Source: Vicinamibacterales bacterium
GTDB taxonomy: Bacteria; Acidobacteriota; Vicinamibacteria; Vicinamibacterales; Fen-181
DNA length: 64,000 nt
Assembly (NCBI GenBank): GCA_036504215.1
Contig: DASXVO010000056.1
Coordinates: 1 to 64,000 of the forward strand
Reading direction: 5' to 3'
Shown here: piece by piece, positions 1 through 64,000 of the stretch
How the letters are laid out: each line of letters begins with the position of its first letter
Position numbering within the stretch: the stretch's first letter is position 1
Program-made: the position numbers and the translations under genes
Notes under the pieces: model-generated
What the model was told of the DNA's origin: nothing
Database searches by the model: none
The model's input: the letters and a program-made list of their open reading frames with translations, nothing else

Positions 1-9
1 GCCAGGAGT

Positions 10-51
10 CAGAATTCACAAGTGAGAAGCGAGAAGCGAGAAGTGAGAAGC
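10..51 (+). repeat. Dispersed repeat copy with a tandem heptamer tract
   Basis: Positions 24-51 are four tandem heptamers, GAGAAGC three times and GAGAAGT once. The 26 bases 10-35 recur in reverse complement at 5211-5236 with a single mismatch (C19 here against G there). The tract lies just before the first gene of the window. It looks like a short intergenic repeat family, not a protein-binding site; its function is unknown. Confidence 0.75.
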
Positions 52-82
52 GGTGTAGACTCGGCCGGAACGCTGGCGGGCG

Positions 83-1318
83 ATGGACTACTGCGACATC
101 TACCACTCCCTGAAATCGTCGGTGACCTACACCCCCACCGAGATCCACCTCGGCGACGGCACGCGCGTGGTCAACGTGGACTTCCGTTCGGAGAGCGATT
201 GGATCCTCCCGGGGCGGGGCAACTGCGCCTGCCCGACGCACGGTGCGATGCTGACCGAGCCGCAGGCAGATGAGGAGACGATCGAATCGGACATCCCCGG
301 TCATGACGACGCGCACATGCGCGAGAACCGGGAGTTCCGGTACCACGTGTTCGCGCCTGCCGGCACCGGGCGCGCGCACGAGGTGATCCTGCTGTTCCAC
401 GGCTTCAACGAGAAGCACTGGCACAAGTACCTGCCGTGGGCGCACGCCCTCGTCGAGCGAACGGGAAAGACGGTGCTGCTCTTTCCCATCGCGTTCCACA
501 TGAACCGGGCGCCGCAGGCGTGGAGCGACCGCCGCGCGATGCACCGGCTGTGCGAGGAGCGCAAACGCGGATTCCCGTCCATCATCGCGTCGACGCTCTC
601 GAACGCGGCCATCAGCACGCGGCTGCAGACGAGGCCCCAACGCTTCTTCTGGTCCGGACTGCAGACCTACAACGACATCGTGCAGCTCGTCGACGAGATC
701 CGGACGGGCCGGCATCCGCTCGTCGACCAGGCGGCCACCTTCGACCTGTTCGCCTATTCGATCGGCTGCATGCTCGCGCAGATCCTGCTGATGACCGACC
801 CTCGGGGCGCGTTCAACAACTCGCGCTCGTGTCTGTTCTGCGGCGGCGCCGTGCTGAACCGGATGTCGCCCGTCTCCCGCTTCATCCTGGACAGCGAGTG
901 CAACGTCGCACTCTACTCGTACGCGGTCGAACATCTCGAAAGTCACCTGAGGGACAACGAACGGCTGCGGCACTTCCTGGGCGACGCCCACCCTGAGGGT
1001 CTGGCCTTTCGCTGCATGCTCAACGCGATCGTTCGACGGAAGGAGCGCGAGGCCCACTTCGGCCGGCTCGGATCGCGCCTGCTCGCGCTGACGCTCGAAT
1101 CGGACACCGTCATTCCGCCCGACGAGGTGATGAACACGCTGCAGGGGGCGGCACGGAACCTCCCCGCGCGCGTGGACGTGCTCGAGTTCGGCTATCCGTG
1201 CCGGCACGAGGACCCGTTCCCCGCGGCCGCATCCACGCGCGGGGAGGTGGACAAGGCATTCAGGCGCGTCTTCGACCGCGCCGCCGGTTTCTATCTGAGG
1301 AAATCACTCGCAAAGTGA
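83..1318 (+). CDS. Alpha/beta-hydrolase-like protein of unknown function
   Basis: The 411-residue product has no obvious signal peptide and is probably cytoplasmic. Around residue 100 it has a typical alpha/beta-hydrolase opening: a beta strand followed by LLFHGFNEK, which resembles an HG oxyanion-hole motif. Near residue 230 the segment FAYSIGC looks like a nucleophile elbow with serine as nucleophile. An Asp (LESDTVIPPDE) and a late His (CRHEDPF) are plausible partners for a catalytic triad. It resembles uncharacterised DUF6051-type proteins, but I am not certain of the family and no substrate can be named. The ATG at 83 has only a weak purine-rich stretch upstream. It converges with the permease gene ending at 1353. 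Confidence 0.7.
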   Translation: MDYCDIYHSLKSSVTYTPTEIHLGDGTRVVNVDFRSESDWILPGRGNCACPTHGAMLTEPQADEETIESDIPGHDDAHMRENREFRYHVFAPAGTGRAHEVILLFHGFNEKHWHKYLPWAHALVERTGKTVLLFPIAFHMNRAPQAWSDRRAMHRLCEERKRGFPSIIASTLSNAAISTRLQTRPQRFFWSGLQTYNDIVQLVDEIRTGRHPLVDQAATFDLFAYSIGCMLAQILLMTDPRGAFNNSRSCLFCGGAVLNRMSPVSRFILDSECNVALYSYAVEHLESHLRDNERLRHFLGDAHPEGLAFRCMLNAIVRRKEREAHFGRLGSRLLALTLESDTVIPPDEVMNTLQGAARNLPARVDVLEFGYPCRHEDPFPAAASTRGEVDKAFRRVFDRAAGFYLRKSLAK

Positions 1319-1352
1319 TCGTTGCCGCGCTCTTCCGCCTCTCCGCCTTCAT

Positions 1353-3818
1353 CTATGCGTTCGACCGCAGCGCGACGACCGGGTCCACGCGCGAGGCGCG
1401 CCGAGCCGGCAGATACGTTGCCATCAGCGCCACGGCGCCCAGTCCGCCTGATACCGCGACATACGTCAGCGGATCGGTCGGGCCGATCCCGAACAGCATC
1501 GTGGCCATCAGGCGGGTCAGCGCAAGGGCGACGCCAATCCCAACCAGGAGGCCAACGCCGGTGAGCGCGAGACCGTGTCGAAGGAACAACCGGCTGACGT
1601 CGCTCCGCTGCGCGCCAAGCGCCATGCGGATGCCGACCTCGCGCGTTCGCTGCGCCGCGATGTACGCGATCACGCCGTAGATGCCCACGATGCCGAGCAG
1701 CAAGGCCACCGACGCCGCGATGGCGAGCATCGCCAGCATGAACGAGGTCTGCGCCATCGACTCCGCTCGAAGTTCATTCAGCGTCCGCACGTTCGCCAGC
1801 GGCAACCCCGGGTTCACCGCCCATACCGCCTGCTGGAGTTCCTTCATGAAGCCGAGCGAATTCAGCCGCTTCGACCGGATCGCATACGCCTGGGAACGCT
1901 GCACGTAGTCCTTCTGGCCGAACATGCTGTCCACCAGCATCGGCCAGTACACGGTGGTTGGCGCCGGCTGCGAGACCCCGTCGTCGCGTTCGTCGCCGAC
2001 GACCCCCACGATTTCCCGCCAGGGATCGGCCGGGGTTGACCTGATTCGGCGTCCGATCGCCGCGCCAGCCGTCTTCCACTGCTGCCGCGCCAGATTCTCG
2101 GAGATGAGCGCCGCGGGCGTCCGGTTGTAGATGTCGGCCCACGTCAGCGTCCGTCCGGCGACCACCTTGTTCCCCATCGTCTCGGCGTAGGCCGGGCCGA
2201 TCCACTTGTAGCGGTGCATCTTCGGCATCTGGCCGGGACGCAGGGGGAAGTCCTCGAAGAAGATCGGATCGTTGTCGGTGTTGCCGTCCATCGTCACCGA
2301 TGAGGAGAGGCCGACCGAGATGATGCCCGCCACCTGGCTGATGTTGCGAGCCACTTGCTCGTGCATGCGCACGGTCAATTCTGGCGACGACACCATCGCC
2401 TTCGGGATCGTGATCCGCAGCGTCAGAACCTCGTCGGCCCTGGAGTAGCCGGGGTCGACGCTGCGCAGCGCGACGAACGTCCGAACCATCAGGCCCGAAC
2501 TGATCAGCAGGACCATCGCCAGCGCGACCTCGGCGACCACGAGCGTGCTCCGGAGGCGGTGGCGCTCGCGACTGTCGCTGGCGGACCGGCCGCCGTCCTT
2601 GAGCGCCGCGATCCGCGGCGCGGAGAATTTCACCACCGGGATGAGGCCGAAGAGCAGGCCGGCAACCAGCGAGATCGCGAGCGTGAATGCCAGCACGACC
2701 GGGTCGATCGCGATCTCTTCGAGGCGCGGCAGGCCATCCGGCGCCACCTTCACGAGCAACCTCACCGCGGCCCAGGCCAGCCCGGCACCGATCACGCCGC
2801 CGGCAAGACCAAGCGTGACGCTCTCGCTGAGCAACTCGCGCGCGATTCGCCACCTGTCCGCACCGAGCGCCGACCGGATAGCCAGTTCCTGTTGCCGCCC
2901 CTCCGCGCGCACCAGGAACAGGTTCGCCACGTTGGCGCATGCGATCAGCAGGACGATGCCCACCATCCCGAACAGCACCCACAACACCCGTCCCACGTCG
3001 CCGACGACGTCGATCGACAATGGTCGAACGTTCGGGCCCAGCCTCACCTCGTCGAGCATCTTGCGTGTGAAGCCGTTCGGCAGCGGAAAACGCTCGACCA
3101 CGAGCGGGATCATCCGGGCAATGTCGGCGTTCGCCTGTTCAAGGGTCACGCCGGGCTTCAGCCGGGCCACGCCCTGGTACGCGAAGTTGCCGATGAAGAC
3201 CTCGGCGCGGTTGAATTGCAGCGGGATGAGGATGGCGGGATTCGAACGAAGGAACTTGAAGGACGGCGGCAGGACGCCAATCACCTCGCGCGGACGGCCG
3301 TCGATCGTCAGCGGCCGGCCGACGATGCTCCTGTCGCCGCCGAACTTCCGCTGCCAGTATGCAAAGGTGAGGATGATGCGTTCGGGGCTGCCAGGCGTGT
3401 CGTCTGCGCGATCGAAGATACGGCCCATCGCCGGCTTCACCCGCACCGCCTGCAGCGTGCCGTCCGTCACCATCAGCGTCTGCACGCGCTCCGGGTCGCC
3501 CGCACCGGTGACCGACGCGGCGCGATCGGCCCACAAACCGATCTGCTCGAAGGTCCGATTCTCGTCCCGATACGTGAGGTAGAACGCCGGGCCCTGCTGC
3601 ATCAGGTCGGCGCTCATGCCCGGCGCCGTGTGCCAGACGCCGACCAGTCGGTCGGGCTCATTGAATGGCAGGGGTTTGAGGAGCACGCCGTAGACCACGC
3701 TGAACAGGGCAGCGTTGGCGCCGATGCCGACGCCGAGCGTCAGGAGGGCGACGACCGTGAAGAGCGGCGTTCGGAGGAGTCGGCGAAGCATCCGGCCGAG
3801 CGATGACGCGTGGTTCAT
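1353..3818 (-). CDS. Orphan MacB/FtsX-like ABC permease (ADOP family), copy 1
   Basis: The product of about 821 residues is an inner-membrane protein. It has an N-terminal transmembrane helix (LFTVVALLTLGVGIGANAALF), a large MacB-like periplasmic domain, and two FtsX-type blocks of three helices each. The first block carries ELAIRSALGADRWRIARELL and the second REVGIRMALGAQRSDV, the internal duplication typical of acidobacterial duplicated orphan permeases. No ABC ATPase lies nearby, so the substrate and energy source are unknown. The reading frame opens at 3911, but the ATG at 3818 gives a normal membrane-protein N-terminus. This copy lacks the long cytoplasmic leader seen in the copy at 17060-19693. 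Confidence 0.88.
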   Translation of the reverse strand: MNHASSLGRMLRRLLRTPLFTVVALLTLGVGIGANAALFSVVYGVLLKPLPFNEPDRLVGVWHTAPGMSADLMQQGPAFYLTYRDENRTFEQIGLWADRAASVTGAGDPERVQTLMVTDGTLQAVRVKPAMGRIFDRADDTPGSPERIILTFAYWQRKFGGDRSIVGRPLTIDGRPREVIGVLPPSFKFLRSNPAILIPLQFNRAEVFIGNFAYQGVARLKPGVTLEQANADIARMIPLVVERFPLPNGFTRKMLDEVRLGPNVRPLSIDVVGDVGRVLWVLFGMVGIVLLIACANVANLFLVRAEGRQQELAIRSALGADRWRIARELLSESVTLGLAGGVIGAGLAWAAVRLLVKVAPDGLPRLEEIAIDPVVLAFTLAISLVAGLLFGLIPVVKFSAPRIAALKDGGRSASDSRERHRLRSTLVVAEVALAMVLLISSGLMVRTFVALRSVDPGYSRADEVLTLRITIPKAMVSSPELTVRMHEQVARNISQVAGIISVGLSSSVTMDGNTDNDPIFFEDFPLRPGQMPKMHRYKWIGPAYAETMGNKVVAGRTLTWADIYNRTPAALISENLARQQWKTAGAAIGRRIRSTPADPWREIVGVVGDERDDGVSQPAPTTVYWPMLVDSMFGQKDYVQRSQAYAIRSKRLNSLGFMKELQQAVWAVNPGLPLANVRTLNELRAESMAQTSFMLAMLAIAASVALLLGIVGIYGVIAYIAAQRTREVGIRMALGAQRSDVSRLFLRHGLALTGVGLLVGIGVALALTRLMATMLFGIGPTDPLTYVAVSGGLGAVALMATYLPARRASRVDPVVALRSNA

Positions 3819-3997
3819 GGCAGGTCTTGCTGGGGATCGGGCTGACGAGCGAGAGGTACTCGGTCGATTAGACGAATCTGCGAAGAGGCCGGTTCCAGGG
3901 AGCCATCCCATCTTCCTCCTTTCCGGCCAGCTATCCGCCTGTCGGACTGCCGCCGGTCCACGCTCCCGCCCGGCCGCCTGGCATTCAACACTGGGAT

Positions 3998-4037
3998 CGC
4001 AGAGACCACAGAGCTCACCACTCTCACGGTCTCTGCG
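3998..4037. repeat. Intergenic hairpin, CACAGAG-type repeat
   Basis: A perfect 10-bp inverted repeat, CGCAGAGACC (3998-4007) and GGTCTCTGCG (4028-4037), has a 20-base loop. The left arm continues into a CACAGAGCTC stretch that is nearly repeated at 33218-33234. It lies in the 277-bp gap between the DUF4097-like gene and the first permease gene. It may act as a terminator for the former, but no T tract follows. A dispersed repeat is the better reading. Confidence 0.6.
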
Positions 4038-4095
4038 TCCTCTGCGTGCTCTGTGTCCAGTCGTGATCGCCCAGCCGCCTGCACGCGACGGCCCG

Positions 4096-4905
4096 CTACC
4101 GCCGGCCGATTCTCACGCCGCCGTTGGTGGTCCTCACCCGAATGGTCGGGCCGCCGCTCCCGATATCGGTCGAGATCTTGCGCGTGAGTTCGCCCTGCAT
4201 CGTGATCGGGAAGTCGATCGACACGCCACCGTTCGATGTGTCCGCTTCGAGGTGCGCCGAGTAGTTGTCGGGCAGCCGCAGGTCCACGCCGCCGTTGTGC
4301 GTTTCGATGTCCATTCCCTCGCCGTTCCAGGTCGTGCCGTCGAGTTCGGCCTTGATGCCGCCGTTGGTCGTGTTTCCGCGCACCCGTCCGCCGACGCGCG
4401 CCAGCCGGATACCGCCGTTCGTCGTCCGAAGCTCGAGATTGCCGGCCACGTCGCTCAACGACAGTCCGCCATTGGTCGAGCGCAGATCGAGATTCGAATG
4501 CGACGGCACCATCACCTCGAAGCTGACGCTCCAGCTGCGCCCGCGCTCGTGGCTCGGCCCATCAGTTCGCACCCGGCCGCCGTCGGTGAACACCTGGACC
4601 TGACGGCCCAAGGCCACGGCGTCGCCCTCCGAGTCCGCCTGCGTGACGACGATCGCCCGCACCTGCATGTCCTGGCGATTCCATCCACGAACGGTGATTC
4701 CGCCGTTTGGCGTGGCGTCGACCGACAAATCGGTGCCGGGGTTCGGCACGGTCGTGTCGCGGACTTCGCAGTGCGACGGACGGTCCGAGTGGTGCCGACG
4801 GCAGGGGTCGTCGCCCTTGTCCTGTGCCAGCGCCATCGTCGGCAGAACGACCATCAAGCCGGCTGCCGCCAACGACCACCGTTTGAATGTGACTGTTGCG
4901 TTCAT
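4096..4905 (-). CDS. Secreted DUF4097-like beta-repeat protein
   Basis: The 269-residue product starts with a clear signal peptide (MNATVTFKRW, then a hydrophobic core ending ALAQ). The mature part is a series of short beta repeats, each closing with an NGG turn: PNGGI, TNGGL, TNGGI twice, HNGGV, SNGGV, a GSGG variant and a final TNGGV. This is the pattern of DUF4097/DUF4098 adhesin-like proteins, which probably form a beta-helix or beta-solenoid outside the cytoplasm. No catalytic motif is visible. The ATG at 4905 is preceded by a strong GGAGG ribosome binding site. It lies upstream of, and on the same strand as, the orphan permease. Confidence 0.85.
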   Translation of the reverse strand: MNATVTFKRWSLAAAGLMVVLPTMALAQDKGDDPCRRHHSDRPSHCEVRDTTVPNPGTDLSVDATPNGGITVRGWNRQDMQVRAIVVTQADSEGDAVALGRQVQVFTDGGRVRTDGPSHERGRSWSVSFEVMVPSHSNLDLRSTNGGLSLSDVAGNLELRTTNGGIRLARVGGRVRGNTTNGGIKAELDGTTWNGEGMDIETHNGGVDLRLPDNYSAHLEADTSNGGVSIDFPITMQGELTRKISTDIGSGGPTIRVRTTNGGVRIGRR

Positions 4906-5133
4906 GTGTTGCCTCCAAAGCTGCCCTTCGACTCAGCTGTGCCGCGCCTGCCTGCCGGGTCCCTTACGCGTCCGCAGGTTGCTGGTTGGCGAAGCGCAAG
5001 TGCGCTCAGGGCATGGTTGGCCGCCAGTTCCCGGCCGCTCTGGCGACATCCGTCAGGTCTCAGGGTGTTTGACGAGGAGCCGGCCTGTTGCGTTTGCTGG
5101 CCGGCTGACGATGCAGTGGCCAGGCGGGGCGGG

Positions 5134-5157
5134 AAGGCGGCAAGGCGGCAAGGCGGA
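5134..5157. repeat. Three tandem octamers AAGGCGGC
   Basis: AAGGCGGC occurs at 5134-5141 and 5142-5149, followed by AAGGCGGA at 5150-5157. A related GGCGGG stretch precedes it. It is a simple intergenic tandem repeat with no evident function. Confidence 0.7.
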
Positions 5158-5210
5158 TGGGCGGGAACGCTCACAGTGGCCGCGAGCGTCCCCGGCCGTG
5201 CCATTCGGTA

Positions 5211-5236
5211 TTCTCGCTTCTCACTTCTGAATTCTG
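5211..5236 (-). repeat. Second copy of the 26-bp dispersed repeat (inverted)
   Basis: This segment is the reverse complement of 10-35 with 25 of 26 bases identical. It contains GAATTC followed by the GAAGTGAGAAGC element. It ends 12 bases after the stop codon of the methionine synthase fusion, on the far side of the first three genes of the window. Confidence 0.75.
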
Positions 5237-5247
5237 TCTTCTGACCC

Positions 5248-8200
5248 CTATGTATTGAAGTACCTCGCCTCCGGATGGTGCACGACCAGCGTGGCGGTGG
5301 ACTGTTCCGGGATGAGTTGCCCGGCCGAGGTCAGTATCATGCCCAGTTCCCGTTCGGCGGGAAGGAGGAGGAACACCTTCCGGTGCTCCTCGACGTCCGG
5401 CAGGGCGCCGAAGCCCCACGCGAAGCGCACGCCGCGGTGGCCAGCCAGTCCCAGTTCCTGGCGAATCCGGTCGCACAGCAACTCGGTGGCGGCTTCGGCC
5501 GTCCGCACGGCGAGGCCGTGCGAGAAGTACGCCTCGCTGTATGCGTCCTGGGCGTCCATCGAGTCGAAGCGCTCGGTCGCGGCCGCGCCGACGGTCACCA
5601 CCTGCAGCGCCGCCACATCCATCTTCTCGGAGCCGAGCGGCAGGAAGAAGTCGGCGAGGCACAGGTGCTCCTCTTCCCTCTGCCGGGGGAACGACAGGCG
5701 GGTCATCACCTGCGAGTGGTCGTCCGGATGGAAGACGACGAGTTCGTTGCCGTCGGACTGCGCGGGGAAGTAGCCGTAGACCGCCTGCGGCACGAGCCAG
5801 CGCTGCTCGATCGCCTCGCGCTTCATGCGCTCGAGCCTGGCTGAGAAATCCTTCTGCAACTGCTTCCATCCTGCGCCGCGCTGGGTCGATCCGCCCCACG
5901 ACACGCGGAACAGCCGGCTCTCGTTCAGCCGCTCGAACACCTCCTCGATCGGCATGGTCTGCATCGTCCGCGAGCCCCAGAACGGCGTCTGCGGGACATC
6001 CTCCGGTCGAGCGACGATCGAAGATCGACCCGCGATGACCGCCGCCTTCGCGGCGGGCTTCCGGCGCTCGTCGGCGGCCGTCCGCTCGCGGGCGAGCACC
6101 GCGTCGCGCGTGGTCGGGTCCATCAGCCGATCGACCGTCTCGAGCCCTTCGAACGCATCGCGGCAGTAGAAGACGCCGCCGCCGTACGTCCGATCGCCAT
6201 CCACCGCCGTGATGTCGCGGCCGAAGTCGCGGTTGATTGCCGCGCCGCCGACCATCACCGGCACCGACAGGCCTCGTCGGTCGAGCTCGCGCACGACGAG
6301 CGGCATCTGGCGCGACGTCGAGACCAGCAGCGCGGACAGGCCGATGACATCCGCCTGCAGTTCGGCTGCGCGATCGACGATCGTGCTCACCGGCACCTGC
6401 TTGCCCAGGTCGTGCACGCTGTAGCCGTTGTTGGCGAGGATCGTCTTGATCAGGTTCTTGCCGATGTCGTGGACGTCGCCGTAGACCGTCGCCAGCACGA
6501 TGCGGCCCTTCGTGACGCCTTCGGCCTTCTCGAGGTACTTCTCGAGGTGGGATACGGCCTTCTTCATCGTCTCGGCCGACTGCAGCACGAACGGCAGGAT
6601 CAGTTCGCCCGACCCGAACTTGTCGCCCACCTCTCTCATCGCGGGCAGAAGCACCTGGTTCAGCGTGCGCACGGCCACGGCGGAGGTGTCCGGATTGGGA
6701 TAGGTGTAGCCCGGTTGCGCAAAGAGGTTTGCAATGCCCGTCGCTTCGCGGACGCCGGTCGCGAGGATCGCGTCGATGTCCACCTCGCAGCCCTCGGGTT
6801 GCCGATGCAGGATGCGCCAGTGCAGGCGTTCGCTCGGCGACTTGCCGGCCAACGGGTCCGCCGCCGTCTGCCGCGACTTCGCGCCCTCGTAGAAGCTGAT
6901 GAACCGCGCCGTGGCATCGGAACGCCGGTTGAACAGGAGATCCTCGGCCAATTCGCGCTGCGCCGTTGGAATCTCCGGATACGGTGTCACCTGCTTCGGG
7001 TTGACGATGGCCATGTCGAGGCCGGCTTCGACGGCATGATAGAGGAACACGCTGTTGAGGACCCAGCGCGCCGCCGGCTTGAACCCGTAGGACACGTTCG
7101 ATACGCCGAGCGACGTGAACACGCCCGGCAGCTCGGCCTTGATGCGCCGAAGGCCTTCGAGCGTTTCCACGGCGGTATTTGCGCTCTCCGGATCGCCGGT
7201 CGCGAGCGTGAACGTGAGCGCGTCGAAGATGAGCGCGTCGGGCAGGAGACCGTATTCGCGGGTCGCGATGTCGTACAGCCTTCGCGCGACCTCGACCTTT
7301 CGGTCCGCCGTCCGCGCCATGCCCCGCTCGTCGATCGTCAGGGCGATCGTGGCGGCGCCGTAGTCGCGGACGAGCGGGAGCATCGCGTCGAGGCGCTGCC
7401 GGCCATTCTCCATGTTCACGGCGTTGACGATGATGCGGCCGGGCGCCGCTTCGAGCGCGACCTCGAGCACTTCCGCCTCGGTGGTGTCGATGACGAGGGG
7501 CGCCTCGACGGTCTGGCTCAGCTTCTTGACGACCTGCGACATCAGGTACGTCTCGTCGCGTCGTTCGGTCATCGCAACGCAGATGTCCAGCGTGTGGGCG
7601 CCACCGTCGATCTGCTCGCGCCCGAGCATGGCGATGCCGTCGTAGTCCTCGGCGAGCAGCAGTTCCTTCATCTTCTTGCTGCCCTGCGCGTTCAGGCGCT
7701 CGCCGATGAGCATCGGTCGCGGATTCTGGATCAGGCTGGCGGCGGTGATGCCCGACGACACGAGCGGCAGCGGCAGGGTCGTTCGGGGCCTCGCCTTCCG
7801 GCGGCTCAGACGGCCCACCAGCGCGCGGATGTGCTCGGGCGTGGTTCCGCAGCAGCCTCCGACGACGTTGAGGCCGAAGCGCTCGACGAAATCGGTGAGG
7901 TCGTGCGCGAACTCCTCTGGCTGCAGCGGATAGACGGCCCGGCCGTCCACGTTCAGCGGCAGGCCTGCGTTCGGCAGGCACGAGAGCGGACGCGACGAGT
8001 GGTCACCGAGGTAGGCGAGCGGCGCGCGCATGTGCTCCGGACCGGTGGAGCAGTTGATGCCGATGACGTCGATCGGCATCCGCTCGAGCGTGGCCAGCAC
8101 CGCCGCGATGTCGGTGCCGAGCAGCATGCGGCCGTTCGTGTCGAGCGTCACCTGCACCTGCAGCGGGATCTTGCGGCCCGTGCGGGCGAAGGCGTCCTGC

Positions 8201-10263
8201 ACGCCCATGACGGCGGCCTTCACCTCGAGGATGTCTTGCGACGTCTCGATGAGCAGGAGGTCGCAGTCGCCGTCCATCAGCGACCCGGCCTGCTGCGCGA
8301 AGACCTCGGCGAGCTCCTGGAACGAGATGCGCGAGAGCTCCGGGTCGGACGAGGACGGGAGCTTGCCCGTCGGCCCGAGGACCCCGCAGACGAAGCGTCG
8401 GTGTCCCTCCACGGAGTAGCGGTCGGCCACACGCCGCGCGAGCGCCGCGGCGGCGCGATTGATCTCCGGTGCCTGATCCTCGAGGCCGTACTCGGCCATC
8501 GTCAGACGGTTCGAGCGGAACGTGCAGGTCTCGATCACGTCGCAGCCGGCCTCGAGATACGACGCATGGACCGATTCGATTGCCTCTGGCTTCCTCAGCA
8601 CGAGGTAGTCGTTGCAGCCGACATAGCGCTCGCCGCCGAAGTCGGCGGCCGACAGGTTCTGCCGCTGAAGCTCCGTGCCCATGGCGCCGTCGAACACGGC
8701 GACTCGCTCCGCGAGCGCGTCGAGATAGCCCCGGTCCGTGTAATCGGCCGGCGGGCGCATGGCGGCGTCGGCCCTGCTGCCGCTGCGCGTGCGGATGGTG
8801 AGGGCCTGCTGGCCGACCTCCGCTGCGGCCGCGGGCAACTGCTTGATGCCCGCCTCGCGCACCAGGCGTGGGACGATCAATTCCCAGCCGACCGCCATGA
8901 TGTGGACGCCGCGGACACCCTTCAACGTCCTGACGCGCTCGATGATCTCGAGGGCGATCTGCACGCCTTCTTCCTGTGGGTCGGACGATCGTTCGAGGCG
9001 CGTGACCATCGCCGCCGGAATCTTGATGCCGGGCACCTGCATCATCATCTTCGCGGCGCGCGCGCTACGCACCGGCGTGATGCCGACGAGGAATGGCGTC
9101 CTGTCGAGGACGCCGGCCCTGTCGAGGCCCTCGAGGTAGCGCTCGAAGGCCTCGATGTCGTAGACCAGATTGCTCTGGAAGAACTGCGCACCCGCGTGCG
9201 CCTTCTTCAGCTCGCGCTGCGCCTGGGCGCGCGGCGTCGAAGCGGAGGGCGAGGCGGCGGCGCCGAGGAACAGGCGCGGCGGATTCGCGATGGCGCGGCC
9301 GTCGAGGTACTGCTTCGTGTCGCGCATGCGGCGCAGCATCCAGAGCATCTGGATCGAGTCCAGATCCCAGATGTCCATGCGGCCGTGCGGCGCCGGGCCC
9401 TGCTTCGGGTGATCGCCGGTCAGGCAGAGGATGTTGCGAATGCCGAGCGCGGCCGCGCCGAGGACCTCGGCCTGGATCGCCATCCGAGAGCGATCGCGCG
9501 CCGCCATCTGCATCACCGGCTCGACGCCCTGCTGGATCGACAGCGCCGAGCAGGCGAGCGACGACATGCGGGGGGTGGCCGACGGGTTGTCGGTGAAGTT
9601 GGCCGCGTCGATGTAGTCGCGCAGGATGGCGAGCGTGCGCGCGAGTTCGTCGGGCGCGACCGACAGCGGCGGCGCGACCTCTGAGGTCACGACGAACTGC
9701 CCGGCTGCGAGCTTCTCTTCGAGGGAGGAGACGGGCTGGTGGGGCAGCGCCGGGTGCGGCTCGCCGTCGCCCTGCCACCAGTACGGCTGGCGGATCTCGC
9801 GGAACAGGCCGTCCCAGAACTCCTTGCGCGCATCGCCGCCCGCGACGAGGTTCTTGGCGGCCTCGACGTAACCCCGGTCGCGGACCTTGCCGAGGACCTC
9901 GAGCCACGTCTCGCGGCCCACGCGCGACCAGTCGAGCGGCGGCAGGACCTCGAGGAGCCTGTCCTCGCGGCCCATCCTCTCGGCGCGTTCGTAGATGCGG
10001 TGCCAGATGCAGGGCCGGGTCGAATCCACGTAGCAGCACTCGGGCGTCGAGCCGCCGCACGGGCCGTTACGAAGCCCCTTCGGGCATTCCATCGGGCAGA
10101 TGAACGCCGTCTCCTGGAGCAGACAGTTGCCGCACATCCGACACCCGAACAGGAGGCCCTTCACCTCACGCTCGAAGAACGTGAAGCACCGTTCGGCGAA
10201 CGGCGCCCGGGTGAATCCGAAGTACGCGGGCTGAAAACGGTGACCTGGCGTGAATCCCGGCAT
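5248..10263 (-). CDS. metH: MetV-MetF-MetH fusion: methylene-THF reductase plus B12-dependent methionine synthase
   Basis: The 1671-residue product should reduce methylene-THF to methyl-THF and pass the methyl group through cobalamin to homocysteine in one chain. Residues about 20-90 are a cysteine-rich domain like MetV/MTHFR_C (C41, C44, C47, C56, C60, C69, C76, C77, C85), suggesting a metal or Fe-S site. Residues about 180-475 are the MTHFR barrel (TSEVAPP, NFTDNPSAT, LCLTGDHP). Residues about 515-820 are the homocysteine methyltransferase barrel with zinc ligands C738, C804 and C805. Residues about 850-1110 are the pterin-binding barrel (IGERLNAQGSK). The B12 cap lies at about 1195-1250. 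The B12 domain at about 1252-1385 has the DxHxxG motif at 1263-1268. The activation domain is at about 1425-1671 (RGVRFAWGFGALPD). The frame opens at 10359, but the ATG at 10263 has a GGAGG site about ten bases upstream and starts at the conserved part. Confidence 0.9.
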   Translation of the reverse strand: MPGFTPGHRFQPAYFGFTRAPFAERCFTFFEREVKGLLFGCRMCGNCLLQETAFICPMECPKGLRNGPCGGSTPECCYVDSTRPCIWHRIYERAERMGREDRLLEVLPPLDWSRVGRETWLEVLGKVRDRGYVEAAKNLVAGGDARKEFWDGLFREIRQPYWWQGDGEPHPALPHQPVSSLEEKLAAGQFVVTSEVAPPLSVAPDELARTLAILRDYIDAANFTDNPSATPRMSSLACSALSIQQGVEPVMQMAARDRSRMAIQAEVLGAAALGIRNILCLTGDHPKQGPAPHGRMDIWDLDSIQMLWMLRRMRDTKQYLDGRAIANPPRLFLGAAASPSASTPRAQAQRELKKAHAGAQFFQSNLVYDIEAFERYLEGLDRAGVLDRTPFLVGITPVRSARAAKMMMQVPGIKIPAAMVTRLERSSDPQEEGVQIALEIIERVRTLKGVRGVHIMAVGWELIVPRLVREAGIKQLPAAAAEVGQQALTIRTRSGSRADAAMRPPADYTDRGYLDALAERVAVFDGAMGTELQRQNLSAADFGGERYVGCNDYLVLRKPEAIESVHASYLEAGCDVIETCTFRSNRLTMAEYGLEDQAPEINRAAAALARRVADRYSVEGHRRFVCGVLGPTGKLPSSSDPELSRISFQELAEVFAQQAGSLMDGDCDLLLIETSQDILEVKAAVMGVQDAFARTGRKIPLQVQVTLDTNGRMLLGTDIAAVLATLERMPIDVIGINCSTGPEHMRAPLAYLGDHSSRPLSCLPNAGLPLNVDGRAVYPLQPEEFAHDLTDFVERFGLNVVGGCCGTTPEHIRALVGRLSRRKARPRTTLPLPLVSSGITAASLIQNPRPMLIGERLNAQGSKKMKELLLAEDYDGIAMLGREQIDGGAHTLDICVAMTERRDETYLMSQVVKKLSQTVEAPLVIDTTEAEVLEVALEAAPGRIIVNAVNMENGRQRLDAMLPLVRDYGAATIALTIDERGMARTADRKVEVARRLYDIATREYGLLPDALIFDALTFTLATGDPESANTAVETLEGLRRIKAELPGVFTSLGVSNVSYGFKPAARWVLNSVFLYHAVEAGLDMAIVNPKQVTPYPEIPTAQRELAEDLLFNRRSDATARFISFYEGAKSRQTAADPLAGKSPSERLHWRILHRQPEGCEVDIDAILATGVREATGIANLFAQPGYTYPNPDTSAVAVRTLNQVLLPAMREVGDKFGSGELILPFVLQSAETMKKAVSHLEKYLEKAEGVTKGRIVLATVYGDVHDIGKNLIKTILANNGYSVHDLGKQVPVSTIVDRAAELQADVIGLSALLVSTSRQMPLVVRELDRRGLSVPVMVGGAAINRDFGRDITAVDGDRTYGGGVFYCRDAFEGLETVDRLMDPTTRDAVLARERTAADERRKPAAKAAVIAGRSSIVARPEDVPQTPFWGSRTMQTMPIEEVFERLNESRLFRVSWGGSTQRGAGWKQLQKDFSARLERMKREAIEQRWLVPQAVYGYFPAQSDGNELVVFHPDDHSQVMTRLSFPRQREEEHLCLADFFLPLGSEKMDVAALQVVTVGAAATERFDSMDAQDAYSEAYFSHGLAVRTAEAATELLCDRIRQELGLAGHRGVRFAWGFGALPDVEEHRKVFLLLPAERELGMILTSAGQLIPEQSTATLVVHHPEARYFNT

Positions 10264-10381
10264 CTGTCCTGACCCTCCAAGGGGGAAATCGAGAAATGTT
10301 ACATCAGACGGCCAGGTGGCGGAGGTTCTGCGTCTGAAGGCGCCGGATCGGCGATTCACTGTTAATCAACCGTAGTACTAC
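10264..10381 (-). promoter_or_regulatory. Leader of the methionine synthase fusion with inverted repeats
   Basis: The leader contains a 7-bp inverted repeat, TCAGACG (10304-10310) and CGTCTGA (10331-10337), about 40 bases before the start codon. A perfect 10-bp palindrome GTAGTACTAC lies at 10372-10381. Either could be an operator or part of a structured leader controlling methionine synthesis. I looked for cobalamin and SAM riboswitch cores and did not recognise one. Confidence 0.3.
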
Positions 10382-10440
10382 TCCTCGGATTCTGACGGCC
10401 TACGCACAGTCGGCCTACGTTGGGAATGCCGAGACAGTCG

Positions 10441-10614
10441 GTGGGCGACTTGCTGGCGACGAGCCCGACGCCGGGCGACGCGATACGGTCGACACCGACG
10501 GTGGTCCACGGCGCGGCCGCGGGTCGACCCGGCACGGTTGTCGACAGGGTTCTCGAGCCGCCCGCATCCGACCAGGGAGCCGTGCTCGTCGTGCTGACGC
10601 GGCAGGAGGAATAG
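10441..10614 (+). pseudogene. Truncated duplicate of the 3' end of the downstream tail-fibre-like gene
   Basis: Translated in frame, this stretch matches the last 55 residues of the intact protein encoded at 10928-12406. By eye 38 of 55 residues are identical, including DLL.TSPTPG, PTVVHG and GAVLV, and it stops at nearly the same position. Nothing resembling the rest of that protein precedes it; a TTG at 10420 opens a frame of only 64 codons with no signal peptide. The likeliest origin is a tandem duplication in which most of the first copy was deleted. A silent 3' cassette is an alternative. Confidence 0.75.
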
Positions 10615-10927
10615 CGCATTTGAGCGTGCCGGCGGTGCTGGTGATCGAGGACACGGGCCATCTTGGCGCGTTGGATACCCCCGGTCGGGCCAGTGCGGTA
10701 GTGCGAAAGTGATACGGTGCCACCTGTGTGGCGGTACGGCATACTGATGGGCCTGTTGGCCGCGTTGACCTCGGCGAAACAAAAGAACGAAAAGAACTGG
10801 GGGGCTCCCAAGGCCTTCGCGTGGGTGTATGCTGTGGCGGATCGTCGGCAGTCCATCTCGACTTAATCCTGGGACCAGCGGTGGCATTGCGGTTCGGGGC
10901 GGAGAGAATGGCGCCCAAGGAGCGATC
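10615..10927. other. Non-coding stretch before the tail-fibre-like gene
   Basis: This stretch of about 310 bases holds no convincing gene. An A-rich island lies at about 10776-10798, and a small GCCAC/GTGGC stem at about 10720-10735. It should contain the promoter of the gene starting at 10928, but no clear -35/-10 pair is visible. Confidence 0.4.
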
Positions 10928-12406
10928 ATGAAGATCAAGCTTGCGGTATGGAGTCTCCTGGTGGTTCTGGTGTTCGCGCTGAGTGCTGCGGCACAGACTC
11001 CGCCGCGGCTGGTGCGGTTCAGCGGCGTGGTGCGCGACGCGCAAGGGGTCACGCACAGCGGGGCGGCGACGCTGACGTTTGCGATCTACGCGGAGGCCGA
11101 GGGCGGGACGCCGCTGTGGAGCGAAGCGCAGGCGCTGACGCTCGATGCGGACGGACGCTATGCGGTGGTGCTGGGCGCGACGCGGCCGGAAGGGCTGCCG
11201 CTCGATATCTTCGCGAGTGGCGAGGCGCGTTGGTTGGGCGTGCACGCCGAGGGGGTGGCAAACGCGCCGAGGGTGCTGCTGGTGAGCGTGCCCTACGCGT
11301 TGAAGGCGGCGGATGCGGAGACGGTGGGCGGCAAGCCACTGTCGGCGTTCGTGCTGGCGGGGGACAAGACGGGAGTGGGGACGGACGGGCTCACGTATGT
11401 GGACACGCGGGTGCTGAAGAGCGGACTGGCCGCGGCGGCGCCCGGGACACAGGCGGCGACGGCCGGAACGCAGGACTACCTGGCGCGGTTTGCGGCGGAC
11501 GGTGTCAGTTTGACCAACTCGGCGCTGTACCAGTCGTCGACGAGGATTGGCGTGGGCACGGCGGCCCCGGCGGCGACGGTGCACATAGCCGCGCCGGAGT
11601 CGCCGGCGATCTTTTTCGAAGTGGTGAACAACAACCTCGGGGCACTGCCGGCGATCTACCGCGTTGCCCGCGGGACGCCGGGGGCGATGCTGCCGGTGCA
11701 GACGAACGACATCTTGGGTGGCTTGGCGGCGCGCGCATGGAACGGAACGAGCTGGTCGGCGGGCGTGGGCCAGGTGATGTTCAGGGCGGCCGAGAACTGG
11801 ACGGCGACGGCGAACGGTTCGTTCCTGCAGTTGACGACGACGCCGACCGGCGGGACGCAGTGGGTCGAGCGGATGCGGATCACGCCGGACGGCAACGTGG
11901 GCATCGGGGTCGATGTCCCGGACTCGAAATTGCACGTGGTCGGGGCGGCGCACATCACGGGCGACACGGTGGTGGACGGGAACATCGCGGCAAAGTATCA
12001 GGACGTGGCGGAGTGGGTGGAGAGTGTCGAGCCGTTGGAAGCGGGGACGGTCGTGGTGGTGGACCCGACGGCGGCCAACGGCGTGCGGCCCTCGACGACG
12101 GCGTATGACGTCGCGGTGGCCGGCGCGGTGTCGGCCCAGCCGGGTCTGACCCTTGGCGAGCGGGGCGCGAGCAAGTCGCTGGTGGCGCAGAGCGGGCGCG
12201 TGAGGGTGAAGGTGGACGCCCGGTATGGCGCGATCAAGGCGGGCGACCTGCTGGTGACGAGCCCGACGCCGGGCCACGCGATGCGGTCGAAACCGACGGT
12301 GGTCCACGGCGTGGCGATGCATCGGCCCGGCACGATTGTGGGCAAGGCCCTCGAGCCGCTGGCATCCGGCCGAGGTGCCGTGCTCGTCCTGCTGACGCTG
12401 CAGTAA
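10928..12406 (+). CDS. Secreted tail-fibre-like protein with peptidase_G2-like C-terminus
   Basis: The 492-residue product has a signal peptide ending at SAAAQ. The N-terminal domain (RLVRFSGVVRDAQG, then a VPYALKAADAETVGG stretch) is common in secreted proteins of acidobacteria and related soil bacteria. The middle resembles fibre-type repeats (SSTRIGVGTAAPAATVHIA, and later GNVGIGVDVPDSKLHVVG). The C-terminal 130 residues (YQDVAEWVES, then DLLVTSPTPGHAM) resemble the peptidase_G2/IMC chaperone-like domain of tail-spike proteins, so self-cleavage after trimerisation is possible; this is inference. The frame is open from 10829, but the ATG at 10928 has an AAGGAG site five bases upstream and begins the signal peptide. 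A hairpin follows the stop. A broken copy of the 3' end lies at 10441-10614. Confidence 0.75.
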   Translation: MKIKLAVWSLLVVLVFALSAAAQTPPRLVRFSGVVRDAQGVTHSGAATLTFAIYAEAEGGTPLWSEAQALTLDADGRYAVVLGATRPEGLPLDIFASGEARWLGVHAEGVANAPRVLLVSVPYALKAADAETVGGKPLSAFVLAGDKTGVGTDGLTYVDTRVLKSGLAAAAPGTQAATAGTQDYLARFAADGVSLTNSALYQSSTRIGVGTAAPAATVHIAAPESPAIFFEVVNNNLGALPAIYRVARGTPGAMLPVQTNDILGGLAARAWNGTSWSAGVGQVMFRAAENWTATANGSFLQLTTTPTGGTQWVERMRITPDGNVGIGVDVPDSKLHVVGAAHITGDTVVDGNIAAKYQDVAEWVESVEPLEAGTVVVVDPTAANGVRPSTTAYDVAVAGAVSAQPGLTLGERGASKSLVAQSGRVRVKVDARYGAIKAGDLLVTSPTPGHAMRSKPTVVHGVAMHRPGTIVGKALEPLASGRGAVLVLLTLQ

Positions 12407-12432
12407 GCGTTCGATTTCTGACAGAGAGACTG

Positions 12433-12469
12433 AGGGCCGGGCTTCTCCTCTACCTGGGAGCCCGGCCTT
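12433..12469 (+). terminator. Hairpin terminator after the tail-fibre-like gene
   Basis: GGCCGGGCT (12435-12443) pairs with AGCCCGGCC (12459-12467), giving a 9-bp GC-rich stem that extends by one wobble and one A-T pair. It starts 27 bases after the stop at 12406. Only CTTC follows and there is no long T run, so termination efficiency is uncertain. Confidence 0.6.
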
Positions 12470-12485
12470 CGCGCGTACGGCTTGC

Positions 12486-12513
12486 CCCGCCGAAGCCGTC
12501 TGGCGAAGGCGGG
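12486..12513. repeat. GC-rich symmetric hairpin element
   Basis: The element reads CCCGCC-GAA-GCC-GTCT-GGC-GAA-GGCGGG. It forms a 6-bp stem, a symmetric GAA/GAA internal loop, a 3-bp stem and a 4-base loop. Such CGAAGGCGGG-type hairpins are, to my knowledge, dispersed in several soil-bacterial genomes. Only one full copy was seen in this window. Confidence 0.5.
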
Positions 12514-12554
12514 AGGCCCGAGGTCACTCGATCTGGCAGGCTCGCGGTCACCGG

Positions 12555-12974
12555 ATGGAGCGCAGGACGGGGCTCCCGCCTGCCGACACCATCGCCGTCG
12601 CGACGATTCGGTCGCTGCCTGCGAAGATCGCCTTCACCAGCAACCGGGAACAGACACGTAAGACCATCGGTCGCGTCGGCGGTGCGATGCCGAACCTGCG
12701 GACCATGGAGAACGTCGGCCTGGCCGAAGCGTTCGAGATCGACCGTAGCAACGACCAGGTCCTGCGGCGAGTGGTCGCGCGCGAGTGCCGCGACGCGCAG
12801 GACGCGGGCTGCCCGACGAGGATCGAGGCCGAGGCTCGCGAGATCGTTCGCGACGCGGAGCGCCGGACATATCGCTCGCTGGGCGCGTTGCGCCAGGTGG
12901 TCGACGGTCTGCGCGCGCTTCCCGGCGGCAAGACCGTGCTCCTGGTGTCGGGCGGAATGGTGAGCGGCCGGAAT
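12555..12974 (+). pseudogene. Remnant of an acidobacterial VWFA-related protein
   Basis: About 140 residues match the middle of VWFA-related proteins of acidobacteria: ADTIAVAT and PAKIAFTSNREQTRKTIGRV, then GLAEAFEI, a Cys-containing ARECRDAQDAGC segment, and LRALPGGKTVLLVSGGM. The signal peptide, the first half of the VWA fold with its DxSxS metal site, and everything after GGM are missing. The frame stays open further but then runs antisense to the lipoprotein gene and no longer resembles the family. No ribosome binding site precedes the ATG. I read it as a decayed gene; the family assignment is from recall of family features. Confidence 0.6.
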
Positions 12975-13069
12975 GCATCGCCCGCTACTCGAACGTCCGC
13001 CGGTTCCAGGTCGCGACTGACGCCGTTCCACGATGAACAGACATCGGAACCGGGCGAGGCCCGTTCGGT

Positions 13070-13615
13070 CTACCATTCCGAACCGCTGGCCTTGACATCG
13101 AGGATCCGCCGCGTCGCATCCCCCGCCAGCTTGTACTTCGCCGGCCCCAGCGTGGTCGTGCCGCCGGCGGCGATCGAAGACTGCACCCACTCCCGCGCCT
13201 TTGGCGGATCTGCGCCGTCGAAGTGCAGGCCGGCGATCGCGCCGAACAGCCGGAGCGGGAGGTTGTCCTTGGGCGGACCGCTCTGGGTCACGACGGCGTT
13301 GATGTATTCGATCTTGCCCGGCGTGCTGCCGTAGAATCGCACCTTGTAGCTGACGAGCGGCGTTCCTGAGTCGCAGGTCCATACGCTCGCCCGGTTCTCC
13401 GTGGCCGGCCCCTGACAGTTCATCCCGACGGTTGCCAGCGCGGCGCGGATGTCGTTCGCCCAGAGGCCGCGCAGCCATCGGGTCTCGAGGGTCTTGTCCG
13501 CCGCACCGGCGGACGCGCTTGGCGGCTTGTTCGCCGGCGCCGTACCCTCCCCGCCGCACGCCGCGAACACAACCGCGATTCCCACGACGCTTCCCGCCAG
13601 CCACAGTCGATTCAT
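13070..13615 (-). CDS. Small predicted lipoprotein
   Basis: The 181-residue product begins MNRLWLAGSVVGIAVVFAACGG, a lipoprotein signal with lipobox FAAC. After an Ala/Ser/Pro linker, the mature domain of about 130 residues has two cysteines (GMNCQGP, WTCDSG) that could form a disulphide. I do not recognise a family. The open frame reaches 13807, but the ATG at 13615 has an AGGAGG ribosome binding site and starts the lipoprotein signal. It is divergent from the large Asp-box protein gene, with about 177 bp shared between them. Confidence 0.8.
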   Translation of the reverse strand: MNRLWLAGSVVGIAVVFAACGGEGTAPANKPPSASAGAADKTLETRWLRGLWANDIRAALATVGMNCQGPATENRASVWTCDSGTPLVSYKVRFYGSTPGKIEYINAVVTQSGPPKDNLPLRLFGAIAGLHFDGADPPKAREWVQSSIAAGGTTTLGPAKYKLAGDATRRILDVKASGSEW

Positions 13616-13792
13616 CACGCCTCCTGAGGTCACCACCATCGTTCCGAGAGAGATTATCCGTCCGTTCCGCTCGGCGCGGACAATTACTCCCGCAGTGATT
13701 TCTCCCCGGAGCGTTCTCCGCGGCGGTATACTCCCGCAATCCGACCCGACCTGTTCCCGCCCCTGGCGATCCGCCATTCCCGCGAGGTGACC

Positions 13793-16700
13793 ATGAGAGC
13801 GAGGCACGTCCTTGCCGCAACGCCCGTCATTTGCCTGACGATGTTCCTGGTCGGCGGCGCCGTTCGTCCAGCCGCGCAGTCGGCACCGGCGGCCGCCTCA
13901 TCGCCGGCTGACGCACTGAAATCCCTGCAGTGGCGCAACATCGGTCCGACGGCTCAGACCGGCCGTGTTCCGGTGTTCGTCGGCCTTCCGGGCGATACCC
14001 AGAGGATGTACGTTGCGGGCGCCGTCGGCGGCATCTTCAAGACGACCAACGGGGGCGTGACCTGGAGGCCGATCTTCGACGACAAGCCCGTTGCCTCGGT
14101 CGGCGCCATCGCCATCGCGCCCTCCGACCCGAACGTCATCTACGTCGGCACGGGGGAAGGCAACCCCCGCAACGACGCGTCGATTGGCGACGGCATCTAC
14201 AAATCGATCGATGCCGGCGATCATTGGGCCCACGTGGGTCTGCCCGATTCGGAGAAGATCGCCCGCCTCGTCATCGACCCCCACAACACCGACGTCGTCT
14301 ATGCCTGCGCCCTCGGCCGCGAATGGGGACCGAATGAGGAGCGCGGCCTCTTCAAGACGATCGACGGCGGGAAGAGCTGGAAGAAGATCCTGTACGTCAA
14401 CGATCTCACGGGCTGTTCGGACGTCGATATCGACCCGACCAACGCGAACGTCGTCTACGCCGGAATGTGGACGTTCCGTCGCTGGGCCTGGTTCACCGAA
14501 TCGGGCGGCGGCGAGACCGCCGTGTACAAATCGTCGGACGGCGGCACGTCGTGGACGAGACTGTCCGGCCCGAGCGCGACGCGCGGTTTGCCCAGAGGGT
14601 TGATGGACCGCATCGGCATCGCCGTCGCGCGCAGCAATCCGAACGTCGTGTACGTGGTGAGCGAGACGACCGACGAGGGCGAACTGTGGCGCACCGACGA
14701 TGCTGGCGCGACATGGCGGGTGGTGAGCCGCGATCCGAACATCAATTTCCGGCCGTTCTACTACGCCGACATCCGCGTGGACCCGCAGCACCCGAACACG
14801 GTGTACGCGCTCTCCGGCGGTCTGTACAAGTCGGAGGATGGCGGGCGCACGTTCGTGCGCATCGGCGCAACGACGCACGGCGATCACCAGGCCATGTGGA
14901 TCGACCCGACGAATTCGGACCGGATCCTCGACGGTGACGATGGCGGGTTCCAGATCTCGTACGACGCCGGGAAGACGTTCGACATCATCAACAACATTCC
15001 GTTCACCCAGTTCTACAACGTCGCCTACGACCTTCAGACCCCGTATCACTTGTGCGGCGGCCTCCAGGACAACGGCACCTGGTGCGGCCCGAGCCAGACG
15101 CCGGGCGCACCCGGAACGCCGAAGAGCGCCTGGCAGAACGTGGGAGGCGGCGACGGGTTCTTCGCCGTGCCGGATCTCGAGGATCCGCACCTGGTCTACA
15201 GCGACCTGCAGGGCGGCGTGATCAGCCTGACGGACCGGCGTACTGGCGCATCCTGGGGCATCAATCCGTACCCGGGCGGCATCGGGTCGAGTGGCCAGTG
15301 GATGGCGCCGCAGAAGTACCGATTCAACTGGAACGCGCCGATCGTGCTGTCGCCGCAGGACCCGAAGACCGTCTACTTCGGCGGCAACGTCCTGTTCAAG
15401 ACGGCCAACCACGGCCAGTCGTGGACGGTCCTCGGTGACGACCTCACGACGAACGACAAGACCAAACAGCAGTCGTCGGGCGGGAAGATCGTCACGGACA
15501 ACACGGCCGCCGAGTTCCACTGCACGATCATCTCGATCGGCCCGTCTCCTGTCGATGCCAACGTCATCTGGGTCGGCACCGACGACGGCAACGTGCAGGT
15601 GACGCGCGACGGCGGCAAGAGCTGGACGAACACCGTCAAGGCGATGACCGGCCTCGCGCCCAACGCCTGGATCAACAAGGTCGAAGCGTCGCACTTCGGT
15701 GCGGGTACGGCGTTTGTCTCGGCGAGCCATTGGCAGGACGGCGACTACGCGCCCTACTTCTACAAGACCGCCGACTACGGCAAGACGTGGACGAAGATCA
15801 CGGCCGGCCTGCCGGCGCGGGGCTGGTCGCACGTCATCCGCGAGGATCCCAAGGTGAAGGATCTGCTCTACGCGGGCACCGAACTCGGCCTCTACGCCTC
15901 GTGGGACGGCGGCGCGACGTGGCTCTCGGTCCGCAACAACATGCCGCCCGTTGCCGTGCGCGACATCGCGATCCACCCGCGCGACAACGACATCATCGTG
16001 GCCACCCACGGGCGCGGGATCTTCATTCTCGACGACGCGGCGCCGATCCAGCAGATCGCCGCCGCCATGAAGGGTGACGCGTTCCTGTTCCCCATCCGAC
16101 CTGCAATCCGCTGGGCTGGCGGTGCCGGGATGTTCCGTTCGAACGAGCGAGACTGGATCGCGCCGAATCCGCCGGCGGGCGCGCTGATCAACGCCTACCT
16201 GAAGACGTCGCCGTCCGGGCCGGCGACGATTACCATCACCGACAAGGCGGGCAGGACCGTGCGTACGCAGCGCGCGCGCCCCGCGGCCGGTGTGAACCGC
16301 TTCGTCTGGAACCTGCGCTACGACACACCGGGCGGTGACCGTCCGCAAGCCGGGCCAGACCCGTTCGGCGACATGCCCGCGGCCGTGCGCGAGCGCTTCG
16401 GCGGTGGTGCGCAGGGGCCGGTCGTCATCCCCGGCGACTACAAGGTGACCGTGAAGGTCGGCGATCGTGAGTTGACCGGGAACGTGACCGTGAAACTCGA
16501 TCCCGGCGTGCAGGCGTCAGCGGCCGATCTCGATGCGCAATTCCAGGCTGCGGTCACGGCCGCCGCGCTCCAGTCGCGCGTCAACGTGGTCATCGAGAGG
16601 GTGGACCAGGTTCTGACCCAACTGTCGGCACTCGACGCCGAGCTTGCGCGCCAATCGCCGGCGCCGTCATACCGCGCCCGGGTGACGAAGGCGATGAGCA

Positions 16701-16978
16701 CCCTGAAGTCGTTCAAGGACGAGGAACTCGTGCGGCCGATTGCCGGCCTCGGATATCGTCAGTACCCGCGGCTGCGCGAGGACGTCCAGTCGCTGGCCGG
16801 CTACCTGAACCGCGGGTTCCGTGCGCCGAACGAGGGTGAGCGGACGCGGATGCAGGACTTGACGGTCACGGTGGGAAAGGCGGAGGCGAAGTTCAATGCG
16901 CTCGTCGCCGCCGACATCGCGTCGATCAACGACGCGATGAAAGCCGCTCCGCACGTCGTGGCGGTGCCGATCAAATAG
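13793..16978 (+). CDS. Secreted BNR/VPS10-like Asp-box beta-propeller protein
   Basis: The 1061-residue product has a signal peptide (MRARHVLAATPVICL, with cleavage near AAQS). It contains about eleven Asp-box motifs of the S/T-x-D-x-G-x-T-W type, including TTNGGVTW, TIDGGKSW, SSDGGTSW, TDDAGATW, TRDGGKSW and SWDGGATW. This indicates two large beta-propellers like those of the sortilin/VPS10 and sialidase-like groups. Such proteins are often labelled glycosyl hydrolases, but no catalytic residues can be assigned. A C-terminal part with a FlgD-like strand pattern (ATITITDKAGRTVRT) and a helical tail follows. A GTG at 13787 is also in frame; the ATG at 13793 behind CGAGGTGA is preferred. Confidence 0.87.
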   Translation: MRARHVLAATPVICLTMFLVGGAVRPAAQSAPAAASSPADALKSLQWRNIGPTAQTGRVPVFVGLPGDTQRMYVAGAVGGIFKTTNGGVTWRPIFDDKPVASVGAIAIAPSDPNVIYVGTGEGNPRNDASIGDGIYKSIDAGDHWAHVGLPDSEKIARLVIDPHNTDVVYACALGREWGPNEERGLFKTIDGGKSWKKILYVNDLTGCSDVDIDPTNANVVYAGMWTFRRWAWFTESGGGETAVYKSSDGGTSWTRLSGPSATRGLPRGLMDRIGIAVARSNPNVVYVVSETTDEGELWRTDDAGATWRVVSRDPNINFRPFYYADIRVDPQHPNTVYALSGGLYKSEDGGRTFVRIGATTHGDHQAMWIDPTNSDRILDGDDGGFQISYDAGKTFDIINNIPFTQFYNVAYDLQTPYHLCGGLQDNGTWCGPSQTPGAPGTPKSAWQNVGGGDGFFAVPDLEDPHLVYSDLQGGVISLTDRRTGASWGINPYPGGIGSSGQWMAPQKYRFNWNAPIVLSPQDPKTVYFGGNVLFKTANHGQSWTVLGDDLTTNDKTKQQSSGGKIVTDNTAAEFHCTIISIGPSPVDANVIWVGTDDGNVQVTRDGGKSWTNTVKAMTGLAPNAWINKVEASHFGAGTAFVSASHWQDGDYAPYFYKTADYGKTWTKITAGLPARGWSHVIREDPKVKDLLYAGTELGLYASWDGGATWLSVRNNMPPVAVRDIAIHPRDNDIIVATHGRGIFILDDAAPIQQIAAAMKGDAFLFPIRPAIRWAGGAGMFRSNERDWIAPNPPAGALINAYLKTSPSGPATITITDKAGRTVRTQRARPAAGVNRFVWNLRYDTPGGDRPQAGPDPFGDMPAAVRERFGGGAQGPVVIPGDYKVTVKVGDRELTGNVTVKLDPGVQASAADLDAQFQAAVTAAALQSRVNVVIERVDQVLTQLSALDAELARQSPAPSYRARVTKAMSTLKSFKDEELVRPIAGLGYRQYPRLREDVQSLAGYLNRGFRAPNEGERTRMQDLTVTVGKAEAKFNALVAADIASINDAMKAAPHVVAVPIK

Positions 16979-17059
16979 GCGGGCCTGCGAGGGAGCTACG
17001 GAGCGTTCCGGGCCGCCGATCGGCAGCCGCACGGCGCCGGGGAGGTGCATGACAGGCGG

Positions 17060-19693
17060 CTACTCCCGCCTGAGCGCCGTCATCGGATCGACGCGCGAAG
17101 CCTGCCAGGCCGGAACCGCGGCGCCCAGCAGGACCACGACCGACAACAGGAGCACCGCGCCCGCATAGGTCGGCGCGTCGAGTGCGGTCAGGCCGAACAG
17201 CATCGAAGTCATCAGCCGGCCAGTTGCCACCGACAGCACCAGGCCCAGGGCGACGCCCGCCACCGCCAGCGTGCCCGCGTTCGCGAGGACCGTGCGAAAG
17301 ACCTTCCCGCGCCCGGCGCCGAGCGCAAGCCGGAGACCAAACTCCTGCGTGCGCTGGGCGGTCAGATACGCCATCACGCCGTACACCCCCGCCATGGCGA
17401 GCAGCAGCGCGAGGCCGGCAAACGCGGCCGCCAGTGAGGCGCGGAAGCGCTGCGTGTCGATCGACCTGCTGACCATCGTCTCGAGAGTCGTGAACTTGAT
17501 GGCCATGGCCGGATTCAGAACCCGCATCTTCTCGCGGAGTGCCGGAACGAGGGACTCGGGTGTCACGCTGGTTCGAACCACCACCTGCACCTCATTCGCG
17601 TGGTACGGATGCTGCTCGAGTGGCATGTAGATCTCCGCTCCGGGCGCGGAGCCGGGCGAGTCCTGCCGCATGCCGCCCACGATGCCGACAATCGTCATCC
17701 AGGCATCCGAGTCCAGGCCGCACCTGATGCGATGGCCAACCGGATCCTGGCCGGGGAAATCGCGCTCCGCGAGCGAGCGGCTCACGATCGCGACGAACGG
17801 AGCGTCGTACCGATCGCGTTCGCCGAAATCCCGGCCCCTGACGATCGGAACGCCGAGCGTCGCGAAATAGCCCGGGCTGGCGAGGCGGAAGCCCGCTTCA
17901 GGCTGTGTCTGACTCCCGGCCCGCGGCGGGCGTCCCTCGATCCAGAACGAGCCACTCGACCCGTAGGTCCCCGTCGGAAGGCCCATCACGGCCGCGACCG
18001 CCCTGACACCAGGCAACGATGAGAGCTGCGGCGCCAGCGTCTCGAAGAACCGCGCGGTCTGGACGTATTCCGTGAGACCCTTGGCCGGCGCATGGGCGTA
18101 CATCACCAGGACGGACTCCGCCCGGTACCCGAGGTCAACGGCGTTCAAGGCGAGGAAGCTTCGCACCAGCAGCCCGGCACCCAGCGCAAGCACCAGCGAG
18201 AGTGCGATCTCTCCGATGATGAGAGTTCCGCGCAGCCGCGTCGAGTGGCTGCCCACGAGGCCGCGCGAGGAGACCTGGCGCAGTCCCTCCTGCGGATCCA
18301 CGCGCGACACCTGCCACGCTGGCGCGAGGCCGAAGACGAGGCTGGCGCCGAGCGACATCGCGCCTGCGAACGTGAGCACGCGCCAATCCACCGCGACCTC
18401 GCCGAGCCGCGGTAGCGTCTCCGGTGCCACGCGGAGCAACGCAGCCGTGCCGACGTAGGCCAGCGCGACCCCGAGCACCCCGCCAATCGCCGCGAGCACC
18501 AGGCTCTCCGCGGCGAGCTGCCGCACGATGCGCCATCGCCCGGCTCCGAGTGCGGTGCGCAGGGCCAATTCGTGCGATCTGGTCGTCGAACGCGCGATCA
18601 GCAGGCCGGCCACGTTCACGCAGGCGATGACGAGCACGAGGAACACCGCACCGAGCAGGATGTAGAGTGTCGGGCGGATCGGCGACACGAGGCGGTCCCG
18701 GAGCGGCGTGACGCTGAAGGCCCGGCGACGGTTGCTGTCGGGAAACGCCGCCGAGAGACGGTTGCCGAGTGCATCGATATGAGCTTGCGCCTGGCGGAGC
18801 GAGATGCCGGACGCGAGGCGGGCGACCGCACGGAAGTTGAAAGCCGTCCGATTGAGCGCAAGCCGTGGAAGCGGCATCGGAATGGGCAGCCAGAGATCGG
18901 TGCGGTCCGGTGCCGTGAACGTCCGCGGCAGGACGCCGGCGATCTCGTACTGCTGCCCCTCGACGCTCACCACCCGGCCGAGCGCCCGGTCAGGGCTCCC
19001 AAAGACCCGCTCGGCGAAGCCCTCGCCGAGCACCGCACGCTGTTCTCCGTCGGCATCGACGAAGGTCCGCCCCTGCACCGGTACGACGTCGAAGACCCCG
19101 AAGAAGGACGGTTCGACGAATTGGACGCCCAGGAACTCGCCCTTTCCCTCCACCTGGACCCCGATTTCCCCGCCCCAGTAGGTGCTGAACGCTTCGAATG
19201 CCTGTCGGCTGGCTCGAAGGTCGAGCAGATCCCCGCCAGTGAGGCGGCTGGTCTGGCGACCGGTATCGGTCCACCGGGTCCCGACAGAAACGATCCGGCT
19301 GGCATCGCGATAGCGGAGCGGCTTCAGCAATACGCCGTTGACGACGCCAAAGATGGCCGTCGTCGCACCGATGCCGAGACCAAGCGTCAGCACGGCCACC
19401 GTGGTGAAGACGGGGGCCTTCCGGAGCACGCGGATCGCGTAACCCATGTCGCGCACCAGGTCCTGCACGGCCGTGACCGCCCGCGCGACGCGACGGACTT
19501 CCACAATCTGGTCGCGTTCTCCCAACGCGCGAGGCGCCGCCGCATGTGCCGCATCGGGTGTCATTCCGGTGCCAAGATACTCCTGGGTCTGCTGGTCCAG
19601 ATGGAACTGGAGCCCGGCGCCCAGCTCAGCGTCGGCCCGGGATTGCCGGAACACCGACCGAAGGCGCAGCGAAACGGCGTGCCACCAACGCAT
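17060..19693 (-). CDS. Orphan MacB/FtsX-like ABC permease (ADOP family), copy 2
   Basis: The product of about 877 residues starts with the cytoplasmic leader typical of the longer ADOP type (LRSVFRQSRADAELGAGLQFHLDQ, with EYLGTGMTPDAA). The first transmembrane helix (VFTTVAVLTLGLGIGATTAIFG) and a MacB-like periplasmic domain come next. Two FtsX blocks are marked by HELALRTALGAGRWRIVRQL and QEFGLRLALGAGRGKVF. No ATPase gene is near, so the substrate is unknown. The frame opens at 19906, but the ATG at 19693 fits the family start. The bases just upstream are tandem GTCAGGA heptamers, so the repeat itself supplies the GGAG/AGGA ribosome binding site. It is divergent from the molybdenum hydroxylase genes. 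Confidence 0.88.
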   Translation of the reverse strand: MRWWHAVSLRLRSVFRQSRADAELGAGLQFHLDQQTQEYLGTGMTPDAAHAAAPRALGERDQIVEVRRVARAVTAVQDLVRDMGYAIRVLRKAPVFTTVAVLTLGLGIGATTAIFGVVNGVLLKPLRYRDASRIVSVGTRWTDTGRQTSRLTGGDLLDLRASRQAFEAFSTYWGGEIGVQVEGKGEFLGVQFVEPSFFGVFDVVPVQGRTFVDADGEQRAVLGEGFAERVFGSPDRALGRVVSVEGQQYEIAGVLPRTFTAPDRTDLWLPIPMPLPRLALNRTAFNFRAVARLASGISLRQAQAHIDALGNRLSAAFPDSNRRRAFSVTPLRDRLVSPIRPTLYILLGAVFLVLVIACVNVAGLLIARSTTRSHELALRTALGAGRWRIVRQLAAESLVLAAIGGVLGVALAYVGTAALLRVAPETLPRLGEVAVDWRVLTFAGAMSLGASLVFGLAPAWQVSRVDPQEGLRQVSSRGLVGSHSTRLRGTLIIGEIALSLVLALGAGLLVRSFLALNAVDLGYRAESVLVMYAHAPAKGLTEYVQTARFFETLAPQLSSLPGVRAVAAVMGLPTGTYGSSGSFWIEGRPPRAGSQTQPEAGFRLASPGYFATLGVPIVRGRDFGERDRYDAPFVAIVSRSLAERDFPGQDPVGHRIRCGLDSDAWMTIVGIVGGMRQDSPGSAPGAEIYMPLEQHPYHANEVQVVVRTSVTPESLVPALREKMRVLNPAMAIKFTTLETMVSRSIDTQRFRASLAAAFAGLALLLAMAGVYGVMAYLTAQRTQEFGLRLALGAGRGKVFRTVLANAGTLAVAGVALGLVLSVATGRLMTSMLFGLTALDAPTYAGAVLLLSVVVLLGAAVPAWQASRVDPMTALRRE

Positions 19694-19694
19694 G

Positions 19695-19715
19695 TCCTGA
19701 CTCCTGACTCCCGAC
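19695..19715. repeat. Three tandem heptamers overlapping a ribosome binding site
   Basis: On the plus strand TCCTGAC occurs at 19695-19701 and 19702-19708, followed by TCCCGAC at 19709-19715. Read on the minus strand this gives GGAGTCAGGAGTCAGGAC directly before the ATG of the permease at 19693. The GGAG and AGGA units are well placed to act as Shine-Dalgarno sequence. A GGAGTCAG unit also starts the repeat at the left end of the window (5-12). Confidence 0.7.
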
Positions 19716-19939
19716 CTTGGCCCATTGTCGAAGCCATGCCGTCCGTCCGACCATGTTGATGGCTGCGGAGACGAGGACCTCCCGTGAAGTCTGTTGGATC
19801 CCCTTCGCAATGGCTCAGCCGCGCTGTGGTCCGAGCGAAAGCGTCTCAAAGTATGCTCCCATTTGACAACCGCCCCGCGTTGGCTCGACACTTCACCCCG
19901 TACCATCTGGATTCATAAACCTCCAGCCGGAGAACCAGC

Positions 19940-20416
19940 ATGCGAGTCGTGTCATTCACGCTCAACGGGAAGCCGACGCGAGTGACGGTGGACGAGGACC
20001 GCCCACTCCTGTGGGTGCTGCGCGACGACCTGGGCCTGACCGGAACCAAGTTCGGGTGTGGCGAGGCTGTCTGCGGCGCCTGCACGGTCATCGTGAACAA
20101 CGAGGCGACGCGGTCGTGCGTCACCCGCATTGGCGATGTCGACGGCAAGAAGGTCCTCACGATCGAAGGCCTGGCCGCCGGCGACCGCCTCCACCCGATC
20201 CAGCAGGCGTTCGTCGATCATCTGGCGTTCCAGTGCGGCTACTGCACGCCCGGCATGATCATGGGCGCGTACGCCCTGTTGCTGCAGAACCCGAAGGCCA
20301 CGCGGGCCGACATCGTCAAGCAGCTCGACTCGCATCTCTGCCGGTGCGGTGCGCACGTCCGGATCCTGGACGCCGTCGAGGCTGCGGCGCCCGCGGTCAA
20401 GGGAGGTGCGCGATGA
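19940..20416 (+). CDS. Molybdenum hydroxylase [2Fe-2S] small subunit
   Basis: The 158-residue product is the iron-sulphur subunit of a xanthine dehydrogenase-family enzyme. The N-terminal plant-type ferredoxin site is GCGEAVCGACTV with a further cysteine downstream (TRSC). The second cluster site is in the all-helical domain (QCGYCTPGM and CRCGAH). It carries electrons away from the molybdenum centre of the partner encoded directly downstream. A GGAGAA site precedes the ATG. Its stop overlaps the start of the large subunit (ATGA), so the two are translationally coupled. It resembles isoquinoline 1-oxidoreductase alpha subunits, but the substrate cannot be read from sequence. Confidence 0.93.
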   Translation: MRVVSFTLNGKPTRVTVDEDRPLLWVLRDDLGLTGTKFGCGEAVCGACTVIVNNEATRSCVTRIGDVDGKKVLTIEGLAAGDRLHPIQQAFVDHLAFQCGYCTPGMIMGAYALLLQNPKATRADIVKQLDSHLCRCGAHVRILDAVEAAAPAVKGGAR

Positions 20417-22578
20417 CCCCGGACGATCTGGACAATGAACTGATCGTCGACGGTCCGACGACCTTCCCCGTGGACCGGCGCGACTTCGTCAAGCTGACCG
20501 CCACCGGCCTGCTCGTCTTCTTCGCCGTCGATCCGGTGAGCGCGACGCAGGAGACTGCACGCCTCCCAACCGGACGGCAGGGTTATCCAGCCGACCTCAA
20601 TGCCTATCTCCACATCGGGGCCGATGGGCGCGTGACGTGCTTTGTCGGCAAGATCGAGCAGGGACAAGGGGCGATGACGTCGCTGCCTCAGTTGATCGCC
20701 GAGGAGCTCGACGTCGCGCTCCCCACGGTGGACATCGTGATGGGCGATACCGATCGCTGTCCGTGGGACATGGGCACGTTCGGATCTCTCAGCGTGCGCC
20801 AGTTCGGACCCGTCCTCCGGCAGGCGGCAGCCGAAGCGCGCGCCGAACTGGTTCGGATGGCGGCCGAACGCCTGCAGGTTCCAGTCGAGCGCCTCGCGGT
20901 GAAAGCCGGCTCCATCAGCGACACGGCTGATGCGAAGAGAAACGTCACGTTTGCGCAACTGGTCGGCGGGCAGCGGATCGAGCGGAAGATCGAGGCGAAA
21001 CCGACGCTCAAGCCGGTGAAGTCCTTCACCGTCGTCGGAACCTCGGCGCCCCGCCGGGATGCCATCGAGAAGGTGACGGGCAAGGCGAAGTTCGCGGGTG
21101 ACGTCGTCCCTCCGGGCGGCGCCCTGCACGCGCGGATCCTCAGGCCCCCCGCCCACGGTGCGACACTGGGGCAGGTGGACGCCTCCGCGGCGGAAAGGGT
21201 ACCTGGCGTGAAGGTCGTGCGGGACGGGGACATGCTCGCGGTGCTCCACGCGCACCGCGACGAGGCCGACAAGGCGCTCGCGCTCGTGAAGGCCGAGTGG
21301 ACGCGCCACGATCCGCCCGTGGACGAGTCGAATATCTTCGACCACTTCCTGAAGACCGCCCCCGCCGGGACCTCGCCCGCGCACGGCGGCACCATCGAAG
21401 AGGGCGAAAAGCTCGCCGTCGCCGTGCTCGACCGCACCTACTACGACAGCTACTACGCCCACGCGCCGATGGAGACGCATTCGGCCGTGGCCGCGGTGGA
21501 GGACGGCAAGGTGACGGTGTGGGCGGGCACGCAGACGCCGTTTCCGGTGAAGAACCAGCTGATGCAGGCGCTGAAGCTGCCGGCAGACAAGGTGCGTGTC
21601 ATCACGCCGTATGTTGGCGGCGGGTTCGGCGGCAAGTCTGCGTCGCGGCAGGCTGTCGAAGCCGCCCGCCTCGCGATGCTCACAGGCAAGCCGGTGCGCG
21701 TGGTGTTCAGCCGCGCGGAGGAGTTCTTCTACGACACCTTCCGGCCGGCAGCCGTCATCCGCATCCGATCGGGCGTCGATGCCGCGAAGCAGATCGCGCT
21801 CTGGGATTACAAGGTCTACTGTGCGGGCGAGCGCGGCGCCGCGCACTTCTACAGCATTCCGAACCATCGCACGGTGGTGGCCGGCGGGTGGGGTGGCGAC
21901 GCGGGCGCCCTCCATCCCTTCGCGATCGGGCCGTGGCGGGCTCCCGGCGCCAGCACCAACGCGTTTGCACGCGAATCGCAGATCGACGCGATGGCGGCGC
22001 TGGCTGGCGTCGATCCGGTCGAGTTCAGGCTGAAGAACCTGACCGACCCTCGGATGATCCGTGTGCTGAACGTCGCCGCGAAGAAGTTCGGCTGGACACC
22101 CGGGGCCGCGCCGGGCGGGCGGGGCGTGGGTGTCGCGCTTGGAATCGACGCGGGCACGTACGTCGCGCTGATCGCCGAGGTCGCGGTGGACAAGAGCACC
22201 GGCGCGGCGCAGGTGAAGCGCGTCGTCTGCGCGCAGGAGATGGGTGTCGTCGTGAACCCGGCCGGCGCCATGCAGCAGATCGAAGGCTGCATCACGATGG
22301 GGCTCGGCTACACGCTGTCCGAAGAGGTCCACTTCAAGGGCGGCGAGGTGCTCAGTCGCAACTTCGACACCTACGAGCTGCCGCGGTTCTCGTCGCTCCC
22401 GAAGATCGAGGCGGTACTGGTGGATGCACCGGAGATTGCCGCCCAGGGCGGTGGCGAGCCAGCCATCGTGCCGATGGGGGCTGCCGTGGCGAACGCGATC
22501 TTCGATGCCGTCGGGGCGCGTCTCGATCGGATGCCGATGACGCCCATTCGCATCAAGGCGGCGATGGCGCGGAAGTAG
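20413..22578 (+). CDS. Molybdenum hydroxylase large subunit, IorB type
   Basis: The 721-residue product binds the molybdopterin cofactor. A twin-arginine-like signal (DRRDFVKLTATGLLVFF) near residue 20 suggests export with the small subunit. Motifs include GKIEQGQGAMTSLPQL, YVGGGFGGKS for cofactor binding, PWRAPGAS, and GGGEPAIVPMG, whose Glu is the likely catalytic base. No FAD subunit is encoded, so this is the two-subunit IorAB-like type that passes electrons to an external acceptor. No dedicated CoxI/XdhC-type maturation gene is present in the window. The frame is open upstream over the small-subunit gene, but the ATG at 20413 is the coupled start. Confidence 0.9.
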   Translation: MTPDDLDNELIVDGPTTFPVDRRDFVKLTATGLLVFFAVDPVSATQETARLPTGRQGYPADLNAYLHIGADGRVTCFVGKIEQGQGAMTSLPQLIAEELDVALPTVDIVMGDTDRCPWDMGTFGSLSVRQFGPVLRQAAAEARAELVRMAAERLQVPVERLAVKAGSISDTADAKRNVTFAQLVGGQRIERKIEAKPTLKPVKSFTVVGTSAPRRDAIEKVTGKAKFAGDVVPPGGALHARILRPPAHGATLGQVDASAAERVPGVKVVRDGDMLAVLHAHRDEADKALALVKAEWTRHDPPVDESNIFDHFLKTAPAGTSPAHGGTIEEGEKLAVAVLDRTYYDSYYAHAPMETHSAVAAVEDGKVTVWAGTQTPFPVKNQLMQALKLPADKVRVITPYVGGGFGGKSASRQAVEAARLAMLTGKPVRVVFSRAEEFFYDTFRPAAVIRIRSGVDAAKQIALWDYKVYCAGERGAAHFYSIPNHRTVVAGGWGGDAGALHPFAIGPWRAPGASTNAFARESQIDAMAALAGVDPVEFRLKNLTDPRMIRVLNVAAKKFGWTPGAAPGGRGVGVALGIDAGTYVALIAEVAVDKSTGAAQVKRVVCAQEMGVVVNPAGAMQQIEGCITMGLGYTLSEEVHFKGGEVLSRNFDTYELPRFSSLPKIEAVLVDAPEIAAQGGGEPAIVPMGAAVANAIFDAVGARLDRMPMTPIRIKAAMARK

Positions 22579-22593
22579 GACGCGGCGCTCTCA

Positions 22594-23778
22594 ATGGACC
22601 CAGTCGAGTACGACGTCTTCGTCTGCGCATCCGGGTCGGCGGGTGGGGAGTGGGCGCGCGAGGTCGCTGACGGCTTGACGGGCCGCGGCTTCCGCGTGTG
22701 CGGCGAGACGCGCGTCCCGGGCGCGCAGGCCGAAGCGTCCCGGCTTCGGCTCATCGAGGACACGCCGGACTTCGTGCTGTTGCTGACCCCGGATGCGTGG
22801 CAGGAGAACGACGGCGTTCGTGATCCCGTGCGTCTCGAAACGGCGCATGCGCTCAGTACCGGGCGCAACGTCGTGCCGATTGCGGCGGCCGCTGGACCGG
22901 ACCCGCGGCGCACGGCCCTGCCCCCTGGGTTCCCGCTCATCCCCACGCGTCAGACCGTGGCGTACGATCCGCAGGAACGTCCGCAATCGCTCGCGCTGCT
23001 CGCGCATCGGCTGTCGAGCGATGAGGAGGTGGACGACCGCCGACTGGTCCGACGCGTCAAGCGGCTCTTCATCGCGGCCATCCTCGGCGTCGTCGTCGGC
23101 GTCACGCTGCAGGCGCTTCCGTCGCTCGTCCAGGCGTGGAAACGTCCCAGGCCCAAGCCGCCGCTTCCCCCGCTGACGCTCTACTGGGCGGGGTTCTGGC
23201 AGCGTCTCGACCACGGCCAATGGATCGAGTTGCCGCTCGCCGACGGCGCGCGGGTGGCGGGCGGCGACCAGTTGCGTCTTGTGTTCGCTTCGAGTGCGAA
23301 CGGCTACGCCTACGTGCTGTCGAAGGACCGGCACGGCGACATCACCGTCTTGTTTCCGAAGTACGCGGTCCGTGGCGCCAGTCCGGTGCGCGCGGGGCAG
23401 ATGTGCGATGCTCCCACTGGCGGAGGCTGGCTCAGTGTGGACGCCGCAGCGGGTATCGACTCGCTGTACCTGCTTGCCAGTTACGATCCGATCGAGAACC
23501 TGGAGGAGGTGGTCGGTGACCCGGAGGTCGAGGCGAATCCTGCCGCGCGGCGCGAGCTGCTGGAACTGACCCTCGCGGGCCTCATCGACGGCCGACAGGG
23601 CGTCGCCGTCTCCCGCGTCTGGACGCGCAGCGGCCAGACAATCGACCGAAGCATCAAGTTGCCGCCGATTGCGCTCAGCGCCTCGGTGACGACCTCCGGC
23701 GGCCTCTCCCTGACGCGGCCCCTCGTGGCGCAGCCGGGCCTCATTCACGCCGCCGTCCAGCTGCGATTCCAGCAGTGA
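22594..23778 (+). CDS. TIR domain protein with one membrane helix and a DUF4384-like domain
   Basis: The 394-residue product has an N-terminal TIR-like domain (YDVFVCAS at 6-13, VLLLTPDAW at 61-69, and VRLETAHAL around E82, where NADase TIR proteins carry the catalytic Glu). A basic segment and one transmembrane helix follow at about 159-180, then a proline-rich linker. The C-terminal domain (GDQLRLVFASSANGYAYVL, then DITVLFPK) looks like DUF4384. The predicted topology is TIR in the cytoplasm and DUF4384 in the periplasm, suggesting a membrane sensor or effector; this is inference. The start lies 15 bp after the molybdenum hydroxylase stop, so the genes are probably co-transcribed. Whether the TIR domain is active is unknown. 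Confidence 0.75.
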   Translation: MDPVEYDVFVCASGSAGGEWAREVADGLTGRGFRVCGETRVPGAQAEASRLRLIEDTPDFVLLLTPDAWQENDGVRDPVRLETAHALSTGRNVVPIAAAAGPDPRRTALPPGFPLIPTRQTVAYDPQERPQSLALLAHRLSSDEEVDDRRLVRRVKRLFIAAILGVVVGVTLQALPSLVQAWKRPRPKPPLPPLTLYWAGFWQRLDHGQWIELPLADGARVAGGDQLRLVFASSANGYAYVLSKDRHGDITVLFPKYAVRGASPVRAGQMCDAPTGGGWLSVDAAAGIDSLYLLASYDPIENLEEVVGDPEVEANPAARRELLELTLAGLIDGRQGVAVSRVWTRSGQTIDRSIKLPPIALSASVTTSGGLSLTRPLVAQPGLIHAAVQLRFQQ

Positions 23779-23784
23779 AGCCCG

Positions 23785-24798
23785 TCAGCGCGGGGCCCCG
23801 GCTGCCAACGCCTTCCTCAGGTCCGCGATGAGCAGCGGCGCGAGCGCGAGGGCGCCGTCCTTCGACAGGTGCGAGTTGGGGTTTCCGTACTTGCCGTCGA
23901 TGAAGTACGCGGGATCGGACAGGTGAAAACGTGTCGGGTCGTTGTAGTTGACGAAGACGCAGTTTCGGTAGCGCCTGGCCATCTCCCTGAACTCCGCGTC
24001 GAAGCGTTGCTGCTCGAAATCGGTCCGGTAGGTCGCAACGAAGTCCGGCAGTGCGGCGAGCATCACCGCCACGCCGTCGTGCTCGAGTTCCTGCAGCAGT
24101 TTGACGAGGTACACCCCTTCGGTTCCCGGGTACCGCGGAAAGGGAATCCGTTCGTACCGCGCGGGCGGCGGGTCGCCCCGGTCGCCGTTCCGCGGCATCG
24201 TGTTGCCCGTGTAGGTCTCCATGTCGCGGACGTAACGCTCGGGGTTGTACTCCGCATGGCGGGGGTTCGAGCGCTCCTGCAGGCGCTGGAGCGCGGTGAC
24301 GATCGCCCGGTCGTTCACCGATTTGTTCTGCAGCAGCAGCAACGGCCATCGCACGTTCGACGAAGACGCCGGACCGTCCGGACGGACACCGAATCGCTCG
24401 AGCGCCCACTTCTCCGACGTGATGTTGAAGATGAAGTAGTCCACCCCGTAAATCACGACGCGCGGCTTCCCGACGATCTGCTTGTAGCGTTTATAGAATT
24501 CGTAGTTGTACTGCGGTCCCTTGCCCTGGAAGGCCTCCTTGTACGCCCGTACCCCCACCCCGTCCACGATGTGGAGCGGGTGTATTCCCTCGAAGGTCCG
24601 TGACGTGCCGAGAATCAGAATCTGGTAGTCGGACTTTCCGTGAACGTCTTCGAGTTTCCTGCTGAGTTCCGACTGGCGCTCCGCTGACAGCGGCGTGCGC
24701 GCCAGGAGCGTCGTCAGCACCCGATCGAAGACGACGAGGCTCACCAGGAAGATGACGACCACGCCGACCCGCCGCAAAGGCCCGACCCTCGAAGCCAT
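23785..24798 (-). CDS. SGNH/DltD-like partner of an MBOAT acyltransferase
   Basis: The 337-residue product has one N-terminal membrane helix (VGVVVIFLVSLVVFDRVL) and an extracytoplasmic domain. The segment ILILGTSRTFEGIHP looks like the block I serine motif of SGNH hydrolase-like proteins. The C-terminal YFIDGKYGNPNSHLSKDG has the Asp and His expected of the last block. Such proteins accept or transfer acyl groups delivered across the membrane by an MBOAT protein, as in the DltB/DltD and AlgI/AlgJ systems. The MBOAT gene lies immediately upstream on the same strand with a gap of 12 bases. The acceptor is probably an exported glycan. It converges with the TIR gene, leaving six bases between the stops. 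Confidence 0.75.
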   Translation of the reverse strand: MASRVGPLRRVGVVVIFLVSLVVFDRVLTTLLARTPLSAERQSELSRKLEDVHGKSDYQILILGTSRTFEGIHPLHIVDGVGVRAYKEAFQGKGPQYNYEFYKRYKQIVGKPRVVIYGVDYFIFNITSEKWALERFGVRPDGPASSSNVRWPLLLLQNKSVNDRAIVTALQRLQERSNPRHAEYNPERYVRDMETYTGNTMPRNGDRGDPPPARYERIPFPRYPGTEGVYLVKLLQELEHDGVAVMLAALPDFVATYRTDFEQQRFDAEFREMARRYRNCVFVNYNDPTRFHLSDPAYFIDGKYGNPNSHLSKDGALALAPLLIADLRKALAAGAPR

Positions 24799-24810
24799 GT
24801 CTGATTCGTC

Positions 24811-26268
24811 CTAGAACTTGAAGTAGATGAACGCGTTGCTCGTGTCAACGGAGAACGCGATCAGGATGACGACGAACAGAGCGCAGCCCACTGCCTTCAC
24901 CTCGACGGGCACGCGTTCGAGAACAGTGAGTTCGTCCACGTGGCGCTGTACGTACTCGAGACCGAGCAGGATGCACACCAGCCCAAGGCTCAGGAACAGG
25001 TTCACCCGGCCGGCGTGCGGGAGCCTGAACTGCATGTACCGGAGATAGGTCCAGGCGTTCTCGAACGAGGTCGCGCGGAAGAGAATCCAGGCGAGCGTCA
25101 CCAGCTGGAACGTCAGGAAGATACTGATGGCCCGGTGCAGACGCGGCAGGCGGTTGAGCCGAATCGCCCGGACCACGCGGCGCCTGAGGCCTTTCGTGCC
25201 GAACGACGTGACGAGGAACACGCCGTGGAGTGCGCCCCAGGCCACGAACGTCCACGCCGCTCCGTGCCACAGGCCGCCGAGCAGCATCGTCACCGACATG
25301 CCGATCGCGTAGCTCCAACCCTCGACCGGAATCCGCAGCCATCGGTCGGCCTCGAACCGGCGCATCACGGCATACGCGATCGGCAGGAACAGGTAATCGC
25401 GCAGCCAACTCGACAGGGTGATGTGCCACCGCGTCCAGAACTGGCTGACGTCACGGCTCAGATACGGGTAATCGAAGTTCTTTGGCGCCGACAGGCCGAG
25501 CATTCGGGACACGCCCGTCGAGATGTCCGAGTAGCCCGAGAAATCACAGTAGATCTGGAAATAGTAGCAGTAGGCGCCCAGCAGGAGATGGAGGCCCTTG
25601 TACTTCGGCGCCAGGAAGACCTCGCCGACGTAGTAGGCCAGCCGGTCGGCAATCACCATCTTCTTGAACAGGCCCCACGCCACCAGCCGCCCGCCCGCCA
25701 GGAGCCGATCGAGATCGAACGCGACCGGCTGCCGCACCTGCGGCAGGAACTGTCCGGGGCGCTCGATCGGTCCCGCGAGGATCTGCGGGAAGAAAGCCAC
25801 GTAGAGCGCGAAGTAGCCGGCATGCCGCTCGACGGGCACCTTCCGGTGGTAGACGTCGAGGCTGTAGCTGACCAGCTTGAAGACATAGAAGGAGATGCCG
25901 ATCGGTGCCAGGATGCTCAGTGGTGCGATTGGCCTGGCCTGGAGCAGCGCGTTGCCAACCGACTGAATCGTCTCCCAGAACAGGTTCAGGTACTTGAAGA
26001 CGATCAACGCGCCGATCGGCACTCCGACGCAAACAGCCAGGAGGATCCGGCGCCGGCGTTTGGACTCCGTGCGCTCCATGAACCTGGCAGCCGTGTAGAC
26101 GACGGCCGTCAGGCCGATCAGGACGGCGGGGACGTCCAGGCCGAAGGTGCCGTAGAAGACGTAGCTCGCGGCCAGCAGGCACGCCCACCGGTAGCGGTGC
26201 GGCGTGATGTAGTACACGCCGACGACCGCCAGGCAGAACGCCCAGAAGCCAAGCGAGGTGAAAGACAT
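24811..26268 (-). CDS. MBOAT family O-acyltransferase (AlgI/DltB-like)
   Basis: The 485-residue multi-spanning protein has the family landmarks in order: FFPQILAGPIERP, QIYCDFSGYSDI, RWHITLSSWLRDYLFLP, and GLWHGAAWTFVAWGALHG with the catalytic histidine. The length is normal for AlgI-type proteins. It should move an acyl group, usually acetyl, across the inner membrane for addition to a polysaccharide or cell-wall polymer. The SGNH-like gene downstream would complete the transfer. No glycan synthesis genes lie next to the pair, so the target is unknown; the glycan locus at the right end of the window is one candidate. Confidence 0.92.
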   Translation of the reverse strand: MSFTSLGFWAFCLAVVGVYYITPHRYRWACLLAASYVFYGTFGLDVPAVLIGLTAVVYTAARFMERTESKRRRRILLAVCVGVPIGALIVFKYLNLFWETIQSVGNALLQARPIAPLSILAPIGISFYVFKLVSYSLDVYHRKVPVERHAGYFALYVAFFPQILAGPIERPGQFLPQVRQPVAFDLDRLLAGGRLVAWGLFKKMVIADRLAYYVGEVFLAPKYKGLHLLLGAYCYYFQIYCDFSGYSDISTGVSRMLGLSAPKNFDYPYLSRDVSQFWTRWHITLSSWLRDYLFLPIAYAVMRRFEADRWLRIPVEGWSYAIGMSVTMLLGGLWHGAAWTFVAWGALHGVFLVTSFGTKGLRRRVVRAIRLNRLPRLHRAISIFLTFQLVTLAWILFRATSFENAWTYLRYMQFRLPHAGRVNLFLSLGLVCILLGLEYVQRHVDELTVLERVPVEVKAVGCALFVVILIAFSVDTSNAFIYFKF

Positions 26269-26306
26269 AGCCGAAAATGATAGCGGTCCGAATCAAGGCC
26301 CGTCAA

Positions 26307-27509
26307 TCAAGCGACCGCGGCGTCGAGGCAGGCAGCCGTCCACGCGGGGAACTCCGCCCTCATGTGGAAGTGATCGAGGTACGCGTCATCGGCGGTCGAG
26401 GCCACTCCGACCGTGTCCGCAGGATGCGCCTGGTGCTCGATGACGTTGCCCGCGTGCACGGCGCCGAGCGGGCAGTAGGAGGGCGCCGCGCTCTCCGACG
26501 GCCGATGGTGCCACGCCACGCCCGCGACGATCGGCTCGGGCAGGCCCCACAGGCCCAGCAGATATGCGCCGACCTCGGCGTGCGTCGTGCCCAGGACGTC
26601 ACGTTCCACGAGCCATGTCGGCACGTGATCGCTCGCGGCCTGTTCGACGACGACCGAATAGTCCTCGGGCATCGAGCTGGCGAGGACGAGCTTGCCGATG
26701 TCGTGCAGGAGCGCGGCCGTGAACGCTTCGCCCACGATGTCCGCGGCTTCCTGCTGCCGGCGTGCGATCACACGCGCGAAGCCGGCGGTGGCCATCGAGT
26801 GTCGCCAGACCCTCCCGAGGCCGAAGCGAGCGACTGTCTTCAGGTCGAGCTGGGAGAAGATGTTTGAGGACAGCGCCAAGCCGCGGACTGCTTCGATGCC
26901 GAGCAGCTGTACGGCCTGGACCGGGTCGCCAATCCGCATCCGGAAGCCGAACAGCGGCGAGTTGACGAGTTGCAGGATCTTCGCCGACATTCCCGCGTCG
27001 CGCGCCACGAGGTCGCCGACCTTCCGGGGCGACGCCTGGTCCTTGCGGAGTTCGGCCATCATCGCGAGGTAGGCGGGCGGCAGGCTCGGCACCGACTTGA
27101 GGCGCGTGACCAGCGCCTTGAGATCCGGATCCGAGAGGAGCTCGCCGAGCAGGAGCGTTTCCGCCAGGCGTGCGAAGACGGCGTCGGGTTCGAGCGGTTT
27201 CGCGAGGAACTGGTGTGCGGCATCGTCTGCCCGCACCAGCATGCCGCGGCCCGCGCTCTTCGACAGCAGGAACCGGACGGCGTTGGGCTGGCGACGGGCG
27301 ACCTCGTCGAGGAACGACGTGCCGTCGGCCGCACGGACGTCGATGTCGGCAAGGACGACGTCGAACGGGCGCTGCGAGATCTGGTCGCACGCATCGGCTG
27401 CCGACATGGCACAGACGATCGACCAGTCGCCTCGGGCCGTCCTGAGGGCCTGTTCCAGCTTACCGAGCAGTTTACGATCACGGTCCACGAACAGGACGCG
27501 TCCGACCAC
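26307..27509 (-). CDS. Response regulator with HDOD output domain
   Basis: The 400-residue product has an N-terminal receiver domain (GRVLFVDRDRKLL; a phospho-acceptor Asp likely in VVLADIDVRAADG; lysine in FLAKPLEPD). An HDOD domain follows from about residue 130, with SVPSLPPAYLAMM, ILQLVNSPLFGF and LLHDIGKLVL. HDOD regulators of this layout act in signalling, motility or stress responses without DNA-binding domains. The frame opens at 27698, but the N-terminal extension has no receiver features. The GTG at 27509 is preceded by AGGGAG and begins exactly at the receiver domain. No histidine kinase is adjacent. Confidence 0.87.
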   Translation of the reverse strand: MVGRVLFVDRDRKLLGKLEQALRTARGDWSIVCAMSAADACDQISQRPFDVVLADIDVRAADGTSFLDEVARRQPNAVRFLLSKSAGRGMLVRADDAAHQFLAKPLEPDAVFARLAETLLLGELLSDPDLKALVTRLKSVPSLPPAYLAMMAELRKDQASPRKVGDLVARDAGMSAKILQLVNSPLFGFRMRIGDPVQAVQLLGIEAVRGLALSSNIFSQLDLKTVARFGLGRVWRHSMATAGFARVIARRQQEAADIVGEAFTAALLHDIGKLVLASSMPEDYSVVVEQAASDHVPTWLVERDVLGTTHAEVGAYLLGLWGLPEPIVAGVAWHHRPSESAAPSYCPLGAVHAGNVIEHQAHPADTVGVASTADDAYLDHFHMRAEFPAWTAACLDAAVA

Positions 27510-27691
27510 GGTTGTCTCCCTGCGTTCGTTCCGACACCGCACGGGTCCATAACGGAAATCGGCAGATACCGACAGGAGGTGAGTGCGGACCGCTCCGACA
27601 CGGTGGAGCTCTGGGCAGTGACGTGCGGAGCCATCGCGACACGACAGGATTGACGCTCGCTCCCCGACCCGGGCTGTGGCACAGTAGTGCC

Positions 27692-28918
27692 ATGACACGC
27701 GACGTCATCCGCCGCCTGCCGAAGACCGACCTCCACGTGCACCTGGACGGGTCGCTCAGGCTTTCGAGCCTGATTGACATGGCGCGCGAGCGGAAGGTCG
27801 GATTGCCCTCCTCGTCCGAGGAGGGCCTGCAGCAGCTGGTCTTTCGCCCGCACTACGCAAACCTGGCGGAGTACCTCGAAGGGTTTCGCTACACGGTCCC
27901 GGTGCTCCAGGATCGTGAGGCGCTCGAGCGTTCGGCGTTCGAGCTGTGCGAGGACTGCCAGGCGGAGGGCGTCCGCTACGTCGAGGTCAGGTTCGCGCCG
28001 CAGCTGCACGTGCGTCCCGGCTTCGGCGTCCCGGACGTGGTTCGGGCCGTGGACGCCGGCATCCGACGTGCGTCGGCGGCCTTCAACAGGCGCCCCGAAG
28101 TGGTCGCCGGTCACGAACCTCGCTTCGTCGCGGGGATCATCCTCTGCGCGCTCCGCTACTTCACGGCGGACCTCTCGGAGGGCTACCGCCGGATCCTGGA
28201 GGCGCTGCCCGAAGCATCACCGCAGGAACTGCACGCGGCGGCGAGCGTCCAGGTCGCGCGCGCGGCGGCGCGGCTGAAGCACGAGGAAGGTCTGTTGGTC
28301 GTGGGGATCGATCTGGCGGGGCAGGAGAAGGGATACCCGGCCGAAGACCATCGCGCCGCGTATCAGGTGGCGCATGCGGCGTTCCTCGGCAAGACGGTGC
28401 ACGCCGGCGAGGACTACGGCCCAGAATCGATCTTCCAGGCCATCGGGAACCTGCACGCCGACCGAATCGGCCACGGCACCTGGCTGTTCGACGACACCAA
28501 GATTCACAATCGCCGCGTGACCGACGGAAAGGCGTATGTCGAACGGCTCGCGCAGTTCATCGCCGACAAGCGCATCACCATCGAGGTGTGCTTGACGTCG
28601 AATCAACAGACCGTGCCGGAGTTTGCCTCCGACCTGCGGTGCCATCCGTTCGCCGAGATGCGCCAGCGCCGGCTGTCGACGACCATCTGTACCGATAACC
28701 GGCTCGTGTCGAACACAACCGTCTCGAACGAGATCGAACGGGCGGCGGACGCCTTCGCGCTGACGGACCGCGAGGTGAGGGACATTCTGATCTACGGCTT
28801 CAAGCGGAGCTTCTTCCCGGGCACCTACCTCGAGAAGCGCACCTACGTTCGGCAGATGATCGACTTTGCCGACAGAATTCTGGCCGGCCACGACGCCCCC
28901 CCTGCGCCGCCCTCCTGA
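27692..28918 (+). CDS. add: Adenosine deaminase family protein
   Basis: The 408-residue product should deaminate adenosine, or a related purine, to the inosine form. Zinc ligands are in KTDLHVHLDGSL; HAGEDYGPES supplies the next His and the catalytic Glu; DRIGHGTWL the third His; and CTDN the metal-binding Asp. It is longer than typical bacterial enzymes of about 330-350 residues, with an extended region in the middle (ALRYFTADLSEGYRRILEAL) and a proline-rich tail. This could mean a different substrate range within the family. The frame is open from 27512, but the ATG at 27692 gives the conserved N-terminus. It is divergent from the HDOD regulator. Confidence 0.88.
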   Translation: MTRDVIRRLPKTDLHVHLDGSLRLSSLIDMARERKVGLPSSSEEGLQQLVFRPHYANLAEYLEGFRYTVPVLQDREALERSAFELCEDCQAEGVRYVEVRFAPQLHVRPGFGVPDVVRAVDAGIRRASAAFNRRPEVVAGHEPRFVAGIILCALRYFTADLSEGYRRILEALPEASPQELHAAASVQVARAAARLKHEEGLLVVGIDLAGQEKGYPAEDHRAAYQVAHAAFLGKTVHAGEDYGPESIFQAIGNLHADRIGHGTWLFDDTKIHNRRVTDGKAYVERLAQFIADKRITIEVCLTSNQQTVPEFASDLRCHPFAEMRQRRLSTTICTDNRLVSNTTVSNEIERAADAFALTDREVRDILIYGFKRSFFPGTYLEKRTYVRQMIDFADRILAGHDAPPAPPS

Positions 28919-29211
28919 GTGCTTCGACTCGCATCTACGGCCACAATCCGCACTCGGCGCGCGCGGCCACGCCGGGGATGAACCCAGGATCGGAACCCAG
29001 GGTCGGAACTGGCAATGTTCTCTCCACGGCGCTACACTGCCTACGGGTCGCAGCCATTTCATCGATCTCGCCGGGGGCGGCGGCGGCGGCGGCGCGGAGA
29101 GGGGAGAGCGATGCCTCATGGCGCGCCCCGGTGGTGACAGCGTGACGCAAGCCTCGCGGCTCGCGGCTTGCAGGTTGACTGGTTCGGGAAGCACATGGAG
29201 GATGAGATCAC
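28919..29211. other. Intergenic stretch with a short GGC tract
   Basis: No gene is visible in these 293 bases. Six GGC triplets lie at 29076-29093. A partial direct repeat of a GATCGGAACCCAGG-type unit lies at about 28983-29010. The stretch should contain the promoter of the helix-hairpin-helix gene at 29212. Confidence 0.4.
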
Positions 29212-29802
29212 ATGTTGACGCAAAGACGCCTCGTCGTCGTGCTCGCTCTCGCGTTCCTCGTCGCCGGAGCGCCCGGATTGATGGCACAGGCCGCAAAGGC
29301 CGCAGCGCCGGCGGCGCAGGCCGCGCCGGCCGTCAAGGTTGACCTGAACTCAGCCAGCCAGGCGGACCTCGAGAAACTGCCGGGCATCGGTCCGGCGACA
29401 GCGAAGAAGATCATCGCCGGCCGACCGTTCGCCTCGGTGGCTGACCTGGCCAAGGCTGGGGTTTCGGCCAACACCATCACGAAGATCACGCCGCTCGTGA
29501 CGGTCGCTGCCGCTGCGACGCCGGCCGCCCCTGCAGCCACCGCTCCCGCTGCAGCGACGAAGACCGCTGCCCAAGCCGCCGCTCCGGCTGCTGCTGCGCC
29601 CGCCAAGGCCGCCGCCCCTGGCGTCGCGGCCGCGCAGCCGCCCGCCCCTGGGATGGTGTGGGTGAACACCTTGACCAAGGTGTACCACAAGGAAGGCGAC
29701 CGCTATTTCGGCAAGACGAAGGCGGGCAAGTACATGACGGAGGAAGAGGCCATCAAGGCTGGGTACCGCGCTGCGAAGGCAGGCGCCGCCAAGAAGAAAT
29801 AG
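29212..29802 (+). CDS. Secreted helix-hairpin-helix (ComEA-like) protein
   Basis: The 196-residue product has a signal peptide (LVVVLALAFLVAG, ending near LMAQ). A helix-hairpin-helix domain at about 44-85 reads VDLNSASQADLEKLPGIGPATAKKIIAG, as in the DNA-binding protein ComEA. A long Ala/Pro/Lys linker follows. The C-terminal motif WVNTLTKVYHKEGDRYFGK with KYMTEEEAIKAGYRAAK resembles a small domain found in secreted nucleases and HhH proteins. That domain usually has a Cys after YH, which is Lys here. DNA binding outside the cytoplasm is plausible, but no other competence gene is visible. A GGAGGATGAG site lies before the ATG. Confidence 0.8.
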   Translation: MLTQRRLVVVLALAFLVAGAPGLMAQAAKAAAPAAQAAPAVKVDLNSASQADLEKLPGIGPATAKKIIAGRPFASVADLAKAGVSANTITKITPLVTVAAAATPAAPAATAPAAATKTAAQAAAPAAAAPAKAAAPGVAAAQPPAPGMVWVNTLTKVYHKEGDRYFGKTKAGKYMTEEEAIKAGYRAAKAGAAKKK

Positions 29803-29817
29803 GGCGGCACCGAGCCC

Positions 29818-30420
29818 ATGAAAGTCCAGGCGCTGGCACGGAACACGCGACTCTACAGCTCGAACGTCTTCCTGGTCACCGGCGACTGGAACCGCCTGGA
29901 AGACGTCAACGGGCTCGTGGATGCGGGTGCCGATCCCGCGGTCATGACGTTTCTGGCCGATGCCGCGACCGGTGTCGGCAAGCGGAAGCTGGATATCGTC
30001 GTGCTCACGCACCGTCACTTCGATCACGCGACGATGGTGCCGATGCTGAGAAAGGCGTACGCGCCGACGATCGCCGCGTTCGGTCCGGGAGATGACGTGG
30101 ACCGCGCGCTGGCGGATGGCGACGTGATCCGCCTCGGCGACGAGGACTTCGAAGTCATCCAGACGCCGGGCCACACCGAGGATTCGATCTGCCTGTATGG
30201 TCAACGCAGCGGCGCGTTGTTCGCCGGCGACACGCCGCTCGTTCATCTCTCGCCTGACGGCGACTACGAGTCAGGCTACGTCAACGCCCTCCGTCGAATC
30301 GTCGAAAAGCCCGTCAAGACGATTTACTTCGGCCACGGCGATCCGCTGACGGCCGACTGTCGTGCTCAACTCCACGCCTCGCTCCTGGTGGCGGAGCGTT
30401 ACAGGCGGAGTGCGCGGTGA
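29818..30420 (+). CDS. MBL-fold metallo-hydrolase
   Basis: The 200-residue product carries the metal site LTHRHFDHATM (HxHxDH), then TPGHTEDSICLY, the bridging Asp in LFAGDTPL, and a late FGHGDPL. This is the glyoxalase II/beta-lactamase fold. The protein is shorter than glyoxalase II and lacks its substrate-binding helical domain, so the substrate is open. No signal peptide is seen. It begins 15 bases after the HhH gene and is probably co-transcribed. It converges with the third orphan permease, leaving nine bases between the stops. Confidence 0.88.
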   Translation: MKVQALARNTRLYSSNVFLVTGDWNRLEDVNGLVDAGADPAVMTFLADAATGVGKRKLDIVVLTHRHFDHATMVPMLRKAYAPTIAAFGPGDDVDRALADGDVIRLGDEDFEVIQTPGHTEDSICLYGQRSGALFAGDTPLVHLSPDGDYESGYVNALRRIVEKPVKTIYFGHGDPLTADCRAQLHASLLVAERYRRSAR

Positions 30421-30429
30421 GAATCGTCC

Positions 30430-32943
30430 TCACTCCGCGCGGAGCGCGATCATCGGATCGACGCGGGTCGCCCTCCGGGCGGGCACCAGCGTGGCCACGA
30501 GGCCGACGAGCGCGATCAGGCCCGCCACGAAGCCGAAGGTCAGCGGGTCGAGCGCGCTGACGCCAAACAGCACCGTGGCAATTGCGTCCCGTCCGAGCGC
30601 GGCGATCGTCACGGACAGTCCGATCCCGATGGCGAGACCGAGGCCCAGCTGTCGCGATCCCTGTTTCAGCACCATCGTCAGGATGCGCCGGTAGTCCGCG
30701 CCAAGGGCCATCCGCACACCGTACTCCTGTGTCCGCTGGTTGACCGAGAACGACATCACTCCGTAGATCCCGACCGCCGCCAGGATGACCGCCACGATGC
30801 CGAAGATCGTGAACATCACCGCGATGATCCGCGGGCCGGCGACGGCAGAGTCGAGATTGTAGGCCGGCGTGCCCGTGAAATAGAGCGGAAGGTTGGGGTC
30901 CACCTTGTTCACCTGTCGCCTCAGTTCACGGAGTAGTGTCTCCGGGCGCTGGCCCGCGTGCGGCTTCACGAGCACTGTGGCGAACTGGCTGGCGGCCGGC
31001 TCGTCCTGCGCCGGACCGAACGGAATCGAGTAGAACGGCACGTAGTACCCGGAGTCGTCGACGTTCGGGATGTTGAAGGGTCCCTGCATGCGTACGGTCG
31101 TCACGACGCCGACGATCGTGCGCCACGGGCCGTACTGCGGCGTGGAGCCGTCTCCGGTGCGAAAGCGCCGGCCCATCGGGCTCTCGGTGCCGAAGTGCTT
31201 CCTGGCAAATGCCGCGTTCACGATGGCCACCGGGAGCTTCGAGTCCAGATCGTCGTCGGTGAACGTCCGCCCCTCGATGACCCGCTGCCCCATGACGTCG
31301 AAGAAGCTGCCGTTCACCTGCTCGAAGTTCGCGTTGAGCCGGTCGCGGCGATTCTTGTAGACCTTCCCTTCGATCTCGACAGGGCCCGAGCCGCTGAACA
31401 CCATTCGAAGCCGGCTGCTGTAGGCGACGGCCTCGAACTGTGACGCGCCTCGGAGTTCCCGGATGAGCCGGTCGTAGAACTGTTTCCGGGCCGCCTGTGT
31501 CGGGTAGTCGCCATCCATCAGGCCCATCCGGGCCGACATGATGCCGGACGTGTCGTACCCGTAGTCGATGTTCTGCTGTGCCAGGATCGAGCGGAGTTGC
31601 AGGAGCGACCCGATCAACAGCAGGCAGGTCACCACGATCTGGGTCACCACGAGACCGCGTGTGACGAGGTTGATGGCGCGGTTGGTGTTGCCCCGCCCGC
31701 CCTCCCGAAGGACCCCGGCCACGTTCGCCCTCGATGCCATCCACGCCGGCAGCAGTCCGGAGACCACGGCCGCGACGATCGTGGCGAGGACGGTGAACGT
31801 GAGCACCTTGGCGTCGATGTCGAACGTCATCCACGCTGGCGGGGGGTTGTCCATGTTGCGGAGCGTGGTCGCGAACCAGTCCACCGACAGGTACGCGAGG
31901 CCCACGCCGACCGCGGCGCCCACGCAGGCCAGCAACAGGCTCTCGGTCAGCATCTGACCGATGAGTCGCGTTCGGGTGGCACCGAGCGATGAGCGGACGG
32001 CGAGTTCCTTCGCGCGCAGCGTGGCCCGCGCGAACTGCATGTTCATCACGTTGAAGCAGGCGATGAGGAGCACGCCGACGCAGAACGCCAGCATCGTCAT
32101 CAGCGTCCCGCGCAGTTGAGGCCCGGTGACGGTGTCGAGGAGTGGCTGGACGAGGCCGTCGGTGAACGTCTTGCTGGTGTCGGGATAGGCCGTCGCGAAC
32201 CGCTTGGCGAACGCCGTCATCTCCGCACGGGCCGTGTCCAGCGTGACGCCCCGTTTGATGAGCCCGATGACGCCCGGAGCGTTCGCCTGCGGATCGTTCC
32301 TGGGCCGGACCGGGAACTCGCTGTTGAGCGGGATCCAGAGTTCCTCAACCGTCGGAAACACGAACCCCTTGGGCATCACGCCGATGATCGTGGCCGGCTT
32401 GCCGTTGATGCGGACCGACTTGCCCACCACGCTGGCCGCGCCGCCGAAGTCCCTCTGCCACAGCCCGTAGCCGATGAGCGCGACCTTCTCGGCGCCCGGC
32501 GTGTTGTCCGCCGCGGTGAAGTCACGCCCGAGCATCGGGCCGACGCCCAGGACGCGCATGAAGGTCTCGGAAGTGTACGCGCCGGTGTAGCGCCGGGGCT
32601 GGCCGTCGATCGTGATGTTGACCGTCGATCCGTTCAGGAATGCCGTCATCAGCTCGAAGGACTTCTGCTCGGGCACCATCTCCTGGTAGTCCATCGAGAG
32701 CACGCGGTTGTTCGTACCGAAAGCCGTCGCCGTGGACGGGTCTGAAAACGAGACGTTCGTCAGCCGGTCGCCGTTGGGAAACGAGAACCCGCGCAGCATG
32801 ATGCCGTTCACCACGCTGAACTGGGTGGTGACGGCGCAAACGCCAAGGGCGAGCACGAAGATCGCCAGGGCGCAGAACGCCTTCTCCTTGACGAGCACCC
32901 GGACGCCGATGCGAACGTCCCGGGCGACGGACTCTGCAAACAT
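30430..32943 (-). CDS. Orphan MacB/FtsX-like ABC permease (ADOP family), copy 3
   Basis: The product of about 837 residues starts with a short cytoplasmic part and a first membrane helix (ALAIFVLALGVCAVTTQFSVV). A MacB-like periplasmic domain follows, then two FtsX blocks (KELAVRSSLGATRTRLIGQML and QEYGVRMALGADYRRIL). Like copy 1 it lacks the long N-terminal leader. No ATPase gene is nearby. The frame opens at 33186, but the ATG at 32943 has a GGGGGAAG stretch upstream and fits the family. The periplasmic domain differs clearly from the other two copies, so these are not recent duplicates. Confidence 0.88.
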   Translation of the reverse strand: MFAESVARDVRIGVRVLVKEKAFCALAIFVLALGVCAVTTQFSVVNGIMLRGFSFPNGDRLTNVSFSDPSTATAFGTNNRVLSMDYQEMVPEQKSFELMTAFLNGSTVNITIDGQPRRYTGAYTSETFMRVLGVGPMLGRDFTAADNTPGAEKVALIGYGLWQRDFGGAASVVGKSVRINGKPATIIGVMPKGFVFPTVEELWIPLNSEFPVRPRNDPQANAPGVIGLIKRGVTLDTARAEMTAFAKRFATAYPDTSKTFTDGLVQPLLDTVTGPQLRGTLMTMLAFCVGVLLIACFNVMNMQFARATLRAKELAVRSSLGATRTRLIGQMLTESLLLACVGAAVGVGLAYLSVDWFATTLRNMDNPPPAWMTFDIDAKVLTFTVLATIVAAVVSGLLPAWMASRANVAGVLREGGRGNTNRAINLVTRGLVVTQIVVTCLLLIGSLLQLRSILAQQNIDYGYDTSGIMSARMGLMDGDYPTQAARKQFYDRLIRELRGASQFEAVAYSSRLRMVFSGSGPVEIEGKVYKNRRDRLNANFEQVNGSFFDVMGQRVIEGRTFTDDDLDSKLPVAIVNAAFARKHFGTESPMGRRFRTGDGSTPQYGPWRTIVGVVTTVRMQGPFNIPNVDDSGYYVPFYSIPFGPAQDEPAASQFATVLVKPHAGQRPETLLRELRRQVNKVDPNLPLYFTGTPAYNLDSAVAGPRIIAVMFTIFGIVAVILAAVGIYGVMSFSVNQRTQEYGVRMALGADYRRILTMVLKQGSRQLGLGLAIGIGLSVTIAALGRDAIATVLFGVSALDPLTFGFVAGLIALVGLVATLVPARRATRVDPMIALRAE

Positions 32944-33308
32944 GCTTCCCCCAGCTCGGCTGACGCGCCGACACCACGGCCGTGAGCGGATCTCAACAAC
33001 AGAGACGAATGTCGTTGGCCGAAGGTTCGATGGCGGCGGCCTGGGCCCGATGCGCCCATCCAGTTTGCTGCGGCCGAACGCGAGGAAGGACGTTCCCGGC
33101 CCCCATGAGGGTGAAGGCGATAAGCGACGGCACGTAGTCCAGCCAGGGCCTGACGCCGACGAAGAGCGCGGCCAGGAGGGTGGCAAGCCGCCGGGAAGGC
33201 GGAGATCGTGATCCTATGCAGAGGCCACAGAGGTCGCGGAGAGAGGAAGGTTGACGACCTCCGCGACCTCCACGACCTCCATGTTGAACGACAGGCCGTC
33301 GGCCGGCT
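32944..33308. other. Intergenic region with repeats and a possible gene remnant
   Basis: These 365 bases separate the third permease from the RND pump gene. On the minus strand, 33203 down to about 33060 can be read as a hydrophobic peptide (LATLLAALFVGVRPWLDYV, then PSLIAFTLMGAGNVL) with no start codon. This looks like a decayed membrane-protein fragment. Nearer the RND gene lie a small CCGCC/GGCGG hairpin at 33188-33202 and the CACAGAG-type repeat at 33218-33270. Confidence 0.45.
33218..33270. repeat. Second CACAGAG-type repeat with an 11-bp hairpin
   Basis: GAGGTCGCGGA (33230-33240) and TCCGCGACCTC (33260-33270) form a perfect 11-bp inverted repeat with a 19-base loop. Bases 33218-33234 read GCAGAGGCCACAGAGGT and match 3999-4015 with two differences. 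The layout, a CACAGAG motif then a 10-11 bp stem with a 19-20 base loop, is shared with the first copy. It lies about 40 bases after the stop of the RND pump gene, so a role in termination is possible. Confidence 0.6.
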
Positions 33309-36300
33309 CTACTCGGCAGCCGGCCGGCGATCCACGAGCGCGAGCAGAGCGGGAACGAACACCAGCGTAATCACCGTCGACACCGTCAGGCCGCCAATGA
33401 CGGCGATCGCCAGCGGCTTCTGCATCTCCGCCCCGGCGCCGAGGCCCAGTGCCAGCGGCAACAGGCCGAAGAGCGTGCAGAGCGTCGTCATCAGGATGGG
33501 GCGCAGTCTGATCGCGCCCGCCTGCACGAGCGCCTCGACCCGGTCGGGCTCGTGCTTCGAGATGAGGTCGGCGTAGTCCACGAGGATGATGCCATTCTTC
33601 ACGATGAGGCCGACCAGCAGGACCAGTCCCATCAACGACGAGACATTGAGCGGTGTTTTCGTGAGCAGCAGCAGGCCGAACGCGCCGACGAGCGAGAGCG
33701 GCGCGGCGGACAGGATGACGAGCGCCGAGGTGAAGCGCCGGAACTGCGCGACCAGCACGGCGAACACCAACAGCACCGCGATTCCCAGCACGACGATGAG
33801 CGACCAGAACGCCGCCTGCTGGCTCTCGTACAACCCCCCCATCTGCCACGTGTAGCCGAGCGGGAGGGCGGCGGACGCCATCACCGCCTCGATGTCTCTC
33901 ACGGCGCTCTTCATGCCGCGCCCTTCGAGCCGCGCCGTTACCGGGACCATCTGTTTCAGGTCTTCGCGATGAAGTTCCTCCTGGCCCTCGGCCGAGGACA
34001 CGGCTGCGGTTGCCGAGAGGGGCACGATCGTGCCGTTGCCGTTGGTCAGGGGGAACTCCCGCACCCAGTCGAAATCGAACCGGTACTTGTCGGGGAACCG
34101 CACGCGCACGTCCACGAGGCGGTCGCCGCGTCGAAACGCCGTCGACACGCGACCCAGCATGCCGGTGGACAGCTGGCTCGACACCTGGTCGACCGTGAAG
34201 CCCGCCTTGGCCGCCCGCGTGGGATCGACCTGCACGTTCAGCTCGGGATTGCCGCGCTGGGGTGCGACGACGTCCACGACGCCGTCGATCTTCTTCATGC
34301 GCTCGGCGACGCCTTCCGCGAGGCGCGCCAGCGTCGGGAGGTCGTCGCCGAATATCTTCACCTCGATCGGCTCGGGGTTACCCTCGAGATCGCCCAGCAT
34401 GTCCTGCAGCAACTGGATGAATTCGACGGTCATGCCGGGCAGGTCCCTCCCGAACGTGCCCCGCAGCTCTTCGATGATTTGCTCGGAACTCCTCGTGCGA
34501 TCGGACCTCGGCTTCAGGCGAACGACAATGTCTCCGGTGTTCTGTGGCGTGGCGAACAGACCGAGTTCCGCCCCCGTGCGCCGCGCAAAGCCGGCCACCT
34601 CCGGTGTGTCGTGCAGAATCCGCTCGATCCGGCCCACCATCTTGTCGGTCTCCGGCAGCGACGTGCCGGCCGGCGTCCAGTAGTCGAGGACGAAACCGCC
34701 TTCGTCCATCTCCGGCAGGAATCCGGTGTCCAGTTTCTCGAAGAAGAGGACGCCGAGGCCGGCGAACGCGATGGTGACGAGCACGACCAGCGCGGGACGC
34801 TTCAGCGCGCGACGGAGCATCGCCTGGTACCGGTGGGAGAGCCAGGGCAGCGCGGCGCGCGGCTGGGCAACCGCGCCTGCCGGCAGACCGGTTGCCGACG
34901 ATCGGACGGGCAGCAGCCAGCGCGCGGCCAGGTTCGGAATGAACAGCAGAGCGTAGGCCAGGGACAGCAGCACGGCGGCCGCGAGGGTGAGCGACAGCGC
35001 CGAGAAGAACTGGCCCACGACGCCCTGAAGCAGGCCGAGCGGGACGAACACCACGACCGTCGTGAGCGTCGAGCCCGTGACCGCGGCAATCAGTTCCTGG
35101 GTGCCCTTCTCGGCGGCAACCGTCACCGTCTCACCGGCCGCGCGGTGGCGGTGGATGTTCTCCACGATGACAATCGCATCGTCGATGACGAGTCCGATGG
35201 CGATAGCGAGGCCGCCCATCGACATCAGATCGATCGTGCCGCCCGCCAGGCGGAGGATCCAGAACGTGCCGACGAGCGTGAGCGGGAGAGAGGTCGCGGC
35301 GATGAACGTCACGCGCCAGTCGCGCAGGAACGCAATGAGCACGAAGACCGCCAGCAGGCCGCCGATGATGATGGCGTCGCGCACGTTGGCCACGGCGCCC
35401 CTGACGAACTCCGCCAGGTCGTACACGACCTTCCAACGGACGTTGGGGGGAAGGGACTGACGATAGCCCTCGATGGCCGCCCGCGCACCGTCCACGACAT
35501 TGATGATGTTGCCGTGGATCTGGCGCGCCACGCTCACCAGGGCCGCCGGCTGTCCGTCGCCGCTGACGAGCGTGGTCTTGTCCAGCACGCCCTCGCGCAC
35601 CTCCGCGAGATCTTTAACGTACACAGGTGTCTGCTGCCGGAAGGCAACGACGACGTTGCGCACGTCGTCGAGGCTCGTGAGCTCGGCCGTGGCCAGCACG
35701 AGGTACTGGCGATAGTCCTTGGCGAGGCGACCGACCGAATTCACCTGGTTGGTCGCCTTGAGCGCGTCGGCCACCTGGTCGATCGTCAGCTTGGCGGCGC
35801 TGAGTCGTTCAGGATCGACCTGCACGGAGATCTCGCGTTCCTCGCTGGCGATCACCTCGACGTTGGCGACGCCGGTCACCCGGCTGAGGAGGGGCCGGAT
35901 GTCGAACGCCGCCAGGTCGCGCAGGTCCCGGGCCGGAAGGCCACCGGTGAGGTTGATCATGAAGATCGGGAAGAGCGACGGAGTCATCCGCTCGACCTGC
36001 ATCTCGGTGCCCGGCGGGAGCGTCGGCTTCACCTCGTCGGTCTTGCCCTGCATGAGCTGCAGCGCATACCGCATGTCGGCATCGGGATTGAACAACACCG
36101 AGATTTCCGTCGCGCCTCGAATCGTCTTCGACCGGACACGGCGGACGCCCAGCACCGACCGGGCGGCCTCTTCGAGCGGCCGTGTGACGGCGAGTTGCAC
36201 CAGCCGCGGCGAGAGGTCCCCGGATTTCGCGACGATGACGATCCGAGGGAACTCGACCTCCGGGTAGATGGCGCTCGGCAGGCGAAACATCGAGTAGAAG

Positions 36301-36374
36301 CCGGCTGCCGTGAGCAGCACGACGCCGAGGAGGACGGCCCTCGCGTTCTGCGAGGCGAAGCGGGCGACGTTCAT
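33309..36374 (-). CDS. RND family efflux permease
   Basis: The 1021-residue inner-membrane protein is the pump of a tripartite efflux system. It has the usual N-terminal helix (AVLLGVVLLTAAGFYS), two large periplasmic loops and twelve predicted membrane helices. The helix-4 segment reads LAIAIGLVIDDAIVIVEN. The Asp pair and AIVIVEN resemble drug-type (HAE) pumps; metal-type pumps usually have a DFG...DGA pattern. Drug, lipid or solvent export is therefore likelier than metal export. The ATG overlaps the stop of the membrane-fusion gene (ATGA), and TolC-type and adaptor genes lie directly upstream. Confidence 0.93.
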   Translation of the reverse strand: MNVARFASQNARAVLLGVVLLTAAGFYSMFRLPSAIYPEVEFPRIVIVAKSGDLSPRLVQLAVTRPLEEAARSVLGVRRVRSKTIRGATEISVLFNPDADMRYALQLMQGKTDEVKPTLPPGTEMQVERMTPSLFPIFMINLTGGLPARDLRDLAAFDIRPLLSRVTGVANVEVIASEEREISVQVDPERLSAAKLTIDQVADALKATNQVNSVGRLAKDYRQYLVLATAELTSLDDVRNVVVAFRQQTPVYVKDLAEVREGVLDKTTLVSGDGQPAALVSVARQIHGNIINVVDGARAAIEGYRQSLPPNVRWKVVYDLAEFVRGAVANVRDAIIIGGLLAVFVLIAFLRDWRVTFIAATSLPLTLVGTFWILRLAGGTIDLMSMGGLAIAIGLVIDDAIVIVENIHRHRAAGETVTVAAEKGTQELIAAVTGSTLTTVVVFVPLGLLQGVVGQFFSALSLTLAAAVLLSLAYALLFIPNLAARWLLPVRSSATGLPAGAVAQPRAALPWLSHRYQAMLRRALKRPALVVLVTIAFAGLGVLFFEKLDTGFLPEMDEGGFVLDYWTPAGTSLPETDKMVGRIERILHDTPEVAGFARRTGAELGLFATPQNTGDIVVRLKPRSDRTRSSEQIIEELRGTFGRDLPGMTVEFIQLLQDMLGDLEGNPEPIEVKIFGDDLPTLARLAEGVAERMKKIDGVVDVVAPQRGNPELNVQVDPTRAAKAGFTVDQVSSQLSTGMLGRVSTAFRRGDRLVDVRVRFPDKYRFDFDWVREFPLTNGNGTIVPLSATAAVSSAEGQEELHREDLKQMVPVTARLEGRGMKSAVRDIEAVMASAALPLGYTWQMGGLYESQQAAFWSLIVVLGIAVLLVFAVLVAQFRRFTSALVILSAAPLSLVGAFGLLLLTKTPLNVSSLMGLVLLVGLIVKNGIILVDYADLISKHEPDRVEALVQAGAIRLRPILMTTLCTLFGLLPLALGLGAGAEMQKPLAIAVIGGLTVSTVITLVFVPALLALVDRRPAAE

Positions 36375-37477
36375 GATGCCTTCCCGAGCTTGGCCTTCTC
36401 GCCGAGGCCGTGAACCGCGGACGTCAGAACCGACTGTCCATCGGCGACTCCGGACAGGATTTCCACCGCGTCGATGGTCTCGAGGCCGATCTTCACCGGC
36501 GTCCTCTGCGCCACGCCGCTGGTCACCACGTAGACGGCCGCCTCACCGGCCTCGGTCCTGGCTACGGCCGACGGCGGAACCGTGAGCGCAGCCTTCCGTT
36601 CGCTGACCGCGATCCGCGCCTGCGCGTACATGCCCACCTTCAGCGACCGGCCGGTATTCGTCACGCGAACGCGGGCCAGCGCGGCGTTGGTCTGGGGATC
36701 GATGGCCGGCGCGATGGCGATGACCTCCCCGGGGAACGTCTTGTCGGGGTAGGCGTCGGACGCGATGGCGACCTTCTGGCCGACGTGAACGGCGGCGAGA
36801 TGCTCCGAAGGGACGCTGGCCGCCAGTTCCACGACCTCGATGCTGGCGACCTCGATCAGCGGCTGGGCGGCGGTGCCGTCGACCTGCTCACCGACACTGA
36901 CCAGTCGTTTCACGACGGTGCCGGTGATGGGCGATGTCACCTTCGCCCGCGACAACTGCCGATCCGCGCTGTCGAGCGCGGCCAAGGCCGTCTCGAGACC
37001 GGCCTCGGCGGTTGCCTGCTGGGCGCGCGCATCCTCGACCTCCTTGCCGGCCGCGATGCCGCGCTTGAAGAGCCGATCGGTCCGCTCGAGGTTCAGCTTC
37101 GCGTTCTCGAGCGCCGCCTTCGCCTGGTTGACCGCCGCCGCGGCCTGCCGTTTCTGGTCTTCGAGCGGGCGCGGATCGATCTCTGCGACCACCTGGCCGG
37201 ACGACACCGCGTCACCTTCGGCCACCCGCAGCATCATCACCCGGCCCGGCACGAGTGCGCTGATCTTGACGTCGTGGTTCGGCTCCGCGGCAATCGTGCC
37301 GCGGACGACGAGACGCTCGACCAGGTCCTGCTTCGCCACCTTGCCGATGTCGGCGGTGATCGTCGGCACGTCCACGGCGGCACCCTCCTCCACCGCCTTC
37401 TTCCCGCAGGCGGCGACGGAGACGGTCATTGCAACCAGGATGGCCAGGCACGCCGCACGGCTGGCGCGTTGTCCCAT
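36371..37477 (-). CDS. RND efflux periplasmic adaptor lipoprotein
   Basis: The 368-residue product has a lipoprotein signal (AILVAMTVSVAAC). The first half of the biotinyl-lipoyl domain is around residue 60-95 (ISALVPGRVMMLRVAEGDAV). An alpha-helical hairpin follows (QAKAALENAKLNLERTDRLFKRG), then the second lipoyl half (VTSPITGTVVKRLVSVGEQV), a beta-barrel and a membrane-proximal domain. It links the RND pump to the TolC-type channel. The ATG at 37477 begins the lipoprotein signal; an upstream TTG/GTG-type extension to 37522 would overlap the TolC-type gene and is unlikely. It overlaps the pump gene by four bases. Confidence 0.92.
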   Translation of the reverse strand: MGQRASRAACLAILVAMTVSVAACGKKAVEEGAAVDVPTITADIGKVAKQDLVERLVVRGTIAAEPNHDVKISALVPGRVMMLRVAEGDAVSSGQVVAEIDPRPLEDQKRQAAAAVNQAKAALENAKLNLERTDRLFKRGIAAGKEVEDARAQQATAEAGLETALAALDSADRQLSRAKVTSPITGTVVKRLVSVGEQVDGTAAQPLIEVASIEVVELAASVPSEHLAAVHVGQKVAIASDAYPDKTFPGEVIAIAPAIDPQTNAALARVRVTNTGRSLKVGMYAQARIAVSERKAALTVPPSAVARTEAGEAAVYVVTSGVAQRTPVKIGLETIDAVEILSGVADGQSVLTSAVHGLGEKAKLGKAS

Positions 37478-37487
37478 GATTCGCTCG

Positions 37488-38738
37488 TTACTTCTCACTG
37501 CGTCCCTCCGTGAGCGGCGCACCTACGACCTCTTCGAGATCGGCGATCGCGGTCTGGAAATCGAGCAATGCCTGCAGGTATTCGCGGCTCACGTCACGCA
37601 GGCTGCGTTGGGCGTCGATCAGGCCGAGAACCGAATTGCGGCCGGCCTTGTAGCTCTCCTCGGCCAGCGTCGCCAACTCGGTGGCCGCTGGAATCACGCG
37701 CCCCCGGTACGCGTCCACCTGGCGCCGCTCGGCTTCCATGCGGGCGAGCGCGCCGAAGACGGCACTTTCGGCGACGCGACGAGCGGCGTCGCGTTTGGCG
37801 TGAATCCAATCGATGGTTGCCATCGACTGCGCGATCTCGCCCTTGTTCCGGCTGAAGAGCGGGATGGCCATCGCAATGCCCAGGCTCTTGCCGACGGTGA
37901 ACTCATCGGGGGCGTCGATCGGGAGACCGAACGTGACCGTGGGCGTCGGCACGCGTTCCGCCTTCAACACGCCGAGCCGGCGTTCCTCGACGGCCGCCTC
38001 TCGTTCAGCCGACAGCAGATCGATGTTGGACGCTGACGCGATCCGCATGGCCCCTGCGAGATCCGTCGTTGCCGGCCCCTCGGCCAGATCGCCCGTCAGG
38101 GCCACGGCCTGACCGGCGGGCTGGTTGAGCACGGCGTTGAGGTCGGCCTGTGCCGACGCCCGTGTCGATCGCGCGAGATCGAGCTCCGTCTGCGCACGCG
38201 CCAGTCCGAGGTCGGCCTGGAGCACATCGAGTTTCGGGGTCGCACCCGCTTCGAAGCGGGCCTGCGCAACCTGGCGTGTGCGCTCGGACAGGTCGAGGAC
38301 CTCGCCGGCCAACCGCACGCGTTGGTCGGCGGCCAGCAGGCCGTAGAACGCCAGCCGCAGGTTGCGGCGCAGCGTACGCATCTCGGTCCGCTCATCGAGA
38401 TCCGCGAGCGTCAACTCCTCCCTGGCCAGCGCGATCCGTCGGCTCCGCTGACCGCCGAGCTCGATCGGGTACCCGAAGGTCAGGTTCTCGTGCGGCGAGT
38501 CCTGGGTGACCTCGAAGCCGAACTCGGGATTCGCCCGTTGCCCTGCAATCCGCACCTGCGCCTCGCGAATGGCCCGCTGCCGCCGCGCGGCTGCAAGCCC
38601 CAGATTCCGGGACGCCGCCAAGTCGAGCGCCGCCCTGAACGTCAACGGCGGCGACGCCGCCTGGGCGTCGGCCCGGCCGGCAGACGCGCCCGCGCACAGC
38701 AGCAACGCCGCCATGACGCGAATGGTCTTTGTACCCAT
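37488..38738 (-). CDS. TolC family outer-membrane efflux protein
   Basis: The 416-residue product has a signal peptide (VMAALLLCAGASAGRADAQ). Two structurally repeated halves are rich in long amphipathic helices, for example FRAALDLAASRNLGLAAARR and VGKSLGIAMAIPLFSRN. This is the outer-membrane channel of the tripartite pump. The ATG at 38738 sits seven bases after GGGAG; an upstream TTG at 38744 is also in frame but less likely. It is followed by the adaptor gene after ten bases. Confidence 0.9.
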   Translation of the reverse strand: MGTKTIRVMAALLLCAGASAGRADAQAASPPLTFRAALDLAASRNLGLAAARRQRAIREAQVRIAGQRANPEFGFEVTQDSPHENLTFGYPIELGGQRSRRIALAREELTLADLDERTEMRTLRRNLRLAFYGLLAADQRVRLAGEVLDLSERTRQVAQARFEAGATPKLDVLQADLGLARAQTELDLARSTRASAQADLNAVLNQPAGQAVALTGDLAEGPATTDLAGAMRIASASNIDLLSAEREAAVEERRLGVLKAERVPTPTVTFGLPIDAPDEFTVGKSLGIAMAIPLFSRNKGEIAQSMATIDWIHAKRDAARRVAESAVFGALARMEAERRQVDAYRGRVIPAATELATLAEESYKAGRNSVLGLIDAQRSLRDVSREYLQALLDFQTAIADLEEVVGAPLTEGRSEK

Positions 38739-38799
38739 TCTCAACTCCCGTTTCCTACGACCGGCACCACGAGAACCACGATCAGGAGCCGGCTGTCCG

Positions 38800-39855
38800 T
38801 TACCTCGCCGGCATCATCTCGTACACCAGAACCTTGAAGGATCCCGGCACCATCGTCGGCCGGCCGGGCTTGCCGTCGGCGCCAGGTGCGCCGGGCTTGT
38901 ACTCGGCGGCCGCCACGTAGAGACGATGAGTCGCCGGGTCGAGCGTCATCGTGCGCGACCGCGGAGGCGTGGCGAGCTTCTGAACGAGAGCCAGCTTGCC
39001 CGTCGCGTCCACCTTCGCCACCGTGAGCGTGCCATCGCTGCTCGACGCGAACGCGTAGCCGGTGCCGGGGTCGAAGGCGTTTGCATCGACGCCGGGTCCG
39101 ATCGGCAGGCTGCCGAGCACCTTGCCGTTCGTGCTGTCCATCATCACCATCATGTTGTTCGAGCAGCCGATGAAGAGGCGATGATTGGCCAGGTCGATGG
39201 CCAGGCCGGAGGCCTCTTCGCCCGGTGCGATCGGCCAGGTGTTCACCACCGCGTGCGTGGTGGTGTCGATGGCGACGACCGAGTTGGTGTCCTCGATGTT
39301 GTTGTAGATGCGGCCGGCCTTGATGTCCACCACCGCGAACTCTGGCTTGCCCGCGAGCGGGATGGTGGCTTTCACGGCACCGGACGTGGCATCGAACACC
39401 GTGGCCGACTTGCCGCGGCCGTTGAAGGTGTAGACCTCCTTGTGCGCGGGCTCGTAGAGAATCGCGTCCGGATTCTGACCGGTGTCCACCTTCGAGAGGA
39501 TCTGCAGCGTCTTCAGATCGACGAGACCGGCCTTCGACTCCTGTCCGTGGCTCGAGAAGCCCTTGCCGAGGTCCGGTGCGACCGCGAAGCCGTGCACGCC
39601 GGGCGTGGGTGCCACCTCGCCGACGACCTCGTTCTTCGCGGTGTCGATCACGACCACCTTGGTGCCGTGCGCCACGTACAGCCGCTTGGCCGCACTGTCC
39701 ACCGAGAGGTAGTCCCACCCGCCGTCGGTGGCGACCGCGATCTCCTTCAGCAGCTTGTATGGGCCGTCGGCCGCCTGAAGCGGCACCTGCGACGAGAGCG
39801 CCGCCATGACGATGGCTGCGCCAACGAGTATCGCTGGTATCCTGTTCAGCTTCAT
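38800..39855 (-). CDS. Secreted YncE-like beta-propeller protein
   Basis: The 351-residue product has a signal peptide (ILVGAAIVMAALSSQ, ending near LQAAD). Repeated YVTN-type blades occur through the chain: KRLYVAHGTKVVVIDTAKN, GRIYNNIEDTNSVVAID, HRLFIGCSNNMMVMMDSTNG and HRLYVAAAEY. It probably forms a seven-bladed propeller in the periplasm. No enzymatic residues are recognisable; quinoprotein-like or binding functions are both possible. The ATG at 39855 has an AAGGAGA site. It lies within the same-strand run from the two-component system to the efflux pump. Confidence 0.85.
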   Translation of the reverse strand: MKLNRIPAILVGAAIVMAALSSQVPLQAADGPYKLLKEIAVATDGGWDYLSVDSAAKRLYVAHGTKVVVIDTAKNEVVGEVAPTPGVHGFAVAPDLGKGFSSHGQESKAGLVDLKTLQILSKVDTGQNPDAILYEPAHKEVYTFNGRGKSATVFDATSGAVKATIPLAGKPEFAVVDIKAGRIYNNIEDTNSVVAIDTTTHAVVNTWPIAPGEEASGLAIDLANHRLFIGCSNNMMVMMDSTNGKVLGSLPIGPGVDANAFDPGTGYAFASSSDGTLTVAKVDATGKLALVQKLATPPRSRTMTLDPATHRLYVAAAEYKPGAPGADGKPGRPTMVPGSFKVLVYEMMPAR

Positions 39856-39977
39856 CGTGTCTCTCCTTGCCGGTATCACGGTACATGGACCGACCGGCAC
39901 ATCCAGTTACGGCTCCTGCGGGCCGCACGTTTACCTGGGCCTGGCCAGCGACACCAGCTCCAGGCCGTCATCTTTGG

Positions 39978-40514
39978 CTACTTCTTCTCGGGCGCGGCTG
40001 CGACCGGTTTGCCGTCCGGGGTGAACGAGACGCTCTTCTTCGCGTCGCCCTTCAGCGCGAACTCGTATTCCACGACGGTCCCACGCGTGAGCTTCTCCGC
40101 CTTGGCGATGGTGGCCTTCGGATGGAGTTCGTGGAGCGCCGCGCTGACGGGGGCGGGCAGATCGGCCGGCTTGATCTCCTCTTCGATCTCGCTCACGGTG
40201 CCGTCCGGGTTGTAGATGAGGTCGCGGCCCATGCCCTTGTCGGTGCTCTCGACCTCATACACCGTCTTGCCATTCTCCACTTCCTTCGCGACGTTCTTGA
40301 TGACCGCGTCGGGATAAGTCTTCTTGAATGCGTCGGCAATCGCCGTCGGCAGTTGCACCTTGGCCGCCGGCTTCGTCACCGCGGCCTTCGCGCCGGCTTC
40401 CTGCTTCACCGCCGGCTTCCGCGCTGGTGTCTGGGCCGGCTGCTGCGCGGCAGCGAATGCGGCGAACGACACGACGAGCAGCGCACCAGTTGCGAACGTT
40501 CGGATCGTCTTCAT
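39978..40514 (-). CDS. Secreted PepSY-like protein
   Basis: The 178-residue product has a signal peptide (FATGALLVVSFAAFAAAQQ) and an Ala/Lys/Pro-rich linker. Two PepSY-like repeats follow: LPTAIADAFKKTYPDAVIKNVAKEVENGKTVYEVE, then LPAPVSAALHELHPKATIAKAEKLTRGTVVEYEFA. PepSY-type periplasmic proteins are common next to two-component systems and may modulate the sensor. The ATG at 40514 follows AAGGA. The gene starts ten bases after the histidine kinase stop, so response regulator, kinase and this gene probably form one transcript. Confidence 0.85.
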   Translation of the reverse strand: MKTIRTFATGALLVVSFAAFAAAQQPAQTPARKPAVKQEAGAKAAVTKPAAKVQLPTAIADAFKKTYPDAVIKNVAKEVENGKTVYEVESTDKGMGRDLIYNPDGTVSEIEEEIKPADLPAPVSAALHELHPKATIAKAEKLTRGTVVEYEFALKGDAKKSVSFTPDGKPVAAAPEKK

Positions 40515-40524
40515 GTGCAGTCCT

Positions 40525-41706
40525 TCATCGAGGCAGAGATTTGTCGAGCGCCAGCACGATTCGGAAGACGCTCCCGTGGCCCAACGACGACTCAGCCTCG
40601 AGTTGGCCGCCGTTGGCCTCGATCGACCATTGCGCGATCGACAGGCCGAGACCCGCGCCGCCGGCAGCGGCGGAACGCGCGCCGTCCACGCGGTAGAAAC
40701 GCTCGAAGAGATGGGGCAGGTGTTCCGCGGCGATGCCCGGCCCGTCGTCGGCGACCTCGAGCACGGCGCGGCTCGCATCCTGACGGACCACCACGCGGAT
40801 CCTGGAATCGTCCGGGCTGAACTTGATGGCGTTGTCGAGGAGATTGATGACGGCCTGCCGGATCGTCGTGCGATCGGCCCGCACGGGTACCGGGCCCTCC
40901 GACACGAGTTCGATCGTCTGTCGCTTCTCCTCCGCCAGCACTCCCAGGTCGTCGACCGCCTCCCGGGCGGTTTCGGCGAGATCGAGGGGCGCAGTCGAGA
41001 GGCCCACGCGGCCCGCATCGGCGCGCGACAACGTGAGGAGACTGTCGACGAGCTTCGTGAGGCGGTCGGCTTCCTCGAGGATGCTTCCCACCATCTCGCG
41101 GTACTCGGCCTCGCCGCGGCGTTCGCGGAGGCCGACCTCTCCGACGCTGCGGATGGCCGTCAACGGCGTGCGCAGCTCGTGCGACGCGTCGGCCGTGAAG
41201 CGCCGCAGTGTCTCGAAGGATCGCTGCAACCGCGCGAGCGCGTCGTTGAAGACCAGTGCAAGCTGGCCGAACTCGTCCTGTGGGTTCTCGATCGGAAGCC
41301 GGTCGTCCAGCCGGTCGGCCGTGATCTGCCGTGCACGGGCGGTCATGGCGGCGACCGGCGCCAGCGCGCGCCGGGCCAGCCAGTAGCCGGCCGCCACCGC
41401 CACGCCGAAGGCGAGCGGCAGGCTGACCAGCAGCGCGGTGCTGAACTCCCGCAACTCGTGTCGGGCGGCCTCCTCGCTGCTCGCCAGCCGAAGGCTCTCC
41501 GACCGGCCGGCCGCCGTCTCGGCCACGCGCTCGCGTTCGATCTGCTCGTGGAGATCGTCGCGAAGCTGCAACCACGAGGCCGCGCCGTAGATGGAGACGA
41601 CGACGAGCAGGGCGATGCCGTGCGCGAGCGCGAGCCGTGCGCGGACGCTGCCCCGCCAGCGGCGACGGCCAGTGGCGGCCGGCTGAGCCTCGGGAGACCG
41701 TGTCAT
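40525..41706 (-). CDS. Sensor histidine kinase
   Basis: The 393-residue product has two membrane helices (ALAHGIALLVVVSIYGAASW and ALLVSLPLAFGVAVAAGYWL) flanking a short periplasmic loop. A HAMP segment follows, then the HisKA domain with the phospho-accepting His in FTADASHELRTPLTAI. The ATPase domain has its N box in INLLDNAIKFSP, and G boxes in VADDGPGIA and GGAGLGLSIA. It is the partner of the OmpR-type regulator directly upstream; the kinase ATG overlaps that regulator's stop (ATGA). The regulated process may be the efflux genes downstream, by position. Confidence 0.93.
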   Translation of the reverse strand: MTRSPEAQPAATGRRRWRGSVRARLALAHGIALLVVVSIYGAASWLQLRDDLHEQIERERVAETAAGRSESLRLASSEEAARHELREFSTALLVSLPLAFGVAVAAGYWLARRALAPVAAMTARARQITADRLDDRLPIENPQDEFGQLALVFNDALARLQRSFETLRRFTADASHELRTPLTAIRSVGEVGLRERRGEAEYREMVGSILEEADRLTKLVDSLLTLSRADAGRVGLSTAPLDLAETAREAVDDLGVLAEEKRQTIELVSEGPVPVRADRTTIRQAVINLLDNAIKFSPDDSRIRVVVRQDASRAVLEVADDGPGIAAEHLPHLFERFYRVDGARSAAAGGAGLGLSIAQWSIEANGGQLEAESSLGHGSVFRIVLALDKSLPR

Positions 41707-42392
41707 GGCTCGCCCTCGCGCAGCACGAAACCCACACCCCGCACCGTGTGGATCAGCCGGACATCGTGTTCCCGGTCCACCTTCCGGCGCAGTCGCATGA
41801 TGTGCACGTCGATGACGTTGTCGAGCGGCGTGCCGCGGCCCGGCTCGTTCCAGACTTCGCGGGCAATCATGTCGCGGGACACGACCTGGCCCTGATGCCG
41901 CATCAGATACGACAGTAGATCGAACTCACGCGCGGTCAGCGAGAGCGGTTGGTCGCCTCGGATGGCTCGCCGCGAGCCGTGGTCGAGCGTGAGATCGGCC
42001 AGTGCGAACCTGGCGGGCTGATCGACGCTGCCCCGGCGGAGCAGCGCGCGGATCCGCGCCAGCAGTTCCGCGAAGGCGAATGGCTTGACGAGGTAGTCGT
42101 CCGCGCCCGCGTCCAGACCGGCCACGCGGTCGGAGATGGCGTCGCGAGCCGTGAGGACGAGCACCGGCGTGAGCATCTCGCGGTTCCTCAGATCGGCCAG
42201 CACCTGCAGGCCGTCCCGGCCGGGCAGCATCAGGTCGAGTACGATGAGGTCGAAGACGCTGGTGGTCGCCATCGCCGAGGCTTCGTCGCCCGTCGCGGCG
42301 AGCGTTACGACGTGTCCATCGGCTTCGAGCCCGCTCGCGAGCGCGTGCGCCACCTTGGTTTCGTCCTCGACCACGAGGATGCGGGTCGTCAC
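41703..42392 (-). CDS. OmpR-family response regulator
   Basis: The 229-residue product has a receiver domain (ILVVEDETKVAHAL; phospho-acceptor Asp in LIVLDLMLPGRDG; lysine in LVKPFAFAELLARIRALLRR). The winged-helix DNA-binding domain contains REFDLLSYLMRHQGQVVSRD and VIDVHIMRLRRKVD. It is co-transcribed with the histidine kinase. A TTCAG direct repeat with 11-bp spacing lies about 37-52 bp upstream of the start and may be its own binding site. It probably controls the downstream PepSY, propeller and efflux genes. Confidence 0.94.
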   Translation of the reverse strand: MTTRILVVEDETKVAHALASGLEADGHVVTLAATGDEASAMATTSVFDLIVLDLMLPGRDGLQVLADLRNREMLTPVLVLTARDAISDRVAGLDAGADDYLVKPFAFAELLARIRALLRRGSVDQPARFALADLTLDHGSRRAIRGDQPLSLTAREFDLLSYLMRHQGQVVSRDMIAREVWNEPGRGTPLDNVIDVHIMRLRRKVDREHDVRLIHTVRGVGFVLREGEP

Positions 42393-42428
42393 GCGTAGAG
42401 TTCTACCGCAGCGGTGCCGCCGACGCTA

Positions 42429-42444
42429 CTGAAGTTTTCCTGAA
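42429..42444 (-). promoter_or_regulatory. Candidate response-regulator box (TTCAG direct repeat)
   Basis: On the minus strand the sequence reads TTCAG-GAAAAC-TTCAG, two direct repeats one helical turn (11 bp) apart. The box lies 37-52 bases before the regulator start at 42392, in the region shared with the divergent gene at 42532. OmpR-family regulators typically bind such head-to-tail repeats. No -35/-10 elements could be placed with confidence, and no second copy was seen before the efflux genes. Confidence 0.35.
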
Positions 42445-42531
42445 CATTGCGCCAGGCGCGAGTCCGGGCGCCGGGGCCGCGTCCCCGGTTTGCGGCATGG
42501 GCCAGTGGCGTGGTACGTTGGCCCGCGCTGC

Positions 42532-44328
42532 ATGAACACTCGCCACTATCTCCTCGCCGCCCTGCTGTTGGCCGTGGCATTCCTCGGCGGTTCCTCGCCC
42601 CACATCGTGGGTGATGGCGCCGAGTACGTCGCGTACGGCTTGAACTTCGCCTCGTTCCGCGGACCCTCGATCGATCCCGCCAACCTTCCGGCGCTCCGAC
42701 TCGAGATTGCGGAGCACGAGCAGGTGCCCGCCACCTGGGGCCTCGACACCTCCCTCGTGCGGGGTCGCGACGGAAGGGGCGACTTCGCGCACTTCTGGTT
42801 CTACCCGCTTCTGGCCACGCCCGGGCTCTGGGTCACCAGGGCGTGCGGGCTCCACCCCTCATATGCGTTCGCCGCTCTGAATCTGGCCCTGCTGGGGCTG
42901 GCCCTCGCGGCGTCCCTGAGAAGCGTGGGCGGTGCAGGGAGTACCCTGTTGTTCCTCGGGCCCATTCTCTGGTGGATCGACAAGCCGCACACTGAGCCGT
43001 TCACCTTCGCCCTGTTGATCATCGCCTTCTCGCTGCTTCGCGACCGACCCTGGTGGTCCCTGGTGGCGGCGGGAACGGCGGCCGCGCAGAACCCGCCGAT
43101 CGGGGCGCTCATCGGCCTGATCGGTGTCGCCCAGATCCTCACGAACCACCAACTCTGGCACGACCGTCGCTGGTGGTCCGGCGTCGCGGCGGGCGTCGGC
43201 CTCGCTGTGCTGCCTCCGCTGTACTACCTGACACGATACGGCAGGCTGTCGCTGCTGACAGGTGCGACGCGCGGCACGATGCCGGCGTTCGCCGAATTCG
43301 TGGCGCCGGTGCTCGACACCGACATGGGCCTCGTGGCCAGCTGCCCGGTGTTCGCGCTCGTCGCGCTCGCCGCAGTCGTCCTGCTGGCGCGCTATCGGTG
43401 GCGCGATCTCCTGGCTGGCGACGTTCAGGTCGCGTGGTTGGCAGCGATGGTGTTCCTGGCTGCCTTTTCGCAGACGACCAATCTCCGTCACGGCGGAACG
43501 CCGGGCATGAGCCGCTACGCCTTGTGGCTGATCCCGCTGGCCGTCCCGCTCCTGCGCCGCATCGGCGGCATCGGCCTCGCCGCCTGGACACCAGCCCTGT
43601 GGGCCGTGGCCGTGGTGTCCGCGATGGTCAGCTCGGTTGCGTTTCACCCGGGTCGCGCCCAATACGCGAACCAGCCGACACTGCTCGCCGAGTACCTCTG
43701 GACGCGTCATCCCATGTGGAACGATCCGCTGGCCGAGGTGTTTCAGAAAGCGAACCTCGCCGCGGCGTGGTGGCTCCCCGTCGCCACGCCCGGCTGCGAG
43801 AAGATCCTCCTGCTCGGAACCGGGGCGGGGGACGGTGCGTGGCCGATTCCCTGCTATCCGGCACGGGTCATCGAGAGTTGTCAGGCGCCCAATTCGCTCT
43901 GCTACGCCAATCGTGTTGACGGGAAGTACCGGTTCATCTTCCCGCCGGGTCCCAGGAACGGCGGGTACCACCTGCGGCGCGGGGATATCTGGCCGGCGAG
44001 CGGCGAAGCCGCCGTCCGTGAGCTGTTCAACGAGTGGAGATGGCGAGAGATGAGCCTCGCGCGCAAGCCGCCGGCGATCGTGCGGGAGGTCATCAACGTC
44101 GGGCGATTCTGGTCCTGGGTCGGTCCCGATCGCTACTTGTTCGTCGTTCAACGTCCAGCGGGCGGCGCGAGCGTCACCTTCCGGTTGCCGCGCGAGATGG
44201 AGGGGCGTCTCATCGACGTGGCCACCGGCACTACCATCCAGACGCTCCGTTCCGACAAGACACCGTTCGCCAGGCTGTCGGTTGCGCTACCGCCGGGGTC
44301 GGATCCGCTGATCGTGGCGTTCCGATAA
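42532..44328 (+). CDS. Polytopic membrane protein of unknown function
   Basis: The product of about 598 residues starts with a membrane helix (YLLAALLLAVAFLGGSS). It has around ten hydrophobic segments up to residue 365, then a soluble C-terminal part of about 230 residues. The first loop contains IVGDGAEYVAYGLN and an acidic HFWFYPLL context, as in dolichyl-phosphate-sugar-using GT-C type membrane proteins. HGGTPGMSRYALWLIPL later also occurs in such proteins as far as I recall. A GT-C-like glycosyltransferase is possible but not proved. The C-terminal domain has many beta-strand segments. It is divergent from the two-component system. Confidence 0.7.
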   Translation: MNTRHYLLAALLLAVAFLGGSSPHIVGDGAEYVAYGLNFASFRGPSIDPANLPALRLEIAEHEQVPATWGLDTSLVRGRDGRGDFAHFWFYPLLATPGLWVTRACGLHPSYAFAALNLALLGLALAASLRSVGGAGSTLLFLGPILWWIDKPHTEPFTFALLIIAFSLLRDRPWWSLVAAGTAAAQNPPIGALIGLIGVAQILTNHQLWHDRRWWSGVAAGVGLAVLPPLYYLTRYGRLSLLTGATRGTMPAFAEFVAPVLDTDMGLVASCPVFALVALAAVVLLARYRWRDLLAGDVQVAWLAAMVFLAAFSQTTNLRHGGTPGMSRYALWLIPLAVPLLRRIGGIGLAAWTPALWAVAVVSAMVSSVAFHPGRAQYANQPTLLAEYLWTRHPMWNDPLAEVFQKANLAAAWWLPVATPGCEKILLLGTGAGDGAWPIPCYPARVIESCQAPNSLCYANRVDGKYRFIFPPGPRNGGYHLRRGDIWPASGEAAVRELFNEWRWREMSLARKPPAIVREVINVGRFWSWVGPDRYLFVVQRPAGGASVTFRLPREMEGRLIDVATGTTIQTLRSDKTPFARLSVALPPGSDPLIVAFR

Positions 44329-44580
44329 GCCGGAGCGTGCGGGCCTGCGACACCACGCCACAGGCGGTCGATGCAGATCGACGCACGGTACTGGTCTTCA
44401 TGCCCCTTCCCGGTGTAATCTCTTGGCGGAAAGAGTGGTTCCCCCAGCCGCCGGGAATCCGGCGCCCCCATCCGGACCATTCGTCGCTGCAGGCGGTTCT
44501 GCGTTCGTTAACCTCTTTGAGCAACACAGCTTTGATGGCTGGGCTTCGTCCTCGGAACGAGGCTTGCTCGGGTCAGCCGT

Positions 44581-44823
44581 ATGCCTGAAGCCAAACGTCG
44601 TGTGCGAGGTATCGTCGTCATCCACGCTGAACGGTGCAAGGGGTGCGCGCTCTGCGTCGAGTTCTGCCCGACCGACGTGCTGGCGCTCTCGAGTTCGTTC
44701 ACCACCAAGGGGTACCATCCGCCGGAGATCGTCCGGCCGGAGGCGTGTTCGGGGTGCGACCTGTGCGGGATGTACTGCCCGGATTTCGCAATATACGGAT
44801 ACCGGCTCCAAGCCATCATTTGA
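44581..44823 (+). CDS. korD: KorD-like 2x[4Fe-4S] ferredoxin subunit
   Basis: The 80-residue product has two cluster motifs, CKGCALCVEFCP and CSGCDLCGMYCP. It is the delta subunit of a 2-oxoacid:ferredoxin oxidoreductase and shuttles electrons from the catalytic subunits encoded next to it. The start is not supported by a clear ribosome binding site, and a slightly shorter GTG start at VRGIVVIHAERC is possible. Its stop lies seven bases before the korA ATG. Confidence 0.88.
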   Translation: MPEAKRRVRGIVVIHAERCKGCALCVEFCPTDVLALSSSFTTKGYHPPEIVRPEACSGCDLCGMYCPDFAIYGYRLQAII

Positions 44824-44830
44824 GGTTCTC

Positions 44831-45985
44831 ATGCATGCCGATCCGGCTGGCGTCCTGACGGGCGCCCACTTCATCGACGGCGACCACGCGTGCTGCGAGG
44901 GTGCGCTGGCGGCCGAGTGCCGCTTCGTCGCCGGCTACCCGATTACCCCGTCCACGGAAGTCGTCGAGCGTATTGCGCTGCGGTTCCCGGAGGTCGGGGG
45001 AGTCTTCATCCAGATGGAAGACGAACTCGCCTCGTCCATCGCGATCGCGGGCGCGGTCTGGGGCGGCAAGCGCGCCATGACCGTGACGTCGGGCCCGGGC
45101 TTCTCGCTGATGATGGAGCACCTGGGCTTCGCGGTCATGACCGAGACACCGTGCGTCTTCGTCAACGTGCAGCGTGGCGGCCCGTCCACCGGCCTGCCGA
45201 CCCTGCCGGCGCAGGCGGACATGATGCAGGCGCGTTGGGGATCGCACGGCGACTACGAGATCATTGCCGTGTCGCCCAACTCGCCGCAGGAGTGCTTCGA
45301 CCTCACGATCAAGGCGTTCAATCTCGCCGAGCAGTACCGCACGCCGGCGCTCGTCATGATGGACGAGTGCGTCGGCCACATGATGGAGCGCGTCGTCATT
45401 CCGAAGCCGGAGGAGATCGAGATCTACCCGCGCCGGTGGACCAACGCGCCCCTCGACGAATACCTGCCGTTCGCGCCCGAACAGGACATGGTGCCGGCGA
45501 TGGCCCGGGCGGGACAGGGCTACCGCTTCCACATGACCGGACTGACGCACAACGAGAAGGGCTATCCCGACATGACCGTGGCCGGCCAGGCTCGGCTGCT
45601 CGGGCGGCTCGTCGACAAGATCAAGAAGAACGCCCTGGCCCTGACCGACGTCGTGGCCGACCAGGTGGAGGGCGCCGAAGCGGTCGTCATCTCCTACGGG
45701 ATCACCTCGCGCGTCGCGCAGAAGGCCGTCATGGCCATGCGAGCGAAGGGGCGCCGGATCGGATCGCTGCGCCTGCGCACGGTGTGGCCGTTCCCCGAGC
45801 ACGTGATTCGCGACCTTGCGAAGACGGTGAAGGCGCTGGTGGTGCCGGAACTCAATCTCGGCCAGATGGTGCGCGAGGTGGAGCGCTGCGCGCAGGGAAC
45901 GCGCGTGGTGAGCGTGCCGCATGCGGGCGGCACGGTCCACGACCCGGCCGTCATTGTCCAGGCGATCACGGAGGCACTGCGATGA
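44831..45985 (+). CDS. korA: 2-oxoacid:ferredoxin oxidoreductase subunit alpha
   Basis: The 384-residue product holds the pyrimidine-binding and transketolase C-like domains of the OFOR family (AECRFVAGYPITPSTEVVE, MTVTSGPGFSLMMEHLG, RGGPSTGLPTLPAQADM). With the beta subunit it oxidatively decarboxylates a 2-oxoacid, most likely 2-oxoglutarate, to the CoA thioester and reduces ferredoxin. It lacks the fused gamma domain seen in some relatives because gamma is encoded separately by korC. The ATG at 44831 follows TGAGG; the frame upstream covers korD and is not used. The stop overlaps korB (ATGA). Confidence 0.92.
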   Translation: MHADPAGVLTGAHFIDGDHACCEGALAAECRFVAGYPITPSTEVVERIALRFPEVGGVFIQMEDELASSIAIAGAVWGGKRAMTVTSGPGFSLMMEHLGFAVMTETPCVFVNVQRGGPSTGLPTLPAQADMMQARWGSHGDYEIIAVSPNSPQECFDLTIKAFNLAEQYRTPALVMMDECVGHMMERVVIPKPEEIEIYPRRWTNAPLDEYLPFAPEQDMVPAMARAGQGYRFHMTGLTHNEKGYPDMTVAGQARLLGRLVDKIKKNALALTDVVADQVEGAEAVVISYGITSRVAQKAVMAMRAKGRRIGSLRLRTVWPFPEHVIRDLAKTVKALVVPELNLGQMVREVERCAQGTRVVSVPHAGGTVHDPAVIVQAITEALR

Positions 45986-46827
45986 GCATCGAAAACCCGG
46001 TCGAACGATACCTCCGCATCGATCGCATGCCGCACATCTGGTGCCCCGGCTGCGGCATCGGCACGACGGTCAACTGTTTCACCCGGGCGATCGACGAGAG
46101 CGGGATCCCGATGGATCGGCTGGCGGTCGTGTCGGGCATCGGCTGCACGGGCCGCGTCGCCGGCTACATGCACGTGGACTCGTTCCACACGACGCACGGC
46201 CGGGCAATTCCGTTCGCCACGGGCCTCAAGCTCGCCGCGCCCGACATGAAGGTCGTGGTCTACAGCGGCGACGGCGACCTGTTCGCCATCGGCGGCAACC
46301 ACTTCATCCACGCCGCGCGCCGCAACCTCGACATGACCGTCATCTGCGTGAACAACCTGACCTACGGCATGACCGGCGGCCAGTTGACGCCGACGACGCC
46401 CGAGGAAGCCATTGCGTCGACCACGCCGTACGGCAACTACGAGCATCCGTTCAACCTGCCGTACCTCGCGGAGTCGTGCGGCGCCGTCTACGTCGCCCGC
46501 TGGACGACCTACCACGTCACGCAGATGAAGAAGTCGATGAAAGAGGCGCTCCAGAAGAAGGGCTTCTCGTTCGTCGAGATCCTGTCACCGTGCCCGACGC
46601 TCTACGGGCGGCGCAACCGGATCGGCGACTCGCTCGACGAGATGAAGACCTACAAGGAGCGCAGCCAAATCAAGAACGGGGCCGACACGAAGGACGTGGA
46701 CATCGGCATGGCCGGTCCGATTGTCGTCGGGAAGTTCGTCGACCGCGAGCGGACCACGTATCAGGACGCAATGGAAGCTTTCTATGCGCGCAAGCTGGGC
46801 GACCGGTACGCGCGGGCGAGTCGATAA
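45982..46827 (+). CDS. korB: 2-oxoacid:ferredoxin oxidoreductase subunit beta (TPP-binding)
   Basis: The 281-residue product has the [4Fe-4S] and thiamine features of beta subunits: HIWCPGCGIGTT, SGIGCTGR, and the TPP motif from GDGDLFAIGGNH to VNNLTYGMTGGQ. The length is normal. It forms the catalytic core with KorA. It overlaps korA by four bases, and korC starts directly after its TAA stop. Confidence 0.93.
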   Translation: MSIENPVERYLRIDRMPHIWCPGCGIGTTVNCFTRAIDESGIPMDRLAVVSGIGCTGRVAGYMHVDSFHTTHGRAIPFATGLKLAAPDMKVVVYSGDGDLFAIGGNHFIHAARRNLDMTVICVNNLTYGMTGGQLTPTTPEEAIASTTPYGNYEHPFNLPYLAESCGAVYVARWTTYHVTQMKKSMKEALQKKGFSFVEILSPCPTLYGRRNRIGDSLDEMKTYKERSQIKNGADTKDVDIGMAGPIVVGKFVDRERTTYQDAMEAFYARKLGDRYARASR

Positions 46828-47394
46828 ATGGCGCAGACGCAAATTCGTATCGGCGGATTCGGCGGCCAGGGCGTCATCCTGAGCGGCATCATCATCGGGC
46901 GCGCGGCGGCCATCCACGGCGGGCTGCACGCGACGCTCATCCAGAGCTTCGGGCCCGAGGCCCGCGGCAGCTCGTCGAGCGCCGAGCTCATCGTGGCCGA
47001 CGAGCCCATCCTCTATCCCTACGTCAAAGAGCTGGACATGCTCGTCGTCCTCTCCCAGGACGCCTACGCGCGCTTCACGCCCGCGCTGAAAAAGGGCGGC
47101 CTGCTGGTGACCGAGGCCGATCTCGTGAAGATCACGCCGCCGGCTCCCGATGCGAAGCACTTCGTCGTGCCTGCCACCCGGCTGGCCGAGGAGATCGGCC
47201 GGAAGATCGTCCTCAACATCATCACCGTCGGGTTCTTCGGTGCGGTCAGCCGGCTGATTTCGGTCGACGCTCTCGAGACGGCGGTGAAGGAGTCGGTGCC
47301 GGCCGGGACGCTCGACCTGAACCTCCGTGCCTTCAGGAAGGGCTACGAAGCGGGGCTGGAACAGTTGGCCAAGGTGCAACAGGCCACCGTGTAG
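46828..47394 (+). CDS. korC: 2-oxoacid:ferredoxin oxidoreductase subunit gamma
   Basis: The 188-residue product matches gamma subunits of the OFOR family (RIGGFGGQGVILSGIIIGRAAA and SFGPEARGSSSSAELIVAD). It completes a four-subunit enzyme in the gene order D-A-B-C. Such reversible, ferredoxin-linked enzymes serve an oxidative or reductive TCA cycle. A short CGGCGG/CCGCCG stem lies just after the stop, before holB. Confidence 0.92.
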   Translation: MAQTQIRIGGFGGQGVILSGIIIGRAAAIHGGLHATLIQSFGPEARGSSSSAELIVADEPILYPYVKELDMLVVLSQDAYARFTPALKKGGLLVTEADLVKITPPAPDAKHFVVPATRLAEEIGRKIVLNIITVGFFGAVSRLISVDALETAVKESVPAGTLDLNLRAFRKGYEAGLEQLAKVQQATV

Positions 47395-47474
47395 TGGCCG
47401 GTTGACGGCGGCTGGCGTCCGCCGGCACGGCGCCTGCGTCGCGTGATAGGATCGCGGGACAGGTTTCTCCGGCC

Positions 47475-48473
47475 ATGCCCTTTTCAGAGGTCGTCGGTCA
47501 CGCGCGCCCCTTGGGCCTGCTCTCGCGGTCCATGACACGCGGCTCCCTGCCTCCGAGTCTCCTCTTTACCGGCCCCGAGGGTGTCGGCAAGAGGCTCGTG
47601 GCGCAGGCCCTCGCGCAGGTACTGAACTGCCTGCAGCCGGACGGCGGCGACGCGTGCGGGCGGTGCCCCGCGTGCCGGCGGATCGCGAAGGGCACGCATC
47701 CCGACGTGCTGGTCATCGAGCCGCCGGAGGCGGGGGCGACCAAGATCGACACGATTCGGCCCGCCATCGCGGCGACCGCGTACCGACCGTTCGAGGGCCG
47801 CTTTCGCGTCGTGATCGTGGACGAGGCCGATCGTCTGACCGACGATGCGCAGAACGCGCTGCTGAAGAGCCTCGAGGAGCCGGCGCCCGGGTCCGTCTTC
47901 ATTCTCGTGTCGTCGCGGCCGGAAACGCTGCTGGCGACGATCCGCTCTCGCTGCTCGCGCCTGCGGTTCGGCCGCCTGCCGGCCGGCGACGTAGCCCGCC
48001 TGCTGACCGAGCGGCACGGCTGCGAGGCGGCGGACGCCTACGCGCTGGCCGCGGTCGCGGACGGTAGTCCAGGCCGGGCGCTGGAGTCGAGTTCGCGCTC
48101 GTTCCGGGCCGCCCGGGACGCGGCGATGTCGCTCCTGCGGGCGACGGCGACCGCCACCTCGGCCAAGGCCAGACTCCAGGCGGCCACGGCCTTGACGGTT
48201 GGCAAGCCGTCGTCGGCGGGCGAGCGCGAGGAGTTGTCGATGCGGGTGACGCTGCTCGCGTCACTCTTGCGCGACGTGGCCCTCATCACGAGCGGAGGAG
48301 CGGCAGACACGATTGCCAATGGCGATTTGTCCGACGAACTGACACAACTCGCACGGACGTTCGGCAGCGACCGGGCGCTCGGTGCGTTTGCCGCCGCGGA
48401 TCGGGCGGTCGCGGCGCTGCGGCGAAACGCCAGCCCGAAGATCGTCGCGGGCTGGCTGGCGGTTCACGTGTAG
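47475..48473 (+). CDS. holB: DNA polymerase III subunit delta'
   Basis: The 332-residue AAA+ clamp-loader subunit begins VVGHARPLGLLSRSM. It carries a P-loop (GPEGVGKR), a zinc-binding cluster (CGRCPACRRIAKGTHPD), a DEAD-type Walker B (VIVDEADRLTDDAQNALLK) and sensor 1/arginine finger region (ATIRSRCSRLRF). The intact P-loop is closer to the gram-positive or acidobacterial form than to the degenerate E. coli delta'. It begins a tightly packed run with the PSP1, pdxA and smpB genes. Confidence 0.9.
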   Translation: MPFSEVVGHARPLGLLSRSMTRGSLPPSLLFTGPEGVGKRLVAQALAQVLNCLQPDGGDACGRCPACRRIAKGTHPDVLVIEPPEAGATKIDTIRPAIAATAYRPFEGRFRVVIVDEADRLTDDAQNALLKSLEEPAPGSVFILVSSRPETLLATIRSRCSRLRFGRLPAGDVARLLTERHGCEAADAYALAAVADGSPGRALESSSRSFRAARDAAMSLLRATATATSAKARLQAATALTVGKPSSAGEREELSMRVTLLASLLRDVALITSGGAADTIANGDLSDELTQLARTFGSDRALGAFAAADRAVAALRRNASPKIVAGWLAVHV

Positions 48474-48479
48474 CCGGCC

Positions 48480-49202
48480 ATGGAATCTCCACGGGAGGAA
48501 TCCGTCGTTCGGGTGCAGATGTGCGGGGGCGGGCGACCGTGTCCCTGCGCCGTGCCCTCTGCGGTCGCCGTCCGTCCGCTCCGGCCCGGCGTGCCGCTCG
48601 TCGTGGAGACTGACGTGGGTCTGTCGATCGGCCGCGTGTTCGGGCCCGCGATGACCGTGGTCACGGCCGGTGCCGCCGCTCGGGCCGACGTGCCCTTCCG
48701 CGTGCTGCGCGTCGCGACCGATGACGACATCGGCGTGCGGCGGCGCCAGATGCAGCGCGAACGCGAGGCGTACCGGATTGGACTGCTGAAGATCCGCGAG
48801 CGCGGCCTCGCGATGAAGCTCACGCGGGTCGAGCAGCTCTACGACGGCTCCCGGCTCATCTTCTACTTCACGGCGGAAGGCCGGGTGGATTTCCGGGAAC
48901 TCGTGCGGGAACTCGCCGTCGAGTTCCGGAGTCGGATCGAGATGCGCCAGATCGGCGTCCGCGACGAGGCGCGGATGCTGGGCGGCTACGGATCGTGCGG
49001 CCGCCCGCTGTGCTGCACCGCCTGGCTGCAGTCGTTCGAACCGGTGTCCATCAAGATGGCCAAGCAGCAGGACCTGAGCCTCAATCCCTCGAAGCTGTCC
49101 GGGCTGTGTGGCCGCCTCAAGTGCTGCCTGCGGTACGAGCTTCCCGAAGGAAAGCTGCCGCGCCGCGCCGAGGTGCGCGACGAGGCACTGCCGGAGGGTT
49201 AG
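48480..49202 (+). CDS. ricT: PSP1 domain protein (RicT/YaaT-like)
   Basis: The 240-residue product has the PSP1 C-terminal domain with a cysteine-rich signature: GGYGSCGRPLCCTAWL and LSGLCGRLKCCLRYE. In Bacillus the related RicT binds Fe-S clusters in the RicAFT complex that affects mRNA processing and development. RicA and RicF partners are not seen here. Coupling to holB is common for this family and supports the call; the start lies six bases after the holB stop. Confidence 0.87.
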   Translation: MESPREESVVRVQMCGGGRPCPCAVPSAVAVRPLRPGVPLVVETDVGLSIGRVFGPAMTVVTAGAAARADVPFRVLRVATDDDIGVRRRQMQREREAYRIGLLKIRERGLAMKLTRVEQLYDGSRLIFYFTAEGRVDFRELVRELAVEFRSRIEMRQIGVRDEARMLGGYGSCGRPLCCTAWLQSFEPVSIKMAKQQDLSLNPSKLSGLCGRLKCCLRYELPEGKLPRRAEVRDEALPEG

Positions 49203-49203
49203 C

Positions 49204-50088
49204 GTGTCCGAACTGCCTCGCATCGCGTTCACGATGGGAGACCCGGCCGGCATCGGGCCCGAGATCGTCGCGGCCGCCGCCGCGGACGTCCGGGTTCGCC
49301 GGGTGTGCCAGCCCGTCATCTACGGTCCCGCCGACCCTTCGACCTTTGCGCCCGGTGTCCTGTCCAAGGAGGCAGGGCGCGCGGCCTATGAGGCCCTCGT
49401 GCGGGCCGTCGACGATGCGACAGCCGGCCGAGTCGCAGCCATCGTTACCGCCCCGGTGAACAAGGAGGCCTGGGCGCTGGCCGGGATCCACTGGCCCGGC
49501 CACACCGATCTGCTCGCGCACCTCACCGGCGCCCGTCGTGTGGCGATGATGTTCTACTCGCAGCCGCTGCGCGTCGTCCTGGCGACGGTACATGTCGCGC
49601 TCGCCGACGTGCCACGCCTCCTGACCCGCACACTGCTGGAGGAGTTGATCCGCCTGTCCGCCCGAGAACTCCCGAGATTCGGGTTTCGGAGGCCGCGGCT
49701 CGGGGTGGCCGGTCTCAACCCGCATGCGGGCGAGCACGGCGTCATCGGCGCCGAAGACGACGCAGTGCTGGCACCGGCGATTGCCGCGTGCCGGTCGGAG
49801 GGGATCGCGGTCGATGGGCCGTTTCCCGCCGACACGCTGTTCGTCCGCTCCATGCGCGGGGAGTTCGATGCGGTCATCGCGTGTTATCACGACCAGGGCC
49901 TGGTGCCCATCAAGCTCGTGGCATTCGGCCACGCGGTGAATGTGACGCTTGGCCTGCCGATCATCCGGACGTCGGTCGACCACGGGACGGCGTTCGACAT
50001 CGCGGGTCGGGGACTGGCCGATCCGGGCAGTATGATCGAGGCGGTGCTGCTGGCCGCGCGACTCGTCGAAAGCGGAAGGCATGCCTGA
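49204..50088 (+). CDS. pdxA: 4-hydroxythreonine-4-phosphate dehydrogenase, short form
   Basis: The 294-residue product oxidises 4-phospho-hydroxythreonine in the DXP-dependent route to vitamin B6. It shows TMGDPAGIGPEI, TAPVNKEAWALAGIHWPGHTD (metal His), GLNPHAGEHGVIGAED, CYHDQGLVPIK and RTSVDHGTAFDIAG. It is about 35 residues shorter than usual. The gap falls between QPVIYGPADP and FAPGVLSKEAG, where typical proteins have a longer substrate-domain segment. The GTG start at 49204 has GGAGG upstream and lies just after the ricT-like stop. Its end overlaps smpB by eight bases. Confidence 0.88.
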   Translation: MSELPRIAFTMGDPAGIGPEIVAAAAADVRVRRVCQPVIYGPADPSTFAPGVLSKEAGRAAYEALVRAVDDATAGRVAAIVTAPVNKEAWALAGIHWPGHTDLLAHLTGARRVAMMFYSQPLRVVLATVHVALADVPRLLTRTLLEELIRLSARELPRFGFRRPRLGVAGLNPHAGEHGVIGAEDDAVLAPAIAACRSEGIAVDGPFPADTLFVRSMRGEFDAVIACYHDQGLVPIKLVAFGHAVNVTLGLPIIRTSVDHGTAFDIAGRGLADPGSMIEAVLLAARLVESGRHA

Positions 50089-50560
50089 GAAGACTGCACG
50101 CGAGAAGGCGGAGAAGAACGTCGCGGAGAACCGCAAGGCGTTCCACGACTACCACATCCTCGAAACGTTCGAAGCCGGCGTCGTCCTGCTCGGGACCGAG
50201 GTCAAGGCGATCCGCGAGGGCCGGGTGAACCTCCGTGACAGCTTCGGCCGCGTCGAGGGTGGAGAAGTGTACGTCCTCAACATCCACGTGAGTCCGTACA
50301 GCCACCGCGGGTACGCGGACCACGAGCCGTTGCGACGCCGGAAGCTGCTGCTGCACCGGCAGGAGATCCGCAAGCTGATTGGCAAGACGACCGAGCGGGG
50401 GATGACGCTCGTGCCGCTTCGGCTCTATTTCAAGAACGGGCGCGTGAAGATTGCGATCGGCCTGGCAAAGGGCAAGAAAGAATACGACCGCCGCGAGACG
50501 ATCAAACGCCGGGAGACCGACCGCGAGACGCGGGCCGCGATCAAAGAGAGGCAGCGGTAG
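50081..50560 (+). CDS. smpB: SsrA-binding protein
   Basis: The 159-residue product matches SmpB over its whole length: NRKAFHDYHILETFEAGVVLLGTEVKAIREG at the start, LNIHVSPYSHRGYADHEPLRRRKLLLH in the middle, and a basic tail (GLAKGKKEYDRRETIK). It brings tmRNA to stalled ribosomes. The ATG lies inside the 3' end of pdxA behind GGAAGG. No tmRNA gene was recognised in the window. Confidence 0.95.
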   Translation: MPEKTAREKAEKNVAENRKAFHDYHILETFEAGVVLLGTEVKAIREGRVNLRDSFGRVEGGEVYVLNIHVSPYSHRGYADHEPLRRRKLLLHRQEIRKLIGKTTERGMTLVPLRLYFKNGRVKIAIGLAKGKKEYDRRETIKRRETDRETRAAIKERQR

Positions 50561-52542
50561 TGGAACCTCCCGCGTTCCTGGGGCGTGGACCCCGCGCGAT
50601 CGCGATCGTCGGCCGCGTGCTGCTGGTTGCGCTGGCGATTCTGGCGGTGTGGCCCATGCGCACCTACCTGTCGCTCAGCGGCGTGTCGTGGACGGCGGCT
50701 CTGCTCGTCCTCGTGCTGGTCCTCGCCGCGTTGCGCCCCGCCGACGCCCTGCTGGTCGCCATCGCCCTCGCGCCGCTGGCGATTCCCCTCGGAACAATCC
50801 TCCGCTCGCCGTCGAGCCTCGGCACGCCGCTCGTCCGGGCGTGCCTCGTGGGCTGCCTCGTGCATCTGGCTGTACGTCCCCACGGCCGCCTGGCGGAAGG
50901 CCCCCGCAGCCTGATGCGACCCGCAGCCGTGCTGGCCGCCGTCTACCTCGCATCGTGCGCCGTCCAACTGATCGTCCTGCAGGTGTCCACCGACGACGGG
51001 TGGCCGTTCCTCCAGTTGGTGGCGGCCACCGCCTGCCTCCACTACTTTCTCGACTGGGCGCCGCTCCACCCCATCCTTGCCGCGGGAATCTTCCCGCTCG
51101 ACTGTCTTGGGTTGTTCGCGGCGGCGATGGTTCTCGGGCATCGGAGTCCGCCCGTCGGCCGACGGTTGCTGGTGGCCACGGCCGTGGGGGCGGCGGGCCT
51201 GGCTGCCCTGAGCCTCATCGAGTTTCTCAGACTGGCGCTGGCGGGCGGATCGTTCTGGAGCACGTTGGGGAGCCAGTGGGCGACGGTGCGGATCAGCCCT
51301 GCATTTCCGGACGTCAACGCCGCCGGATCCTACCTGGCCCTCGCCCTGCCGATCGTGGCCGGTCTGGCGTGGCGCGACGATGGCGTTCGACGCCGGTGGC
51401 TGCTGGTGGCCGCGCTCGTCGCGGCCGGCCTGTGGCTGGCCGGATCCCGCGCCGCCGTTGCGTCCGCGACCCTGGTTCTGCTGCTGATGGTTCTGGGTGG
51501 CCGACGCACGCGAACCAGCGTCGCCCTCCTGCTCGCAGGGGCCGTACTGATGGCGGTGGCTGTGTACGGGCTCCGCCCCACGCTCGCCGCCTGGTTCGAT
51601 CCGCCCGCCAGCACCCAGCGTTCTCTGCGCGTGGCCTTCAACGTACGGGCGGAGATGGCGAGGACGGCGTTCCGGATGGTCGAGGACCACCCTGCGTTCG
51701 GGGTCGGAGCCGGCGCGTTCTATCGGCGTTCGAGCGAGTACATCACACCCTGGATCCACGAGCGGGTCAACGCCGAAAACGCGCACAACAACTTCCTGCA
51801 GGTGGTGGCGGAACTCGGTCTCGTCGGAACCGTTCCGTTCGTCTGGCTCTTCGTGGCGATCGGATCTCGCGCGAGACAGTTCCTGAGGCGCCATCGGGCG
51901 AGCGGTGCGGTCATCGGTGCGATCGGTGGGCTGGTGGCGTTCGCGCTGACGTGCCTGACCGGGCACCCGCTCCTCATTCAACCCGTCGCACTGGCGTTCT
52001 GGGCGGCGGTCGGCGCGGTGGCCGGGATCGTCACGTCCGATGAGGAACCGGCCGAGCCGGCGGTACCGGCCCGATCTGACGCGGGGCGGGTTCGCTGGTC
52101 CGCGATCGTCGCCACGAGCAGCGTCGTGCTGCTGGTCGCGTCGGTTCCCTGGCGCGGTGAAGTGGCACTGGCAGGCGCCGATCTTCGCGACGCCGCCATC
52201 GGCTTCTCCAGATGGGAGCGGCACCAGGACGGCACGACGTTCCGTTACATGAAGGAGCACGCGCAGTTCTTCGTGCCGGCCGGCATCGCTGCGCTGAGGC
52301 TGCCCGTTCGAATCGATCCCGGCCGGTCATCCGGGGCCAACATCGAGATACGCATCGACGATCGCCCTCCGGATCGCGTGCACGTCGAGGGCGAGCAGTG
52401 GACGCGCGTCATGATCGGATTCGACCGGGACAGGACTGGCCGGCGCTATCGCCGCGTGCGGCTCGAGGTCCCGAACGGGCCGGTCCGCATCCTCGTCGGA
52501 CGGCCCGAAGAACTGCGGCCGGGGACACGGCCGGTTCCGTGA
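50560..52542 (+). CDS. O-antigen ligase/polymerase-like membrane protein
   Basis: The 660-residue product has about eleven membrane helices. The Wzy_C signature is at about residue 405 (NAENAHNNFLQVVAELGLVG), preceded by a periplasmic loop with ERSLRVAFNVRAEMAR-type basic residues. It should ligate or polymerise lipid-linked glycans on the periplasmic face. The last 120 residues form a beta-rich soluble domain (SGANIEIRIDDRPPDRVHVEGEQW). The GTG start shares one base with the smpB stop (TAG/GTG). It stands at the left border of the glycan locus. Confidence 0.82.
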   Translation: MEPPAFLGRGPRAIAIVGRVLLVALAILAVWPMRTYLSLSGVSWTAALLVLVLVLAALRPADALLVAIALAPLAIPLGTILRSPSSLGTPLVRACLVGCLVHLAVRPHGRLAEGPRSLMRPAAVLAAVYLASCAVQLIVLQVSTDDGWPFLQLVAATACLHYFLDWAPLHPILAAGIFPLDCLGLFAAAMVLGHRSPPVGRRLLVATAVGAAGLAALSLIEFLRLALAGGSFWSTLGSQWATVRISPAFPDVNAAGSYLALALPIVAGLAWRDDGVRRRWLLVAALVAAGLWLAGSRAAVASATLVLLLMVLGGRRTRTSVALLLAGAVLMAVAVYGLRPTLAAWFDPPASTQRSLRVAFNVRAEMARTAFRMVEDHPAFGVGAGAFYRRSSEYITPWIHERVNAENAHNNFLQVVAELGLVGTVPFVWLFVAIGSRARQFLRRHRASGAVIGAIGGLVAFALTCLTGHPLLIQPVALAFWAAVGAVAGIVTSDEEPAEPAVPARSDAGRVRWSAIVATSSVVLLVASVPWRGEVALAGADLRDAAIGFSRWERHQDGTTFRYMKEHAQFFVPAGIAALRLPVRIDPGRSSGANIEIRIDDRPPDRVHVEGEQWTRVMIGFDRDRTGRRYRRVRLEVPNGPVRILVGRPEELRPGTRPVP

Positions 52543-52556
52543 AGAAGGCAGGCTGA

Positions 52557-54275
52557 CTAGCGCAGCTTGATGCCCGACTCGTTCGTCCCGCCAATCCAGG
52601 TCACCGTCGGGCTGTCCCAATACATCGAACGCTCGACGGCAATCGGCACCGCGTTGGTCGATTCGAGCATGGCACCGAACATCTCGCCGGAGGCCAGCCC
52701 CAGTTCGCGGGACATCACCGTCACGCGGGAGTTGGCCGCCACCGTCCGCTGGAGCACGATCGGCGGCTGATTGTCGCGCACCACCGTGATGGTCACCGTC
52801 GCGCCCTGGCTGTTCGGGTTGGCCATCACGATGAAGCTCAGCGTGTTGTAGGTGCCGCCGTCCTCACCCTCGGCCAGCGCCCACTTGGTGCCGAGTTCGG
52901 AGACGCCTGCCGAGTTGTGTCCCTCGTGCCACTGCCGGCCGGGCCAATACATCGACCGCTCGGCCACGACGGGCAGCGTGGAGGCGATCGAGGCGCTGAC
53001 GTCGGTGTTCCCGAGGCCGGGGACGTCGTTGACCCGGATGGTCGTCCGGCTTTCGGGCGCGAGTTGGTAGACCTGGGTGATGACGTCGCCCACCGGGCGG
53101 AGGTAGCGAATTGTCACCGCGGCCGCCGACAGGTTGGGGTTGGACAGGAGGATGTACTCGGTGAACACCGAGTCGGCGCGCCCTTCGGCGAGGAACCACT
53201 GCGTGGATGGGGCCTCGACGCCGGTGGAATCCGTGCCGCCCTTCCACCACTGGCTCTTCGTGCTGAAATACATCGACCGCTCGGCCACGATCGGCGCCGA
53301 GGCGTGCACGGTCATCGCGAATGCCTGGCTGCCGAGGCCCGGCACGTTGTTCGTGTAGATGGTCTGCCGGCGGTTTGCGGGCACCACGTAGACGTCGCGC
53401 AGTGTCTTGCCGCTGGCCAGGTAGTAGAGGACTTCGACGTTGACATCGGTCGCGTTGCCGTTGGCCAGCAGCAGGTAGGTGTCGAAGCCGTGAGCGTCGC
53501 CGTCCGCGAAGTACCACGAGGTCGAAGCCCTGGACACCGCCTTGCCGGTGTGGCCCGCGTTCATCTGCTTCGCGCCGCCCCAGGTCATCGTTCGCTCCAC
53601 CACGACGCCGCCGCGCTGGGTGGTGACTTCAGCCGACATCGACGTGTTCTCGAGGCCGGGGATCTCGTTCACGCGGATGGTGCGGCGGCTCAGGCCGGGA
53701 ATCGAGTACTTCTGGATGATCGGCGCGGCGCCCTGGCGGAGGAACTTGACGGTGACTTCGGCGGTGTCGATGCCGGGGTTCGCGATCGCGATGCGCGCCT
53801 TGAAGAAGCCGGTGCAGCCTTCGGCGAGGAACCAGGTGTTCGGAAGGGTCGGGTCGGTTCCCGCGGTGAACTCGTCCTGGTTGGTCACGCCGTCGCCATC
53901 GTCATCGGCTGCCATGTTCGTGATGCCGAAACGCGCCATCCACGCGCTCTCCGTCTCGCCCGACGGGCTGAGCCGCGGCATGGTGACCGCCACCTCGGCG
54001 GACATCGGGCTCGACAGGCCGTCGATGCTCGTCGCCTGCACCGCGAAGTAGTAGGTCTGTCCGGCCATGAGGTCGCTGACCGTCCGGGACGTCACGTTCC
54101 CAACCGCCGCGCTGGAGGTGTAGACACCCGACTGGGTGCCCCAGTACACCGTGTAGCCGGCGATGTCCGGTTCGGCGTTCGGATCCCAACTGATGGTCAC
54201 CGACCCGGCTTCCAATCGGCCGGCCAGCAGAACCAGGAGCGCGAGGAGGATATATGAGCGGGTAGTTTTGAACAT
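52557..54275 (-). CDS. Secreted FN3 protein with four DUF5719-like modules
   Basis: The 573-residue product has a signal peptide (ILLALLVLLAGRLEAG). A fibronectin type III domain spans about 24-100 (VTISWDPNAEPDIAGYTVYWG), and a calcium-type loop DDDGDGVTNQDEF lies at 124-136. Four modules of about 100 residues follow, opening TWFLAEG, SWYFADG, QWFLAEG and KWALAEG. Each closes with a VVERTMTW or VAERSMYW type segment and a following glycine-rich GG...G. This is the DUF5719-like pattern of secreted proteins. The same module occurs in the Wzy-like protein at the right edge of the window. The ATG at 54275 begins the signal peptide. It probably acts at the cell surface in glycan or matrix attachment; that role is inferred. 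Confidence 0.82.
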   Translation of the reverse strand: MFKTTRSYILLALLVLLAGRLEAGSVTISWDPNAEPDIAGYTVYWGTQSGVYTSSAAVGNVTSRTVSDLMAGQTYYFAVQATSIDGLSSPMSAEVAVTMPRLSPSGETESAWMARFGITNMAADDDGDGVTNQDEFTAGTDPTLPNTWFLAEGCTGFFKARIAIANPGIDTAEVTVKFLRQGAAPIIQKYSIPGLSRRTIRVNEIPGLENTSMSAEVTTQRGGVVVERTMTWGGAKQMNAGHTGKAVSRASTSWYFADGDAHGFDTYLLLANGNATDVNVEVLYYLASGKTLRDVYVVPANRRQTIYTNNVPGLGSQAFAMTVHASAPIVAERSMYFSTKSQWWKGGTDSTGVEAPSTQWFLAEGRADSVFTEYILLSNPNLSAAAVTIRYLRPVGDVITQVYQLAPESRTTIRVNDVPGLGNTDVSASIASTLPVVAERSMYWPGRQWHEGHNSAGVSELGTKWALAEGEDGGTYNTLSFIVMANPNSQGATVTITVVRDNQPPIVLQRTVAANSRVTVMSRELGLASGEMFGAMLESTNAVPIAVERSMYWDSPTVTWIGGTNESGIKLR

Positions 54276-54608
54276 GGCGGCTTCGCTTCTCTGGCCGCCA
54301 TAGGGGCAAGGCTGGTACCGGTGGTGCTGAAGGCGAACACCACGCGAACCAAGGTTGTTTTCCCAATTGTTCCAAGCTGTTCTCCCGGGTGCCAGCAACC
54401 GCTCGCGAGTACGCCGTTACGATTTCGTAATCAAGATTGCGGTCTTGTCGGGCCGGCGGATCCGACGATCAGGGGAGCGGCGGTCTGGCCAATCTGGGAT
54501 GTGGCGTGTACCATGTAACGGTTTTCGGCCCGCTCGATCGCCCCCTGGCGTGGCCGCTGGACTCCTGATCGAACGAATTCATACTCAACGAGACTCGGAG
54601 TTGGACTC
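54276..54608. promoter_or_regulatory. Divergent intergenic region with a near-palindrome
   Basis: These 333 bases lie between the FN3 protein gene (minus) and the DegT aminotransferase gene (plus). A 14-base near-palindrome TTACGATTTCGTAA sits at 54417-54430 in a locally A/T-richer segment and could be an operator for both directions. No gene is visible in the gap, and no clear promoter hexamers could be fixed. Confidence 0.35.
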
Positions 54609-55736
54609 ATGTCATCGGTTGTAACCAGGGTTCCTCTGCTCGATCTTCAGCCGCAGTACCTCCCGATTCGGGACGCGGTGCTGGCGGCCATCACGCGAGT
54701 CTGCGACAGTCAGCGGTTCATCATGGGGCCTGAGGTGGAAGGGCTCGAGCGCGAACTGGCGGAGATGCTCGGCGTTCGCGAGGCGATTGGTGTCTCGTCG
54801 GGGACCGACGCGTTGCTCGCCGCGATGATGGCGCTCGGCATCGGTGCGGGAGACGAGGTCATTACCAGCACCTATTCGTTCTTCGCGACGGCGGGCTGCA
54901 TCGTCCGGCTCGGTGCACGTCCCGTGCTCGTGGACATCGATCCGGTCACGTACAACATCGATCCCGTGGCGATGTCCGCGGCCCTGACGGCTCGGACGAA
55001 GGCGGTCATCCCGGTGCATCTCTACGGTTGCAGCGCGGACATGACCCCGATCCTCGAGGCGGCATCACGCGCCGGCGTGGCCGTGATCGAGGACGCCGCA
55101 CAGGCCATTGGCACGCGCTATCGCGGCAAGGCCGTGGGCGGGCTGGGGACGCTTGGCTGCTTCTCGTTCTTTCCGAGCAAGAACCTCGGCGCGTTCGGTG
55201 ACGGCGGGCTGGTGACAACCGACGACAGCGCCCTCGCGCACCGTGTGCGACTCGTGCGGAATCACGGGGCGGAGCCGAAGTACTACCACCAGTTCGTTGG
55301 CGCGAATTTCCGGCTGGATGCGCTCCAGGCTGCGGTTCTGCGGGTGAAGCTGCCGCACCTGGCGGCATGGACGGACGCACGTCGCCGGAATGCGGCGCGC
55401 TACCGGGAACTGCTGCAACCGCTCGCGAGCCAGGGCCGGCTCGTCCTTCCCGTGGAACCCGTGGGGCTCTTCCACATCTACAACCAGTTCGTGATCCGCG
55501 TGCAGGATCGCGACCTCGTGCGCGCCGCGCTCGACAAGCGCGGCATCGGCACCGAGGTCTACTACCCGGTGCCATTTCATCTGCAGGAGTGTTTTGCGTT
55601 CCTCGGGCACAAGAGGGGCGCCTTCCCGCAGGCCGAGGAGGCTGCCGACCACACGATGGCACTGCCGATCTACGGTGAGTTGACCGACGATCAGCTTCGT
55701 TACGTGGCCGCCTCGATCACCGACATCCTGAAGTAG
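54609..55736 (+). CDS. DegT/DnrJ/EryC1/StrS family aminotransferase
   Basis: The 375-residue PLP enzyme aminates a keto-sugar nucleotide for surface glycan synthesis. Landmarks are [48 protein letters not shown], the PLP-contacting [10 protein letters not shown], and the Schiff-base lysine in [14 protein letters not shown]. The length is typical. It opens the plus-strand part of the glycan locus, followed after 14 bases by a symporter gene. The exact sugar product cannot be named. Confidence 0.9.
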
Positions 55737-55750
55737 GAACACCAATAATC

Positions 55751-57037
55751 ATGGCCGTCCGAACCGCAGACATCACGCCGACCACGTCCCCGCGATCATC
55801 ATGGGTGCCGAGCACCACGACTCAGATCTTCATCGGCCTCGTCATTGGCATTGCGATCGGCATCGCCTGGCCCGGCAAGGAGGGATACGCGGCGCAGATC
55901 AAGCCGCTGGCCGACATGTTCCTGCGGATGATCAAGATGATCATCGCGCCGCTGCTGTTCTCGACGCTGGTGGTCGGGATTGCCGGCACGGGCGATCTCA
56001 AGGCGATGGGTCGCATCGGCCTGAAGGCGCTCATCTACTTCGAGGTGGCGACGACGATCGCGCTGTTCCTGGGGCTGGCGCTCGTGAACATCGTGCGGCC
56101 GGCGGCCGGGGTTCCCACCATCGGCACCGGGGCCGATCTGGCCGCCCTGGCGGCGCGGCCCCAGACCGCGTGGGAGATCCTGGTGCACCTCTTCCCGACG
56201 TCGGTCATCGACGCCATGGCCCGCGGTGACATCCTGCAGGTCGTGGTCTTCTCGATCTTCTTCGGCGTGGCGCTGGCGGCGGTCGGCGACAGAGGCCGTC
56301 CGGTCGTCGAGGTCCTCGACAGCACGGCCCAGGTGATGTTCACGTTCACCGGCTACGTCATGAAGTTCGCGCCGATTGGCGTCATGGCGGCCATCGCCGC
56401 CACCGTCGGCACGATGGGTCTGGGCATCCTCGTCACGCTCGGCAAGCTAATCCTCCTGATGTACGGCGGCCTCCTGATGTTCGCGCTCATCGTGGTCGGC
56501 GGAGTGTCGATCCTGATCCGGGTGCCGTTCTTCACGTTCGTTCGAGCGATCCGGGAACCCTTCCTCATCGCGTTCACGACGGCCAGTTCGGAGGCGGCGT
56601 TGCCCAAGGCGCTCGAGATCATGGAGCGCTTCGGCTGCCCAAAGAACATCGTCGGGCTGGTGCTTCCAACCGGGTACAGCTTCAACCTGGATGGAACCAC
56701 GCTCTATCTCTCGCTGGCCAGCGTGTTCGTCGCGCAACTGGCGGGTCTCGACATGTCGTTCGGCCAGCAGATTGTGATGATGTTGACGCTCATGCTGACG
56801 AGCAAGGGCGTGGCGGGCGTCCCGCGCGCCGCGCTCGTCGTGCTCACAGCCACGCTGACCTCTTTCAACCTTCCGATCCAGGGTGCGGCGATCCTGCTCG
56901 GCATCGACCAGATCATGGACATGGGCCGTACCGCGGTGAACGTGATGGGGAACTGCATCGCGACGGCCGTGGTGTCCCGCTGGGAGGGCGTGTTCGACGA
57001 CGCGAAGATGCGCGAGTTTGCGAGGAAGGCGGCGTAG
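55751..57037 (+). CDS. Dicarboxylate/amino acid:cation symporter
   Basis: The 428-residue product has eight predicted helices and two re-entrant loops of the DAACS family. The serine-rich loop reads FTTASSEAALPKALE, and the helix-7 motif GLVLPTGYSFNLDGTTLYLSLASVF resembles that of DctA and GltP. It takes up C4-dicarboxylates or acidic amino acids with Na+ or protons. Its place within a glycan locus has no obvious functional reason. Its stop is eight bases before the next gene. Confidence 0.92.
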   Translation: MAVRTADITPTTSPRSSWVPSTTTQIFIGLVIGIAIGIAWPGKEGYAAQIKPLADMFLRMIKMIIAPLLFSTLVVGIAGTGDLKAMGRIGLKALIYFEVATTIALFLGLALVNIVRPAAGVPTIGTGADLAALAARPQTAWEILVHLFPTSVIDAMARGDILQVVVFSIFFGVALAAVGDRGRPVVEVLDSTAQVMFTFTGYVMKFAPIGVMAAIAATVGTMGLGILVTLGKLILLMYGGLLMFALIVVGGVSILIRVPFFTFVRAIREPFLIAFTTASSEAALPKALEIMERFGCPKNIVGLVLPTGYSFNLDGTTLYLSLASVFVAQLAGLDMSFGQQIVMMLTLMLTSKGVAGVPRAALVVLTATLTSFNLPIQGAAILLGIDQIMDMGRTAVNVMGNCIATAVVSRWEGVFDDAKMREFARKAA

Positions 57038-57044
57038 AACGTCG

Positions 57045-57908
57045 ATGAGGATCCTGGTGGCCGGGGCGGCCGGGCAACTCGGGGCGACGATGCTGGAGTC
57101 GTTGGCGGGGCGCCACGACGTGATCGCCACGACGCTGCGTGAGCTGGACATTCGCGACCACCGTGCGGTGACCGCTGCGGTACGGGAGGCGCGCCCGGCC
57201 GCGGTGATCAACTGCACGGCGTTCACCGACGTGGACCGCGCGGAGGACGAACCGGTCGAAGCCCTCGACGTCAACGCGTTTGGGGTGCGCGCGCTGGCCC
57301 TGGCGGCGCGTGACGCGGGCGCAGCCTTCGTGCACTTCAGCACCGACTTCGTGTTCGACGGCGCCGGGACTCGGCCCTACACCGAAGACGATCTCCCCAA
57401 TCCGCGGAGCGCGTACGCGTGCTCGAAACTGATCGGCGAGTGGTTCGCGCGGGACGCCGGCCGCCACTACGTTCTGCGAGTCGAGAGCCTCTTCGGTGCT
57501 CCCACGGCGCCCGGCGCGCCTCGACGCTCGAGCGTGGACGTGATCGTGGACTCCATCCTCGCCGGACGCGAGGCGCGGGTCTTCGTCGATCGCACGGTGT
57601 CCCCGAGCTACACCCGCGATGTCGCTGCCGCGACCGCCCTGTTGATCGAGCGCGAGGCTCCTTCCGGCCTCTATCACTGCGTCAATTCGGGGCACTGTAC
57701 GTGGCACGAACTCGGTCTGGAGGTTGGGCGACAGGTGGGGGTGGAGGCCCGTCTGGCGCCGGTCCGGATGGCTGACGTGAAACTTCGTGCCGCCCGTCCG
57801 ATCTACTGTGCGCTCGACAACCGAAAGCTGGCGCAGGCGGGAATGCCGATGCCGACATGGCAGGATGCGCTCGCGCGTCACCTGTCCGAGCGGACGAAGC
57901 GTCCTTGA
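57045..57908 (+). CDS. rfbD: dTDP-4-dehydrorhamnose reductase-like protein
   Basis: The 287-residue NAD(P)-binding protein has the extended-SDR fold: RILVAGAAGQLGATML at the N-terminus, then INCTAFTDVDRAEDEP, FSTDFVFDGAG, and the active-site YACSKLIGE. This is the RmlD/RfbD pattern for the last step of dTDP-L-rhamnose synthesis. The other rhamnose genes (rfbA, rfbB, rfbC) are not in the window. The frame is open from 57018; the ATG at 57045 starts the Rossmann fold. Confidence 0.85.
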   Translation: MRILVAGAAGQLGATMLESLAGRHDVIATTLRELDIRDHRAVTAAVREARPAAVINCTAFTDVDRAEDEPVEALDVNAFGVRALALAARDAGAAFVHFSTDFVFDGAGTRPYTEDDLPNPRSAYACSKLIGEWFARDAGRHYVLRVESLFGAPTAPGAPRRSSVDVIVDSILAGREARVFVDRTVSPSYTRDVAAATALLIEREAPSGLYHCVNSGHCTWHELGLEVGRQVGVEARLAPVRMADVKLRAARPIYCALDNRKLAQAGMPMPTWQDALARHLSERTKRP

Positions 57909-58967
<1,059 letters not shown>

Positions 58968-58980
58968 CCCTCGCGCCTCA

Positions 58981-60516
58981 ATGACGCACGGAGCCGGTTC
59001 CGCCCATCGTCCGCCGACCCACGACGGCCCGTTGCTGGCGCGCAACGCGACGCTGAACCTCCTCGGCCAGGTGGCGCCCGCTCTGGCCGCTCTCGTCTCG
59101 CTGCCGGTGTTGGCGCGTCTCCATACGCGAGAGGTCCTCGGCCTCCTCACGCTCTCCTGGGTCATCGTGGGCTACTTCGGTCTCTTCGACCTCGGCCTCT
59201 CGCGGGCGCTGACCCAACTCGTCGCGGCCCGCCTCGGGGCCGGCCGGCGGGAACCGATCCCTGGGCTGATCTGGACGGCCTCCCTGTCTCTGGCCGGGGT
59301 CGGCGCGGCGGGGGGCCTGCTCATGCTGGCCTCGTCGAACTGGATCGTCACCTCGGCACTCCACATCTCGCCGCTCCTGGTGGGCGACGCCAGGCTCGCT
59401 GTCCAGTTGATCGCCGTATCGCTGCCGTTCGTCACGGTCTCGTCCGGGCTGCGCGGCGTGCTCGAGGCGTACCAACGCTTCGACTTGGTGTCGCTCGTGC
59501 GATCCCCGTCCAGCGGCCTGATGTATCTGGGTCCGGCGGCCGCCGCGATGTTCTCCCGGTCGCTGGCGCTCGCCGTCGCCGTGCTCGTCGTCGTTCGCAT
59601 CGCGGCGTGCGGGGCCTACGTGCTGTGCGCGCTTCGCGTCGAACCGGCGCTCCGCGACGGCATCCGGCCTTCGGCCAGCGGCTGGCGGGAACTGGCCGGC
59701 TCAGGGGCGTGGCTCATGGTGGCCAACATCGGAAGCTCGGCTCTCGGCTACGTCGATCGGCTCGTCGTGGGCGCGGTCGTTCCGGCCGCGGCGCTGGCGT
59801 ACTACGCGACGCCGCAGGAAGTGGTGACGAAAGTCCTGATCATTCCGGCGGCGATCAGTGGCGTGGTGTTTCCCGCGTTCAGCGCGGTTCCCGATTCGGA
59901 GCGCGACCGACTGGCGCGGTTGTTCGGTCGTTCGATCCGCTATTCGTTCCTGCTGCTGTTTCCCGTGACGCTGCTCATCGCGGCAGCCGCGCCCGAAGCC
60001 CTCACCCTGTGGGTGGGACGCGACTTTGCGGCGCAGGGGACCGTGCCGACGCAGTGGTTCTGTCTTGGCCTGCTGGCCAATGGACTGGCGTTGACCCCGT
60101 TCTCCTTCGTGCAGGCGCGTGGCGGCGCATCGACGGTTGCCTCTCTGCAGGTGTTGGAACTGCCGCTGTTCGTGGGCGCGATGTGGATGGTGACCGGTCG
60201 CTACGGTATCACCGGGGCGGCGGCCGTCTGGGCCCTTCGCGCGGCCGCCGATCTACTCATCCTCGCGATCGCGAGCCGCCTTCAGGTTCCCGAACTTCGT
60301 GGGATGGGGCGGAGTATCGCGGCCGGGTGTGTGGCGGTCCCGCTCGCCTTCCTCATCATCGGCGCGACAAGCCCGCTCACCGGTCGAATTGCGGCCGCGG
60401 CGACGGTATTGGGCGCCGTGGCCGTCGTGGCCATCGTGACCGCCGACCGCATGGAGCGGGACTGGGTCCACGGTGTGTGGTGCCGCGTGCGCGGGTTCGG
60501 ACGGAGTCCGCGATGA
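58981..60516 (+). CDS. Wzx-like polysaccharide flippase
   Basis: The 511-residue product has about 14 hydrophobic helices and begins with the typical NATLNLLGQVAPALAALVSLPVLARLH segment of the polysaccharide transport (MATE-like) family. It should flip lipid-linked repeat units to the periplasm for a Wzy polymerase. The start is 13 bases after gmd. Its stop overlaps the glycosyltransferase start (ATGA). Confidence 0.88.
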   Translation: MTHGAGSAHRPPTHDGPLLARNATLNLLGQVAPALAALVSLPVLARLHTREVLGLLTLSWVIVGYFGLFDLGLSRALTQLVAARLGAGRREPIPGLIWTASLSLAGVGAAGGLLMLASSNWIVTSALHISPLLVGDARLAVQLIAVSLPFVTVSSGLRGVLEAYQRFDLVSLVRSPSSGLMYLGPAAAAMFSRSLALAVAVLVVVRIAACGAYVLCALRVEPALRDGIRPSASGWRELAGSGAWLMVANIGSSALGYVDRLVVGAVVPAAALAYYATPQEVVTKVLIIPAAISGVVFPAFSAVPDSERDRLARLFGRSIRYSFLLLFPVTLLIAAAAPEALTLWVGRDFAAQGTVPTQWFCLGLLANGLALTPFSFVQARGGASTVASLQVLELPLFVGAMWMVTGRYGITGAAAVWALRAAADLLILAIASRLQVPELRGMGRSIAAGCVAVPLAFLIIGATSPLTGRIAAAATVLGAVAVVAIVTADRMERDWVHGVWCRVRGFGRSPR

Positions 60517-61493
60517 CGCCGTCGCTCGACATCGTCATCGTCAACTGGAACACCGGGAGACAACTGCGGGCTTGTCTCGATTCGATTGTGCGGACCAGCC
60601 GCCTGGGATATGTGCTGCGCCGGGTCATCGTGGTGGACAACGCGTCGAGCGATGGATCGTGTGACAGTCTGGAAGCGGAGGACCTGCCGCTTGTTGCGGT
60701 GCGCAACCTGACGAATCGAGGGTTCGCGGCCGCGTGCAATCAGGGCGCGCGCGGCTCGGACGCCGACTACCTGCTGTTTCTCAACCCGGATGTCGTGCTG
60801 TTCGAGCGCTCGCTCGAACGGCCACTGGCGTTTCTGGAGACATCGGCGGCCGGTCACGCCGGGATCTGCGGGATTCGACTGATCGACGAAGCCGGCACCC
60901 CCTGCATGTCGGCCGCGCGGTTTCCGTCTGCCAAGAGCTTCCTCATCGACGCGCTCGGCCTCTCGCGCTCGTGGCCGCGCCGGTTTCCGCCGACGATGCT
61001 GTGCCCCGACGAGAACGTCGGCTTACTGGAAGTCGATCAGGTGATCGGCGCGTTCTTCCTGATTCGCAGGCACCTGTTCGTGCAACTCGAGGGCTTCGAC
61101 GAGCGCTTCTTCGTGTACTTCGAGGAACTCGATCTCTCACTTCGCGCCCGAAGGCTTGGGCACTCCTCCTGGGTGCTCACCGATGTGGCGGCGCGCCATC
61201 TGGGCGGGTTGTCCACGGGCCAGGTTCGCGCGAAACGGCTCTTCTATTCGCTGCGCAGCCGGCTGGTCTACGCGTCGAAACACTACAGCCGGGCGGGCCG
61301 TGCCCTGGTGACGGTGGCGACCGTCCTGGAACTGGGCCCGAGGTTGCTGCGCGCCGCGCTCCGCGCATCGGCCCGCGAGGCGCGGGAGACGCTCGTTGCC
61401 TATTGGTGGCTGGCGCCCGCCCTGGTCGCCTCGGCCTCACGGCGCGATGCATCCGGTCCGACCTCTCCTCGATCCGACGCGCCGGGTGGTTGA
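60513..61493 (+). CDS. Family 2 glycosyltransferase
   Basis: The 326-residue product begins LDIVIVNWNTGRQLRACLDSI and VIVVDNASSDGS, the GT-A nucleotide-sugar site. DYLLFLNPDVVLF contains the metal-binding region. FDERFFVYFEELDLSLRAR resembles rhamnosyltransferase-type enzymes of the WbbL group. It is cytoplasmic and probably adds a sugar such as rhamnose to the lipid-linked unit. The ATG overlaps the flippase stop. Its last 31 codons overlap, on the opposite strand, the end of the Wzy-like gene. Confidence 0.88.
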   Translation: MTPSLDIVIVNWNTGRQLRACLDSIVRTSRLGYVLRRVIVVDNASSDGSCDSLEAEDLPLVAVRNLTNRGFAAACNQGARGSDADYLLFLNPDVVLFERSLERPLAFLETSAAGHAGICGIRLIDEAGTPCMSAARFPSAKSFLIDALGLSRSWPRRFPPTMLCPDENVGLLEVDQVIGAFFLIRRHLFVQLEGFDERFFVYFEELDLSLRARRLGHSSWVLTDVAARHLGGLSTGQVRAKRLFYSLRSRLVYASKHYSRAGRALVTVATVLELGPRLLRAALRASAREARETLVAYWWLAPALVASASRRDASGPTSPRSDAPGG

Positions 61494-64000
61494 CGCGCGC
61501 CGGCCGGCTCGAGGAACGCGTTCGCACACACGACGTAGAAGGGCAGGAACGCGACGAACCTGAATGACATGAGTGGCTGGAATCCGATCTCGAAGGCGGT
61601 GGTCACGAACCAGAGCCAGACAGCCGTCCGGCGGCTGCGGAGGTTCGTCCACAGGAATGCCAGCAGTCCTCCATAGATGCACGCGACCGCCGGGAACCCG
61701 CCCCGGAGCAGCGTGAGCACGATGCCGCAGTCCCCGAAGTAGAGCAGGTCGGAGTAGGCGAATCCGATGGGCGACAGGGGATGCTTGGCGATGAACGCGA
61801 CGTCGCCAGCCAGCAGCCCATCTGCACCGAATCTCGCCCCGAACCCGCTCATGCGGTCGCCGACGAACAGCCCGCGGAGGACCACCAACGCCGAGTGCTG
61901 GCCTCCCAGCGCATGGACGGCGGCGAAGACCATGACCGCCGCCGTGATCGCTGCCAACGGGACACGGATCCGCGGCATCTTCTGCGCGGCCGCCCAGAGG
62001 ACCTGCGGAACGGCCACGAGGAGAAACAAGCTGGACGTCGTGGAACTGACGGCAGCCAGGAGTGCCACGTAGGCCGCGGCGAGCGCGAGCCACCGCAGTT
62101 TCGGCTCGGCCCGGTACTGCAGCAGTGCGAGATAGAAGAGCAGGTAGTACATGAAACCAGCGAGCGAGTGCGTCGCGAAGATGCCCACCGGTTTCCCGAG
62201 CATGAACATGCCAGGAAGCAGGGCGCTGTAGTACTGCGTATAGAACAGGATCAAGAAATCGCTGATCAGTCGCACCTTGAACAGGAGCCCGAACCCGATG
62301 GCGATCGTGAGCGAGTGAACGATCGCGAGCACCATCGGACCGCTGCCCTCCAACCGCACCCGGCGCAGGTCCAGGCACAGCGTCAACGCGAGCGCCAGGA
62401 AGATGAACGGGACGCCCGGGCTGACCGTTGGTAGCGGCGTGAAGACAGTAGCCGTCGTCAGGAGGGCCATCAACACGAGCGAGTTGACGACCAGCGCGCG
62501 GCCGGCCAGCATGGCTGGCAGGGCCGCCAGCAGGCCCAGCAGCGTGGCCGTGCCGACGAGCGACAAGATCGTCAGCCACCGTGATGCCGACCCGCCGACC
62601 GAACTGGGGGAATAGAAGGCCACGAGCGCCAGGGTCAGAACTACCCCGAGACCCATGCGGCCGGCGCGGGCAGTGTCGATCCAGCGCGACGGGATGAGTT
62701 GTACTGCCCGATCGCGGCGTGTTCGCCGGGTGGCCCACCACATCATGATGGCGGCCAGGAGCCAGGCCAGCACGTTCACGACGGGACCGATACGGATCAA
62801 GCCGTCTTGCCGGTCCGGCCGCCGAGGCACCACCGAGGGGACCTCGACCCGCCTCGTCCATCGAATGCCGGGTGTCACGCGACCACCCCAACGGATCGCG
62901 CCTGCCTCCCAGTAGACGACCGACTCCGCCACGAACGGGACGGGCTCCGCGCCGACCGTTCCCGCGATCGACTCGAGGAACGCGGTGAACCGGCGCTCCC
63001 TGGCCGCGGGCGGCACGAAGCCGGCGGCCAACGTTCTCCGCGAGAACGGGGGAACGTTGGCCACGACCGTTCGCGCTCCAGCGCCGTCGTCGAAGATGAA
63101 TGTTCCGCGGATCGACAGGCGTTCGGACGTCGGGTTCAGCACGGGGAAGAACAGCTGGAGACCGGGTTGGGTCGATGTCGTGCTGAACGCCCACCTCATC
63201 GACGTTTCACGGACGCCGGTGCCGACATGGCCACCCTCCCAGTTCGAGACGGTCCAATCCGCCGGGTCATTCGGTTTCCGTCCCCATTGGAACACCCGCG
63301 TCACGGTGACCGGCACGCCGTTGCCGCTGCGGACCGTGGTCGCGAACAGATGGTTGTCCATCGATTGGTTGGAGCCGGCCCGGATGATTACGCGCGAACG
63401 GGGCCCGACCGGAAACCACCGGTTGACATCGTACGGATCCGGGCGCGTGATGATTGGTCGGCCGCGTTCGATGTAGTACCTCAGTTGCACGTTCGCCGAT
63501 CGAACGTCGCTCGGATTGGTGATGATGAAGTAGGTCTCCTGTTCGTCCGGGGCCATCGACCGTACGGAGCCCATCGCGAAGTACCACTCGAGGGCGGGCT
63601 CCGGTGGGGGCGGCTCGGGGATCGCCTGCCGGGCGCTGGCCCACGCGTTGCGTGTCCACGGCCAGAAACTGGTTCGTTCCGCGTGGACGAGGACATCGGA
63701 CTCGATGTCGATGGCGAACGGGCGGCTGGCGAACTCAGACGTGTCGATATCCCAGGTCCTGCACCCCATGGGCAGATCGGCGCGCGTCCGCGGCGCGATG
63801 TTCACGAGCAGGGCCTTCTCGAACGCCGGCTCGTGGAGCGTTCGCAGGCGGACGCGCACGTGTGCCATGCCATCGGTGGGGTTGATGAGCTGTACCGCCT
63901 CGCCAGAGACAGTCGAGGGCCTCCTGCCGAGAACCGAACCGAGCGGTGTGGCATCGAGCCACCTCGGGCCCAGCGCCGCGAGCAGCAGGTTGACGGACGT
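61400..64000 (-). CDS. Wzy-like polymerase with DUF5719-like extracytoplasmic modules (partial)
   Basis: The visible 866 residues run off the right edge of the window, so the start is not seen. The frame is open through the last base. The N-terminal half has two complete modules like those of the FN3 protein (EWYFAMG...YFIITNPS...VFQWG, and RWAFSTT...FFPVLNPT...ESVVYWEAGAIRWGG) and the end of a third (INPTDG...VHAERTSFWPW). The C-terminal half has about eleven membrane helices. The stretch SPIGFAYSDLLYFGDCGIV resembles the late periplasmic loop of O-antigen polymerases. A surface-glycan polymerase is likely, with modules that may bind the polymer. It converges with the glycosyltransferase gene over 94 bases. 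Confidence 0.75.
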   Translation of the reverse strand, partial: TSVNLLLAALGPRWLDATPLGSVLGRRPSTVSGEAVQLINPTDGMAHVRVRLRTLHEPAFEKALLVNIAPRTRADLPMGCRTWDIDTSEFASRPFAIDIESDVLVHAERTSFWPWTRNAWASARQAIPEPPPPEPALEWYFAMGSVRSMAPDEQETYFIITNPSDVRSANVQLRYYIERGRPIITRPDPYDVNRWFPVGPRSRVIIRAGSNQSMDNHLFATTVRSGNGVPVTVTRVFQWGRKPNDPADWTVSNWEGGHVGTGVRETSMRWAFSTTSTQPGLQLFFPVLNPTSERLSIRGTFIFDDGAGARTVVANVPPFSRRTLAAGFVPPAARERRFTAFLESIAGTVGAEPVPFVAESVVYWEAGAIRWGGRVTPGIRWTRRVEVPSVVPRRPDRQDGLIRIGPVVNVLAWLLAAIMMWWATRRTRRDRAVQLIPSRWIDTARAGRMGLGVVLTLALVAFYSPSSVGGSASRWLTILSLVGTATLLGLLAALPAMLAGRALVVNSLVLMALLTTATVFTPLPTVSPGVPFIFLALALTLCLDLRRVRLEGSGPMVLAIVHSLTIAIGFGLLFKVRLISDFLILFYTQYYSALLPGMFMLGKPVGIFATHSLAGFMYYLLFYLALLQYRAEPKLRWLALAAAYVALLAAVSSTTSSLFLLVAVPQVLWAAAQKMPRIRVPLAAITAAVMVFAAVHALGGQHSALVVLRGLFVGDRMSGFGARFGADGLLAGDVAFIAKHPLSPIGFAYSDLLYFGDCGIVLTLLRGGFPAVACIYGGLLAFLWTNLRSRRTAVWLWFVTTAFEIGFQPLMSFRFVAFLPFYVVCANAFLEPAGARQPPGASDRGEVGPDASRREAEATRAGASHQ

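Follow-up and report, generated by a model that had tools for sequence, protein, structure and literature searches.

MetVF-type methylene-THF reductases (MTHFR) are known from acetogens, where the C. ljungdahlii enzyme represents the 2S type, besides which 3S, 6S and X types are distinguished (PMC8515935). They consist of separate MetV and MetF subunits, occur mainly in anaerobes and, in acetogens, are encoded beside Wood-Ljungdahl genes. In the purified C. ljungdahlii enzyme, MetV holds two [4Fe-4S] clusters and MetF holds FMN; reduced ferredoxin serves as electron source, whereas NAD(P)H is not used (PMC8515935, PMC8760232). YitJ-type proteins (NF006396 / PRK08645) place a homocysteine methyltransferase (HMT) domain before an MTHFR domain in one chain. 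Thermus-type B12-dependent methionine synthases (MetH; PDB 8ssc, 8g3h; TIGR02082) are known without an attached reductase.

A reading frame that joins MetV, MTHFR and MetH

In the window, the whole 64,000-nucleotide stretch of Vicinamibacterales (Acidobacteriota) DNA that was analysed, one minus-strand frame of 1671 codons and a stop carries a MetVF-type reductase followed by MetH (Table 1). The first-pass annotation had proposed such a frame, with a MetV-like domain, MTHFR and every domain of a complete B12-dependent synthase. This is borne out by a profile search, in which seven Pfam domains each exceed their own cut-off, and by the end-to-end alignment of residues 545-1702 with Thermus-type MetH (PDB 8ssc). 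The alignment is complete even though the match to the activation domain begins only at profile position 45. In two homologues (loci L009 and L010), a low-complexity Gly/Ala/Pro expansion precedes this domain.

The mechanical frame reaches back to a GTG at 10359 (1703 aa). The ATG at 10263 is the likely start, and 1671 aa thus the best length, because the alignments with the homologues begin at that Met, which in every one of them is preceded by a purine-rich, Shine-Dalgarno-like stretch. Pfam residue positions are counted from the GTG, the catalytic residue numbers below from the ATG. No riboswitch was found in the window or upstream of the gene, and no operon is seen around it within the window, where its neighbours encode a MacB/FtsX permease and DUF4097 and DUF6051 proteins.

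Table 1. Features of the fusion gene in the window (aa positions of domains counted from GTG 10359)
Feature	Position	Strand	Residues	Remarks
Fusion gene MetV-MTHFR-MetH	5248..10263	minus	1671 aa	ATG 10263 to stop ending at 5248; likely start
Shine-Dalgarno GGAGGG	10278-10273	minus		9 nt upstream of ATG 10263; from sequence
MetV-type Cys-rich domain, PF12225	9925..10197	minus	55-145	97 bits; NGPCGG motif and 8 Cys without variation
Methylene-THF reductase domain, PF02219	8860..9720	minus	214-500	Pfam; invariant active-site Glu/Asp/Gln
Reductase/synthase junction	8698..8859	minus	~60 residues	Variable Ala/Arg/Pro-rich linker
Homocysteine S-methyltransferase, PF02574 (S-methyl_trans)	7816..8697	minus	555-848	Pfam; INC...GGCC zinc cysteines
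Methyl-THF binding domain, PF00809 (Pterin_bind)	7000..7704	minus	886-1120	Pfam; most conserved part
B12 cap domain, PF02607 (B12-binding_2)	6541..6675	minus	1229-1273	Partial profile match
B12-binding domain, PF02310	6235..6507	minus	1285-1375	Pfam; DxHxxG and SALLVST motifs
Reactivation (AdoMet) domain, PF02965 (Met_synt_B12)	5254..5832	minus	1510-1702	Profile positions 45-256

By sequence criteria the fusion is a MetH. It scores 1049 on the NCBIfam metH equivalog model TIGR02082 (cut-off 1010.85) and has the HMT, pterin, B12 and activation domains, the zinc cysteines and the DxHxxG motif. With the acetogen MetVF enzymes it shares PF12225 with the NGPCGG motif and the order MetV before MetF. 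Its MetV and MTHFR domains are those of this type, but they are not separate subunits: they lie in a single chain, with MetH attached, and no corrinoid FeS protein was detected in the hosts. The YitJ-type proteins likewise join MTHFR and homocysteine methyltransferase, but in the opposite order and without MetV or B12 domains, and the fusion stays below the cut-off of their model (419.9 against 453). The order is indeed reversed, as had been noted earlier, with respect to the YitJ-type protein of the host itself, in which S-methyl_trans (13-285) is followed by MTHFR (323-580). No earlier description of the fusion was found in the open-access literature; most subscription journals and the UniProt/InterPro architectures lay outside this search. 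Taken singly, both halves belong to known families.

The residues expected to matter for catalysis are conserved. The eight MetV cysteines are invariant in six fusions and 12 Chloroflexota relatives, as is the NGPCGG motif, and Glu195, Asp284 and Gln363 of the MTHFR domain are kept in at least 17 of these 18 proteins. The zinc-site GGCC, the B12-site DVHDIG and SALLVST and the activation-domain YGYFP motifs are present in each of the five full-length fusions. Among solved structures, there was no match to the MetV domain. Eight cysteines would suffice for two [4Fe-4S] clusters, which we infer for the fusion. The invariant cysteines and the conserved MTHFR residues agree with a putative delivery of electrons through the Cys-rich domain.

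Continuity, distribution and origin of the fusion

The window genome is split into 90 contigs, which could point to a sequencing or binning error that joined metVF and metH genes. Judged by sequence comparison, this reading is already refuted by independent homologues, and its chances are practically nil. The first-pass annotation had asked for a check of continuity. The same single frame runs uninterrupted through four independently assembled genomes (L009, L010, L011 and G143), at 71-78% identity to the window protein, and the domain order is repeated in L009, L011 and L115. Moreover, metVF and metH lie apart in Chloroflexota, for example on contigs C13 and C8 of G599 and on C45 and C33 of G582. 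L009 and L010 come from genomes of the same genus (the same contigs as in G430 and G428), G143 belongs to another family within the order, and L011 (G518) is from a Candidatus Eisenbacteria MAG and therefore from another phylum. In a further genome (G442/G519), residues 32-832 reach the end of one contig and residues 833-1703 begin another. In L009, the fusion gene is flanked by short repeats with an 'SSDPSxSVPT'-like translation, and in L010 such repeats overrun the C-terminus of the fusion.

In comparisons with the other fusions, the window protein shows an overall pN/pS of about 0.3, with the lowest values (0.08-0.15) in the pterin domain and the highest in the linkers. By this measure the fusion is under purifying selection. 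The linker at the junction is poorly conserved (41-58% identity) and therefore gives no indication of a fixed channel from one half to the other. An in-frame start codon at the junction that is common to all homologues and has a clear ribosome site was not found, and separate translation of the MetH half is thus not indicated either.

The hosts are a few soil and water bacteria of the Acidobacteriota and a distant relative. The fusion is present in 5 of 162 genomes of the order, with a patchy distribution even within one genus, and in 1 of 47 genomes sampled in the Eisenbacteria group. No others were found in Acidobacteriota outside the order (396 genomes of the phylum sampled), in 350 Chloroflexota genomes (0/350) or in 195 Myxococcota genomes (0/195). 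The closest separate counterparts of both halves are from Chloroflexota, with identities of 50-61% for MetV-MetF and up to 62-63% for MetH. In trees of both halves the fusion is monophyletic, and its MetH half is nested inside Chloroflexota. The simplest reading is a single fusion event, followed by transfer between phyla, with the caveat that the Eisenbacteria case is one MAG and possibly misbinned.

The Chloroflexota counterparts of the reductase half (L091-L103) are single-chain MetV-MetF proteins with the same eight cysteines as the N-terminal half of the fusion, but they are only about 480-547 aa long and are never joined to MetH. They occur in 13 of the 350 Chloroflexota genomes, 12 of which also have a MetH matching the fusion, at a separate place. 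Several copies adjoin corrinoid-protein, RACo and AcsE-like pterin methyltransferase genes, and the reductase half therefore resembles a module from the methyl branch of anaerobic one-carbon metabolism. In a 2017 paper, metV was described as restricted to marine members among Chloroflexi (PMC5736913). Three Chloroflexota genomes (G532, G582 and G607) contain two single-chain MetVF copies each; one of the G532 copies belongs to a cluster of corrinoid-protein genes, the other is located elsewhere. In L102 (G870), MetV and MetF are two frames one stop codon apart, an arrangement intermediate between separate and single-chain proteins.

Predicted reactions and electron supply

The fusion probably carries out the last two steps of methionine methyl supply on one chain and derives from Chloroflexota-type metVF and metH. 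Electrons from a low-potential donor, such as reduced ferredoxin, flavodoxin or an NADH/NADPH complex, would enter at the MetV clusters and move on to the MTHFR flavin, where methylene-THF would be reduced to methyl-THF. The Thermus-like MetH half would then move the methyl group from methyl-THF to cobalamin and on to homocysteine in the same chain. According to this scenario, the two genes were joined a single time, and horizontal transfer would then have spread the fusion. What the sequences show is the architecture and how it is conserved, the single origin, the Chloroflexota kinship and the catalytic motifs. Conserved motifs and selection make both enzyme activities likely. The FeS clusters, the flavin, the electron donor, the history of transfer and any channelling of methyl-THF are what we infer for the fusion beyond these activities.

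For its reactivation, MetH depends on AdoMet and on a one-electron donor of low potential. The MetVF part might serve mainly as a built-in reductase that reactivates the cob(II)alamin of the MetH half, and the reduction of methylene-THF would then be of secondary importance or lost. Such a role would fit the covalent attachment of the MetV FeS domain to MetH and the presence of another MTHFR in the window genome. We regard it as unlikely, since the MTHFR residues are conserved, the domain is under strong purifying selection, and the searches of G143 turned up no MTHFR match besides the fusion. A self-sufficient synthase, in which one set of MetV clusters feeds both the flavin that makes methyl-THF and the reactivation of cob(II)alamin, and in which methyl-THF is handed over on the chain, appears similarly improbable.

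MetVF may also run in the oxidising direction in demethylating anaerobes. The fusion could accordingly oxidise methyl-THF made from methyl donors, in line with the Chloroflexota MetVF genes that adjoin pterin methyltransferase, RACo and corrinoid-protein genes. However, the partner in the fusion is a homocysteine-dependent synthase, which is unfavourable to the reverse reaction, and the hosts yielded only weak matches to the corrinoid FeS protein of the Wood-Ljungdahl pathway, mostly to the pterin domain of the fusion itself. The reverse direction is therefore very unlikely.

Within the preferred reading of a two-step methyl-supply enzyme, both activities may be present without channelling, and the fusion may merely set a 1:1 expression of the two halves. 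This would be a special case of the preferred reading and not an alternative to its core, and we give it somewhat less than an even chance. The variability of the linker speaks for it, as does the retention of separate MetH and, mostly, YitJ-type genes in the fusion-bearing genomes. On the other hand, the joined state persists across families and in another phylum, and no re-splitting is seen in six genomes.

Host genomes and related gene arrangements

Whether the genome has separate metF and metH genes had been raised as a question by the first-pass annotation. It has a complete MetH on another contig (C16), a 610-aa YitJ-type HMT-MTHFR protein on C2 and a lone HMT frame of 311 aa on C81, and the fusion is thus an extra copy. 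Separate MetH genes are likewise present in G516, G517, G518 and G519. In view of the other MetH and the YitJ-type enzyme, the fusion looks dispensable in its host, which counts against the preferred reading. Our guess is that a ferredoxin-type isozyme is kept beside NADH-type enzymes, and that the pair reflects different oxygen conditions.

G143 differs in that the fusion is its sole MTHFR match in a heuristic whole-genome search; direct reading of 1.80 Mb of its 3.3 Mb revealed no second MTHFR. This suggests that the fusion may supply methyl-THF in G143. In the same genome (L115 13084-19000), NuoE-like, NuoF-GltD (NuoF fused with a GltD-like domain, 1042 aa), NuoG-N-like and glutamate-synthase-like genes follow 640 bp after the fusion. 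The gene set resembles a bifurcating complex of the Stn type in which the fused parts are ordered differently. In Sporomusa, metVF is followed by the electron-bifurcating stn genes (PMC7483475), and the 'X type' reductases have NuoEFG beside metFV (PMC8515935). The neighbourhood in G143 recalls both arrangements, but it is only suggestive of an electron supply: it is found in one genome, and this, together with the gap after the fusion, counts against the preferred reading. A specific link between the fusion and NuoF-GltD was rejected, because related proteins occur in genomes both with and without the fusion.

Which physiological donor supplies the MetVF-type reductases of acetogens with electrons is still a matter of dispute. 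Here, a MetVF-type module is placed outside the Wood-Ljungdahl pathway and tied to methionine synthesis, and could for this reason be studied by complementation in E. coli. Channelling of methyl-THF from MTHFR to MetH could be tested on this naturally joined pair. The fusion also suggests that an anaerobic one-carbon module was recruited into amino-acid synthesis via gene transfer.

Long frames in Acidobacteriota family f34 were considered as further MTHFR-MetH fusions and rejected, since the three loci read have separate YitJ and MetH frames. In L036, L033 and L040 of this family, metH is preceded on its own strand by a YitJ-type HMT-MTHFR gene, and in L036 the two share a frame with one stop codon between them. 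This adjacency links the two steps independently of the fusion. Two further long frames, in G928 and G881, match a YitJ-like MTHFR. In the Chloroflexi genome G520 (L013 7344-10931 / L118 6142-9660), one frame places a DUF3800 domain at the MetH N-terminus; since the contig stops within metH, the joint frame may be an accidental overlap.

Follow-up and report, generated by a model that had tools for sequence, protein, structure and literature searches.

The stretch of DNA analysed here (the window) comprises bases 1–64,000 of the 122,434-base contig C56 of a Vicinamibacterales genome of 5.92 Mb in 90 contigs (G000). As listed in Table 1, its right-hand part holds a glycan locus in which a Wzx flippase and a DegT enzyme are recognised by Pfam, as in the similar loci of relatives, together with two enzymes of the Wzy/WaaL superfamily, namely the 660-aa PF04932 protein and a fused polymerase-type protein at the right edge of the window, referred to below as W. 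The secreted FN3 protein is referred to as S.

Table 1. Features of the glycan locus, in window coordinates unless stated otherwise.
Feature	Position	Strand	Basis or remark
Second polytopic glycan enzyme, 660 aa, ligase-like	50560..52542	+	PF04932 Wzy_C, HN motif
S, secreted: signal peptide, FN3, TSP3-like part, four ASRAH modules	52557..54275	-	
S module 4	52560..52889	-	
S module 3	52890..53204	-	
S module 2	53205..53522	-	
S module 1	53523..53840	-	
DegT/DnrJ/EryC1 sugar aminotransferase	54609..55736	+	Pfam
GDP-mannose 4,6-dehydratase-like sugar nucleotide enzyme	57972..58967	+	judged by eye
Wzx-type flippase (Polysacc_synt_3)	58981..60516	+	Pfam
GT2-type glycosyltransferase	60513..61493	+	family judged by eye; 3' end overlaps W by 94 bp
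W, window part (residues 158–1023)	61400..64000	-	gene start at 64471, beyond window
W core, Wzy/WaaL superfamily, residues 605–990	61502..62659	-	homologous to stand-alone ~400-aa polysaccharide-locus proteins
TM0, added transmembrane helix, residues 557–578, then TRRTRRDR	62738..62803	-	
W module 4 (ASRAH)	62852..63199	-	35.5 bits; best match is the position-4 profile
W module 3 (ASRAH)	63203..63607	-	47 bits; structure matches TM1070/ASRT
W module 2 (ASRAH)	63617..64000	-	moderate score
W module 1, residues ~40–155, degenerate	contig 64007–64354, outside window	-	
W signal peptide (Sec), residues ~20–39, end ASA|Q	upstream of module 1, beyond window	-	sequence

The complete open reading frame of W runs from 61400 to 64471 of the contig on the minus strand and encodes 1023 aa; it is intact, with no frameshift in the membrane half, and consists of a signal peptide, four modules, one added transmembrane (TM) helix and a polytopic core of about 390 aa. 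The modules occupy residues 40–545, where modules 3 and 4 are clear, module 2 is moderate and module 1 is degenerate. The initial annotation had described a protein with at least two and a half DUF5719-like modules on a Wzy-like membrane half; the fusion is real, but the array has four modules, and the lower count arose because the window cuts the gene and module 1 lies beyond it. Two further, independent assemblies from this genus carry the same fusion, complete in one and cut by a contig end in the other (G001 and G002), which rules out an assembly artefact; in the G001 copy the middle of module 2 has been lost. In alignment, the start of the stand-alone relatives of the core falls almost exactly at W residue ~603. 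Judging from the sequence, the fusion would thus consist of a signal peptide, a module array and one TM helix placed ahead of the cytoplasmic N-terminus of an ordinary enzyme of the stand-alone type, with TM0 probably acting as an out-to-in adaptor that links the periplasmic array to the cytoplasmic start of the core and restores its topology.

The modules of W and S are homologous, as had been proposed from shared landmarks. A two-sequence BLASTP comparison gave 66.6 bits (E 2e-15) in tandem register, and with a module HMM trained on 24 modules from S, SGNH and transglutaminase-like proteins, from which W was left out, W residues 40–550 scored 117.6 bits (E 1.7e-38) against 6.5 bits for the best of 2000 shuffles. 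The HMM also finds exactly four modules in S, as first described. The predicted structure of the S modules is all-beta with a pLDDT near 80, and in VIA-align its top matches are 1nc7 (TM1070; Z 14.3, rmsd 2.5 over 107 residues) and the Anabaena sensory rhodopsin transducer (ASRT) structure 2iia (Z 12.9, rmsd 1.3 over 84 residues). W module 3, modelled with lower confidence than S, aligns with 1nc7 (Z 7.7) and 2ii7 (Z 7.0), so that both proteins point to the TM1070/ASRT fold. Searched against the PDB, the module profile likewise finds 1nc7 (E 1.3e-4) and 2ii7, the Anabaena transducer (E 0.0045), as its best matches. For the S model the Foldseek list was filled by FN3 chains, and only VIA-align and the profile search recovered the fold of the module; the whole W model, with a mean pLDDT of 59 and low confidence over the modules, had no Foldseek match at E 0.001.

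The label "DUF5719-like" holds for the family in part: DUF5719 (PF18986) is matched by 9 of 28 relatives (best 5.5e-14) and PF07100 ASRT by 4 of 28 (best 2.1e-6), but neither S nor W gave a Pfam match to DUF5719, even with E values up to 1 allowed. By the curated model S and W are therefore not DUF5719 members, DUF5719 being a related family, and the module is the known ASRT/ASRAH beta-sandwich and not itself new. It was named the ASRAH domain by De Souza, Iyer and Aravind in 2009, with a Trp at the start of strand 1 and an Asn at the end of strand 2 as hallmarks (PMC2739507). The same work predicted sugar binding by ASRAH domains, described secreted versions in dyads or tetrads and a gene context with glycosyltransferases, and reported as fusion partners amidases, lipoproteins and, in Frankia, one glycosyltransferase (PMC2739507). 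The present modules resemble this superfamily (PF07100, including PF18986) in the beta-sandwich, the hallmark Trp and Asn, the secreted tetrads, the predicted sugar binding and the nearby glycosyltransferase genes, while the fusion to a polytopic glycan polymerase seen in W is not described there (PMC2739507). Putative polymer binding by the module, one of two functions suggested in the initial annotation, fits the published prediction.

The tetrad behaves as a unit. In this order exactly four modules are present in 74 of the 75 complete proteins with the module, the W family left aside, and two in the remaining one; the other proteins that deviate from four are truncated where the fetched stretch or the contig stops. 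Of 300 modules, 298 sort to their own position in the tetrad (not cross-validated), each position having its own signature. The landmarks noted at first are real, and the strict ones across 75 tetrads are Asn and Arg, at 100% in all four positions, and Trp, at 100% in positions 2–4; each of the four W modules has retained the Asn and the Arg, and modules 1, 3 and 4 also the Trp. Since ASRT and TM1070 are tetramers (PMC2739507), and the ASRT homologue is homotetrameric in the crystal, the tetrad is plausibly, by analogy, a covalent counterpart of the ASRT/TM1070 tetramer. The W array may fall short of a full tetramer or be drifting, given its long branches, the degeneration of module 1 and the loss of the central part of module 2 in G001. 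Tetrads mostly lie at the C-terminus of secreted proteins with propellers, subtilase, FN3 or TIG domains, and among the module proteins examined only the W family joins a tetrad to a polytopic membrane protein. A 2011-aa candidate for a second such fusion, with five hydrophobic stretches, proved to be a secreted beta-rich protein and thus a false positive.

The W core is an enzyme of the Wzy/WaaL/SEDS superfamily, in line with the Wzy-like reading of the membrane half. Its AlphaFold model (ten alignment rows) has a pLDDT mostly of 75–95 over the core, and in VIA-align the O-antigen ligase WaaL (7tpg; Z 16.4 over 333 residues) ranks far above FtsW (8p1u; Z 9.2) and RodA (8tj3; Z 8.0). When the core profile was searched against PDB sequences there was no match, the core of W and its relatives matches no Pfam family (PF04932 included), and W has no NCBIfam match. 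Since Wzy sequences are highly variable (PMC12004945, PMC12502699), the missing curated Wzy match is weak evidence.

Within this superfamily, W could also be a ligase or O-oligosaccharyltransferase that moves the finished glycan to an acceptor, in which case the tetrad would recognise the glycan or the acceptor and the 660-aa PF04932 protein would be the polymerase. WaaL being the best structural match of the core favours this reading, as does the presence of two superfamily enzymes in the locus, which makes a polymerase and ligase pair possible. It is nevertheless rather unlikely: where the 660-aa protein has HN in its Wzy_C region, the W core family has D[SC]G..RG and is not matched by PF04932, and in Neisseria and Flavobacterium the stand-alone relatives directly adjoin the Wzx flippase, thus holding the place of Wzy, and are the only such polytopic enzyme beside it within the fetched stretch. 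Because the Neisseria relatives are the sole such enzyme seen in the fetched stretch of their loci and the HN motif belongs to the neighbour, W is with moderate confidence most likely the polymerase and the 660-aa protein the ligase. W resembles WaaL in the overall fold of the core, but the two share 12% identity, the HN motif of the PF04932 region is lacking in the W core, and nothing in the aligned WaaL chain corresponds to the periplasmic array. With the Wzy O-antigen and capsule polymerases it shares a polytopic core of about 400 aa, relatives that adjoin Wzx and Wzz, and a GN1-like RX(n)GXG segment found in several members; it differs from them in lacking a PF04932 match or HN and in having one additional TM helix and an N-terminal periplasmic array of about 510 residues. 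A domain of this kind is not mentioned in the 2025 Wzy review (PMC12004945), and a search by title and abstract, with subscription papers outside its scope, returned no precedent for a Wzy with a carbohydrate-binding fusion. The architecture is new and its parts are known.

Of 162 genomes from the order, 7 have the core, as do 4 of a phylum-wide draw of 396 that overlaps with them; the fused form was found in three genomes only, G000, G001 and G002, all of one genus, and represents one evolutionary event. Another four genomes of the order have the core as a stand-alone protein, as do Flavobacterium, Sphingobacterium, Chitinophaga and Neisseria; in the loci checked its gene adjoins Wzx or lies close to it, and most loci also have Wzz. 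The recurrent co-location proposed as a check is seen outside the fusion as well, in two Luteitalea-type genomes with a transglutaminase-like secreted tetrad protein a few kb from the stand-alone core.

A second suggestion of the initial annotation was that S docks on the synthesis machinery, that is, binds W by contacts between the two tetrads. ASRT and TM1070 are tetrameric, as cited above, and S and W, within 10 kb of each other, are the sole tetrads of G000, both of which would agree with docking. Each tetrad, however, already has four modules and looks complete in itself, and two genomes of the same genus (G003 and G004; 91% and 77% complete) keep S at the same site, where neither W nor the ligase-like gene was found. 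In the tree the W tetrad groups not with S but with the tetrad of a secreted SGNH hydrolase (support 100/98), a protein with an N-terminal tetrad whose gene adjoins S in G001 and G002. Docking is thus highly improbable and the least supported of the readings, and the same grouping rules out a derivation of the W modules from S, with caution given the long W branches.

Alternatively, the tetrad in W could be a passenger: a widespread secreted domain that became attached to the polymerase by chance and has little effect on its work. Tetrads like that of W normally sit on secreted proteins, and the many unrelated secreted proteins of the order that carry them, along with the fast evolution of the W tetrad and the erosion of its modules 1 and 2, speak for such an origin. 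Against it, the fusion is retained in all three genomes, the invariant Asn and Arg persist in every W module, and in another family, too, unfused tetrad genes are found close to the stand-alone core. Between G001 and G002, dN/dS is 0.35 in W modules 3–4 and 0.37 in the core, compared with 0.40 in Wzx and 0.29 in the S modules; because the first of these values is close to those of the core and Wzx, the membrane-proximal W modules are kept under purifying selection like both. A passenger is accordingly an unlikely explanation.

The explanation we favour, with about an even chance of being right, is that W is the Wzy-type polymerase of the locus and carries its own periplasmic glycan-binding device. 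The signal peptide would export the four-module ASRAH beta-sandwich array and the added TM helix would return the chain to the cytoplasm. The core would then retain its usual N-in orientation, with the array positioned above the periplasmic side, at which lipid-linked repeats are linked together. There it would most likely hold the nascent chain or the incoming repeats, which could affect processivity or chain length, and S, together with the SGNH hydrolase of relatives, may bind the same or a similar glycan outside the cell through the same tetrad. The co-occurrence of tetrads with the core, counted by genus below, and the constraint on W modules 3–4 speak for the polymerase explanation. Against it count the long branches and erosion of the W array, the ligase WaaL as closest structural match of the core, the low confidence of the W model in its module part, and the single fusion event.

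A special case of the polymerase explanation is that the tetrad is a built-in co-polymerase, a covalent sugar-binding clamp that took over from Wzz, the separate chain-length regulator with which the stand-alone ancestor would have worked. In G048, G040 and G064 the stand-alone core has a PF02706 Wzz gene as its neighbour, and Wzz is also present in the stand-alone-core loci of Flavobacterium, three Neisseria and, weakly, Chitinophaga, while the 122-kb and 102-kb contigs that bear the fusion have none. WzyE has been reported to lie within an octamer of Wzz that surrounds its periplasmic side (PMC10030265), and by analogy a large array on the polymerase would fill the place of Wzz. The replacement is attractive because Wzz encloses WzyE in this way and is missing from both long fusion contigs, but it is speculative and quite unlikely: it rests on one event (n = 1), G000 and G001 carry Wzz genes elsewhere, on different contigs, whose products might work in trans, and nothing was found relating the ASRAH module to Wzz. 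The likeness, a periplasmic mass above the polymerase, is one of analogy only, since Wzz is a separate octamer-forming protein with no sequence relation found to the W array.

How Wzy holds its growing chain and measures it has been hard to settle, chiefly because the polymerase and its regulator are two distinct membrane proteins, both of them fragile. The architecture of W suggests a polymerase that carries its own grip on the growing chain, and such an enzyme, with its own soluble tetrad predicted to bind sugar, would offer an experimental handle on chain holding and length. ASRT/DUF5719 modules, of which there are many per genome in some Acidobacteriota, would at the same time gain a candidate ligand, the cell's own surface polysaccharide. 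Tetrads occur in 17 of the 162 genomes of the order and, counted by genus, in 3 of the 4 genera with the core vs 7 of 86 (p 0.0013, with no phylogenetic correction).

The secreted FN3 protein with four ASRAH modules lies at the same site, together with an smpB-like gene, DegT and a symporter, in all five genus genomes examined, where the contig shows the site; for G004 and G003, two genomes in which the fused Wzy/WaaL-superfamily protein was not found, the sites are in L089 and L090, respectively. Among the genus genomes examined, the ligase-like (PF04932) gene is inserted at this site only in those that also carry the fused protein. The closest relative of the fused protein's tetrad, its ordered set of four ASRAH modules, is the tetrad of a secreted SGNH/GDSL hydrolase. 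The position of the dicarboxylate symporter-like gene within the glycan locus is conserved across the genus, and the MBOAT/AlgI-like pair possibly serves polysaccharide O-acetylation.

Coordinates of tetrad proteins and other genes
Feature	Position	Remark
SGNH/GDSL hydrolase, secreted; N-terminal tetrad, three TIG domains	L034:1534-4578	G001; adjoins the FN3 protein
Transglutaminase-like secreted protein; C-terminal tetrad	L037:13344-17198; L038:4772-8557	identity by eye
Glucose/sorbosone dehydrogenase-like protein	L041:85-1770	G000:C43
Dicarboxylate symporter-like gene	window 55751-57037	inside glycan locus; identity by eye
MBOAT/AlgI-like gene pair	window 23785-26268	identity by eye

In two Luteitalea-type genomes, a stand-alone relative of the fused protein's membrane core lies a few kb from the transglutaminase-like protein. 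Several genomes of the order each encode numerous tetrad proteins, which differ widely in kind. Order-wide, the modules nearly always number four and are mostly C-terminal, and the tetrad looks like a general surface-attachment device. Because members of one homologous tetrad set match either DUF5719 (Pfam PF18986) or ASRT (PF07100), sequence matching suggests that these families belong together. The glucose/sorbosone dehydrogenase-like protein departs from the four-module rule: it ends in a single partial module.
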